Part shown: piece after piece, positions 1 to 64,000 of the stretch
Layout of the letters: each line of letters starts with the position of its first letter
Position numbering within the stretch: the first letter of the stretch is position 1
Assembly: GCA_025603075.1 (NCBI GenBank)
Contig: MU626313.1
Span: 51,650 to 115,649, forward strand
Reading direction: 5' to 3'
Origin: Neoconidiobolus thromboides FSU 785
Taxonomy: Eukaryota > Entomophthoromycota > Entomophthoromycetes > Entomophthorales > Neoconidiobolaceae
Length of the DNA: 64,000 nt
Notes under the pieces: model-generated
The model's database searches: none
What the model was told of the DNA's origin: nothing
What the model saw: only the letters and a program-made list of their open reading frames with translations
Position numbers and translations under genes: made by a program

Positions 1-573
1 ATTAGATAAACTTCGTAACGAAAAGAAGGTGATCTAAAAAATGATATTACTTTAATAAAATTGAAAGTTGAATTTTAATTATCACTTTTTAAACATGTTT
101 ATTTTTGTTTTGTGTTAATATGTTTTTATAATTGTCGGATTATGCTTGGTAAGTTATTATTAAATATATTTTATTTCAGTATCTTAAAATTGTATAACAA
201 CACTATAATTTATGTTATTTATATTCAAATTAGATGAAAATAATGGAACCAAAATGATACATTTATCTTATTTACTTATATGTGACTATAAATTAGATAA
301 AAATTCAATATATGGGGATGTATTTTTTTGTTTAAGAATTTTGCTAACAATCTTTGTACTCAAATAGTACTTAAAAAATGGAAAAGTAATGAAACCAAAA
401 AAACATACTCATATTTTAGTTAAATTAATAAAAACAAACAATACATTCATGTATGCCTGTATTTCTATGAAATAAATAATAATAAATAGAATAAATTGGA
501 CCTTAAAAAAAATCAATAAATATAGAAGTATAGACTTACTGTTAAATTTTAATAGACAATAGATTAAAAAAAA
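1..573. other. AT-rich spacer at window edge
   Basis: No convincing coding sequence is seen on either strand. It holds one ~105-bp palindromic repeat copy (311-414, listed separately) and otherwise low-complexity AT-rich sequence. It lies downstream of the minus-strand RAD9 gene. Confidence 0.6.
311..414 (+). repeat. Foldback MITE copy 1
   Basis: Member of the ~105-bp palindromic family. In the orientation called plus here it starts GGGGATGTATTTTT, has an inner TTTTTCCA...TGGAAAAA pair around an AGCGCT-like centre, and ends in a run related to ACACTCCC. This copy is somewhat degenerate at its right end (ATACTC). ATAT flanks both ends. Confidence 0.85.
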
Positions 574-2586
574 TTAAATCACATCCGAAGATGAGGATGC
601 TTGAGGTGGTGTACCTGGTATAAAACTTGGATCATTTTCATCATCCCCAATTAATTGTCCTTTAAAAGTATCAATTTGATCGGGTACCCAATTCGAAGTT
701 AATCTTTCCAGATTACTTCCAGCTCCTTGTGGGCATTCCAGAACACCTTGAGTATAATTTTCTTTTTCCTCACGAGGCGGAGTGTCAAAAGTACTTGAGT
801 TATCTTCACTTGAATTGACACTATAATTTTGCTTTCGCTCAGCTGGATAGCTATTTGCTGATAATGTAGTGGCTGTTATAACACTATTCGCTAACACCGT
901 AGCTACTGTTCTATTGCTATTTGCTTGTAGCGTAGTGGCTGTTCTGTAACTATTTGTCTGTATAGTACTGGCTATCCTATCACTATTTGCTGGGACTGTA
1001 GTGGCTGTTCTTTGAGTACCTACTGATATTGTGGTATTTGTTCTATGACTATTTCTTTCTGTTGTAGCAATTGTTTTTCTTTTTTTCAAGCTTAACTTTT
1101 CACCCGTCCCTCGAGTTAAATTCTATAATATTAAAGTGAAAAATAAAAGTATTAAAATTATTTACTGTTTCATGGTTATGCTCTTGTTCAATGGGATTTG
1201 GGAGATCTAAAGCTGAATCCAAACTAGAAGTTAGTTCATTTATAGGAGCCATACCACTACTTCTATTGTAAGCGTCTAATAAAATTAAGTTAATGATGCT
1301 TTTAAGGCAATAAAACTTACGAATTTCTAAATCACTTAAGCTTGTTGAAAGAACATTTACATTCGAATTCTGAGTTACATTCTCAGCTAGATCTCTTTTC
1401 CCAGATGCCTCTTGAGTTGCTGGTGTTGCAATAAAAGAGCTATTCAAATTGCTATTATTCTGTGTATGGAATAACTTAATGTTTTGCTCGCCACTTGTAC
1501 AAATCACAAAACGTGCTTGAACCGTTCCTCTTAATTCTAAATCAAAAAATATTGGTCTAATAATATGATTAGATATTCTTCAATTATTATTATTATTTAG
1601 TTTACTCTCCGCCACATGTAAAATAGGCATTGATATCACATTCCATTTCTTTAGCTAAAACTAAAACTGCCTATGAAATTAAATAAATGTTTCAAATATT
1701 TGTGGTATTCTTACTTTAAACTCCTTAACATTCAAAGTCAAATATACATCCTTATCAACATTAAATCTATCTAAATCAGAGGGATGGATCGTTAAGATGG
1801 TATGTGGATGTTTTTTGATTTTTTCTATAAATATTAAAAATTCTTCAAAATTAGCAAATCTCTTACTCAAATCGGTGATACTTCCCAATGCTTCATTGTG
1901 AAACGATTTGATCGAAAATGAGTCACTTGTACAAATAAGTGTAAATTCTTCTAACCGAATATCAAATTGAGCTAATAACGTTAATAAAAACTTTGAATTC
2001 ATTCTCCAGTTGTAACAGTTATTGGAACGTACAATATGTAATGTTTCTACAGCTGAGTCCTGATAGGGTACCTTTATCTGTTGATAGACTAAGTTTGGAT
2101 AAATAAACCTGATTTTCAATCTCAGACCTTCGGATTCTTCCTTATTTTCAAAGTCATTGATACTGAATTCACATCTCTCTGCTTTATCAGTACTTGACAT
2201 GCTTAGTTTTACTACGTCTAATAAAGTCTGATTTTTAATTAATTATATACATCTTAAATCTAATTACCTTTAAATCCACTTTGCAATTTACTTCTGAGTT
2301 CGTTCCCATTTTGATCTCATCAAAAAATCCACTTTTGAATAATATTTTACCATAAGATGAGCGACTACTATCCATCAATGAGAATAAAATCTACTCTTTA
2401 TTAGCTTTGGATATCAAAATTAGTGCATCTTTACCTCATCTTTATTCCCGGTGATAGATAGCGAGTCACCAAACTTCAAAAGACAGGATAGTATTTTATA
2501 AAATTCTAAAAGGTGTTTAGTTCATATAATAACTTTATTAGCCTTATTATACCCTTTAATGAAAACCCTGGGACAATAAAATCCAT
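574..2586 (-). CDS. RAD9: RAD9 checkpoint clamp subunit (9-1-1 complex), 8 exons
   Basis: Subunit of the PCNA-like Rad9-Hus1-Rad1 clamp that signals DNA damage. Exons on the minus strand: 2586-2553, 2505-2435, 2390-2268, 2227-1715, 1670-1606, 1556-1321, 1275-1166, 1122-574. All joins keep phase and use GT-AG, giving about 566 aa. The N-terminal ~290 residues carry Rad9 landmarks: FYKILSCLLKFGDSL, MDSSRSSYG, KAERCEFSI, VKEFK followed by AVLVLAKE, and CGGEPIFF then QARFV. The remaining ~275 residues are a disordered tail, rich in Ser/Thr/Asn, with seven tandem 11-residue repeats (844-1074) and an acidic end (DDENDPSFIPGTPP). Rad9 tails are phosphorylated and bind TopBP1/Rad4 in other fungi and animals; that is family knowledge. 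Two small minus-strand ORFs here are just its exons. Confidence 0.88.
844..1074 (-). repeat. In-frame 33-bp minisatellite in the RAD9 tail
   Basis: Seven contiguous 11-codon units, e.g. TATTVPANSDR, TATTLQANSNR and TATTLSANSYP, with Thr-Thr at positions 3-4 and Asn-Ser near the end. The repeat is visible at both DNA and protein level and lies wholly inside the last RAD9 exon. Confidence 0.85.
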
Positions 2587-2685
2587 AATGATAAGTAATG
2601 ACGATAAAAACTTTAAAAGGCAAATTAGAACATTTTCATTTTATGCAAAAAAGAAACCTAAATTTCAATTCAGCTTTTGATTCAA
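2587..2685. promoter_or_regulatory. 99-bp divergent promoter, RAD9 / PIG-Y-like
   Basis: The start codons of RAD9 (minus, 2586) and the PIG-Y-like gene (plus, 2686) are back to back with only 99 bp between them. Any promoter elements for both genes must lie here or inside the genes. I see no clear TATA box or palindromic operator. Confidence 0.5.
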
Positions 2686-2985
2686 ATGCTTGAACTAAAC
2701 AGCCCATTTAATCGACGCGTTTATGGCTATTTAATTTTAATAGTCACTTACATCATTTTCTTGGTCTATTCTTACGCTTTATTTTTTTCAAAGTATATTA
2801 CCTTAGAACCAGAGTATGAGGCAAGTTAATTTGTTTACTTTGACTACACTAGATTAATTGTTTAGATTTTAACTTGGATACGGGAGAATGAGTACTATTT
2901 TTTAGCTTCGATACTGTTTCTACCAATGGGGCTATGGATTATCTTCTGGAATTGGGCTGGTATGAAGTATTTTAGGCATAATTGA
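2686..2985 (+). CDS. PIG-Y-like subunit of GPI-GlcNAc transferase, 2 exons
   Basis: Predicted 84-aa membrane protein from exons 2686-2820 and 2866-2985. The first step of GPI-anchor synthesis at the ER is done by the GPI-GlcNAc transferase complex, of which PIG-Y is a small two-span subunit. The C-terminus, LPMGLWIIFWNWAGMKYFRHN in two pieces, closely resembles the conserved W-W-x-G-x-K-x-FRHN ending of animal PIG-Y. Two hydrophobic segments are seen, residues about 13-35 and 55-75. The single intron starts GC (GAG/GCAAGT) and ends TTTAG, a GC-AG intron; both exons are in phase 0. Too short and split to stand out as an ORF. It is divergently paired with RAD9. Confidence 0.72.
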
Positions 2986-2999
2986 TGGACGAATAGACA

Positions 3000-3572
3000 T
3001 CAAAATGATTTGTCAATAATCACTATAACTGCGACCCTAATTTATGTGAGTTTAGCCACTTAAGTTGAATCTGATGAGCTAATAATCTTTATTTAAAAAC
3101 ATTTCTATTAAGGAATTCTCATTATGGTACTTAATTATTAAATAGGCGATGTTTTTATTTGTAACTACACTCGTTTACAAATTTCAATAATAATTTAAAT
3201 ATCTATTTTAGATTTAAACAAACTCAGATTCATCATATGAAGATGTTTTTTTGGCTTCATCACTTTTTCTATCTTTTAAGCAGTATTCAAGTGGAAAAAT
3301 TGTTAGTAAAATTCTTAAATACAAAAATACATCTCCATATTAATATCTGTCCGACCAATATGTTAATAATGAACTCTATATTAATATCTTTATAGATTAT
3401 CCTTATAGTTCTTATTGAAAAAGAAAAATCTAAATTCAAATCAAACACAGCTTCTTTAAATACCTTATTTTAAAATGCCATGGCTATCTATTTCTTCTGT
3501 AAACCAATCATTTGTATATAAGACAATTCAAATATAGACTTTTAGAAAGCTAAATCAGCGAGTTTCAATACT
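3000..3572. other. Spacer with one MITE
   Basis: Between the PIG-Y-like gene and the 3' end of the RING gene on the opposite strand. Apart from the MITE at 3235-3340 nothing recognisable is present. Confidence 0.5.
3235..3340 (-). repeat. Foldback MITE copy 2
   Basis: Reverse-orientation copy: GAAGATGTTTTTTTGGCTTC at the left, the TTTTAAGCAGT centre, and AAATACATCTCC at the right, with ATAT on both sides. Confidence 0.88.
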
Positions 3573-5410
3573 TTATTGTTTCAGATGAAAAGTTAAAAGT
3601 AAATCTGGTAAACGATATCTATCCAAAATCAATAAGTCCATTAACAATGGCAATGAATCTTTGTGAACAGTTGGCCTTGATTCTAAAAATGCATTATGAT
3701 TTTTCATCTCTTCAATTTTATTACTGCATCGTTTTAATACAGAATAAAAGTCGCCCTGTAACAAAGTTGTTATATGAATCAAATAAAATTGTCATAAGCC
3801 TTACCTTTTCAATATGCAACAACCCTTTTAGCTCCTTGGATAAAATATATTCTGTCAATGGTAATTTTATCTTTTCTTTTGCTTTAGGCTCGACAATATT
3901 GACGACTCTCTTCGAACGATCCTCTGGGATAGAATGTGAACGTTTTAATAAATTTTTGCACCCTTCACCTTGATCAGTGCTCCAGTTTGTTTTGTTTGTT
4001 TTGAATGATTTTATTACCTTATAATAATTATGTTTAATGTACCTATTAGCTTTTTTAAATGCTAAAAAAGTAAATCACTCTTTCAAAATATTGTGATATT
4101 ATAATACCTCTATTATTGAATTTGGCCCTTAATTTCCTATCATTCTTTTTATTTGATTTTGCGATCACTTTTTCAGCTGCAGCGTTTGCTTCTTTATTTT
4201 TAATTTTAAGTGTAATTTCATTTACGTATCTCGTTACCACCTTACTACTTACACAATTTGTTTCATTTATTTCGTTCGAATTCACCTTTTTAGATTGACT
4301 ATTCTTTAAATTTTTATTATTAATTACATAGTTCTTATTTGTAGCTTTCTTATCAGCATTTCTTTTGTTTGAAGTTAATATTATATCATTATGTTTTTTC
4401 TGTTGTGATTCTAGTTCATGAATCTTTTGCTTTTGTCTACTCAATCCTGGTTCATGAGCCTCTTCTTGCTGCAACTCTAATTTCCAAATATTTTGTTTTT
4501 GTAACTCTAATTCCTGAATCTTTTTATTTAATAACTGGATTTCCAATACCTGATCATAATTAATAGTCCTTAGCAAGTCCCTGCTTAACTTCTCTGATAC
4601 TAATTCCCTTTCTAAACTTTTAAATTGCAATTCTTTATCCATTATTAAATTTAGCTCCTCATTTAGCAATAGACCATCACTTTGTAGCTCATTGATATAA
4701 CTCCTTTTTTCCTCAAGTTCTTTTTCTAATTGGATAACTAATAATACTAGTTGATCTATTCTTTTTTCTTTTGAATGTAAACCCATTCTGAAATCCTCTC
4801 TTTCTTTTTTCAACTGAACTTTTAAGTCATAAATCTGCTCATATAATTCCTTCCGAGAGTCTTTCTCGACTCTTTCATTAGCTAGTTGTATTGGATTAAG
4901 TTTTTTATCCCTATTATTTTGTTTATTTATCAATACAAAATTTATATACCCGGTACTACCATCATTTAACAAAATAGGAGCTTGGCCTATTGAAGTATCT
5001 GAGCTTTTATTAGTACTGTTTGTACTATTTCTAGGCTCGTGATTGTCATTTGGATTAATAAAGTTATTTAATATAACCGTTTTGAAATGTATTTGCTCAC
5101 TACATAATGGGCATATACTTTGCTTCTTAACAGTTTTAGTATACCTTTCAATGCTAAAAAACCAGTTAGTTAAAGTGTTGAAATCTACTCTAATTTACTT
5201 AAAATTTACCACTGATTATGGAACATATGACCGCCTTTAAGAAATTAATTGATTATAGTATTATTTAATAAATTACTTACAATTAGTAACTACAACCTCT
5301 TTGCTTTTTATTATATTCTGCCAGTGATCAGACTCTTCATATCGCTTCAATATATCCTCCTTTTTATACGTATATCTTTGGAAGTTATGTTGACAAAGGG
5401 TACAGCTCAT
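3573..5410 (-). CDS. RING-H2 finger / coiled-coil protein, TRAIP-like, 5 exons
   Basis: Probable E3 ubiquitin ligase. Exons: 5410-5281, 5234-5210, 5153-4108, 4061-3805, 3755-3573; all phases agree, giving about 546 aa. The N-terminal RING is split over three exons: MSCTLCQ, then NCGHMFHNQC, then SICPLC, giving C-x2-C...C-x-H-x2-H-x2-C...C-x2-C. Residues about 120-260 are a strong Glu/Lys/Leu coiled coil, followed by a basic, low-complexity region and a conserved-looking C-terminal tail (GDFYSVLKRC...). RING followed directly by a long coiled coil is the architecture of TRAIP, which acts at stalled replication forks and crosslinks; that identity is inference. A spurious TTG-start ORF covers most of exon 3. 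The last two exons are supported only by splice signals and phase. Confidence 0.7.
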
Positions 5411-5773
5411 TTATATTTAAAGACAAAACAAAGAAAGAATAAATTTAAATTTTATGTCTTATTGGTACAAGACAATCACGAAAATGCCTTTAGCTTTATT
5501 ACTTCTGCTTATTATTTGCCTTATTTGGATAAAACTCTTATCGTGTTTATTTGGCTCATGAAATTTTGCAGTAGACCGCTGTCTTTAGCTGTTTAATTAT
5601 AACTTACATGCTAATATAATAAATGCTTACATCTTATAGTATAAAGTGTTAGAAAGCTTCAAATACATTGTTAAAAAGAGATATTGCTATAGCAATAAAG
5701 ATCAGAGAAAATATTATTTTTAAAGTGTTCAAAATACCTTTTAAATTAACTCAATTATAATTTATAATTTTAT

Positions 5774-7060
5774 TCAAAATAAATAAAAATTAGAAAAAGG
5801 AAGAATCTTTGAGAGTATATCAATATCAGACTTATTCACAGCTAAGTAATCAATTAGAAAAAACGTAGAATAAGCCATAGTATTTAAACAAGTTTCATTA
5901 GTTATAGTTAATTGTCCATGTTTAAACTTCACTTGAGTAACATTAGGGAATAGCCTTAATACATTAAAGAGTACTTCAATACTTAAATAACACTCTTTAA
6001 ACACTAATTTAGTGGTAGAGGGGTTTATTGTATTACTTGTCTCATTTCTACTACAAAAATAAGGCGCCGTTATGGACTCATTTTCATCACTTTCATTACT
6101 ATAGAAGACGACTGTTGAAACTGTTTTAAACTTCGATAGTCTTAATATCACATCTTCTAGTTCATTGTTAAGCCTGATATACACTTTATTCAAGTGAGAC
6201 ATTGAGTTAACAGTTATACCATCAATTAACTTTAAATCAATCAACCCTAAATTCTGGAACTCAAAATGATTTTTATTGCTAATGCAATCTAACGTAGCTA
6301 GCTTTTTAAACGGAACTTTTAATGTAGTCAAATTAGTTAAATCACCAAAATATTCTAACCTAAATATTCTACTAAACTTTCCATTAAGTACAAGCTTTTT
6401 TAAATTAGTGAATGACTTGGTTTTATTAAAATTGTATGGAACCACAAATCTAGTACATATTAAATATAAGGTGCCTAAATTCTGGAAGCTTTTTTGTAGT
6501 ATTTCTAAACCAAACAAATTGATGGCAAAACCTTGAATCTTTAATTTCTTTAATCTATTAGGGTTGAGATATTCAGCTACGAGAGAAATGGCTATCAATC
6601 CGGTTACTTTTAAATCAAACTCCTCCACCTGGAATAAGATGCTGGCAAAATTCAACATAGTAGCTTTATATTTTTCATCGATTACAAAGGTTATTTTTTT
6701 TAAAAATTTAAAAGTAAAATCAAATATTGTTCTTGAAAATGGATCATTTGAATTGAAATGAATAGTGAAATTAGATATATTAGTATATAAGTTCAAATCA
6801 AGCTCATGATTGCTCTTTATCATCAACCTCTTTACTTTATTTGGATACTTTTTTATTATCCTATCATGATCTTCCATTCGCTTTTTACTTGGTATATAGC
6901 TATAATATAATGAGTTTCTAAATAGAACACCATTTATTATTTTATAGATTGTTTTGTTAAGAGCCATAAGGTTGGACAATCCATTTAGATCTATATACAA
7001 GAATATTTCTTCTATTAAAACATCTGGTAAGTCATCTAGCTTTAGCTTGCTTTGGTTCAT
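5774..7060 (-). CDS. F-box / leucine-rich-repeat protein
   Basis: 428-aa intronless gene. Residues about 8-45 form an F-box (LDDLPDVLIEEIFLYIDLN, then LMALNKTIY), the module that docks to Skp1 in SCF ubiquitin ligases. The rest shows irregular LRR-like strands (LGTLYLICTRF, LKKLVLNG, LTTLKVPF, LGLIDLKLIDG). The substrate cannot be read from sequence. A second, clearly related gene lies at 56703-58034; the two share the N-terminal layout and motifs such as NPxxLKxLKxxxxxxNLxxLE. Large F-box/LRR families with no introns are typical of lineage-specific expansions. Confidence 0.75.
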   Translation of the reverse strand: MNQSKLKLDDLPDVLIEEIFLYIDLNGLSNLMALNKTIYKIINGVLFRNSLYYSYIPSKKRMEDHDRIIKKYPNKVKRLMIKSNHELDLNLYTNISNFTIHFNSNDPFSRTIFDFTFKFLKKITFVIDEKYKATMLNFASILFQVEEFDLKVTGLIAISLVAEYLNPNRLKKLKIQGFAINLFGLEILQKSFQNLGTLYLICTRFVVPYNFNKTKSFTNLKKLVLNGKFSRIFRLEYFGDLTNLTTLKVPFKKLATLDCISNKNHFEFQNLGLIDLKLIDGITVNSMSHLNKVYIRLNNELEDVILRLSKFKTVSTVVFYSNESDENESITAPYFCSRNETSNTINPSTTKLVFKECYLSIEVLFNVLRLFPNVTQVKFKHGQLTITNETCLNTMAYSTFFLIDYLAVNKSDIDILSKILPFSNFYLF

Positions 7061-7236
7061 AATAAAAAATGGTTAGAAAAGTGAAAATATTCTTGAGCTT
7101 TACGGTTGTTTTTCTAGAATTTGTATTACTGACTTTATTGCTCAAATCCTCATTTACATTAAAAAACTCAAATTGACAAAATGAATTTAAAAAATAGTAT
7201 TGAGTAAATCGTCATCTTTTTAAGTTTTGATTAGGA

Positions 7237-7971
7237 ATGGTATATTTATTAAGTATAATAAATCAAGAAGGGATTGAAAGATATAACAAATTATTTCAGC
7301 CAGTAATTTTCAAAAAGGCCGAGGAGTATAATCAATTTAAAGATACTTTGTTTGATATACTATCTAATAGAGAAGAATATGAAGTAAATCTAATGTGAAA
7401 TTTAGTTTATTTTTATAAATATAAATAGGGTCCTATATTTGAATTTCATAATACTGAGAATATGATTGGTATATATATATATATTAAAGGTGATATTTAT
7501 CGTTTGTAGTCTATAAGAAGTTTGCTTCGTTATATTTCATGGCATATATTAATCCTAAAGAAGTAAGAGCTTTTATTTACTTTATTCAATTATTTACTTT
7601 CATAGAACGAATTCGAAGTATTGGACATTTTAAACCATATAATGGGTATATTATTATCATTTTTTTAAACTTGATTTTAATGATAAATAGAGACCTTAAG
7701 CATTTCGTTTGAAAGCTTTGTAAGAAAATTTTATTGTTAGCCATTTTTCAAGCTAATTTGTGTTTTTAGTGCGAATTAGATATATCCTTTTTTGAAAAAT
7801 AATCTATTACATAATCATAGTAAAAAGACTATTTCCTTAACCACTATATACATTATATATCACTTAGATAAGGTAAACTTAATTATTAGTGAGTTTTTCA
7901 ATATCAATGGGGAAATTCAAGCAACGGATCCTATTCAAATACTAACTTCAATTGAACAATTTGAGGAGTAA
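7237..7971 (+). CDS. AP (clathrin adaptor) complex sigma subunit, 7 exons, one AT-AC intron
   Basis: Small chain of a heterotetrameric adaptor complex in vesicle coat formation. Exons: 7237-7383, 7429-7468, 7510-7562, 7606-7645, 7691-7719, 7770-7781, 7852-7971, giving 146 aa. Family landmarks: YKKFASLYFM, NEFEVLDILNHIMETL, FCELD followed by IIYHLDKVNLII, and NGEIQATDPIQILTSIEQ. Five introns are GT-AG. The sixth, 7782-7851, starts ATATCCTTT and ends AC, and only this join restores the conserved CELD-IIYHLDKV block; reading on, or any GT-AG choice, gives a stop. Exon 6 is only 12 nt. The sequence is divergent from AP-1/2/3/4 sigma chains as I remember them, so I do not name the complex. Confidence 0.82.
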
Positions 7972-8929
7972 CACAAACCCGATTAATATTTTGTAAGGTA
8001 AGGTTTTTTATAGTTTAAAGGCCGATATTCCAAATATTGTATATTCGCTTATAATTGTTAGTATATAGTGGGTTTGAAATTGTTTCTTACAAGACATTAA
8101 ACATTATATTTATAGATTTGATTAGAAAAGGGGTTTTTTTTTATGTGCCTTTTTTATCTGGTCATACATTCAATTATATGTATTTATAAAACTTGTAGTT
8201 ATTTTACCCTTATGAGTCAAGGAATTAAAGGTGGGGTTTAATAATTTGTTAGATATTACTATTTCATTTTATATTAGCAAATTTTAAGCGTTCTACCTTA
8301 TTAAAAGATAATTATTATACTTTAGTGTTTTTTCATATTATTGGTATTTGTTTTTTAATCATTTGTTATAGTTTTGTTTATTTAGTTATATTTGTTATTT
8401 TCAACTTTAATACAGCTCATTAATTAACTTTCAATTCGATTTATAGTAATCATGAAGTTTTTAAATATGCTACCATTCATTTTATTTCTAGAGTACAGTT
8501 ATTTATACTAACATTTAAAAAATAAACATAAAAAGATATTTTATATTCTAATAATTTTTATCATATATTTAAAGGATAAGAAAGGAAAGGAAGATGTAGA
8601 TCGGTATTTCAATTTTTTTAGCCCTCTTGGTACTCTTCCTGCTTTTTATGCTCTTGATAGCCATACACTTTTGTCCAGTTTATTGGAAATCTCTGAAAGT
8701 ATTCTCAGATCACTAAAAGACTCCTAGTTTAAGTATTTATTAAATATTTTAAGCAACAAAGAAGCAGTAGATTTATAGTCAAAGTCTGCACCTGTGCTTA
8801 TTAAGCCAAAACCTCGAAGTTTAATTACTTTAAGGTTTGAGAATAAAAATATAAAAGAAGAAAGTATTTAATTAGCGTATGAATTTCACGAATTTCATAT
8901 TGTTACTTCCATTAACAATATATGGGGAT

Positions 8930-9026
8930 GTATTTTTGTGTTTAAGAATTTTGTTAGCAAATTTTCCGCTTAGATAGCGCTTAAAAAATGGAAGAAATAG
9001 TGAAGTTAAAAAAGACACTCCCATAT
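8930..9026 (+). repeat. Foldback MITE copy 3
   Basis: Starts GGGGATGTATTTTTGTG, centre TAGCGC, ends GACACTCCC. It abuts copy 4 in head-to-head orientation, sharing the CATATGG junction. Confidence 0.88.
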
Positions 9027-9130
9027 GGTGATGTTTTTTTTGGCCTCATTGCTTTTTCTATCTTTTAAGCGCTATTTAAGTGGAAAAATCGTCAGCAAAG
9101 TCCTTAAATCCTTAAATACATCCCCATATA
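9022..9130 (-). repeat. Foldback MITE copy 4
   Basis: Reverse orientation, directly joined to copy 3 at CATATGGTGATG; ends ATACATCCCC then ATATA. A short internal duplication (CCTTAAATCCTTAAATAC) is present. Confidence 0.88.
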
Positions 9131-9625
9131 TATCCTTAAGTTATATTTATACACAAGATTTCCTCTAATTAAAAATGCATTTTATAAAGAATGCTGCTAT
9201 AACTACTTTGAGTAATATTTAAATATCAAATTAAAAAGACTGTCACAGCTATTTTACTTTTATATACTTAAATACAGCCTACCATTACTTAGATATTTAA
9301 TTTCGTTATATAAAAACTTCGATTTTATTATAACCTTAAGTACCAGTTCAATACATTTTACCTGTCCTGAAGTATGTAAAAATATCACGTTTAAAGAAGT
9401 TAACAAGTATTAATTTAATATAAAAACTCCACTAATATAAATTATATGGTTCTATCAATATATAGTGTAACTAAAAACAGTGTAAGTACATCCCTTTGCT
9501 TATAGTAATTCAAATGTTTAAAAACTATTCAAAGTATGGCTGGCTTCTTTTAAAGTAAATTATAACTATATACGACTAATTATGTGATAACTAGATAATT
9601 GCTTAAATTCATAGTGATTTTTATG

Positions 9626-9728
9626 ATATGAGAGTGTTTTTTTGACTTCATTATTTTTTCCATGTTTGAGCGCTATTTAAGCAGAGAAATTGTTGGTAAA
9701 ATTCTTACACAAAAATACATCCCCATAT
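9626..9728 (-). repeat. Foldback MITE copy 5
   Basis: Reverse orientation: GAGAGTGTTTTTTTGACTTC at left, GAGCGCTATTTAAG centre, AATACATCCCC at right, ATAT both sides. Confidence 0.88.
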
Positions 9729-10255
9729 GTATACTAATTGTAAATATTCATTTATAACTGTTCTTTAATAAATTAGAATCCTTCACTTAATGATAAGTTG
9801 GAATTTACTTTGACATATAAATAGACTTCGATGCTCAATCAAATACCTTAAATGAGATTCAATAATAGAGGAAACTAAATAAGTTGTTAGCCTTTTAATT
9901 CATTAAAATGCCTATTTTAACTAGATAGAGTATACATTTATACTGTGTTTCTACATTTCAAAATATTCTATATAAACTGAAAGCTGACATTTCAAACATC
10001 TATTTATTATGTCTTTATAAGGAACTTTTGAACTTAATCAAAACACCAAATGTTTTAAAATAAGCTGTTAACGTCCAAGTTTAAGTAATCTGACTTTAAA
10101 AATACCAGCCTAATATATTGTATTATTTCAACATTGTACATCTTTAATTAAGCTTTTAAGTAATATAAAATGAAGCTCAATTATAAAAACATTTATTTTT
10201 TAAAATAATCTTATTATATGTAGCATATTTTCTAATATTAAATGCCCTTTGTAAA

Positions 10256-10358
10256 AATACGATGTTTTTTGTGATTTCATTACTTTTCCATTTTTAAGCG
10301 CTATTTGAGTGGAAAGATTGGTAGCAAAATTCTTAAACAAAACAATGCATCTCCATAT
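10256..10358 (-). repeat. Foldback MITE copy 6
   Basis: Reverse orientation; the left end is decayed (the G-run is lost), but the AAGCGCTATTTGAGTGG centre and the ATGCATCTCCATAT right end are clear. Confidence 0.8.
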
Positions 10359-11182
10359 AATGATTTTTGCATTTTCATTAAAGTTTGAAAGTGTTTTGAT
10401 TTCAATAGTTTTACTAGAGATATATAAAAATACTGAAAGTAAATACTGAGTTTATAAACATCAGCTTAACTTTGCTACTTTACAACTATTTTTTCCCATT
10501 AAAAAAACTAGATTTTATCAATAATGGTAATAAATGGCATGATTTTGGGTGTGTAAAAGTTGTAGTTGATTAAAAAAATTAAAACAGATTAAAAACACTT
10601 TTTAATTCCTTGAATTGGTATTAAATAATGTGGCTGTTTAATCTTTAAAAAATTAACACAAATCTTTCATTTAATAATGAATCTTTGTTTTAGTGGACTT
10701 TTAAAATTAATATTTACTTCGCCATACCTTCTTTTAGCTATATTTAATTATAAGGTTTACGTTGAAACAAGGCTTTATCATTAATTTTGAAATATAGAAT
10801 AAATAAATAAATTCATCATTAATTTTCAATTATAATTAAAGTTAATCTAAAATAGTATACTCCTTAAATATATTAGACACTCCTAATTACAACTTATTGT
10901 GTATAAACAAGTTAAATATTGCTCACAACTAAATAATATAAAAAGTCAAACTTTACTTCAATTCTTTATAAATCTAATTTACCACATCTAAATCTTTTTC
11001 ATCTGACTTTATGATTTTCAAACTTTGGGTGTTTATTTTTCAACTACTTTATATTTTGTTCAATCAATCTTTAAACATCAAATTGATCGTGCCTCCTATA
11101 TTCATTTACAAATTAGATAATACATATATAAATACCCAAAATACTCGATACTCTCAATTAGATAGTTCTTTTTTACTTTAAA

Positions 11183-12523
11183 ATGGTGCAAAGTATTTTA
11201 GTTCAAGATCAAGAACCACCTCCATTAGTTGTAGTAGAAGGTTTTTTGGGCTCTAAAGACCGATGTTATTGGAACAACTTTCTAAAATGTCAATATAAAA
11301 TAAAAGGTAATCTTGTGAGAAGGGTTCTATTTGTAAGATTGGGCTCCTTATCTTCAGTACATGATAGATGCTGCGAATTATACTATCAACTTAAGGGCGG
11401 TACCGTTGATTTTGGTGAGGAGCATAGCTTACAAATGGGGCATAAAAGGTATGGAAGAACTTACCCAGGACTTTATCCAAAATGGTCTGATAAATATCCT
11501 TTGCATATACTCGGTCATTCTTTAGGTGGCTTAACATGTGTTCGTTTTCAGCGTATGCTAGCTGATTGCTATTTTGATACAGCCACGAGTGAAAATTGGA
11601 TTAAATCCGTCACTACTTTTTCTACTCCACATAGGGGCTCTACTTTACCGTATACAATTGGTGCTAGTGAAATAAACCCTATTGATGTCAATCCGTTCTC
11701 AGTTGGAGCTTTTCTTTACAGATTTGCATACATAATATCTTGGTTTGGGTTTCAAAATATTGACTTACAGCTAGATCATTGGGAATTATATAAATATCCA
11801 TTTTGGCAATTTTTGTATAACCTTATATTTAGATTTCAATTTGATAAAGGATTTGACAATGCCGCTTCTGATCTCACTTTAAGTTTTTGTGAAAATTATA
11901 ATCAAAAATATTCTAAAGAGTTCAAAAGCACTTATTATCGCTCATATTCCGCTTCCATGTCTTATAAAGTCAACCAATATTACTATCCCATTTTAAACTG
12001 GAGTAGACCATTTAGAACCATTTTATTTTCAATGATATTGGGTACTTATTCCTTTAAAGCAAAAGATAAAGTAGATGAAGAGTGGAGGGATAACGATGGG
12101 GTTATACCTGTGATATCTCAATATCACCCGAAATCATGTAAAGACCAAAATTGTATTCACTTAAAGTATAAAAAAGCCGAAAAAATCTTATACCAACCTT
12201 TGTTTAGTCAAATTCAACCTGGTATTTGGTATACAATTGAAATTGAAGATGCTTGTCATTTCAATGTCATTCGTTCTAAAAATAAAATATCCAAAGAACA
12301 TCAGGTGCTATTAATGGATATTTGGGTGTATTTAAATCAAATCGATACAAATACTAAGATACAAAAGGTTAAAAAGATACCAAAAGAGCTTAAGGTATCC
12401 TTTAGCGCTTTTAATAATATTCATTTATTGTCCCCTTTAAATTCTGGGCTAAGTCCTGCTTTCTACTCTCCTCTACTTTCACCACTTGTCAATCCTATTG
12501 TTTCGCCTATTTCTACATGCTAG
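11183..12523 (+). CDS. Bacterial family I.5-type zinc lipase homologue
   Basis: 446-aa intronless alpha/beta hydrolase. The N-terminal half reads like Geobacillus/Staphylococcus-type lipases: LGSLSSVHDRCCELYYQL, KGGTVDFGEEH, GHKRYGRTYPGLYP, then GHSLGG. Putative catalytic triad: Ser113 (GHSLGG), Asp305 (RDNDGVIP) and His359 (DACHFNVI). The zinc ligands of the bacterial enzymes correspond to Asp61, His81 and His87, with a further Asp at about 225-230; the lid-region motif LQLDHWEL is also present. It would hydrolyse acylglycerols or related esters. Unlike the secreted bacterial enzymes it has no visible signal peptide, so an intracellular place is suggested. The C-terminal ~60 residues (LSPLNSGLSPAFYSPLLSPL, a Ser/Pro repeat) are not part of the enzyme fold. 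Confidence 0.85.
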   Translation: MVQSILVQDQEPPPLVVVEGFLGSKDRCYWNNFLKCQYKIKGNLVRRVLFVRLGSLSSVHDRCCELYYQLKGGTVDFGEEHSLQMGHKRYGRTYPGLYPKWSDKYPLHILGHSLGGLTCVRFQRMLADCYFDTATSENWIKSVTTFSTPHRGSTLPYTIGASEINPIDVNPFSVGAFLYRFAYIISWFGFQNIDLQLDHWELYKYPFWQFLYNLIFRFQFDKGFDNAASDLTLSFCENYNQKYSKEFKSTYYRSYSASMSYKVNQYYYPILNWSRPFRTILFSMILGTYSFKAKDKVDEEWRDNDGVIPVISQYHPKSCKDQNCIHLKYKKAEKILYQPLFSQIQPGIWYTIEIEDACHFNVIRSKNKISKEHQVLLMDIWVYLNQIDTNTKIQKVKKIPKELKVSFSAFNNIHLLSPLNSGLSPAFYSPLLSPLVNPIVSPISTC

Positions 12524-13380
12524 CTTCATTTTTTGTTTTCGTTTTAGATTTTTAAATAAATTGTATTTTTAAAGTTTATTGAGTTTCAAATAAGTTGTCA
12601 TACTGGTAACAATATATGTCAGATATTCTTTATAAGCGTCTTAAATTTAATGTTAAGTTACAACTTGAATATACTACTATTAAAGGTGAGTTTTGATGTT
12701 TTAAAAGCTCAGTATAAATAAAGTTTAAAACAATCATCATTGATAATGTTTATGATATTCAATTTAGACTATTTTTAGTTTAATATAAGGATCCAGAGCT
12801 TATAATTAAGCACTATTGTTCATATTTAAATTTTCAACTCTAAGAATTCTATTAATCCAAGTCCCCAATATTGGTATTATCCATTTAATGTTAAGTTCTG
12901 CTCAACTATACGGAGATGAGTTTTTGGTTTCATTACTTTTTCTATCTTTCAAGCGCTATTTGAGTGGAATAATTGCTAATAAAATTTTTAAAAAAATACA
13001 TCCAATATATTATATTTGATCTGATATTCTATTTACTGTCAAAAGAGCTTGAGATTGAAAATATCAAAACATTTTTATAATTGAATTAGAATATTAGAAT
13101 ATTTTTATTTTCTACTACTTGTAAACGCCTATAAGCTCATACGATAATTTTATACATTGAACCTTTAATTACAATACTTTCATAAATGTATTAATACTTT
13201 GAATAGCTTCAACTTCATTATAAATCCATTGTCTACAAAAGTCGGTATTAATTTATACTTAAATTATAATTCCAAAAACAATATTATAATATTAATCAAT
13301 TTAAAATGCTACTTTCTATTAACATGAGTTATATTTATTTAACAAGAAACATATTTTAAACCTTGTCGAAACAAATGCTA
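12524..13380. other. Spacer with one MITE
   Basis: Between two genes that converge on it. A 23-codon ATG-led stretch near 12617 ends in a GGTGAG donor-like site, but no matching downstream exon is found. One MITE copy lies at 12906-13010. Confidence 0.45.
12906..13010 (-). repeat. Foldback MITE copy 7
   Basis: Reverse orientation and diverged: CGGAGATGAGTTTTTGG at left, CAAGCGCTATTTGAGTGG centre, AATACATCC at right. A spurious 67-aa ORF runs through it. Confidence 0.78.
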
Positions 13381-14118
13381 TTAGTTTTTACTTTCGTTAG
13401 TATGATTATCCCCTTCATTTTCTTGAGATGTAGATTCTTCCATGACAAAATCTTCATACTGTGTCTTTTCCTTAAATGGCCTTTTGCCTAACAATTGTAC
13501 CATATCTGAACGATTCAATACTTCTTTTTCTAATAAAAGTTGTGCCACCTTTTCAATATCTGCCTTTTTATCTGTTAACAATTTAGTAGTACGATCATAG
13601 GCTTCTTGGATTAAGTTACGAGCTTCAATGTCCATAAGTTTAGCAGTATCCTCTGAGTAAGGTTTTTGGAATTGTTGACCATCATCCCCAGAGAAAGAAA
13701 TTTGGCCTACTCGAGGATTCATGCCAAAGGAGCTTATTTGAGAATACGCAAGCTTGGTAACTTTTTGTAAATCATCTTGAGCTCCAGTAGTGATAGTGTT
13801 AAAGAAAATTTGTTCAGAAACTCTTCCACCTAAAGTCATACACATCCTGTCGAAAAGTTGCTCTCTTGTAAAGAGATATTGATCTTTAGGTAAATATTGA
13901 GCATAACCTAAGGCTCCAGCTCCACGTGGAATAATAGAAACTTTGAGTAATGGATCGGCATGTTGTAAATACCATCCAGAAACAGCATGACCTGCTTCAT
14001 GGTAAGCAACAGTTTTCTTTTCTTCTGGTGACAAAACTTTAGTCTTCTTTTCTAAACCAGCTATAACACGCTCAATAGCTTGCTCAAAGTGAGTTTCTTC
14101 TACTTCGTCTTTCATATG

Positions 14119-14163
<45 letters not shown>

Positions 14164-15648
14164 AGCACCAGCGAAACCTGGAGTCAAGGCAGCCATTTTT
14201 TTAGCTATCGTTTCTTTGTTAAGACTGGTAACGATAGGACGAAGATGCACTTTAAAAATGGCGCTTCTTCCAATGATATCTGGTCTATCAATTGAAATAT
14301 GACGATCAAAACGACCCGGGCGCATAAGAGCTGAATCTAATACATCAGGTCTATTTGTACCTGCTAAAACTACAACGTGGGAATCAGTACCAAAACCATC
14401 CATTTCGACTAATAATTGATTAAGTGTAGTTTCTCTTTCATCATTACCACCGAAACCACTATTTTTACCAGCACGAGATTTACCAATGGCATCAATTTCA
14501 TCAACGAAAATAATACATGGTGCATTTTTTTTAGCTGTAGCAAATAAATCACGAACTCTTGAGGCACCAACACCAACGAACATTTCAACGAATTCAGATC
14601 CAGAAACACTGAGGAAGGGTACTCCGGCTTCACCAGCAGTAGCTTTAGCGAGTAAGGTTTTACCAGTTCCTGGGGGACCAGATAAGATAGCGCCTCTTGG
14701 AATTTTAGCGCCTAGTCTTTCATATGAACGTGGATCCTTTAAAAATTTAACAAACTCCATGATTTCTTCCTTGGCTTCATCCATACCAGCAACATCCTTA
14801 AATTTCATTTTAATATCTGTTTCTTGGTTAAAAAGCTTAGCTTTGGATTTTCCGATTCCAAAGATACCTCCCTTGGAGCCTGTCCCTGCACGACGAGTCA
14901 TCCATACAAGCAACCCTGCAATAAGTAAAGTTGGTGCAAGGTTCATAAATAATCCAAACATATTGACTTGATCTTTATAAATAACTGGGATAAATTGTTG
15001 TGGAGGTATTTCTAACTCTCTTTGAGCTTGCTCTAATTGACGTTCAAAGGCATCGATACTCCCAATATTAAACACAATTTGTTGTGAATTACCATTTGGA
15101 TCAGAGTGAAGTTTAACTTTGACCATTTTTTTATTAATTACTTGAAGACTATGAACAAGACCTTTTTCTAAGTAATTTGTGCGGAACTCTTGCCAACTAA
15201 CTTCATGAACATTTGAACCGGATTTCAAATATTCATAAGCAATTAATGAAGCAATTACCATCAAATAAGTACCTTGGGAACTACCAAATTGGTTATTGTT
15301 ATTTTCGTTTGGAGATCCCTTATTGTCTTTTTGATTGCTATTTTCATTCTCTGATTTTTTGGTTTGTTTAGAACCAAAAAATTGCTCAAATCCTCTTGGA
15401 AACTGTTTAAAAATTTCATCTTCCTCTAATTTATTTTCGTCCTTTTTATCTTCTTTTTTAACTTTTTCTTTTTCTTTGTCTTTTGAATCAGAGTATTGTC
15501 TTATGATGTGTTTATTCAATGGCTTGTACTTCATCATCTGGAGATTAGCCTTTGAATTCAAGTTGTTTAAGTTTTTGGATGCTCTCAATATAGAGCTTGA
15601 GTTTAATATAGGCCCAGCCTTGGTTCTTAAAAGTGAAGCCAAAACCAT
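13381..15648 (-). CDS. AFG3: Mitochondrial m-AAA protease subunit (Afg3/Yta12 family)
   Basis: 755-aa ATP-dependent zinc metalloprotease of the inner mitochondrial membrane, which degrades unfolded membrane proteins and matures some others. Seen in order: a basic, Ser/Asn-rich presequence (1-60); a charged linker; two membrane spans at about 127-145 and 230-252; an AAA module with Walker A GPPGTGKT (~324-331), Walker B FVDEID (~380), sensor and second region of homology (RPGRFDRHI); and a M41 peptidase with HEAGH (~550-554). The order and length are typical of Afg3/Yta12; FtsH of bacteria is shorter. Intronless, unlike most conserved genes in the window. Whether it is the Afg3 or the Yta12 paralogue is not settled. 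Confidence 0.93.
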
Positions 15649-17661
15649 ATTAAAATACCTAATTGTTTAAAATCAATAAAAGTTGCTAATAAGCTGAAGA
15701 TATCATTTTATATTAATTATAAAAATTCTTACTTAGTCTAAAATTTAATATAATAAAAAATAATTTGTAATTTAATTCAAGCTTTATTTCATTTTTTACA
15801 ATAATTTTGAACAGAATCGAATAAAAATTATGGTTTTAGGAGATTTTTACAGAACTTACTAGACAATTACGTAGTAGTTGGTACAAATTTGTTTTAGGAC
15901 TAAGTATTCACTAAAAATCAAAATTGAATTATTCCATGTAGAAATAAAACATCATTAATAATCGAACGTTGTCTATAAATAATTAATATTCTTTATGTTA
16001 TTTTTTTCATACATTTTCAAAGACTTGATAAAAGTATCAATTATATTATATTAGATTTCTTCATTTTTGAAGCTTTGATTCTAATAAATCGTCTATTAGA
16101 AGATATTCTAAAGTACAACCACGACATAATAAACAATGAAATTGCAATTATATATTATCCTTGAAGATTTCTCAGCTTTCGATTATTTTAATAATTTATA
16201 TCTGATTTCAAGATTCCTTATATTACTTAGTCAAAACTACAACTAACAGACAACCATGTAAATTTCGCAAATAAGCTACTATAGGTCAATAGATGTTTAA
16301 GTATAAACAATAGTTTATATTAATTTCTATAACATCAAATCACTGGTGACTTCTTAACGACAATTTATTTTGAACATTATAGCTCTACTCCATATTTATA
16401 TCTTACTTAATTAAGTGTTAACTTCTTTTAACTAAATATGGGGTCTAATTTATTTCTCTTAAATTGTTCCTTTAAATTCTCGAAAAAAAGTTGTAAGTTG
16501 TAAGTTTAAAAATAAACAGTAGATTTAACTAATCTAAACATTCAGTCTTTTTTAAACAAATCAACTTTTTATATTTATAAAACGAAATTTACGTGTTTAG
16601 TGGACCATCGTGAACTTTCTGTAATCCTCGTGCTTAAAGGGAACGGGTATATAATCACATAAAGGTCATAACGCTATAATAATTAAATCTATTTCTTTAG
16701 CATTAGCTTAGAGTTATCATCTTGAGAGTAAGAACAGTGTTCAATATTGAGACATCTTCAACAGATTAAACAGATTACCTAATCGATGAATCAAAACATA
16801 TTTAAAAGTATTTAAGGTAAATAAAAAATCCTAGATACCTTTATTCTACTAGTGAGATAGAATAAAGATTTAATAATAATTAGTATTTGATATAGATAGT
16901 TAGAGACAAATTAAATGAAGTAATTTTACATAAGTAGATAAAAATTTCTAATATAAATCATCATCCTGATTTTCAGTTTTTTATAAAAAATACAATGAAA
17001 ATGTGCCCAATAAAATATAAAATAAAATAATACAATACAATAATACAATACAATACAATATTATAACATTTGTTGAAAAGACATTAAGTAACTTATCAAT
17101 AAGATCATAAATATAAACCACATTTAAAGGTTATTTTTATTTAATGAAGATATTATTAATTCTTGCTCAGTATTCAATTATTATAAAATTATAATAAAGC
17201 TAACTGGCTACTGTTTGAAACTTTTGAGTATTATGTTAAAAATAAAACTAACAATAAACGATACACCTTATATCATGAAAAAATAAAGTAAAATGCGAGA
17301 TTACTAAACTAGGCACTATAAGGTATATTTAACTGCTTAGAATCTTGATATTTTATTTATTTATTAAAGTAACAAAAGAATGGATGTAAATTTGTAAAAC
17401 TTTTTATTCCATATTTCATCCCTTATCCATGATACATTAAGATTGGTGTACAAAAAGGGTTATAACTTATAAGCTTGATTGTATTAGAAACTTTGTCTAA
17501 CTATCTTCATTTGAATGAGGGTACAAGAACTGATCCAATTCAATCAAAAGTGAGATAAAACATAGTTAATAAAAGTGTGTAAAGCAGTACTTCAAATTGG
17601 AAATATAAAAAGATAATAGAAACCCCTTTAAGAAAATAAAAAAGCATTTTTGAAGAGAACC
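15649..17661. other. 2-kb AT-rich spacer
   Basis: Separates two divergently transcribed genes. No coding sequence or MITE copy is recognised. A short TACAA-type tandem repeat lies at about 17030-17061. Confidence 0.5.
17030..17061. repeat. Short AATAC tandem repeat
   Basis: Several direct copies of AATAC/AATACAATAC in a row, in noncoding sequence. Confidence 0.7.
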
Positions 17662-18111
17662 ATGAAATTCATTACTTTAGTCTCTGCATCTTTTCTCTCC
17701 ATTATTGTTCAACAATGCTCTGGCGCTTACTACAACCAAGAGTTGTCTAATTACAAAGATTTTGTGGATCGGAAACTTAACAAAAATGAATATAACAAAA
17801 TTGTGAGTCCCAATACTGCAGCAAGCGGGAAACACTCTCAGCCAGAAGAAACTGGGAAGCTTAATGAACAAAAAGACATAGTATATAATGATAAATTCAT
17901 TCGTAGAGGTAGCGGAATTCCGTTCGGTGGCTATATTCCAGATGAGCTCCTTGAAGCTTATCCTGAATTAATTGAATATCTTAAAGAACAAGACGGAGCG
18001 TCATATAATGATAAATTGGTTCGAAGAGATAGTGGGATTCCGTATGTCGACTATTTTTCAGATAAATATTTTGAAACTCATCCAGAGGCGTTGACAAAGG
18101 TTCGGTCTTAG
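17662..18111 (+). CDS. Small secreted protein with two dibasic repeats (Kex2-processed-repeat-like)
   Basis: I take the ATG at 17662; an ORF call at 17650 relies on TTG. The 149-aa product begins with a signal peptide (MKFITLVSASFLSIIVQQ, cut near CSGA-Y). It carries two homologous units of about 40 residues: YNDKFIRRGSGIPFGGY...EAYPEL and YNDKLVRRDSGIPYVDY...ETHPEAL. Each contains an Arg-Arg pair directly before a G/D-SGIP peptide, the layout expected if a Kex2-type protease frees short peptides. Fungal pheromone precursors and dikaritin-type RiPP precursors share this design, but no named family is recognised and no modifying enzyme lies next to it. Function unknown; processing is inference. 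Confidence 0.6.
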   Translation: MKFITLVSASFLSIIVQQCSGAYYNQELSNYKDFVDRKLNKNEYNKIVSPNTAASGKHSQPEETGKLNEQKDIVYNDKFIRRGSGIPFGGYIPDELLEAYPELIEYLKEQDGASYNDKLVRRDSGIPYVDYFSDKYFETHPEALTKVRS

Positions 18112-18781
18112 ACAATTTCTGCTGATTCAAAATTTACATATTTAAGAGACTAATTTTTTGATAATAAAGTTATTGGCTTTTTTATTTAAATCAAGTCAGA
18201 AATTTAAAAATTATATGGTTAAATAACTATGGTAGCTTTTGTATTAGTAGTTTTATCATGTTTGATTATTTTTGTATTATTTAAAGCATTATTTGAAAAG
18301 CAACACATTATTTTTGTAAATAACTTATGGAACTTAAATAACATCGCCTATATTATTAAGCTTAATATGTTAAACAAAATTATCAAATATTTTAACAATT
18401 ATTAAATTGTTTTTTTCAATCTTGTAAATAATAAAAATGTAATTTGAATGTAGCAAAGCTTAATCCAAAATTTAATTCAAAATTTTCGTTTAGCATATTA
18501 ATACAGGCTGTTATTTTATAATTGTTTAACATGACTGTATTTCATACAAATAAAAGTTTGGTATCAATTATTTCGTGTCTCTCAAACAACAATAAGCACA
18601 AGCATACAATTTAAATACGTAGTATAGCTTAATTTTGAACTATACTACTGGCTAATCCAACTCTAAAAAGTATACATTAAATAATAATTACCTTAAAAAA
18701 CTTTACTAAATATATTAAAATAATTTTATTATTCTGAAAACGATTAAATTGGACCTAAAGCCTTTTTGGACCTTCTAGATA
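18112..18781. other. Spacer between convergent genes
   Basis: AT-rich 3' flanks of the secreted-protein gene and the ABC transporter. No feature seen. Confidence 0.5.
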
Positions 18782-23604
<4,823 letters not shown>

Positions 23605-25304
23605 ATTATTCTTTTTATTCAAATACTAAGTGTATGATAGGTAATTATCTATTCGATTTAAACAAAACTATTTCATTGCTTGTTATCTTTTATAGCTTAT
23701 TTATTTAATTTTGGTGCGTAATCTAAGTTTAAAAACTATTGGCTATTTTCAAAATTGCGAAAACGATTAGTAATCGCTAATTGTAACTTAATCATAGTTT
23801 ACTAAATTTAGTAGTTATTACTCCTTATTTCTTCAAACTGATTTAATAGCATTAATATTTAATTCCGACTTCCTTACCACAGTTAATTGAATTATCGATT
23901 ATTCAAGGCTTCTCCACAAAGATTGCTATTTCATTTTTAGCCCACATTAGTCGATTTTAAAAGTATTAATACAGTTCAGAACTCTAAACATTCAATATTG
24001 TACAATATTATCTATCGAAAATAAAACTAATCCTATATCGCTAACTTTTATTAGCTTTAATAAGTCTAACTTTTTAATATTTGTTTAATTAGATTAAATA
24101 AATGATGTGTCAATTTATGTAGATGAAAAATTATCTTAATAAAATATAGGATAGTGGTAAACAATAGTTTATCTAGCATAAAAAATCCAGTAAGCTAATT
24201 TAAGTTTATTAGCTAATATTCCAAAATTTCATTATTCTACAAAAATTTAATGTCCCGAGGATTATTTCGGTACAACTTTTACACATGAATTTACTAGTAG
24301 ATTTGCTTTGGTACATTTTATGTTGCAAATTTCCCACACCTATTGTACCATTTACTCAATAAACTAACAAATAAAATTTACTAATTTCATTAATATAAGA
24401 GTTATAACTACTGCCATATAAAGCACTATTGCTTTATATATTTAAAGTTCCAATCAATTTATCCCATAAAATCATTATCACACAAAACATACTTCCCTTT
24501 TGTGAACAATATGTTGCTCTTTTGCGCCTAAATTTTTACTTTAACTAACTCACAGTCTCTTATTGTTTCATATATATACTACTATGTTTTATATACAGTA
24601 TTGTATATAGTATCTATATAAAACTTTTACTATTTTAATTAAATGTTGAATAGCATACAGGAATGTTTTCTATTAAATTTCCTGATCACGTCAAGCTTTA
24701 AATATAAAAAAACAGCTAAAACCTTAAGCAAATAAGGTATGTATTTATTGATTTATTGTTTAAAAAAAATTATATATATTTACAAGCGAAAGGGATGTAA
24801 TATAAAATATTTCAGTGTATTATCTTTTGTTTTAAAATTCTAAGTTACTACCAAAAGGCTTACATAATTATAGAAAAGCCAGTCCTAACCTATTTATATT
24901 ATAATAAATTTAAATCCTAAAATAAATTAAAAATCATAATAAATAATAGCTATAAAAGTTATAAAGACTTCTTATCTAATAGTTTATTTGATTATTTTTA
25001 TTTTTTAAAGCAAATAATATAATTAAAATTTATCTTTAATAACTTTTTTTACTAAAAACGTTTACGCCTATACTATTATTAAGTAAAAAAGTGTAGCTAA
25101 ATACTCAGTAATTTATCTATAATTAAAAATTAAATACGTTATAATAGTAATTATAGTTAAGATTTTACTTTGAATCTGTACTTTTAAATAGTAATAATAG
25201 TAACAAATTAGAAAAAGCTGATTGATCTAAATTTAATTCATAGCATATTAAACTTTTCAAAATTTATTCATAATATTAAAAGCTAACTCTTATATAAATT
25301 AAAA
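23605..25304. other. Spacer upstream of the ABC transporter
   Basis: Very AT-rich, no coding sequence recognised on either strand and no full MITE copy. Confidence 0.5.
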
Positions 25305-25412
25305 TATATGGGAGTGTTTTTTTTAACTTCATTATTTTTTCCATTTTTTAAGCGCTATTTAAGCGGAAAATTTGTTAGTAAAATTCTTAAACACAAAAAT
25401 ACATCCCCATAT
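25305..25412 (-). repeat. Foldback MITE copy 8
   Basis: Reverse orientation: GGGAGTGTTTTTTTTAACTTC at left with an AAGCGCTATTTAAGCGG centre and AATACATCCCC at right. It is joined directly to copy 9. Confidence 0.9.
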
Positions 25413-25512
25413 GGTGATGTTTTTTTTGGCTTCACTTTTTTCATCTTTCAAGCACTATTTGAGTAGAAAAATTGTTAGTAAAATTCTTAAATACAAAAAT
25501 ACATCCCCATAT
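25407..25512 (-). repeat. Foldback MITE copy 9
   Basis: Same orientation as copy 8, sharing the CCCCATATGG junction with it, so the two form a tandem pair; ends AATACATCCCC then ATAT. Confidence 0.9.
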
Positions 25513-25589
25513 AATATTTGCTTAATAACTTAACTACTATATTAAGATTCAGTAAAAAAAATAGTGACAATAAACACCTATCAAATAAT

Positions 25590-25691
25590 TATGAGAATGT
25601 ATTTTGTTTAAGAATTTTACTAACAATCTTTCCATCCAAATAGCGCTTAAAAAATAGAAAAATAACGGAATCAAAAAAAACATCCCCATAT
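25590..25691 (+). repeat. Foldback MITE copy 10
   Basis: Plus orientation, left G-run decayed (GAGAATGTATTTTG), centre TAGCGCTTAAAAAATAG, right AAACATCCCC then ATAT. Confidence 0.85.
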
Positions 25692-25822
25692 ATCAAATAA
25701 AAGCAAAAAAATGATATGATAAATATTTTGATAATTTAAGATAAAGCAGTAGCTAAGTTGATATTTTTAATATATACCAAGTAATTTTAAGAATACAGCA
25801 AGAATAATAGATTTGTATAATG

Positions 25823-25925
25823 TATGGGGATATATTTTTGTTTGATAACTTTATTAATGATTTTTCTGCTTAAATAGTACTTAAAAATAGATCAATTGAT
25901 GATACCAAAAAACATATACTCATAT
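25823..25925 (+). repeat. Foldback MITE copy 11
   Basis: Plus orientation: GGGGATATATTTTTGTTTG at left, TAGTACTTAAAAATAG centre, ATATACTC at right. It lies directly upstream of the transposase relic at 25930. Confidence 0.85.
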
Positions 25926-25929
25926 GTAG

Positions 25930-26965
25930 TGGGATGTTTAATTAATTTAATATCTAAAAAGCTTATAAAAATTAATATACAGGGAAATATAGGGAGCTGT
26001 TTTTAGTCTCAAAAGTTTTTATATTATGAATTTAAAAAAAAATAGTAATTTAAATACTAATCTTGATTTTCTTGTCAACCATTATAGAAAAAATATAGTT
26101 AATAGACATTTTGAGAATTTTTTATAATAGGAAAATAGTTCTGGATCATTAAGTAAATTTAAAAGTATTAATTAATCAATTTTAAAATTTGAGATTTTTA
26201 CTTAAAATGTAATAAAATTAATAACTCAATTACTAATAACAATAAAACGGATATAATTTTTAAAAAGTATAAAAAACAAAAATATATAAAAAACAACAAA
26301 AACACAAAGTATTAAAAAGTATTACATTTTATTAGACATAATGACAAATTACACTATTAACCAGTATATAATGAATTAAATAAGAGTGACATAATTCTAA
26401 TTAAAGTTACAGAGCCTATAGAAAATAGAGAAATTAAAAGATTAGCCTTAGTTTATTTTATAAAAATAACAGAAAGTTTAAAAGTTTCAATATTTACTAA
26501 GCAAATACGTAGTTCACTAAATGATAAAAACTAATTACTAAATATTAAGCTATTAATAACTTGAATAATATAAGTTAATAAATAATTAAAAAGCAAATAC
26601 CCATAATAATGAATAAAACCTATTTTTATATTGCTTGTATTATATAAGGATGGTTAATCGTAGTCTCGGGACTAGTCACTCCCTCCCATACAGCTATTTA
26701 TTAACTTAGTGATATATTAATAATGCAATTATAACATTAAAATAATTTATTTAATAGAAAATCTGCAATGTTAGCTACAGAGTAGTCAGTAATAAATACT
26801 TCTTAATAAAGTTTATAGGGATATGTATTTATCCACATACCACGATTTTGACTAATATCAATATATAAGTTATATTAGTAAAATTCTCGCTAATCTGGAG
26901 ATTTCTGTTAAACTTAATAGAAATCCTGGTAACTTATAATAAAATAGTTTAGAACTGTATTGAGT
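25930..26965 (+). mobile_element. Decayed transposable element, copy A (DDE-transposase-like)
   Basis: About 1 kb of plus-strand sequence is homologous, in inverted orientation, to 62385-63275. Shared stretches include ATTAAAGTTA-GAG-CTATAGAAAATAGAG and the block around 26640-26700 (GGTTAAT, GGGACTA, CTCCCAT-CAGCTATTTAT). Reading frames are broken by many stops in this copy. By reference to copy B it contains the C-terminal part of a DDE-transposase-like protein. No terminal repeats of the element could be fixed. Confidence 0.65.
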
Positions 26966-27042
26966 ACTTGCTTTTTAATAAAAAAAATTATTTTATAGAA
27001 TTTTAAGCAAAGCTTATAAAATATATTTAAAAATTGGATAAA

Positions 27043-28650
27043 AAATGAAACCAATTCGGATATCTGTATATGTTTTTAGTAGATGGAGAAACGTTCTCCA
27101 GTGCAAGGTAATGTATAAAACAATATCAACTAATTAATATTGAAAATTTACTAGAGAAAATTTCATTGTCAAAGAACAGTTAATCTATGTAATTTATATA
27201 AGCTAATGATTAATAGATTAGAAATCATTGCTCCTTCATTTTCAGAAAGAGTAATAGAAAGCATAAAAAACTAGGTTAAAAATAATGTGGATAGCCTTAT
27301 AAATAAAGTGGATACCCTTGCAGCTCAAAACCAGGAATTGATCTTGAACTTCACTTTCATTGCTTTGCCTTTATAAGCTATTTTGAAAATAGCCAATACT
27401 TATAATGATGTAGCTGTTAGGATATAATCGGAGACCCGACTTTTGAAAAATCATTTATCATGTTAGAAAATGGCAATTATCTAGTAGTAGGACAAACTCA
27501 AGACATATTTAAGGAGAGTCTACTGAGAAATTATCTCTTTATATAGTATATAGAATTATTTGTACCATTTCAGGTACTCGTATTCCAATTTATGAGACAT
27601 TATCAATTTAATGGCGCTAAAAACACACATGAGGTACCGCTTTTTAAATTGTTTCTCAATCTCATTTAACTGATGTTAGTTTGCTTATTAAGTAATAAGA
27701 GAAGCTAAAAATAATCATAATAAACCTACTATTTTAGATATCTCAATTGAAACAATGGATCCGGATACTGAAAAAAAATCGATCGAAAAAAATATAGCTG
27801 AAGAATCGATACTATAACTATGACTACAAATCGTTTATGTGTTCTCTATTGAAATTAATTCGTTATAGCTCCGCTAGAACAGATACCACCTCCGATTCAC
27901 TTACATGGTAATATGATATGATTGAAAGCTTCATAAGAACTGATTAACATAATAGGTTGTTTTATTTGCTATATAATTATCCAGAAATATATAAAAATGA
28001 TAAAGAAATGTTCATAATACTCTCAGATGATAACTCGATTACTTACACTAAATGTGAATCAGGGTTTCATTACCTTAATGCTGCAATCCATGAAAGTTTA
28101 AAAATTTTACCATTAGTTGGTGGCATCACGATAAGATATGTGTTCAAAGAAGGCATAGTCATTGATAAGTATTATATACCAGAGAGCTTGACTAGAACAG
28201 CAAGTAAAAACTCACAAGATATATCACTTCAGGTCACAGTTGGAGTAAACGTCAATGGCCTACATAACTTACCATCCCAATGGAAGAATCCGAGTCAATT
28301 TAATCCTCAAAGATGATTACTAAATGGAAATTTTAAAGCTGATTCCAACTTCCCACTGTTTATAATAAGACCCAGAGCTTGTGTTGGTAGGACGTAAGTA
28401 TTACTTAATGAAACAAGATGATTGTTTACTTTTGATAACTAGTTTAGCTTGGATAGAATTATATCTAGCTACTGCTAATTTGGTAAGAACTTTCACCTTC
28501 AAAAAAGATATTGGAAAGAATATTAAATGTAAATATTTTGTGACTGCTCAACTTGTTAAATTCATTAAAGTTTCTATTATTAGATTAGTAGTAATTACTA
28601 AATGTGGACAATCAAAATTTGGTTAAATATTTCAAATCATTCCTTTAAAA
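27043..28650 (+). pseudogene. Cytochrome P450 pseudogene
   Basis: Scattered over all three plus frames are the blocks of a fungal P450 in the right order: KPIRISVYVF (N-terminal sheet), SPSFSERVIES-like helix C region (27238-27270), IGDPTFEKSF (27430), ARTDTTSDSLTW (I helix, ~27872), AAIHESLKILPLVGG (K helix/ExxR region, ~28080), GVNVNGLHNLP...NPSQFNPQR, RPRACVGR (heme-binding Cys, ~28374) and LAWIELYLATANLVRTF. Several stops and frameshifts separate them, and the Gly of the FxxGxRxC motif is lost (FIIRPRAC). An intact intron with good splice sites still splits CVGR and LAWIEL (28392-28439), so this is a decayed genomic copy, not a retrocopy. Confidence 0.88.
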
Positions 28651-28954
28651 GATTTGTTTTGAATAAATACTAGCTTTAAGTATCAATTTTTAAAGGCGAT
28701 AATGGAATTTATTTTAAATATGATTTCTATTCGCTTTACCACTTTTGAATATATGGATTAAATAGTTTATTAGACTAATATACTAATTTAATCTATTATT
28801 TCAATATTACTTATTTACACTGTTCCTTTTAAAATATTAACTTATATTATTTTACAACATTGAAAAATATAACTTTTAACACAATTAAATGCAAGGATTA
28901 TTAGTTTTAGAAATAAAAATAGAAAATAAAATTATTAAATATTAAATCCGGGCT

Positions 28955-30821
28955 TTAAATATATTTTATTTTAATACATTCAATAATATTAGCCTTAATA
29001 GTACCCATGGAATTAAACACTTCAATTTTACTTGACTGTTTTAAGTAGTTTAACCCATTTTCAATTGTGGTGTCAAAATTTAAATTACTTTTTACTTTAT
29101 ATCGAATAAGAAAGATAGTCCATTGAGTAATTATACCCAACCCAAAGCTAAACATATCAGCCACTCTCAACCCTGTACCATAAATAATAGCTAATTGACA
29201 CTCGATTAATATTTTCTCTAAGCACCCACTTCCATTTTTTGATGAAGAATAGGTTGAAAATCGATCAGTGTTTAGTTGTGCTGGGTGATAAAACTTTGGA
29301 GATAGCAAAAAGAACTTCAAAAAATGGCAAATAAATAATACGATGCTCCCATAGGCTTGAATTGGAGAATCCAAAACTTCCAAGTATGGCATTATGCCCA
29401 ACTGAGAAATTGCTATAAAGTAGTGCTCCTTTGTACTTTTAATTTTGTTTATTAAAAGCATAGTTCTTTCTATAATTCTTGTATTTTCTTCATTGTGCAT
29501 CATATAACTTTCTTTCAGTAAGCATATATGAAAGGCTATTAAACTTGAATCGCAGTAAAGTGAGCAAATTGTAACTTCACAGTATACATCGAAACTCTCA
29601 TCATTAACATATATCAATCCTTTGATATCTGTAAGATTATTTCTAATATTGAAGTATTCATATGATAAATAGATTGGGTTTCGTGGTATAGATAAATAAA
29701 ACCCAGCTATTAAGATGATAAAAGTTTGAAGCATTGCTATACACGAATATAACATGGCCCTTTCTAATAATACACATTGATGCATATTTTTAGGGCAATA
29801 GTTTAGACCTAGTAGATGGACTGCTTTTGCACAATATGCAAGATAATTTGTAAATTTAGAATAAACCCAATTGATTGAATACGAATAAAACAATAGTATA
29901 GTAATTATTTGAATGTTTTATAGCGTTGGCCTGATTGAATGAGGTACACCGAAATGAACCCTAAGTTTGCTTTTGAAATATTCAGTAAGATAGTTAGTTG
30001 TCTCATTTTTTTCCATATGACTTAAACCTACTAATAATATTGCTATTCTCAAAGGGCCCTTCTTCGAAGAAATATTAAAATGAGATTTTATAAATAGAAG
30101 AAATATTTTATTACTATATTCAAAAAAGCATTTGTGAGCTTCACTTAATACATAATTTAAGTTTATTATTTTTCGAATCTCTGGTGTGTTGTGTGGACTT
30201 AATGTCCCTTGGATCTTTACAGCCGGAGCAAACTTTGTACTCAAATCTAAAAATACGGATTGGTTTTGATTTTGACTAAATAAAGATGGATATTAGAATA
30301 AAGTCATTAGATTATGAAAAGTTTTCTTATCTGGATAGCTCGTAAATAGTTCTAATACTGTCTGATTTTGAAAAGACTTAATTGATCTAATCAGCTGTAG
30401 GTCATTTTTATGTGTATCTATAATTCCTACCTTTTGTTCTATTTGTTTAGCTTTATTGGTAACTTTCTTCTTTACTGATCCTTCTAGCTTAAAGCTTGAT
30501 ACATTTTCTTCCATTCCAAGTAGCTGTTTACCATATATATTCTTTATTAAATAAACACACATTCTTCTTTTTACAAGTTTGACGAATTAGTAACGCTCTG
30601 TCACATTTACGGTGGAGTTTTATATATCTATCGCATCTAATTAAGGTACGAGAAACAGTTTGTGTGCCCGATTGTATCAATATTAAGGAAATAAAAGAGA
30701 TAGGCGAAAAAAATCTAGAATGGACCTTAATATATAATTTTATAAGATGCGAACTTTCCAGACTAATTAAAACTATTGAACAAATCAACTTAAGTTTGTC
30801 TAGAATTCCTTTTAAAATCAC
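28955..30821 (-). pseudogene. Zn2Cys6 fungal transcription factor pseudogene
   Basis: From 30562 to 28955 one minus-strand frame is open except for two TAA codons (30295-30293 and 29920-29918). It encodes the middle-homology region of fungal binuclear-cluster regulators: YPDKKTFHNL, then NYLAYCAKAVHLLGL, ERAMLYSCIAMLQ. Upstream, in another frame, a cluster remnant reads CDRYIKLHRKCDR then TCKKKNVC: the second and a later Cys of the expected six-Cys pattern are replaced, and a frameshift near 30550 separates it from the rest. So both DNA-binding and full-length translation are lost. It lies next to the dead P450, on the opposite strand. Confidence 0.75.
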
Positions 30822-32531
30822 TTATACCTTAAATTATTTATGAGCTATATTTTTTAGATCACACTTTTTATTAATAAATTTTAAATGTCACGAATTGTTT
30901 TTATCAATATTAATTATAAGAGGTAGTGGTAAAAGGTGATTGTTGAACTATTTGAGCTCAATAATTATTAATATTTGTACAAAAAATACCAATAAGTAGA
31001 AAAATATCAAGATGCCATATCCTAAGTATAATGTCGGAAATAGTCAAATTTAATGCTAATCCCAACCTTGATTTCTTGGGTCAAACGTAAGATAAATCAT
31101 CCTTTAACCTTTTAATATAACTCATTATTAAGAGGTTTAATATCAGCTCATAGTTTGACCTTAACTATAAAATCCTTATTTACATTTAACATTAATAAAA
31201 TGTTCCTATAGCTGCAAAATTATCTGTAACTGTTCTAGATTTAAAACTGCAATTTCAAAAGGAATTGTTAAGCTTAAATGATATAAACATAATAGTTTAA
31301 AATAAAGTTTATTTTTTTCTTAAAATATGAAAACAATGTATTTTTAAATTAGTTATGTACCAATGTTTTTATTATACAAGCTAGGTTATAATTTATTGAT
31401 TATAAACAAATTGCCTAAAAGAAGGTTGTATCATATTTATAAAATAGTTACATGGGGATGTGCTTTAATGTTTAAGAATTTTACTGACAAATTTTCCGCT
31501 TAAACAGCACTTAAAAAATGGAAAAAATAATGAAGTTAAAAAAACACTCCCATATGATAAAAAATATAAAAATTATTACAAAGAAATAAAACTATTACAA
31601 CATAAAATTACTACAAGGACATTATGACACGCACGTACAACGTTTATAGCTTTATTCCTAACAAATGTATTAAAATGGCAGAGAAATGTCAATGTTAAAA
31701 TGAAGAAAGGTTGTTAAATGTTTTCTGAAGTTAATTTATTCCAACTTAAGCTTTTAACTTGTAATCTTGTATTAATCTTAGTTAAATCGTGATAGCTATA
31801 TGCAATAAATCCTGCTACCTTAAAGATATTTTTAAAGTATTTAATAAATAGTTTACTAATAGGATTATGATCATAATTGAATAAAGAAATCTATAAAAAT
31901 TTTTACGAAATTTCACCTAAAATTATATTCAAATTATATTATAACTCGATCTAAAGTAAATGTGACTAGTTTGTTAATTAACTCTTAATAGGTAAGTCTT
32001 ACTTATTTTGCATAATTTAATTATAGCTGTTTATTTTTTTAAATATTATCTTATATTATTTACATTTTAGTGCATATATACGCCTTTATCTTTATTTATT
32101 TATAGTTTATATTTTCAATTAACATCATGTTACTACAATTATTCTATTTAAATGTAACAATATAAACGTCATCAAACTAACTAGACTATTTTATAAAAAA
32201 ATTAGGTATCTACTTTCAGCATTAGCAACTTTCTTTTAATGTTTTCTAAACAAAGTGCAATGATTAACTCAGCAATCTGTAAGCTAATTGCTGATAAATT
32301 TTGAGATCATTTTCCAACTACCAAACAATGAAATTATGCAGTAAAGGAATAATAACCAATTATAATGAGCCAAATGGAAAATTTAAGCTACCAACAAATT
32401 GTAATAATTTAACGATATTTAATTGGTTAAAAATGAAAAAATTAAGATTTGAGTATTTAAAAAAAAAAAATCAAGTTTAAAAAAAGCATTCTTTTTATTA
32501 AAATTCATAATAAAAACCAAACTATAGCACT
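30822..32531. other. 1.7-kb spacer with one MITE
   Basis: No coding sequence recognised; MITE copy 12 at 31451-31555. The end is the promoter region of the secreted-protein gene at 32532, with an A-tract at about 32459-32470. Confidence 0.5.
31451..31555 (+). repeat. Foldback MITE copy 12
   Basis: Plus orientation: GGGGATGTGCTTTAATG left, CAGCACTTAAAAAATGG centre, AAACACTCCC right. Confidence 0.88.
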
Positions 32532-33560
32532 ATGAAGCTATTAGTATTCCTATTTGTTTTAGTCTCCGTATTAAGTTTATCCGTCCAAGCCTTTAAGAAA
32601 ATTGTTAAGGTAAATTTTATTGATGAAGGTATCGAAGAAATTACACTTGATGTCAAAACCAAAGCTTACGAGTGCAAAGATACTTCTTACAAAGTACTCA
32701 ATATTATACCTAACTTAGCTGATTCCCTTTATGAGAAATTTTTATCCTCTGAGACCCCAGCTGGAAAGGTAACTAAAGAATATACTGATTATGCAACTAA
32801 TTGGATCAATGAAAAATACAACTCAATGATACAAAATAACCAAGCAAGCTTTGTAGTAAATGATGAAGCCGTTGATGAAAAGATACGTAAGAATGTAAAG
32901 AAAGTGGATGTTTTTGAATTGATTGGAAAAAGATTTCAAGAAATTATCAACCCAGTTTATCCTTATTTATTAAATGCATACAACAACTTTGATAAATATT
33001 ATGAAATTGTCGTTGAAAACATTGAAAAAGGTATTAAGTTAGCCCAAAAATATATTGTTGCCGAATACAACCAAATTGTAAAGAATTATAATAGCCATCC
33101 AATAGTCACTAAAAATAAAGGATCCCAATTTCAATTTGTTAATGTACTTAACAAGAATATCCAAGATATTAGAAAATGGTACCACAAAGCGCTACCAGCA
33201 ACTGTTCAAGTTGAAAACATAGTCTATCATGGCCTTGGTGGCTTCCAAAAACGAGGTAGTGAATTATATAATAAAGCTTATGAATCTGGATGTGATTATT
33301 TTAAAGCAATTACCCAAAGCAATGGACTTAAAGTGGTTGAAATTGACAGTAAAAAAGAAACCAAAGCCCCAAGAAATACCGAAACCAAATATTTCAATTG
33401 TCGTTTAATTACCAAGTTTGGTACCAAAGTTGATCCTAAATCCACTGATATTCATGAAAAAGTAAAGGAGATTATCAAGGAAGGTGTTTATTCGGAAGTT
33501 ATCATGGGATATAAAATGAAAGATAAACAAAATAGAGTCTATCTTAAATTAGTGTGTTAA
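32532..33560 (+). CDS. Secreted protein of unknown function
   Basis: 342-aa intronless gene with a clear signal peptide (MKLLVFLFVLVSVLSLSVQA, predicted cut before FKK). The mature part is Lys/Asn/Tyr-rich and largely helical in character (VFELIGKRFQEIINPVYPYLL, YYEIVVENIEKGIKLAQKY). It has only a few Cys residues, including the last residue (KLVC end). I recognise no catalytic motif, transmembrane span or GPI signal. The short spacing of hydrophobic residues suggests an all-alpha secreted fold. Neighbouring genes give no hint. Confidence 0.75.
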   Translation: MKLLVFLFVLVSVLSLSVQAFKKIVKVNFIDEGIEEITLDVKTKAYECKDTSYKVLNIIPNLADSLYEKFLSSETPAGKVTKEYTDYATNWINEKYNSMIQNNQASFVVNDEAVDEKIRKNVKKVDVFELIGKRFQEIINPVYPYLLNAYNNFDKYYEIVVENIEKGIKLAQKYIVAEYNQIVKNYNSHPIVTKNKGSQFQFVNVLNKNIQDIRKWYHKALPATVQVENIVYHGLGGFQKRGSELYNKAYESGCDYFKAITQSNGLKVVEIDSKKETKAPRNTETKYFNCRLITKFGTKVDPKSTDIHEKVKEIIKEGVYSEVIMGYKMKDKQNRVYLKLVC

Positions 33561-33935
33561 TACGTAAATAATACTATCGCTCGCTTTTGCTGAAATAAAA
33601 ATTTTGATATTATTACTCTTATTTTTTACCTTTGTTTTTTACCTTTGTTTTGTAATTGTTATATACAACAAATTTGTATAAGTTAATAGAAACAATGTAA
33701 AGTTTTAATCTTGGTTATCTATATTGATATCTCACAGTCCGTTTATTAAAGCGCTTAAACTTTAATACATTTAGTTTGAATTAAACATAAGTTTTAAAGC
33801 TAACTTACTGAATTTATAAGATTTAATTTTAAATAACTCAAGTATGGAATATAGCATGAATTAAACAATACACTATTAGTAATTATCTTTATTCACTAAG
33901 AAATAAAAAATTTAAAAACAATTAATAAAACACTC

Positions 33936-35286
33936 CTATTGATGCAAATGGGGATGGATAACACCTTCTTCATTATTATCATTTTGAAGGGGTTGATAAT
34001 TAGCTTTCTTTTGCTGATACTTAAAATAATTATACCAACCAATCCCAATAATAGAAATAATTAAACTAAGAAAAGTTATTAGCTTAAATATTATATAATA
34101 AAAATAAAGGATTTACCCAAAATAATTCAATAAACTTAATGTATCTTTAAATAATAATACCGAAATAGCAATCATCATAACTTCTTTAGAGATACCAGTA
34201 ATTGACATAGTCAACGTTGAAGTAAGTTGAATTAAACCAAACTCTGCTAAAGTCATTAAAAAAGCGATAAGACCACCAATGAGTACTAGAGTCCAAGAGG
34301 GTAAATAAGTATGTGAATTAGTAGCAAACATATGACTAGGTAAATTTAATATATCTTCAAAAAAGAGGGAACAAATGAACATGAATACACTCATAACAGG
34401 TGCTACTTTATAAAGGGTAATAATAGGGTGGTCTAATCCAAGTTCACTATTTTGTAATAAAATCTGAGTTAAACACCATTTTATACCGGAACTTATTGAA
34501 CCAACTAAAATTAATATAAAACCCAACAAATTGAAGGTAGTGTTATTGATAGAAGCTAAAGCTACACCAACACATATTAATACTATTATTAAAATTAACT
34601 GGACTCTCACTTTTTCTAATTTTAATATAAAAGAAAACAATAATACCCAAATTGGTACTGTAGATTTTATCACAGTATAAAAACTTAATGTTACAAACAT
34701 TAATGCAGCATTGCATGTACTGATTTCTAAACCTCCGGCAATGGCACATGGAGCCTTGGATTAAAAATTAACTTATAGAAAAATAGAAAACAAAAAAAGA
34801 GATGAACTTACCACTTTAAGCCAAAAATCTTTTTCAAAAAAAGAGACTACTTTTTTATCATTAAACTCGGTCCCTGTATTATGAAAGTTGGGAAATTGAC
34901 TTGGTTGTAGATAATTGATGAAAAAATAAGATAAAAAAAAGTGAAAACAAGCATGAAATGAAGAGGACAATAATGGATATTTAAAATTATTATATTTTGC
35001 TCCAAATAATATCTTGTTGATAGAGCTTAGTCCTGCTGAACATGCAAACCAAGTTATTATACATAGTAGTATTTTGATTGCATTCAGACTTAATCTAGAG
35101 GTTTTAGAATGAATTATTATTTTTGAATAAATTGATAGATGTGTAGTTACTTGTTTTTTATCGTTTGATACATCCTTTTTAAATATCTAAAAAATAAATT
35201 AAATAATACGAAAATAAAAAATTTGAATCTCAATAAATGTTAGTTGAAACTAAAATCTCGTTAAAATAGTGTAGCTTTTTATTCAT
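33936..35286 (-). CDS. Nucleotide-sugar/triose-phosphate-type transporter, SLC35C2-like, 4 exons
   Basis: Exons 35186-34812, 34754-34117, 34065-33936 are well supported; a 12-codon first exon at 35286-35251 (donor GTTTCA, weak) is a guess that supplies an ATG. Total about 392 aa. The sequence follows SLC35C2: LCIITWFACSAGLSSINK and YPLLSSSFHA at the N-terminus, LKV-APCAIAGGLEISTCN across the first intron, LSFYTVIKST, SGIKWCLTQILLQNSELGL, and STLTMSITGISKEVMM near the end. About ten membrane spans are expected. Members reside in Golgi/ER membranes and exchange nucleotide sugars or phosphates; SLC35C2 affects fucosylation in animals. The Pro/His/Asn-rich C-terminus is cytosolic by analogy. Confidence 0.82.
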
Positions 35287-35514
35287 CAACTGATAAATTG
35301 TAAGGTTTCGACTTGAATTTTATTGGTTTCTTAATAAGAAATAAAAGGAGTTTTAGTGCCATTATTTTTAAAAAATTGCGTTTTTTGCAATAAGTTGATG
35401 CTAACAAATTAAACTAATAAAATACACCTACATCATCTCAAAAAAAAGAAAGCAAACTTCCAATTCGGACAAATTTCAATTTTTAGTTCATAAATTAACA
35501 AATATACTAATAAA
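35287..35514. promoter_or_regulatory. Divergent promoter, SLC35C2-like / ARP1
   Basis: About 230 bp separate the two start regions, one on each strand. No element is recognised. Confidence 0.35.
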
Positions 35515-37046
35515 ATGGAATATGAAGAAGTATTAACAAATCAACCTATAGTAATAGATAATGTAAGCTGCAATAATATTTTAAAAAAGATTCAAATAAT
35601 CAATACCAAATAAAAGGGTTCCGGTGTTATCAAGAGTGGTTTTGCTGGTGCAACTTCACCAAAATCGTATTTTCCATCAATGTAATTCATTATTAGCCTT
35701 CATTTACTCCACTTAATAAAAAAATTAATCCATTATCAGCGTAGGTCATCCTAAACATACAAGAGTGTTAGCAGGGGGAGTAGAAGGGGATACATTTATC
35801 GGTAAAAGAGCGGAAGAACTTCGAGGTTTACTGAAATTGAGTTATCCAATTGAACATGGAACTATCAATAACTGGGATGATATGGAAACTATTTGGAGAC
35901 ATTTATATAGTCAAGAGTTAGATGTTTCTTCAGAAGAGGTAACTAGCTATAAAGTAAAAAATAGAGTCTTAATTAATATTCAACTTTTTTTTAGCATCCT
36001 GTCTTGTTAACTGAAGCCCCATTTTCACCAACTCAAATGAGGGACAGGGCAGCTCAAATTTTTTTTGAAACATTCAACGTACCTTCCTTTTTAACTTCGG
36101 TTCAAGCTATTTTAAGTTTGTAAATCTTATTATTATTATAAAAAGATCTTTTGATTTAATTTGATAATAGGTATGCTTCTGGTCGTACCACAGGTATAGT
36201 GTTAGATTGTGGTGATGGAGTAACTCATGCAGTACCCATTTATGAAGGGTTTTCTATGCCAAATGCAGTCAAAAGAGTGGACATTGCTGGAAGGTAAGTA
36301 AAAACTGAGATTATCATATTATACAGCGACTAAAGAAAGATATAAATGTATAGAGATGTAACCGAATATCTTCAAGTATTATTACGTAAAGGAGGATATA
36401 ATTTTCATACCAGTGCCGAAAAAGAGATCGTTCGATTAATTAAAGAAAAAACATGTTATGTTAGTTCTTCACCTAATAAAGAAGCTAAAGAAACAAGTGG
36501 TAAGGTTTCCGACTTTTTATTACCGGATGGGCAGATTATTAAAGTAAGTGAATGATTTTATTTTATTAAAATTTCAGGGTTAATATATTAATCTATCTAT
36601 TTTATAGTTAGGTTCTGAACGCTATAGAGCGGCTGAGATTTTGTTTAATCCAGAAATTTATGGATTAGAATATTCAGGATTACCACAGGTGATTGTGGAT
36701 TCGATATCTAAAGTGGATTTAGATTTAAGAGCTGATCTTTATAAAAATATAGTATTATCAGGTGGTTCAACTTTATTTAAAGGTTTTGGTGAACGTATGC
36801 TTCAAGATATACGTAAATTAGCACCTAAAGATTTAAAAATTAAAATCACCGCTCCTCCTGAAAGAAAGTTTACTACTTGGATCGGCGGTTCTATTTTGGC
36901 TTCACTTTCTACCTTTAAAAAAGTAAGTTTTTTATAGCTATTATAAGTTGTAGGTGAAGTGTTAATGTTTTTTTAATTAGATGATGGTCACTATTGATGA
37001 ATATCGTGAAGATCCACGAATCATTCATACTCGTTCTATTTGTTAG
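35515..37046 (+). CDS. ARP1: Centractin, actin-related protein 1 of dynactin, 8 exons
   Basis: Exons: 35515-35562, 35617-35681, 35740-35938, 35995-36119, 36171-36293, 36354-36543, 36608-36922, 36981-37046; all phase-consistent, giving 376 aa, exactly the usual Arp1 length. Arp1 forms the short filament of dynactin, the cofactor of cytoplasmic dynein. Arp1-specific blocks: [10 protein letters not shown]-like start ([10 protein letters not shown]), [94 protein letters not shown]. The nucleotide-binding loops of the actin fold are intact. ARP1 rather than actin is indicated by [13 protein letters not shown] and the short C-terminus HTRSIC. Confidence 0.96.
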
Positions 37047-37405
37047 AAGTTATTTTTACACCATTGGAAGCTAGTTGGAACTCAATTTTTTTAATAAAAA
37101 ATAAATAAATGATAAGTTTGTTGTTTATAGATAGTTTTTTTGAATAATGTTCAATATTCTCATCTTTTTTAAAAATTTGTTTAATAATAATATATAAATT
37201 ATTTCTTTTTAGATATTTGAATTGAATTTTTCTTGAATTAAAAAGTACTAATAGTTAAACTAATAAATTAAATGGAAGATAATCAAAATCAAACAATCTA
37301 TAAAAGATACTCTAAACATCCAGTTAGAAAGTAATTAGGATTGGTTATCAATGAAGAATTTATTAAATCCTAAACAAACTCTAAATCTTCCATCAATTCA
37401 CTCAT

Positions 37406-37755
37406 TTATTTCTAAAAAAATCTATTAGCGAAAAACCCTCATCAAAAAAAAAAACTTACAGTGATCATCTTATACATTTTGTAAGTAGCACCAACAGATC
37501 CAGCAGCGATCAAAGTGCAGAGAACTCCAAAGACAAGTTTATCGGAACTACCTTTACGAAGATAAAGTAAAGAGTTGCTTGGTTTCTAAAGAATGAACAA
37601 ATATTAGTTTCATTGATTTTGTTTATATTGTTATTTTTAGTATCGTTGTTGTTTCAATTTATAGCTTTTATATTAGATTAATGAATGACAAGTTTTCTAC
37701 TTACTTGGAAAAAAATTTGTTGTTGACGTATAGTATTTGGGTTATTAAAACTCAT
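37406..37755 (-). CDS. Cytochrome c oxidase subunit VIIa-like protein, 3 exons
   Basis: Predicted 60-aa protein from exons 37755-37705, 37585-37460 and a 6-nt terminal exon 37411-37406 (Lys-stop). It reads MSFNNPNTIRQQQIFFQ, KPSNSLLYLRKGSSDK, LVFGVLCTLIAAGSVGA, TYKMYKMIT. The YLRKGSSDK block followed by one membrane span and a short basic tail is the COX7A pattern. This is an accessory subunit of complex IV in the inner mitochondrial membrane. If the last intron is not removed, translation would instead end three codons of Phe after VS; both outcomes give a similar small protein. Confidence 0.72.
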
Positions 37756-38175
37756 CTTTTGAATTCGAAATATTGATGGAAAAAAAAATCACTTAATTGA
37801 ACTAACTAGTTACAATGGCACTCGGCTTAATTTTGAAATTGGATCATTCGATTTCATAATGGGAACTTGGAATGTAGTAAATTTCATTCTTTTTATTAGA
37901 TCTTCAATTTTTATTTTAAAAATAATAATACAAAAATTACAACCTCAAAAAAATAAAACGCAAAAAAATAACAGTCTTATTATCAAAAAAAAGTAAATTT
38001 ATTGAACTTTAGATTTTGTGTTTGTATTTATATTTATATTCATATTTATATTTATATTTATATTTATATTTATATTTATATTTATATCCATATTCATATA
38101 AAAAAAGAATAGTTTTCTCCGTAAAAAAATAGAACTTAGTAACCTATATACTTATAACTATACAAATTCAACTCA
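37756..38175. other. Spacer with a TTTATA tandem repeat
   Basis: Lies between the COX7A-like start and the YVH1 3' end. Holds a hexamer repeat (separate entry) and A-rich runs. Confidence 0.5.
38028..38100. repeat. TTTATA hexamer microsatellite
   Basis: About a dozen direct copies of ATATTT/TTTATA, with two C-containing variants (ATATTC, ATATCC). Confidence 0.85.
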
Positions 38176-39707
38176 TTATTGATGAAAGGAGATGGATCTT
38201 GCTGACATAGTATCTACTCGACTACGATGAATCATAAAGGCAGGAGTAATCCATTTGCCACAAGAACATTGAGAACCTAAAATAAAAGTAACAAATATTA
38301 AACTTAAAATTATAGATAATATAAACTTTATTTACCTCTCCATGAATAAGTACCTAATTTAGTATGACATTTTGGGCATTCAATTTTACCATCTATGTGT
38401 CCTTCTTTAATTCCTTCTATCCAATCCATAGGTTCAATAAAATAGGAAGAACAAGACTATAGGTTATTATAAAATTATTATTATTTATTTATTTATTTAT
38501 TACCTCTTCTTTTTTATGATTTGAAAACATGGGATCTCTTTTTCTATAATTAAAATCAGTTTGCCCACTACCTACTTCATGAGGTATTATATTTTCTGGA
38601 TTGATTAAAGCTCGTCTATATTAATATTTGTTTTAACATTGTTATTTTAATTGCTATTTTAATCATTTTTACTTACCTGCATCGTTTACACCTAATTTTT
38701 TGAATTGTATTACCTGGGAACATAGTACCATTCATTATTTGTTCAGGATCAATACCTAATATCATATCTTTGGAAAAGCCTTGAGCTAATAATTATGAAA
38801 ATTATATTAATAAATAAATCATAATAAAATGGATATAGTGTAGTATAATATAAACAATGATAAGATAATATAAAATTATTCTACTTACAAATAAAATCAC
38901 TGCTCATTTTAGTAATTAAAAATCTTCTATAAAGTTCATTTTTAATATCAACTTCATAATTGATTTCATAATATAATTGTAATTGTTCTCTAAATCCTGG
39001 ATTAGGACTAAAAATGTCAATTCTTGTTATAAATTTGATATCAAATTTTTTTAACTTACTCAATAATACTTCGTGCCTTAGTTACTTGATTTAATGCTTC
39101 TTCAACAGACCAATTATGTTTTTTCATTAAATAAGCAATCACTACTGTTGCACTACGTGATATCCCTGCCATACTATTAAATTATATTAAACTAATTCTT
39201 TTATCTACTGATTTGTAATAATGTTAACTTACCAATGAACCAAAACATTACCATTTTGTTTAATAGCTGCATCAATAAAATTATTCGTTTGATCAAAATA
39301 TTGTAATAAATTTTCATTTTCTTCATCAAATACATTAATTTGTAATCGAATAATCTAAATTAATTATAAATTTAGTTATTATAATAAATATAGTATACTT
39401 AAAGGAGGATAAGGTTGATTAGTCAATAACTTACTTTTTCAGTTAGATTACAGTTATTCATATTTTTACCAACAGTCAATATATGCGTGATATTTAGTGT
39501 TTCTAATAATTGAGGCTTCTGTAATGCATCATAACTATCATTATTATATTGTTATTATAAGCTACTATTTATGTTGTTGATTACTTACCTTCCAAGATAT
39601 AAGTGTTCTTTAATTTGGTCACATAAAGAAATAGCTAATGTTTTTTCACTTACATCTAAGTTTAGCAACTTAGGAGGTTCAATTTTAATTTTGTTTTCTA
39701 AAATCAT
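38176..39707 (-). CDS. YVH1: Dual-specificity phosphatase Yvh1/DUSP12, 9 exons
   Basis: Exons: 39707-39589, 39534-39435, 39354-39233, 39173-39060, 39007-38889, 38785-38677, 38615-38504, 38456-38336, 38276-38176; phases agree, giving 338 aa. The N-terminal DSP domain has LYLGSYDALQKPQLLE, ITHILTVGKN, and the active-site loop VHCMAGISRSAT with nucleophile Cys114, split by an intron between HC and M. It is followed by KARSII-PNPGF, typical of DSPs. The C-terminal zinc-binding domain has CKRCRRALI, CSSYFIEPMDWI, CPKC...LGTYSW and QCSCGKWITPAFMIHRSRVD. Yvh1 releases Mrt4 during 60S ribosome assembly, via the zinc domain, in yeast (family knowledge). Nothing in the sequence departs from the family. 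Confidence 0.94.
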
Positions 39708-40301
39708 ATTAAAATATCAATATATATCTTTATTTTATAGCTTATTAATCTATTTACTCATTATTATGTTCTTATCTATAATTGAAATTTACAATAGTTT
39801 TATTAAAAAAAATTCTCAAGAAATATATTCTATTTTAATTCCAATGCTGATTATTTGTTTTAATTTAATGTGACTTAGATTTGGCTTATTTTCACGGCTA
39901 TTTTTTCAAACTGGAATCAATTCATTCACTATTGTTATTACTATGATGTAATTAATAGATTATGCTATTATTATCTATTATAAGTAATTAATAATAATAA
40001 TAACATATATTTTAGTATTTAAATAATAATAGCTTGTAATAGAATGATAGAATGATAGAATGATAGAATAATATAGCCAATGATCAATATAATAATATTC
40101 GATTAAATTTTAAACAAATCTAAAACAAAATATAATATCAACAAATAAAATTTTATTACCACTTTAAGAAAAGAGTGGAGAGAAATTTAAACTCAAAAAA
40201 TTCCAAGTCACTTGAAAAATTTATCTACACAATTGCAATCTTCTACCAACCTCTTTTAATACTTCTAACTACAACAAATAACACCTTCACCTATAGTCAA
40301 C
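39708..40301. other. Divergent spacer with AGAATGAT repeats
   Basis: Between the YVH1 start and the plus-strand gene at 40302. Contains four copies of an 8-bp unit at about 40038-40070 and shadow ORFs only. Confidence 0.5.
40038..40070. repeat. AGAATGAT tandem repeat
   Basis: Four adjacent copies of TAGAATGA/AGAATGAT. Confidence 0.75.
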
Positions 40302-41445
40302 ATGGACCCCCATTCTTCCCACAATAGTAGTATACCACCATCTACTCCATTGACCACTCATTTTTATCAACCGGACAATTATTCAAATCCAAGTAATTCA
40401 GCATCTCAAGCAGAAAGGGAAAATTTAAAAACATTAAGTAATAAAAGGATAGCCACATTTGCTCATTTACATCGAGTACTTGAAGGAAAAAGTCATTATT
40501 TTAATACAGTAACTATATTAAAAGAAGAAATCTATTCGATTTATGATAATTCAAAATTAAGGAAAAGGTAAGTTTTGAAATGAAAAATAGAAAGAGACCA
40601 TAAAGAATTAATAGATTCAATGAATACAATTTTTTTTTTATAAACTTTAGAATTAATTTTATTATTATTTAGATCTCTTCAATATTTTACTTTAGGTTCT
40701 AGTTTAGGACCTATTATTGATATCCATCATCCAATGGATTTTTCAAAAGCATTAAGCAGTTTATTAGATGAATATGAAAGTTATATAACTAATGAAAACA
40801 GTAAAAATAAACGAAGGCCTAATTTTTTTCGTAGTAGAACGAGTTCAGATGTTAATAATAATTCCATGAACATTAATGAAAATTCTGAATTTATTAATTT
40901 AGATATTAAAAATGTGGTAAGCTATTAAATTTAAAATAATAAAATTTTTTAAATTAACTAATTATTTGTTTTTTATTTTAGCCTTTTGAATTAGATTATC
41001 TACAAGTGTTTTATGCTTTATGTAATATAATTTGTGTAGTTTATCATAAAATTGTAGATAATATGAAAGTACCTGTTCCTTCTAGTTATATTGAAACAAT
41101 GTATAAAGTAGATAATAAGTTTAAGGTAATTCTATTGTAATATTAATTTGTATCTATTTTATATTATCCTATTTTTATATTATTTATTGTTTGTTCGTTT
41201 TTTATTTATTAATTCTAACATTATTTTATTTAATATAGAAAATCATTCAAATTGTAACTAAAGAATTAGATAATATTGTTAGAAATAGTATTAAAGAAGA
41301 ATTGGGTATATTAGACCCCTTAATTTCTCAAAAAAATAATAACGTTTCATATCCATTTGAAGATTGGGAAGCTTTATCAATGGTAAGCTGAATTGTTGTG
41401 TTATGTAAGATAAATGTACTAATGAAGTTTTAGGATTCAAAATAA
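40302..41445 (+). CDS. Conserved-looking protein of unknown function, 5 exons
   Basis: Exons: 40302-40567, 40673-40916, 40982-41125, 41239-41382, 41434-41445, all in phase, giving 269 aa. After a Ser/Pro/Asn-rich N-terminus (1-45) the protein is helical: QAERENLKTLSNKRIATFAH, YFNTVTILKEEIYSIY, QYFTLGSSLGPIIDI, DFSKALSSLLDEYESY, a basic Asn-rich insert, then DYLQVFYALCNIICVVYHKI and FKKIIQIVTKELDNIV. No signal peptide or membrane span. The regular intron pattern and helical core suggest a real conserved gene, but I do not recognise the family. The last exon codes for only three residues before the stop. Confidence 0.7.
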
Positions 41446-41629
41446 GCGCTTCTATAGGGTGGAGCTCTTTTATTTAAATAAATCTCTTTTTTTTCTATTA
41501 TATATGCATATGTACTTGAAGTTTACTATTTTTATGTTTAAAGAATTTCTTTTTTAAACTTCATAAAAAAAAAAAGAATTTTTATTCCTTATCTTTTTTT
41601 CATATTCAACTTCAACAAACAATAGAAAG

Positions 41630-42767
41630 ATGACTCAACACTCCAACATACCTCAAGAAGAATTAAAACAATTAAAAGAGAAACATAATCAATTATTAAA
41701 TTTTGAAAACGTATTGAAAAACAATTTGATAGATTATAAAAATTATTTAGATTTAAGTAAGTTGATTTTGATTTTATTTCATCTCACTTTATATAGAAGC
41801 AAGATATACAAAGAGTTAAAATGAAGATCGATTGAGTTTTTAATTCTTAGATTTCATTGAACTAACCCATTCAACTTTTATTTCTAGTTCAAAAAAGAGA
41901 TTTAGCTAAAGTAAAACGAAGTCAAATAACGGATAAATTAGGGATTGAAAAAGAAATTCAACTATTAAAAAAAGAGTTAATTGAGTTACAAGCCAAAAAA
42001 CAGATTAAAAATAAAGTAATTGAAAAGTAAGTTTAAATACTATTATTGGAATTGTTGGCTTTGTTTAAATTCATCTCAAATATCTTAAAATATTCAAAAT
42101 TACTGCTTTTCTCTTGAGCAAATAATAGAAAAGATTCAACTAGCTTAACTAAGACTGATTCTTTTTCTTTTTGTTTAGTACTATTGTTCAAGTCGAATTA
42201 TTAAAATCGTACTATAAAGAAAATAAATCAGTTAATGGGATTGATGAATTAACTAAATTAGATCAAACAATTATGAAATTGGTGGATAAATTAGAAGATT
42301 TAGATGACAAAAATAAACAGTCCTTTTTTTTGGTTCAAGGTAAATTAATAAAACATAGGAACAAGTAGAAAAAGAAAAGAGATATTTTATTTATAAAGAT
42401 TTTATTTACTAATTTGATTTTATTAGATCATCTTGAACAATTAAAAAAAGAAATTGAAAAACAAAGTCAAACAGATCCATCTCAACAGTAAGTTGATGAA
42501 TATCTTGTAATCAACCTAATATAATAAACTAATCTCATCTTTTAGTACTTCTCAAAATCAAAAATCAATACAAAATTTAAATTTCTTAAATAAAGAAATT
42601 CGATTGCTTCGTCAAATAATAACGGTAAATAATAAAAATCAAACAATTCAATTGATTAATATAGTTTATTTATATAAATTGTATAGGGGTTAGTCTTTAC
42701 TAGTAAAATTGATTGGTATAATGATAAAGAAATATACGAATTAATGATGGAAGAAGAAGAAGAATAG
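41630..42767 (+). CDS. Coiled-coil protein, possible kinetochore CENP-H/Fta3-like, 6 exons
   Basis: Exons: 41630-41756, 41888-42026, 42179-42339, 42427-42487, 42546-42624, 42687-42767, phase-consistent, 215 aa. Almost the whole protein is predicted coiled coil (EELKQLKEKHNQLLNFENVL, EKEIQLLKKELIELQ, MKLVDKLEDLDDKN). It ends in a motif, IITGLVFTSKIDWYNDKEIY plus an acidic tail. CENP-H proteins end in a similar LILGSxVNWAEDxxL-type block, so a constitutive-centromere (CCAN) subunit is proposed. The match is short and could be shared by other coiled-coil kinetochore proteins (CENP-K); this is inference. Confidence 0.55.
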
Positions 42768-42838
42768 GAGGGAAAGAGGAAGAGAGATACGGTAAGAGAA
42801 TGTAAAATAAAAGAGAGCAATAATAATATATAACGAAT

Positions 42839-42996
42839 TTATTTATTTAAATAAAAACCGTTAAAATCTAATTTGATAGCTAATGGAATAAAAAAATCAT
42901 TACCCCTTAAAATTGACAAAATTAAATTTTTAACTTCATTATCAAATTTTACAGATAATCTTAATAACTTTTCTTTTACTTTAATATTTTTTAAAC

Positions 42997-43032
<36 letters not shown>

Positions 43033-43816
43033 CTTGTTGATAAATTATTAAATTACAATATTGTTGAATTAAATAGATTAATTTAATTAATATCAAACTA
43101 ATATTCTTGATTTTAGATTCTGGTAATAGACAATAATTAATCATTGAAATTAATAACATTTCATGTTGTTGATTCATTTGATATAAATTTAATTTATTAT
43201 TTAGTAATATTTGTTGAATATTATTCCATTTCGACATAATAATTTCATAATAACAAAATGATTGATAATGAATTAGAAATTGTACCATTTTAAATAAAGT
43301 TAAATGTTGAGTTGAATTAAATTCATTCTTTAAATTATATTTATTATTCATTAATATTAAGTTAATTTGATTTTCAATTCGTTTTAATTTAATTAAATAA
43401 TTAAACATTTTTTGATATAATTTATCGATTTTGTTATTCATTAAAATACTTTGTATTGAATTATTGTTATTATTATTATGTTCTTTATTGTTATCATTTT
43501 CATTAAGTTGATATTGATATTCAATTATTAATTTATCCCACCACCAATTATTATTACTCATATTATTATTATTATTATTTACTTCATTATTGATATTTGT
43601 ATTGTTACTACTATTATTGTTCTTAATATATATATTATTATTATTATTATTTAATTCTTCATTAATACCTTCATAATAATTCCAATTATTAATAAATTTA
43701 ATCTTTAATTTCCCGATTAAATAATTCAAATTCGAATCTCTTAATGTTGTATCTAATTTTGTATTTAAACTATTAATTAAGTAAGTTTGATTCATGCTAT
43801 TATTATAATAACTAAA

Positions 43817-43869
<53 letters not shown>

Positions 43870-45669
43870 ATATTGAATTAATTAAATTTTTGATAAAATC
43901 TCCATTACCTAACAAATACAATTGATAATAATTAATAATTTCAGTTTCAATCTTTATCTTATTTTTTAAAAAATAATTAATTTCATTATTAATTAATTCT
44001 TCAATTATTGTTAATTGTTGAATATTAATTACTTCTTCTAAATTATTACTTTTTAATATTTGATTTAATGTTTCATTAAATCCTTCTCTTTCTTTATTTT
44101 TAATTAATTTTCGACTCTTCCCAATTATTAGTATTTTTTCTGCTAATTCGATTGTTAAATAATTAGGGATTTCTATTTCTTTAATTAGATATTCTTTTTG
44201 TTGATGATTATAATAAATAAAATATTCATTATACGGATCATTATTAATTGTTCCATATTTAATCCATTCAATTATCATTTTGTTATATGGCATAATACAC
44301 TAAATATAAAATAAATTATATCATATTAAATAATATTCTATTCTATTATATTACCTTACAAATAATTCTATTAATTAATGTTGTTAGTTGTGAATCCCCA
44401 TGCTTAATGAACTGAAATAAAAAAGATAATATTTGATATGATTTTTTATATTGAATATTAATTAATAAATTGAATAGAATATTTAATTTGATATTTATAT
44501 CATTGAAAAATAATATCATTTGATTTAAACTAACCTTTTTTTCATTAACTAGTTCATTTTCAATATTAGCAATAATACCATAATACTCTTTTAATTCATT
44601 ATTAATAAATGAATATATGCTTTGTAAGATTAATCCTTGATTCATATCATTACTCATATCATTACTATTAATTATATTATATATAATTTTAAATTGATTT
44701 CCAATATCTATCAAATATTGAATTTTACTTTTACTATTTCTACTTAAGTTAATGTCATTATTAATTATATACGTTTTTAAATTATGATCATATTGAATGT
44801 ATTTTCCGTCAATACCTTGTAATACATAAATTAAATCTTTAATTATTTCAACTTCGTTGACGATTTCTAAAATAAATATATATTAGTATTTTTGTTTAAT
44901 AAAATAATGTTATTTGTATTGTTTCTATTATCTTTTTAAATTTTATGCCAACCTTCATTACTTTCTTTACCTCTTTTTAGAGGGCGAATTAGTCCGTTAT
45001 CATTCTTTAGACTAATGCTTTGTCGTTTATTAGTATTCATTTCATTTAATATTAAATTTTCATTAAATCTAGGTATTTCTTCAATCCTCGGAATTTCATT
45101 AATTACAACTGAATCCTCCTAAAAAAAACTATTTTATAACTAAACAGTTATTAAATTTGAAAAAACTCACCATTTCTACTTTATTAAAAAAGAAACTTTG
45201 TTCATTGTTATTATTATTATTGTTTAATTGAAAAGATAAAGAATAAAATAAATAAATAATGGACCAACAATTTTTTATATCTTTTTTAGTTTCTATATTG
45301 GTTATAAGATTATTAATCTTTATTACTTTTTTCATTGAAACTTCTTTTTTTATTAATTGTTTTTTGATTTGTTCTTTTAGATAAATTAAATTCTTTTTAA
45401 TGCTGGGTTGAAAACCACTATATAAATTGAATATTAATTAAATTGTTGTCTCAAATTTTAATATATATAAATTACCAATTTAATATCTCTTTGAAATATT
45501 GAATTTTTTTCAATACTTTAGTTTGATCGATTTCTAAATAGATTCTTTAAGTAAACATGATTATTAAAAATAAACAATAATTACCATTCAACTTATCATT
45601 GTCTTTTTTTCTTTCATTTAATATTATTAAATTAAAAAATTCTCTATCTGGACTATTAACAATATTCAT
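42839..45669 (-). CDS. Gamma-tubulin complex component, GCP2/Spc97-like, 6 exons, Asn-rich
   Basis: Exons: 45669-45585, 45533-45476, 45417-45171, 45118-44962, 44866-44355, 44299-42839; phases agree, 839 aa. Nucleates microtubules as part of the gamma-tubulin small or ring complex at spindle pole bodies. Family blocks: LIYVLQGIDGKYIQYD (GRIP1), HGDSQL then IIEWIKYGTINNDPYNEYFI, IPNYLTIELAEKILIIGKS, LLGNGDFIKNLI, and the C-terminal KLDFNGFY. The HGDS and LDFNGFY endings favour GCP2 over GCP3/GCP4. Several poly-Asn insertions lie in loops of the C-terminal half. The first three exons (residues 1-130) are lineage-specific and Lys-rich. Confidence 0.85.
42995..43031 (-). repeat. ATT triplet repeat encoding poly-Asn
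   Basis: Uninterrupted TTA/ATT run within the last GCP2-like exon; reads AAT (Asn) on the coding strand. Confidence 0.9.
43816..43867 (-). repeat. ATT triplet repeat encoding poly-Asn (longest)
   Basis: The longest triplet run in the window, about 17 Asn codons in the loop after the GDF motif region of the GCP2-like protein. Confidence 0.9.
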
Positions 45670-47048
45670 TTTAATATTTGATTTATTTAATAGAAAAGTG
45701 TCTAATCTTAACAACTCAACTTACTTTTTTTGCAATAAAATTAAAACTTCATGTGCGAAATTTGAAATGGATATGCAAAGTTTTTAATTTACTGCATTAG
45801 ATAAACTTATGCAACTTTCAGTGACGTTTTAATAAACTAGATTTCTTTGTATCTAAATATGATATATAATAAAAGTTATTATTATTTAATAAATACTATT
45901 GTAGTTTACATTATCAACAAAATTCAAACTATCAATTTGAATTTTTATATTCATCTTTTATCTAACTCTTTATTACTTTATTTGATATTTGGCCCTATTT
46001 TTTTAAACAATGAAATAAATAGAAATTTTAATATAATAAAAAATATTTTAAAGAAATGTTAATTGTCAATCTATCAATATAAGTTATATTCTATAAAAAA
46101 GCACATCGCGTAACTATTTTTATGTTGATCTTTTATTTTAAATATGTTATTACTTTCAAATACAATAGTAATAAAAAGTAGTAATATAACTATTATTACT
46201 ATATTAACAATACATTACACCTTATACTATAATAATGACATAAATATCATTATTATAAATAAACTGAATAGTATAAATACATTATAAAATTATCATTAAA
46301 TAAATTACCTTGTTATATATAAACTTTTTGATTTCAATTTATATATATTTATATGTGAGTAGAATATTAAATTCAAGTCCTTATTAAAAAAATGAAGTAA
46401 AGTAGACTAAAAAATGATTAAAATCACCCAATTTGGAATAGAATCTTACGTATCATATCAATTCAAGTCTACTGTCATCTTTTATCCCTGTTCCTTTCAT
46501 ATTCTTTCTTTTTTTATTTCCTTCCTACTTAAACCACTCCTTCATCCCACACTTGTCTTATCTATCCCTTAAATTTCTAATTCTTACCTCATTCTTCAAT
46601 GTTATTTCATAGCAAAATCTTATCAATAATGTTCAGCATTATTTGAGCATTTTGACAAAAAATGTAGTCACATTGAGTTTAAAATTCAATCTCATCCAAT
46701 AAGATTAGAAATCTACTGAAACTAAAGTATCAAATAAACTCAATTGATTGGATAATTAAACCAGTTTAAGATAATTCTGATCATGTGCTTAGAGTGAATA
46801 CAGCCAATAAAATAGTAATTAGATATTAATTTAATAAAGTTTCAGCCAAAAATTGATGATAATAAAAGCATAAAATAGGATAATTATTGAAAATCAGGTG
46901 ATTAAATAATAGAGAGTATAAAACTAACAGAAATTAACCATTTTAAAGTTTTTAACATTTATTTTTCTTTATTCTTTTTAATTTTTTTAACTTTAATCCA
47001 AAAGATCTTAACTCTTTTTCTCTTGAAACTAACACTTTTCTATCAATA
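45670..47048. other. 1.4-kb divergent spacer
   Basis: Separates the divergent GCP2-like and adenylate kinase genes. The ORFs present are AT-biased and unconvincing. A pyrimidine-rich stretch at about 46480-46570 precedes the kinase gene. Confidence 0.45.
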
Positions 47049-48107
<1,059 letters not shown>

Positions 48108-49177
48108 GCATTGAGTCTTTTGATTGTATATTTTATGTTTATTCTTTATTCTGTCTTATTTCTTCTCCATCAAAATTCTCCTCTATTTTTTATATTTTCT
48201 GTCTTTTATACATCATGAGTATTTGATTTTTTAATAAAATTGTATACCTTTTAATTGAGTTGATTGATCTAAAGTTCCATAATTTAGGTTGTGTTCATTA
48301 TAAAGAATTGATTAAATATAAAAGAAATTAAATTTAATGAGAATTAAATACTATATAATTAATAATGGGTATTATATGGGAATTTTTTTTTGGCTTCATC
48401 ACTTTTTCTATCTTTTAAGTGCTGTTTGAGTGGAAAATTTGTTAGTAAAATTCTTAAACACAAAAATACAGCCCCATGTGCTTAAAGTATTAATCTTGAG
48501 AAAGAGATATATCAAGGCCATTAATCAAAACGCTTACTTTCTAAAATCAAATGTTCTAATTAAACAAGATTCAATACAAGTTGAATGCATTTTAGAGGAT
48601 GATGTAAAGAAGACCAATAATAAAGTCATTACTAGCTTTCATGATGTATATGTTAAATATGAATATAAAGTATAGATAATTAATGCATTTTCTACTCATA
48701 CAAAGTATGTAAACAGTCAGATCTCTTCTTTTGGATCTTTTTTTATGAGTTTTTTGTTTTCTGAAATAAACTATATTTTTAACCCTTGTTGATTATCTTA
48801 ATTTAGTTAACTCAATCCAAAGTATAATATTCACTGTATGTTTTTCAGAAAGACGCAACTTCACATTACCTTTGGTCAGATATTGGGTCTATCTTATCTT
48901 ACTTTTATGTCAGCTTATTAGTTGGTATGTTACTGAACTTAAGGATTTTAAAACCCTTGCGACTTACATATAAGGTTCTATCAAGACAAAATGGTATTGT
49001 ATGCTATGAATCTCAGATGAGATTAAATAAAGTGATCAGTATCTAAACGAAGGTTGGATATAAACGGTGGTAATGAAATATTCAACTCGTTTAAGATAGT
49101 AATAGGTTTAATTTATTTCAATAAATATATATTTTAATATTTTATAAGGCTAATATAAAATGTAAATTAGAATAAAA
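48108..49177. other. Spacer with a MITE and degenerate membrane-protein sequence
   Basis: MITE copy 13 is at 48373-48478. From about 48480 to 49045, on the plus strand, coding-like pieces occur in different frames: SIQVECILEDDVKK, ISSFGSFFMSFLFSE, and ILSYFYVSLLVGMLLNLRIL. Together they resemble the C-terminal remains of a membrane protein, but stops separate them and no family is recognised. Confidence 0.4.
48373..48478 (-). repeat. Foldback MITE copy 13
   Basis: Reverse orientation: GGGAATTTTTTTTTGGCTTC left, AAGTGCTGTTTGAGTGG centre, AAATACAGCCCC right; flanks ATAT and ATGT. Confidence 0.88.
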
Positions 49178-50227
49178 TTAACAATAAGGAGGGGTAGGGA
49201 CCAATTGATTAAATGGTAGAATATGAGGCCAGATAGATACTTTATTCTCTTGGCTAATGCCGCATTTTGGATCCTCATCAAATTTTTGATCGCAATAAAC
49301 AAACTCTGATTTATTACCAACATTATTATGATAAATTTCCGGTATAGCATGTGTATAACCAAACCCCCTCGTAGGTAAATTAGAAATCAAATCCTTAGCT
49401 TTATTATATCTTCCCATTTTTATATTCAATTCAGATAGATATTTCGAAAATTCTAAGTTACCCGGCCGTGGTGATGCATACACATATAATTGAATTGAGC
49501 GTGTATCATTCCTATCTTTCATAAATTGAACCCAATCTGGTGTTGCTATAGTAGCTACCCCTGCACCTAAACTATAGCCAGTGATGTGTAATGTATAATT
49601 GTCATAGTTTGGATTCTCTAATATTTTTCCTAATGCTTCTCGAACTTTGAAATAATTAGCCAAATAATGAGTATAAAAACCATAATGAACCTTGACACCA
49701 GGACTTGCAGTAGGTAAATCAATTGATGGAATTTCAAAACTAGTAATATAATTTTGATAAGATAAACTAGGTTGATATGAAATAATAATTAATTTTGGTT
49801 TCTTTTCAACTGCTATTGTAACTAAAGAATCTACTTGTTTATTTTTTATTAGTTGATATTCATGATATAAATGGGGACATATACAGTTTAAAAATAAGAT
49901 ATTTTCAGTGGCACATACTGATATTAAAGACCGTTGTAGATTAGATTTCATTTCTTCTATGCTAGGTTGGACAATAGTTCTATTTGGGAATGCCTTTATA
50001 GATGGGACTTTTTCAAACCAATTATTGTAATTATGTATTAAAGTGGGTGTCAATCGATTGAAGAAAAATTTAACTAATGTTTGTTTCAATTGAGAACCTT
50101 GCTTATATCCAATTTTCCTTTGAATATTATTTAGGAATTTATAATTGTTTAAGTTGAGCTTTGGATTATGACTTAAGATAGAAAATATGAATATATTGAA
50201 TATTAGTAACTTTAAGTAATAAATCAT
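49178..50227 (-). CDS. Secreted triacylglycerol lipase, class 3
   Basis: 349-aa intronless extracellular lipase. A hydrophobic signal peptide covers residues 1-19 (MIYYLKLLIFNIFIFSILS). The nucleophile elbow is GYSLGAG (Ser in HITGYSLGAGVATIA), followed by YASPRPGNLEF, a family signature. The acid is probably the Asp of AKDLISNLPTRGFGYTH, which aligns with the usual NDxVPxLPPxxxGxxH; the base is the His of SIWPHILPF. Four late Cys residues could form disulfides. It hydrolyses external lipids, for example of an insect or plant-debris substrate; the substrate is inference. It is unrelated in sequence to the family I.5-type lipase at 11183. Confidence 0.88.
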   Translation of the reverse strand: MIYYLKLLIFNIFIFSILSHNPKLNLNNYKFLNNIQRKIGYKQGSQLKQTLVKFFFNRLTPTLIHNYNNWFEKVPSIKAFPNRTIVQPSIEEMKSNLQRSLISVCATENILFLNCICPHLYHEYQLIKNKQVDSLVTIAVEKKPKLIIISYQPSLSYQNYITSFEIPSIDLPTASPGVKVHYGFYTHYLANYFKVREALGKILENPNYDNYTLHITGYSLGAGVATIATPDWVQFMKDRNDTRSIQLYVYASPRPGNLEFSKYLSELNIKMGRYNKAKDLISNLPTRGFGYTHAIPEIYHNNVGNKSEFVYCDQKFDEDPKCGISQENKVSIWPHILPFNQLVPTPPYC

Positions 50228-51729
50228 AATTTATGATAATTTTAAAAAAAAGTTCAAATAATTGGAAGTTTTATATTGATGAGTTAAATTACTGATCAAC
50301 ATTTGGGGGTGTTTTTTTTGATTTCATTACTTTTCCATTTTTTAAGCGCTATTTGAGTGGAAATATTGTTAGTAAAATTCTTAAACACAAAAAAACATCG
50401 CCATTTCTTACATTTGTTTGAGATTATTAAATTCAGGAAGATATAAAAATTAAAGTTGAATGATAGCTAATAAAATTGAAAATAGTAAGCTAATATAATA
50501 AATTATAACTTATTTAAAAATATTTTAATTATTTAGTAGCGATAATTACTCTTAAATATTATATTTATTTATACTCAATTATTGTAAATTTAATTATAGT
50601 TAAAATTTATATGAGTATGCTTTTTATTAATGAAATCAAACTAATAATTTCAAAATTTTAAAGAGGAAATGAACAAAATATTAATAAAAAAACATCTTAT
50701 ATCCTCATCAATTAGCTTTTAACTGAGGGTTGATTAATTATATAAGAACATAAAACTATATTTAGTAACACCTTAACTATTCATTATACTAAGTGAGAAA
50801 TACTTTTAATTATAATTGCAATTTCATTAAAAAAAATGGCATATTCACCTCAATTTTATTTCATTCTCTTAATTTAATTTTTTAAAATCCAGTGCATTTG
50901 AATAAATGCTGTCACTATAACTCCATTTTCAACTTGAAATTTAAAACAAATAGTGGTTTTAAGTTTTGTCAAATGATGCTATTGGATTTAAAAATTCTTA
51001 GGGTGTTAATAAACAACAAACGATATTTTAATTTATTAATTTTTCAATTTAAAAATATAAACTTTATAAAGATTCAAAAACTTAAAACAACTGTTGTTAT
51101 TATTCCCAGTTAATAATTAGTAATGGTTTGACAATAAGAGAAAAGAGTATAAACAATCATAAAAAAAGAGTTTCCACAAAATTTAAAATAAAATCTTCCA
51201 GCATAACTTGTGCTTGAGATTAAAATAAGATTAAAATAAATTTGAAAGCTTATCTACGATTTATTATTAATCCAAAATGCAAAAGCATACAACATCGTTT
51301 TTACATGGAGATTCTTATAAAAAACAAGAAGCTGCTTCTAGTCCACTTCATGAAGGTAAAATAAAGCTAAAGAACCTAATAGCAACTAAGGAGTCAAAAA
51401 TAAGGAAAATATGGAGAGAATTGGGAATGGTCAAGAGAATTTACCAATCAATCGTTACTATACTAAATAGATCGTCTTTTATTGGCCATAACATTAGAAA
51501 CTGAAACTTGCGCCTAAAATTGAATAATTAAGAAAATGTAGCTTGTGCCTAAGAGTGAGTAAGGGTGGCGGGTAGGAAAAATTCCCTAATTTTTAAGTTT
51601 ACTAAAGATTTCTCTTTTTTAATATTATTTTTAAAATTAATAAATATTGAAAATTTATTTTTAATAATCAAAAATAAAAATCAATTAATAGTATCCATTA
51701 TATAAAAAGAGTATTAAGTTTCATCCACC
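50228..51729. other. Spacer with one MITE and a doubtful short ORF
   Basis: Between the divergent class-3 lipase and the kinase. MITE copy 14 at 50302-50406. A 75-codon ATG ORF at 51277-51504 (MQKHTTSFLHGDSYKKQEAA...) has no recognisable relative, and I do not assert that it is a gene. Confidence 0.45.
50302..50406 (-). repeat. Foldback MITE copy 14
   Basis: Reverse orientation: GGGGGTGTTTTTTTTGATTTC left, AAGCGCTATTTGAGTGG centre, AAACATCGCC right. ATTT occurs directly on both sides, a possible target-site duplication. Confidence 0.9.
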
Positions 51730-54173
51730 ATGTCCTTATCTGGAGGCAAAAAGTTAAAGTCGATTTATTCAGTCAATGATTTGAGCAATCATTTTAAAAA
51801 GAATTCGAATAGTAATAGTAGTAATAATACGATTGATAATGGGCATTCAACAGGGGTGTTATATGGTAGTATGTCTTCTAAATTTCGAAATTTTTTTCGA
51901 CTAAATCAAAAAAAGTCAGTGTCTAACTTTAATAAGAATGAATCTTTAACTACAATAGTTCAATCCAATGATATGGATAAATTTAATAGTATTAAAATTA
52001 CTACTACAGAAGAGGAGAATGGAGTGTATTTAAATGGTAATTCTACGCAGCAGAACAAGGTCCCAAGGAGATGTAAATCGGATAATTTACTGATCAAAAA
52101 CACGGATTTGTTTAAAGAGAGAAGCAATGTGAACCCAACTTCTTCCCCTACAGCGAGAACCTATTCATCTAATTCTATTAAGGTTAAATCATTAAATGTT
52201 AAACCTAGTTCATTTAAGACTATTAAATTGCTGGGTAAAGGGGATGTAGGTAAAGTTTATTTAGTGAAACATAAACTTACGGACAAGCTGTATGCTTTGA
52301 AAGGTAATTTTGAATATTGAATGTGAAAGAATGTTAATGACTAATTTATTTTTTAGTATTATCGAAGAAAGAAATGTTAAAGAGAAATAAAGTGAAAAGG
52401 GCACTGGCTGAACAAGTAACTCACATATGATTAAAAGAGAATTAAGGAATTAATATTCAATTTTGAAGGAAATTTTAGCTTCCGCTAATCATCCATTTAT
52501 TGTTACATTATACCATTCTTTTCAAAGCGAGAATCATTTATATTTATGTATGGAACATTGTCTTGGTGGTGAGTTCTTTAGAGGTAATTAAAATTGACCA
52601 TTTGATACATATGTGATGAATATTAATACACTTTTTTGTTTAGTTTTACAATCAAGACCTGGGAAATGTATTTCTGGTAAGTTATATTAAGGAGTATGTA
52701 TTATATAGAGATATTAATATCTAAATTATTATAGAGGATGAAGCTAAATTTTATGCAGCTGAAGTTACCTGTGGTAAGTTAGATTGATAACTGGAGATTT
52801 TGAATACAAATTAATTGAATTTTTTAGCACTTGAATATTTACATTTAATGGGCTTTATTTATCGTGATTTAAAACCAGAAAGTAAAACAGAAGATTTAAA
52901 ATGAGTTTAAGTTGATATTAAATATTTATTAGATATTTTATTACATCAATCTGGTCATATTATGCTCACAGGTAGGATTTAGTTTGAAGAAACATTAAAA
53001 TGGATGATATTAATATTAATTATAGATTTTGATTTATCAAAACAAACATTTCCTATCGGAGAACCTTCAGTGATAAAAAGTTCCTTTACCTTTTCTGTAT
53101 GCTTATAGGTTATATTGTTATTGAAGATAACTAACATATATTCATAGTTAAGACATAATGATCTCCCACCAGCATTAGATACCAAATCTTGCACAGGTCA
53201 TTTTAGAACTAATTCATTTGTTGGTACCGAAGGTGAATTGAGTTATAGTTACAATTATATAATGACTAACTTTAGTAATAGAATACATCGCACCTGAAGT
53301 TATTAAGGGTACTGGACATACAAGGTTAGTAAAACATTAAATTACTTAAAAGAATAAAATAATTAAACGATTTTATTTAGTGCGGTTGATTGGTGGACGT
53401 TAGGAATCTTATTATATGAAATGATCGTAAGGAGTTTTTTTATAATACAAAGTTAAATTAATAATGATTTAAAAGTATGGCACAACCCCATTTAAAGGAC
53501 CTAACAGGAATGCTACGTTTGCAAAAATACTCAAAAGTGACGTTTCTTTTCCAATAACACCTCAAGGAAAGAATGTAATTTATAAGTTTTAATTGTTAAT
53601 TAATTTTTATTAATAGTTTTTTAGTTAACTAGGTAGATATAATTTAAAAAAACGAAAGATTAATATATTAATAAATCTTAAATTTAGTAATTGTAAATCA
53701 ATTATTAAGAAGTTATTATATAAAGATGAATATCGAAGGTTAGGAAGTAAAGCAGGAGCTTCAGATGTTAAAGTGCATCCTTTCTTTAAATCACTAAACT
53801 TTGCTTTATTAAGAAATATGGTACCCCCCATAGTACCACCACAAACGATAACGGAATTAGATCGAAGTCAAAATTCAAGTTCACCAAATCAAACAACAAA
53901 AAGAAATGGGGAAACAAATTCATTAGATATTGAAAAGGAAAAACTCATGTTGGATCCATTAAATAGTAATCCATTTAGTAATTTTAATTCAGGTAAAATT
54001 ATATTATATTGTATAAGTTAAACATAGGAAGTTGATTGGTTTGTTTTTTAGTTACGTTGACACATGAAGGAGATGAAAATGAAGTTGAAAGTGAAAATGA
54101 AGGTGAGGAGGAGGATGCACTTAGTATTGAAGATGATGATGATGATGATGAGTTTTTTGATGCGTTATCATAA
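51730..54173 (+). CDS. AGC kinase of the nrc-2/Fpk1 (flippase kinase) family, 15 exons
   Basis: Exons: 51730-52303, 52357-52415, 52469-52583, 52644-52676, 52735-52773, 52828-52881, 52933-52971, 53026-53096, 53148-53232, 53282-53324, 53381-53426, 53476-53574, 53625-53632, 53688-53992, 54052-54173; phases agree, 563 aa. Ser/Asn-rich regulatory N-terminus (1-165), then the kinase: [32 protein letters not shown] (DFD rather than DFG, as usual in this family), [50 protein letters not shown]. Fpk1 kinases activate lipid flippases and act in polarised growth. The tail is acidic. Exon 13 is only 8 nt; it is supported by phase and by restoring [13 protein letters not shown]. Confidence 0.9.
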
Positions 54174-54878
54174 TTTTAAAAATCAATTTGATTATTTTTT
54201 AAAAATTGAAAAGTTTTAATCTCTCTTCTCTGGTTTTAATTTACTCTTATTCTCCTATCTCTATTATCACCTTCTCTCCTCTCATCTTCTCCACTTCTTT
54301 TTTTTTCTTACTCTTGATTTGAGTCACCCACCCTACCTACTCCTATGCTCGGTTTATATTATTGATTTACTATTTTTTCATTAAATTTTTTTGAGTTTTT
54401 GAAATTAACTTTCTGAGATCCAAAATTGTTTTTTCATCAAAAGCATTAATATTTATAAGAGTATAAAAAAACAATAATAATAAAAAGACCAAATTAGTAA
54501 CTTATCTGTTGAGATATGAATCGTCTGTTTATGAAATGTATAAAAATATCCATATATTAATTTATAATACCAAATCAAAGCTAGATTAAATGCATTTGGG
54601 GACGTATTCTTGTATTTAAGAATTTTATTGACAACTTTTCCGTTCAAACAGCGTTTAGAAGACGGAAAAAGCGATGAAAGCCAAAAACACCCCCCCATTT
54701 GATGTTTACTTTTAGTATTTTATAATATTAATTTTAGCAGAATCAATGAGGATGATTTATAACTAACTATTGAAATTTTATTTTTAATAAAACTAGTTGC
54801 ATTTAGATGCCTTTATTTTTTTTAACTTGCCATCAATTTCTTTTATAATAAATATAAATTAAAATACCCGTATATGAT
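54174..54878. other. Spacer with one MITE
   Basis: 3' flank of the kinase, with a CT-rich stretch at 54220-54310. MITE copy 15 lies at 54594-54700. Confidence 0.5.
54594..54700 (+). repeat. Foldback MITE copy 15
   Basis: Plus orientation: GGGGACGTATTCTTGTATTT left, CAGCGTTTAGAAGACGG centre, AACACCCCCCC right. ATTT directly flanks both ends. Confidence 0.88.
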
Positions 54879-56560
54879 TCATAAATTTGACATAAATCGA
54901 CCCTTAAATACTAACTCATTAAGCATTACTTTATTAAAATATGAAAGCTGATTAATCGTTAATACTAAATGATCTGACAATTCATAATTCCCAAAGATAC
55001 TCCTAATAGAATCCAAAGTAAATTTTGCTTGGTTTAAAATCCTCCTATTTTTATGCTTTTTTAACAGATTCAATTTTTCTATCACCCTTAAATCAGGAAC
55101 TTGACTTTGTTTGCATAACTAAATAATTATTATTTTTGAAATCCAAGACGTTAAGACAAAAGTAAACACCATATACCATTTGATTTAAATAAGACAACTC
55201 ATAGTTATGGTAAAATTGAATCTTATCACTCTCGGGAGTAAGTTTAATAAATGATATATTTTTAGTTACACCTAAGCAAATATCTCTCCAAAAAGCTTTC
55301 AATAATTCTATCAGAAGTTTTGTGTAATGATCATATTCCATGTTTAAGAAAAGGGATTGGTTTTAGGTAGATTAATATTGAACGACAATGTAAATAAACA
55401 ATATTTGTTTGTTATATAATATAAAGACAACAATACAAATTAGACCTACAATCATCATCTGAATTATTGTCAAATTAATAGCTTAGATTGAAGTTTAAGA
55501 TGAATGTTAAATAAAAGTTAAAATCCTCTGGAACTAGTTTTAATTTATCGACTACTATTTTGAACCAATCTTTTTGATTATGTTTTAATTTGGCTTTATA
55601 TATATAAATTACTATTTTTCTATTAACTTCCACTACATTCTCTATAACTGCACTTTTCAACTATTCACTGCCGAATCTCCTTTTTACTAAGGATTTAAAT
55701 TTAGATCTACCTACTTTTTTAGGTTCTTTAACATATAACAATAGTTCTCAAATGTCGAATCGAATCAATGGAAAGCTAAGTATGGTGGAGCAAAATGTAA
55801 GATAATTTACATACAGTGAATTCCAGAGTTTGGCTTCTTTTTTGAAATTATTGGAATTGACAGGCTAATTATCACAACTGCCATTATTTAATCATTCCGC
55901 CATTCTTATAGCAGAACCAAAACAAAGCTTAGATCTGACGTGATCAAAATGTTATACTAACATATACTAGCAGTCCGATTGCTATAATATTGCTGTAAGT
56001 AGGTGAAGAATGAGCTAATAGTAAGAATTCATTTTTTTCTAAACAGTTACTATATAAATGTCTATAAAGAATCCCATTGTGAGGAAGTATAAATCTTTTC
56101 AGCATTACTAAATATACACAAAATAACAAAGGCTTTTATTTGGATCAATGTATTCATTCGAATTGCCAAACTATAACTTATAATAGTCAATTAATTTGGT
56201 GAAAACTTCTCGTCCTCGCTCTAAAAACATAGCATATTTTCAACAATATTTTTTAGAATCCTATTATTTGCAGCAACATTGTGTCCGTTTGAATTGCTGA
56301 AATTAGATTACTCTAGTATAGCCAATTCTGTTTTGTTCTTGTAAACGATTATCTCTGACTTATACTCAGTCAAACCTATATTTTTTGTATTTGATTTCAA
56401 AATATAATTAATCCATCTTGAGTATTCTAGATTTTAGTTAGCATTATTTGTTTAATATAAAATTACCATTAGTTAATGCTCTTAAATACTTATTACTTAT
56501 ATCCGCTATATCTTTAATGCTATTTATTAATGTAAAAAGTTCGCCAAGTTTCATTTTAAT
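54879..56560 (-). pseudogene. Degenerate minus-strand coding sequence, family uncertain
   Basis: A run of minus-strand ORF pieces in changing frames: KLGELFTLINSIKDIADISN (56550), CLEKNEFLLLAHSSPTYSN (56030), IENVVEVNRKIVIYIYKAK (55640), LLIELLKAFWRDICLGVTKN (55310) and FTLDSIRSIFGNYELSDHL (55020). They look like one decaying gene of about 1.5 kb. Helical composition and the middle piece are vaguely like the middle-homology region of fungal binuclear-cluster regulators, but no zinc cluster is seen. Identity is not established. Confidence 0.4.
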
Positions 56561-56702
56561 AACAGTTGTATGACTCCTTATCCTTTGGCCTTTATTTTGG
56601 GTTTTAACTTCTATTCTTTATAAAGTAGCTAAGCAGTTTTGTTCAAAATCAACTTTCAATGTTGATAAATTTTTGAAACAAAAATTGAACATCAACTTTT
56701 AA

Positions 56703-58034
56703 ATGAATTTGACTTTTGATAATTTACCAGACCTTGTTTTAATCGAAATATTCCATCAATGTACTCCAGTTAGTTTATTTGGACTTGCTCTTTTAAATAA
56801 AAGGATCTATAATATAGTTTTTGAAGTGATACGATCAAACTTTGAATGGAATATATATGAGAAATGTGGAGGCGAATACAAAAGATTACAAAAGCAATTC
56901 ATCAAAAATAATATTAATAAAGTTAAGAGTTTATCTATTTATAACGTTGATAGTTTAAAGCTATTGGATTCATGTTCTAATGTGAAAAAAATCAACTTGA
57001 ATGCTTTTGTGGCGTTACCCCACTGGGATGAGATTATTGTTTCGAACAAGTTATTAATGTTGACGAATCTAAAAGTCACATTAAAAGTAACAGATTATGA
57101 TAAATTTGTAAGCATATTTAAAGATATACTACACAATATTGTGAATTTTGAAGTTTATATTGAAGAGTTTTACTTGGCTAAATTCATAGAGATTTTAAAT
57201 CCATACAAACTGAAATGTCTGAAAGTTGAATCAATGTGTCTCAATTTGAATGAATTAGAGATATTTAAAGGAAGATTTGTAAAATTAGGAGCATTACAAC
57301 TTTATGGATATGAAATTAAGATACCAACTGGTTTTAAAGATGAATCTAGTTTCCAATCTCTTAAAAAATTAAATATCGTTGGGAGTCCATCACATAATTT
57401 TAAATTAGATTACTTGGGAGACTTGGGAATGATAACATTGCTAAATATAAACTTACTGGGATTTGAGCATGACTTGATTCTATTTAAGGATTCATCAAAG
57501 TCCAAAGTCCAAACTTTAAAGTTAAGGGAGTGTATAAATTTTAATTTAAACAATGTATCAGATATGCCTTTGCTGAAAAAAGTATCTATACATGGAAACG
57601 AGTTATTTATGATTATGATAGAAGACGTTTTGCCACAATCTAATATTCGGATCTTTGAGGCACGTGAACTATACTATCCTGAAGTCAGATACTTGACCAA
57701 ACAAAGCGATAGCTTAATTAATAATTATTCCTATTTAAGTAACTATAAAGAAGAGTTAAAGCTTAATATATCGATTATATCTAAATCTGTGATGGAATTT
57801 ACTATTAAATCCTCTTGTATCACCTTTCAAAGCTTTTTCAATACTATAAAGTCTTTCCCAAATCTCACACTAGTAAAATGTAATTTAGGGTGCATTTATG
57901 ACGAAGACTGTAAGGTCGACAATAACCAATCGTTTTATTTTCAGATCTCAAAATCTTTTGATATAAATCATGATACTTTAATACTCAAAAGGCTATCTGT
58001 GGTTCCGTTAGTTAGACTCGAGGAGGTATATTAG
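56703..58034 (+). CDS. F-box / leucine-rich-repeat protein
   Basis: 443-aa intronless paralogue of the gene at 5774-7060. The F-box is at residues about 4-42 (FDNLPDLVLIEIFHQCTPVS, then ALLNKRIYNIV). LRR-like strands follow (LGALQLYGYEI, LKKLNIVG, TLLNINLLG, VQTLKLREC). Shared motifs with its paralogue include NPYKLKCLKVE and the late SFPNLTLVKC versus LFPNVTQVKF, so the two genes match along their length. Predicted substrate-recognition subunit of an SCF ligase; substrate unknown. Confidence 0.78.
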   Translation: MNLTFDNLPDLVLIEIFHQCTPVSLFGLALLNKRIYNIVFEVIRSNFEWNIYEKCGGEYKRLQKQFIKNNINKVKSLSIYNVDSLKLLDSCSNVKKINLNAFVALPHWDEIIVSNKLLMLTNLKVTLKVTDYDKFVSIFKDILHNIVNFEVYIEEFYLAKFIEILNPYKLKCLKVESMCLNLNELEIFKGRFVKLGALQLYGYEIKIPTGFKDESSFQSLKKLNIVGSPSHNFKLDYLGDLGMITLLNINLLGFEHDLILFKDSSKSKVQTLKLRECINFNLNNVSDMPLLKKVSIHGNELFMIMIEDVLPQSNIRIFEARELYYPEVRYLTKQSDSLINNYSYLSNYKEELKLNISIISKSVMEFTIKSSCITFQSFFNTIKSFPNLTLVKCNLGCIYDEDCKVDNNQSFYFQISKSFDINHDTLILKRLSVVPLVRLEEVY

Positions 58035-59085
58035 GCTATTATAGCCTATTGCTTTACTTTCAAATATTCATATATACTAGCGTAGTATCTTATTAAGATG
58101 TAATACTAGAATAATACTTTATAATGGATTTAATAAAATAAATATAAATACTATCTAAACTACGTATTACTTTAACAATTTAATTAAATCGGAGAGTTGA
58201 TTCAAAATGAGCTATTCATTTTTAATGTGTTGCTATTCAAAAATATCAAATTAACAAAAATTAAGGATTTGTAAAAAAACTCAATAAATTCCTGGATAAG
58301 ATAAACCCTTGGATATTGTTAAAAATACACCTTCAAAGCTGCTTTAACCAGAGATATTTATTCTATGCTTTATATACAAATAAAGTTGATTTTAAAAATA
58401 GATTTATTTGTTAGCCAATAAATTTTTGTAGAGTAAAATATTCTTTTAGCAGAATTTTACTAGTTTTAAAACCATAGCATTACTCATCCATTGCTGTTAT
58501 CTTTAAGTGCAAAAAGTTATTAATAGTGATTATGTTAAATATACAAATAAAATTTAAATTTATATACCACAAAACTTTATATTTTCATGATATTTAAAAA
58601 AGTAAACAGCAAATAATAAGATTATTACATGGTTTAGAATTCCAACCTAGTTTTATTATTTGCTGCTACAAAATTAGTTTATACAATACAACTAATGTAA
58701 GAACCATTTCAAATCAAACTTTAAGATCAAATTCCAAACAACTGAAATTAAAGCAAAAACGCAGTAGTAAAAATGAATATTTCAAAAGCTTCCAATAAAA
58801 AATAAAATCTTTAAAGTTGCTTTTAATGAACCAATTAAACCCACTTTTATCTTATCGCATTCATCTAAAAACATTAATATTTCATATTTGAAATAACTTT
58901 ACTAACCTTTTCTCCTTACCTTTATCTTTTTTTCTCTTTGCTCTTAAAGAGCATTTATCAATGTAAGATATTTTATACTAAAGAACAATCACGTTTATTC
59001 ATTTTTGAACTCAATTTATCAATCTGAACTAAAACTATTATTTCCAGTTTTTAGAAAAGTTTAACATTACCTCATTTCTCCTCAA
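58035..59085. other. 1-kb spacer upstream of the KH gene
   Basis: No coding sequence or repeat recognised. A T/C-rich run at 58900-58940 may be part of the KH gene promoter. Confidence 0.5.
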
Positions 59086-60355
59086 ATGACAGATAACCCC
59101 ACCTCCCTCAACAACCAAGAAGCCAATAGATCTAACGGTAAAAGTACTAAAAATCATGACATTAACTCGTAAGGCTTTTAATTTTATACTTGAATTTATT
59201 AAATACATTTAGCGATTCTGACGAAAGAGGCTCAAAAAATGGCTTAACCATCCGCGCACTTGTATCATCAAAAGAAGCAGGTGTTATTATTGGAAAAGGC
59301 GGAAAGAACGTTACTGATATTAGAGATGCTACAGGCGCTCGCGCTGGCGTTTCTAAAGTTATTCAGGGTGTTCCAACCAGAGTTCTTTCAATTAGCGGTA
59401 CCTTAGATTCAATTTCCCAAGTAAATTTATTTGAGCTATTTGTAATTATATTTTATTAATGTTTTAGGCATATGGTAGAGTTGCGAAAGCACTTATTGAA
59501 AGTGTTGATTCTTCTCCTGAAGCCTCAACTAACCTTAAAGCTGGTACTAATACAACTTCAGTCCGTATTCTCATTTCACATAGTATTATGGGCTCAGTTA
59601 TTGGGAAGCAAGGAACAAAGATCAAAGCTATGCAAGAAGTATCTGGTACTCGCATGATTGCTACCAAAGAAATGCTTGGACAAAGTACTGAAAGAGTTGT
59701 TGAAATACATGGTAACCCAGATTCTATTGTTACTGCTATGTTTGAAATCGGAAAGTGTATTTTGGCAGATTTCGACAAAACGCAAAACACTGTTTTATAC
59801 AATCCTTCACAAAGATTAACCCAACCTGTGCAGCCAACTGGATTCTATCCTAATTTTCAATCAACCTTTCAGCCTCCTATAAACGGTGGAGAATACAATT
59901 ATCTTCATGGTGCTCCACGGTTCCTCTCAAACCCTAGATTTGAAAATCATATACCACATCCACATGTACAACCTCATATTAACCCTGCCATCCAAGCTCT
60001 ACCACATCATTCCTCTCTAGCCCCAATGGGCTTAGGTCCAGCAATCCCAACGATTCCAACGATTCCGTCGTCTCCTTTAGTTACAAAAAAACTTAGTATA
60101 GCTTCTGATATGGTTGGGTGTGTTATTGGTAAACATGGCTCAAAAATTGCCGAGATCCGCCGCCTTTCAAGTGCCAAGATTAGCATTGCTAAAGAAGCAG
60201 AATCAGATACTAACACACGTCTTTTTACGATTTATGGTACTGCAGAAGCCAATGAGACAGCCATATATCTTATTTATGCTCAATTAGAAGCTGAAAAGGA
60301 ACGCCGTGCTTCACATCCATTAGCTGATGGCAAGAATGGCAATTTAGCTAAATAA
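59086..60355 (+). CDS. Triple-KH RNA-binding protein, Rnc1/Hek2/PCBP-like, 3 exons
   Basis: Exons 59086-59168, 59213-59420, 59468-60355; 392 aa. Three KH domains are seen: IRALVSSKEAGVIIGKGGKN (~38), VRILISHSIMGSVIGKQGTK (~125) and KKLSIASDMVGCVIGKHGSK (~288), each with the GxxG RNA-gripping loop (GKGG, GKQG, GKHG). A Pro/His-rich linker separates KH2 and KH3, as in PCBP-type proteins and fission-yeast Rnc1, which stabilises a MAPK phosphatase mRNA. The first exon is a Ser/Asn-rich leader. Likely binds C- or U-rich mRNA; targets cannot be read here. Confidence 0.93.
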
Positions 60356-60746
60356 AAAGGACACATGGTTGCCCCCCTACTATGCTTTTTTGAGTTTTTA
60401 GAAATCAAGCTTCAAACGATGAGCTTAGAAGTTATTCGCAGTTTTATTTTTATTTTTTTTATATTGAAAATAAAGTATTGTCTTCTTTAGTTACCTTTGC
60501 TACCATAAAGTTTATAATAATCTAAAAGGTATATTGAATAATTATTACAAACATATCTATTAAATTAAAACCTTTCCACACTAAAATGTTATCAAAATAG
60601 TTAATTTATAAATTATGTTTTAATGAAAAGTTTAAAATTATTTAAATTTATTACTTAGTAAATTAGATGGAGTATATGATTAACTATAATTTTTAATGAA
60701 AAAATACTGTTAAAAATTCAAGTTAATATGAGAATAATAATCAGTT
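60356..60746. other. Spacer between convergent genes
   Basis: 3' flanks of the KH gene and of the epimerase. No feature recognised. Confidence 0.5.
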
Positions 60747-61829
60747 TTAAAGTTTAGAAGAGACAGACTTAAATCCATTTGGATTCTTTTTTTGCCAACG
60801 CCAGAGATCATCACACATATCTTGTAAGCCACGCTTAGCTTTCCATCCCAATTCCTTCTGAGCTAAAGAAGGGTCTGCAACTACTTCGGCTACGTCACCA
60901 GGTCTACGAGCAGCTATTTTATATGCTATTTTACGTTGACTAGCCTTTTCCATTGCTTGGATCATTTCTAATACAGAGTAGCCTCTCCCAGTTCCTAAAT
61001 TATAGATCCAGCATCCATTATTACTTAGACTGGCTCCATTTTTAGGGAATCTACTAAGAGCATGCACATGCCCAAGAGCAAGATCAGTGACATGAATGTA
61101 ATCCCTGACACCTGTTCCATCTCTTGTTGGATAATCATTTCCAAAAACGTCAACTTGTTGAAGTTTACCAATAGCAACCTGAGATACATAAGGCATTAAG
61201 TTATTGGGAATACCATTCGGGACTTCACCAATATGGCCTGAAATATCAGCACCAACTGGGTTAAAATAGCGTAATAAAACGGCTGATAAATTTTTATTTC
61301 CGTTACAAGCGTCTTTTATGATTTCTTCATTAAATAGTTTGGTACGTCCATAAGGATTAGTGCACCCGGTTTTACTATTTTCATCTAAAGGCAACTTTTC
61401 AGGAATACCGTAAACTGTTGCAGATGAAGAGAAAACAATACGATTAACTAAGTATTTTTCCATCAATTTCAATAAGATTACTGTTGTTCCAATGTTAACA
61501 GAATAATACTCTAACGGAATCGTGCTTGATTCTCCAACTGCTTTCAAACCAGCAAAGTGAATTACAGCGTCAAATTTGTAAGTTTGAAATAAAGACTCAA
61601 TTTTATTTTCATCTCTTAAATCGTATTTGTAGAACTTTAATTTTTTACCACCTAATTGTTCTACTCGTTTTAAGCTTTCCTCGCTACTGTTGCATAGATT
61701 ATCGACAACAACTACATTACAATTTAATTTGAGTAACTCCAAAACTGTGTGGCTACCAATGAACCCTGCTCCACCAGTGACTAAGATTACTGATTGATTA
61801 TTTAACTCGAACCCGTTTTGAATTTGCAT
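60747..61829 (-). CDS. UDP-glucose 4-epimerase
   Basis: 360-aa intronless short-chain dehydrogenase/reductase that interconverts UDP-glucose and UDP-galactose (Leloir pathway and galactosylation). NAD-binding GGAGFIGSH at 19-27, VVDNLCNS (adenine ribose), HFAGLKAVGES, SSSATVYG with the catalytic Ser136, YxxxK as Tyr160 and Lys164 (NPYGRTK), RYFNPVGA, GTGVRDYIHVTDLA and AARRPGDVAEVVA. It lacks the mutarotase domain of yeast Gal10, so it is the stand-alone GalE/GALE form. No other galactose gene lies beside it. Confidence 0.95.
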   Translation of the reverse strand: MQIQNGFELNNQSVILVTGGAGFIGSHTVLELLKLNCNVVVVDNLCNSSEESLKRVEQLGGKKLKFYKYDLRDENKIESLFQTYKFDAVIHFAGLKAVGESSTIPLEYYSVNIGTTVILLKLMEKYLVNRIVFSSSATVYGIPEKLPLDENSKTGCTNPYGRTKLFNEEIIKDACNGNKNLSAVLLRYFNPVGADISGHIGEVPNGIPNNLMPYVSQVAIGKLQQVDVFGNDYPTRDGTGVRDYIHVTDLALGHVHALSRFPKNGASLSNNGCWIYNLGTGRGYSVLEMIQAMEKASQRKIAYKIAARRPGDVAEVVADPSLAQKELGWKAKRGLQDMCDDLWRWQKKNPNGFKSVSSKL

Positions 61830-62384
61830 AATAATTTTAACTAAAAGCTATTTACATGAAATTCTCAATTTTATTTGTTTAGTCCATCCAATCATAAACC
61901 AGATTAAATTACATACATTGTAATATATTTTTAAATATTGATTTATTTTTAAACATTGATTTATTTTTAGTTTATAAGTTTAAAATAGGATTATCAAAAT
62001 GAAATTTAAAAAGTGTAGCTCATTGTGGAACTGTGTTTTCTATTCTTTAGTAGTATTTTTTTTAAAGGTTTTAAAAATGATATAAGCTAGTAACTAAAAC
62101 TTATATTAGATTAATATATTGTACCTTTCCTTTATATTTTATTTTGCAATTGATAATATCAAAATAAGTTAAAAGGTATGTCTAAAATAGTATACCCCAA
62201 AACTATTTAATAAAAACACTTGAGAACAAAAAATAGCTATTATAATTAGCTTCATTTTTAAGCTTTTGATTTTTTTTAAGTTTTTAAAGTCTTAAATTTT
62301 ATATAATTTGTTTTAATAAATAAAAAGTAATATAAAAACAAAAGTACCCAATATAGTTTTAAGTTACTTTATTATAATTTATAT
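61830..62384. other. Spacer upstream of the epimerase
   Basis: AT-rich, no coding sequence or MITE recognised. Confidence 0.5.
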
Positions 62385-63533
62385 TATAAGTTAACAGAAT
62401 TTCTACTAAATCCAATGGAAATCCACAGATTAACAAGGTTTTTACTAATATAACCTATATATTAATATTAATCAAAATTATAATATGTAAATAAATACAT
62501 GTTTCTATGAAAATTTATTAAGAAATACTTGTTATTAACTGCTTTGTAGCCAACAGGGCAGATTTGTTACCAGATAAATAAATTACTTTAACGTTATAAT
62601 TACATTATTAATATATCACCAGGTTGATAAATAGCTGCATGGGAGGAAGTGGTTAGTCCCAGAACTATAATTAACCATCTCTATATAATACAAGCAACAT
62701 AATAATAATTTTTACTTATTATTACAACTACTTACTCTTTTGCTATTTATTAACTTAATTATTAATAAATTAAGTGGTGTTAACATTTAACAATTTATTT
62801 TAATCATTTAGTAAACTACTTACTTGCTTAGTAAATATTGAAAATTTTAAATTGTTATTTTAGTAAGATAAACTGGAATTAATCTTTTGATTTCTCTATT
62901 TTCTATAGACTCTATAACTTTAATTGGAACTATATCACTTTTTTTTTGGTTTATCAGATACTGAATAACAATATTAGCTATTACTATATTTGATAAAATA
63001 TAAATACTTTTTAATACCTTTGTGTTTCTTTCATACTTTTTAGGGATTATATCCATTTTCCCATTGTTAACAGTTGAGTTATCAATTCTGTTATGTTCAC
63101 AAATAAAAGTCTCAAATCCTAAAACTAATTGATCAATATTTTCTATTTTACTTAATGCTCAGCAAAAATAATAAGATCAACATTTAAGCTACTATTTACT
63201 TTATAAATTTTTTTAAATATATAGTATAAACACTTTTAAGATTTAAAATAGCTTCCTATATCTGGCTATATATTAATTTTTGTAAACTTTTTAAGCAAAA
63301 ACTTTCTTGCTATTAAATCAATTAAACAATCCTTTCCACATGCTGAATCATAACTCAGTATTTCAGATAAATACTTGAAATAAACTTTGTTTATTGTTTT
63401 ATCATTTTTTAAATATAAAATACCAAAGCCTAATACTGATATAGCTTGTTTATTATGATAATCTAAGTTTATTGGATTTGACTTTGTTTCTATTTCCATA
63501 TTTCGTTTAAAGTCTAAAATTACCATACAACTT
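62385..63533 (-). mobile_element. Decayed transposable element, copy B (DDE-transposase-like)
   Basis: Inverted homologue of 25930-26965, better preserved. On the minus strand a broken frame reads DYHNKQAISVLGFGILYL, VYFKYLSEILSYDSACGKDC, FTKINI, then a stop within a segment resembling PDIGSYFKS, NVDLIIFAEH, GFETFICEHNRID, and MDIIPKKYERNTK ... IENREIKRLIPVYLTKI. The D-x-G-x-HF and F-x-E-xH blocks are the pattern of DDE transposases (second catalytic Asp and Glu regions). Multiple stops show it is dead. MITE copy 16 lies directly at its upstream edge. Family name not assigned. Confidence 0.68.
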
Positions 63534-63640
63534 TTGGGGGTATTTTTTTTGACTTCATTACTTTTTCCGTTTTTTAAGCACCATTTGAGCGGGAAAATCA
63601 TCAGTGAAATCATTAAATACAAAAAAACACCCTCTCCTAT
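63534..63640 (-). repeat. Foldback MITE copy 16
   Basis: Reverse orientation: GGGGGTATTTTTTTTGACTTC left, AAGCACCATTTGAGCGG centre, AAAACACCCTCTCC right. It interrupts or borders the transposase relic. Confidence 0.85.
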
Positions 63641-63892
63641 TGCTTAATTTTTTGATAGTTTTATTAAATGTATTTTTTCGAGTATTAACACAAAATTTGT
63701 ATAATTTATCTGATTTTTTTTATCTTTGTTTTATTTTCTATTGCTGTATTTATTTTATTTTAAAATGATTTTTTTATAACTATATACTAGGCACACATAT
63801 TATATAAGTCTGTTTTTCTTGCTGCATTTTTAAAATTGATATATATTTACAAAATATTGATTTAGCTACTGCTTTATTTTTTAAATTATTAA

Positions 63893-64000
63893 AATATGGG
63901 AGTGTCTTTTTTGACTTCATTATTTTTTCCATTTTTTAAGTGCTATTTAAGTGGAAATTTTGTTAGTAAGATTCTTAAATACAAAAATACACCCCCATAT
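63893..64000 (-). repeat. Foldback MITE copy 17
   Basis: Reverse orientation: GGGAGTGTCTTTTTTGACTTC left, AAGTGCTATTTAAGTGG centre, AAATACACCCCC right, ending exactly at the window edge with ATAT. Confidence 0.88.

Follow-up and report, generated by a model that had tools for sequence, protein, structure and literature searches.

The window analysed here is a stretch of 64,000 nucleotides from Neoconidiobolus thromboides FSU 785. On its forward strand, at 7237-7971, lies a gene of seven exons that together form one uninterrupted reading frame, from start codon to stop codon, for a protein of 146 residues (Table 1). The protein is a member of the clathrin adaptor small-chain family (Pfam PF01217, 80.1 bits), and the closest solved structure is AP-3 sigma-1 (E 6.3e-18, residues 2-142). 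Although AP-3 sigma-1 is of the same family and gives the best solved match, the gene product has been deposited for strain FSU 785 merely as a 'snare-like protein', which is identical to our joined AP-3 sigma in 146/146 residues. Besides this identical protein, a word-based protein search gave no public relative at E 0.001 among its 10 candidates. Several other long open frames lie in the window. By eye, those at 5774-7072 (-) and 56703-58034 (+) resemble related F-box/leucine-rich-repeat proteins, while 13381-15666 (-) is presumably a mitochondrial FtsH-type protease, 19134-23060 (-) presumably a multidrug-resistance-type ABC transporter, and 60747-61847 (-) presumably a UDP-glucose epimerase.

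Table 1. Predicted exons, introns and splice elements of the AP-3 sigma gene (window positions), and further candidate AT-AC introns in the genome (contig:position).
Feature	Position	Strand	Remarks
AP-3 sigma exon 1, start codon at 7237	7237..7383	+	joined translation matches AP-3 sigma-1 and the deposited protein
AP-3 sigma intron 1, GT-AG, 45 nt	7384..7428	+	
AP-3 sigma exon 2	7429..7468	+	
AP-3 sigma intron 2, GT-AG, 41 nt	7469..7509	+	
AP-3 sigma exon 3	7510..7562	+	
AP-3 sigma intron 3, GT-AG, 43 nt	7563..7605	+	
AP-3 sigma exon 4	7606..7645	+	
AP-3 sigma intron 4, GT-AG, 45 nt	7646..7690	+	
AP-3 sigma exon 5	7691..7719	+	
AP-3 sigma intron 5, GT-AG, 50 nt	7720..7769	+	
AP-3 sigma exon 6, 12-nt micro-exon coding CELD	7770..7781	+	aligned with CELD of AP-3 sigma-1
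AP-3 sigma intron 6, U12-type AT-AC, 70 nt, phase 0	7782..7851	+	
U12-type 5' splice site ATATCCTTTTT	7782..7792	+	+4 to +11 pairable with the U11 5' end (AAAAAGGG)
U12-type branch site TTCCTTAAC	7833..7841	+	TCCTTA pairs with UAAGGA of the genome's U12 (6 pairs)
3' splice site AC	7850..7851	+	11 nt from second A of TTAAC to intron end
AP-3 sigma exon 7, including stop codon	7852..7971	+	
MCM9 AT-AC intron	C28:118959		join gap-free against solved orthologue
PPME1 AT-AC intron	C73:74957		looser homology match
HBS1 AT-AC intron	C6:41807		join gap-free against solved orthologue
Inositol polyphosphate multikinase AT-AC intron	C264:13946		looser homology match
PP5 AT-AC intron	C59:4195		join gap-free against solved orthologue
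RAB2 AT-AC intron	C87:45540		aligned from the third residue, join at residue 4
AT-AC intron, gene without Pfam or PDB-sequence identity	C60:8170		splice motifs and open frames only
AT-AC intron, gene without Pfam or PDB-sequence identity	C93:29200		splice motifs and open frames only

The splice pattern of the AP-3 sigma gene

An earlier sequence-only reading had proposed that intron 6 of this gene is a U12-type AT-AC intron, placing it at 7782-7851 with TTCCTTAAC at 7833-7841 and a terminal AC ending 10 nt further on. All of these positions are exact, and the intron is indeed the sixth, preceded by five GT-AG introns of 41-50 nt. It opens with ATATCCTTTTTTG, which agrees with the 5' splice site consensus ATATCCTT at 7782-7789, and near its 3' splice site the stretch at 7833-7841 fits the branch site pattern TTCCTTRAY. 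Joining at the AT and AC termini restores both the frame and the conserved protein. The same reading had claimed that this join restores a conserved CELD/IIYHLDKV block, and the alignment bears this out: around the junction at 7781/7852, the residues SFESFCELD/IIYHLDKVNLI align with AP-3 sigma-1 (FENVCELDLIFHVDKVHNI) without a gap near the join, CELD/IIYHLDKV lying against CELDLIFHVDKV, and the protein so joined is the one that scores 80.1 bits against PF01217. As the 12-nt micro-exon lies between a GT-AG and an AT-AC intron, two spliceosomes must act on its two sides.

That reading had held further that no GT-AG join keeps the frame here. This stands for donors within 7770-7860 and acceptors up to 7900, but not for the donor of intron 5 at 7720. 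Joined to 7779, 7827, 7872 or 7893, this donor leaves the frame open and drops exon 6, while a fifth join, to 7752, is in phase yet runs into a stop codon. By one of the four open joins, the major spliceosome could skip exon 6, splicing GT-AG from 7720 to a downstream AG. However, CELD is lost in all of these open joins, and more of the CELD/IIYHLDKV block is lost in some; the two of the four that were scored reach 61.4 bits (7827) and 49.8 bits (7872), against 80.1 bits for the AT-AC join. Furthermore, the AT-AC join is present in the deposited protein, and skipping would turn the U12-type elements and the sister introns described below into a coincidence. We consider exon skipping of this kind highly improbable. 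The other patterns scored also compare poorly with 80.1 bits: one GC-AG join gave 54.7 bits, two other AT-AC joins 67.9 and 72.6 bits, and retention 55.8 bits, the retained intron leading to a stop after CELDISFFEK. On the strength of its letters and of the protein it restores, 7782-7851 is very probably a genuine AT-AC intron.

That the deposited protein has exactly these residues on either side of the join fits with splicing of intron 6 as predicted. The deposited annotation used the same AT-AC join, although this could stem from homology modelling instead of transcripts. We compared the deposited models for two AT-AC genes, one of which has the join while the other lacks it: the deposited inositol polyphosphate multikinase is a 'partial' model of 213 aa that starts with ICLENLL, just past its AT-AC intron (C264:13946-14016). 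Since this model starts after the intron, the annotation did not routinely model AT-AC introns, and public gene models in such genomes can break at them.

Sister AT-AC introns

Beside the one in AP-3 sigma, searching the genome with patterns turned up eight more AT-AC introns; for six of these, homology identifies the gene (Table 1). On inspection by eye, we judged the sister introns to be real because the sequence makes coding sense on either flank. The join in RAB2 falls at residue 4, so that its upstream side is hardly tested, and a frame of 89 aa runs through the PPME1 intron, so that stops alone cannot exclude retention there. All nine introns are 61-74 nt long, start with ATATCCTTTTT and end in TAC. 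The branch motif is CCTTAAC in seven and TCTTAAC in the other two, and its second A lies 10-15 nt from the intron end. Each of the nine also carries a T-run to +11, which was demanded by one of the four genome patterns; 7/9 were also retrieved by patterns without this requirement.

The four patterns gave 9, 11, 16 and 33 rows (1, 7, 2 and 15 in the reversed controls), some of which overlap. Each of the four accepted GT starts; the strict pattern (9 rows) used a gap of 20-50, and the remaining three (11, 16 and 33 rows) took either AC or AG ends. From the relaxed pattern, with 33 places against 15 in its reversed control, seven introns (8 rows) were counted as real; its examination left out the GT-start places on C332 and C363 and the AT-start place on C372. 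Among the GT-start candidates, seven sites lie inside open frames of 63-1021 aa on either strand, and two more have no coding sense on both flanks; we judged all of these to be chance matches. AT-start candidates that were not counted either have open frames across the site or were rejected by eye. We thus recognised no GT-AG minor introns with these four motif-filtered genome patterns, which introns with looser sites or other gap lengths could escape.

How much weight can the motif itself bear? The two-part motif occurs once in the window, where a first-order Markov model expects 0.017 per 64 kb. Over the whole genome, the same model (gap 20-60) expects about six by chance, which agrees with the rejection of 6/9 matches of the strict pattern. 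The bare motif is therefore only mildly improbable, and the case for intron 6 rests on its frame-restoring context. These chance figures, both the expectation and the rejected matches, are what could be said for a gene broken at this point, as a decayed copy or through an assembly error, with the motif present by accident. Against this, the joined frame is open throughout, the conserved residues are exactly restored, and equal architecture is seen in other conserved genes, which makes a broken gene scarcely credible.

Minor-spliceosome RNAs and proteins

We searched the assembly (23.1 Mb in 392 contigs) with Rfam models for the four minor snRNAs, using whole-genome E-values. U11 (RF00548) was found at C14:11757-11880 with 65.4 bits (cut-off 39, E 1.3e-10). 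The match for U12 (RF00007), at C12:151736-151892, has 34.7 bits and lies under its cut-off of 53, but is significant, with E 3.0e-4 against 0.74 for the next match. U4atac (RF00618), at C25:43214-43362, is likewise under its cut-off yet significant (40.9 bits, cut-off 53, E 1.2e-4). U6atac (RF00619), at C1:41699-41843, is barely above its own (33.6 bits, cut-off 33, E 1.2e-5), with a match in 0/14 control genomes. None of the 14 control genomes exceeded the cut-off for any of the four RNAs. Weak matches were seen in the controls for U12 (three, E<=1), U11 (three, E<=5) and U4atac (one, E<=1), and none for U6atac (E<=0.001); as the control genomes with matches are prokaryotes, the control is only a mild one.

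The U11 candidate starts at its 5' end with AAAAAGGGC, the U12 candidate carries a GUAAGGA box, and the U4atac candidate has both the 3' end AAUUUUUGGAA and the 5' pairing region. Known U11, U12 and U4atac share this same 5' end, GUAAGGA box and 3' element, whereas here U12 and U4atac score below the Rfam gathering scores.

The stretch AAAAAGGG of U11 can form seven Watson-Crick pairs and one G-U pair with positions +4 to +11 of the 5' splice site, and these positions are pairable in 9/9 introns; among the five introns computed, the lowest-energy U11 duplex for the AP-3 intron lies one position further on, at +5 to +12, by a slight preference. The UAAGGA of U12 pairs with the branch site in 6/6 positions in five of the nine introns, AP-3 sigma among them, and in the other four it forms 5/6 pairs, or four plus a G-U pair or better.

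These pairings bear on the class of the intron. AT-AC termini alone do not settle whether an intron is of U2 or U12 type, and the major spliceosome is known to splice a small number of AT-AC introns that carry U2-type sites. Judged by its termini, intron 6 could therefore also be processed by the major, U2-type machinery. However, the genome's own U11 has complementarity to its 5' site ATATCCTTTTT, as has the genome's own U12 to its branch site TTCCTTAAC, and the nine AT-AC introns, at 61-74 nt, are longer than the gene's five GT-AG introns (41-50 nt). We regard processing by the major spliceosome as very unlikely.

Among the proteins, a U11/U12-25K gene lies on C2. Its starting point was a weak half-match; with the exons joined, it scores 42.1 bits to PF18036 (cut-off 22.8). 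Among solved structures, the U11/U12 25 kDa protein is its closest relative (E 0.0026), and a deposited hypothetical protein of N. thromboides corresponds to it (133 aa, 96% identity). A second PF18036 match, on C136, appeared by eye to be a ubiquitin-ribosomal protein fusion and was dropped. U11-48K was not convincingly found in the genome with PF05253, where the match has 19.3 bits against a cut-off of 21.1 and covers 17/25 positions, and one of the 14 controls scored above the cut-off.

The sequence-only reading had suggested that this genome still keeps a minor spliceosome, and that the idea would fall if components of that machine were completely absent. The opposite was found, in the form of the snRNA matches and the 25K gene; together with the eight further AT-AC introns, the four snRNA matches and this gene support the suggestion. 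The search it had proposed for U11, U12, U4atac and U6atac gave matches to all four, with U12 and U4atac below cut-off, and its proposed search for U11/U12 proteins succeeded for 25K but gave no convincing 48K.

Taken together, we put the probability at roughly 95% that 7782-7851 is a U12-type AT-AC intron of the AP-3 sigma gene, removed by a minor spliceosome encoded in the same genome. In such a model, U11 would bind the 5' splice site of intron 6 and U12 the branch site TTCCTTAAC; U4atac and U6atac would then join together with U5. The minor spliceosome of N. thromboides would excise intron 6 from the AP-3 sigma transcript, and the exons would be joined in phase 0 as ELD/IIY. Here we infer that the snRNAs would be expressed, the spliceosome assembled and intron 6 actually spliced.

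A probable, altered U6atac and the comparison with known systems

The U6atac candidate has a 5' GUGUUG, a GAGAGA core, stems that pair with U4atac, and a T-run at its 3' end. Set beside the Rfam consensus AAAGGAGAGAAGGUUAGCA, the N. thromboides sequence AGUUGAGAGAUAAUUGGCA keeps GAGAGA but has GUUG for AAGG, and in place of the 5'-splice-site pairing box AAGGAGAG it has GUUGAGAG. Canonical U6atac carries AAGG before AGAG, exactly where N. thromboides has GUUG, and it is this AAGG that pairs with CCUU in the 5' splice site. In the aligned register, solely +4 and +5 form Watson-Crick pairs beside the U6atac core, followed by two mismatches. The best predicted duplexes between U6atac and the 5' site amount to -3.9 to -5.6 kcal/mol, compared with -7.1 to -8.7 kcal/mol for the consensus (five introns). 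A register scan of the 5' site against U6atac was uninformative because of G-U pairs.

The predicted pairing with U4atac is intact and strong in its stems. Stem II between U4atac and U6atac reaches -26.0 kcal/mol, with 0/1000 shuffles as low, and stem I -9.6 kcal/mol (3/1000), while the duplex test over the whole length was weak, with 2/100 shuffles as low. Both sides of these stems depart from the Rfam consensus, which speaks for U4atac and U6atac as genuine partners that have evolved in step. For the helix between U12 and U6atac, we obtained -5.3 kcal/mol for the N. thromboides pair and the Rfam consensus pair alike; as this helix needs a shifted register in N. thromboides, we draw no claim from it.

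Could the true U6atac lie elsewhere? The Rfam genome search for U6atac scored the best 46 of 1136 candidates. Searching the genome for AAAGGAGAGAAGGTTAGCA with up to three mismatches, as the mark of a canonical second U6atac, gave nine places (five in the reversed control), and in Rfam none of the eight places checked is a U6atac. We also considered whether the match might be a major U6, and rejected this, normal U6 being present twice at 82.6 bits. The C1 locus is thus probably U6atac, judged by its sequence and predicted pairings, with a reservation over the missing box. Separately, a third U6 copy was noted at C90:55918-56019 (35 bits); it looks degraded, has a changed ACAGAGA and is probably a U6 pseudogene.

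A tentative reading of these observations, which we hold with considerable doubt, is that N. thromboides has a reduced and re-tuned minor spliceosome. It would act on AT-AC introns alone, whose near-invariant 5' site ATATCCTTTTT would be recognised chiefly through a lengthened U11 helix (+4 to +11), and its U6atac, having lost most of the complementarity of AAGGA, would perhaps pair differently or more weakly at activation. We hypothesise that U11 may have taken over more of the definition of the 5' site. How the 5' splice site passes from U11 to a U6atac that lacks the box is a testable question.

The kind of intron itself is already established in early-diverging fungi. The sequence-only reading had described minor introns as known from few fungal lineages, and the documented groups are more numerous than this phrase may suggest: one paper (PMC10639083) counts 205 minor introns in Rhizophagus irregularis and 249 in Basidiobolus meristosporus, and also documents them in Spizellomyces and Neocallimastigomycetes. 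Another paper (PMC2846911) gives 8-9 AT-AC and 8-12 GT-AG minor introns for Phycomyces, and one AT-AC and 2-3 GT-AG minor introns for Rhizopus. N. thromboides is an entomophthoralean fungus, and NCBI sets Basidiobolus in a phylum of its own. The main text of PMC10639083 is without 'Conidiobolus' or any word beginning 'entomophthor'. Among the papers listed, our literature searches gave no report for Entomophthoromycotina and no occurrence of 'Conidiobolus', and a search by gene names listed no paper with 'U12-type intron'. What may be new, therefore, is the altered U6atac and the restriction of the recognised set to AT-AC introns.

With all four snRNAs, N. thromboides brings a probable minor spliceosome to the Entomophthoromycotina in NCBI's present outline of that group. 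Its fungal genome is small and rich in AT, and minor introns can be recognised in it by the handful at least. In animals, plants and early-diverging fungi, U12-type AT-AC introns have the same ATATCCTT and TTCCTTAAC, the same short distance from branch site to 3' splice site and the same AT-AC termini, and the genomes have the minor snRNAs. Compared with those systems, N. thromboides stands apart in that the minor introns recognised by our motif-filtered search are AT-AC only (9/9), all of them with the T-run to +11.
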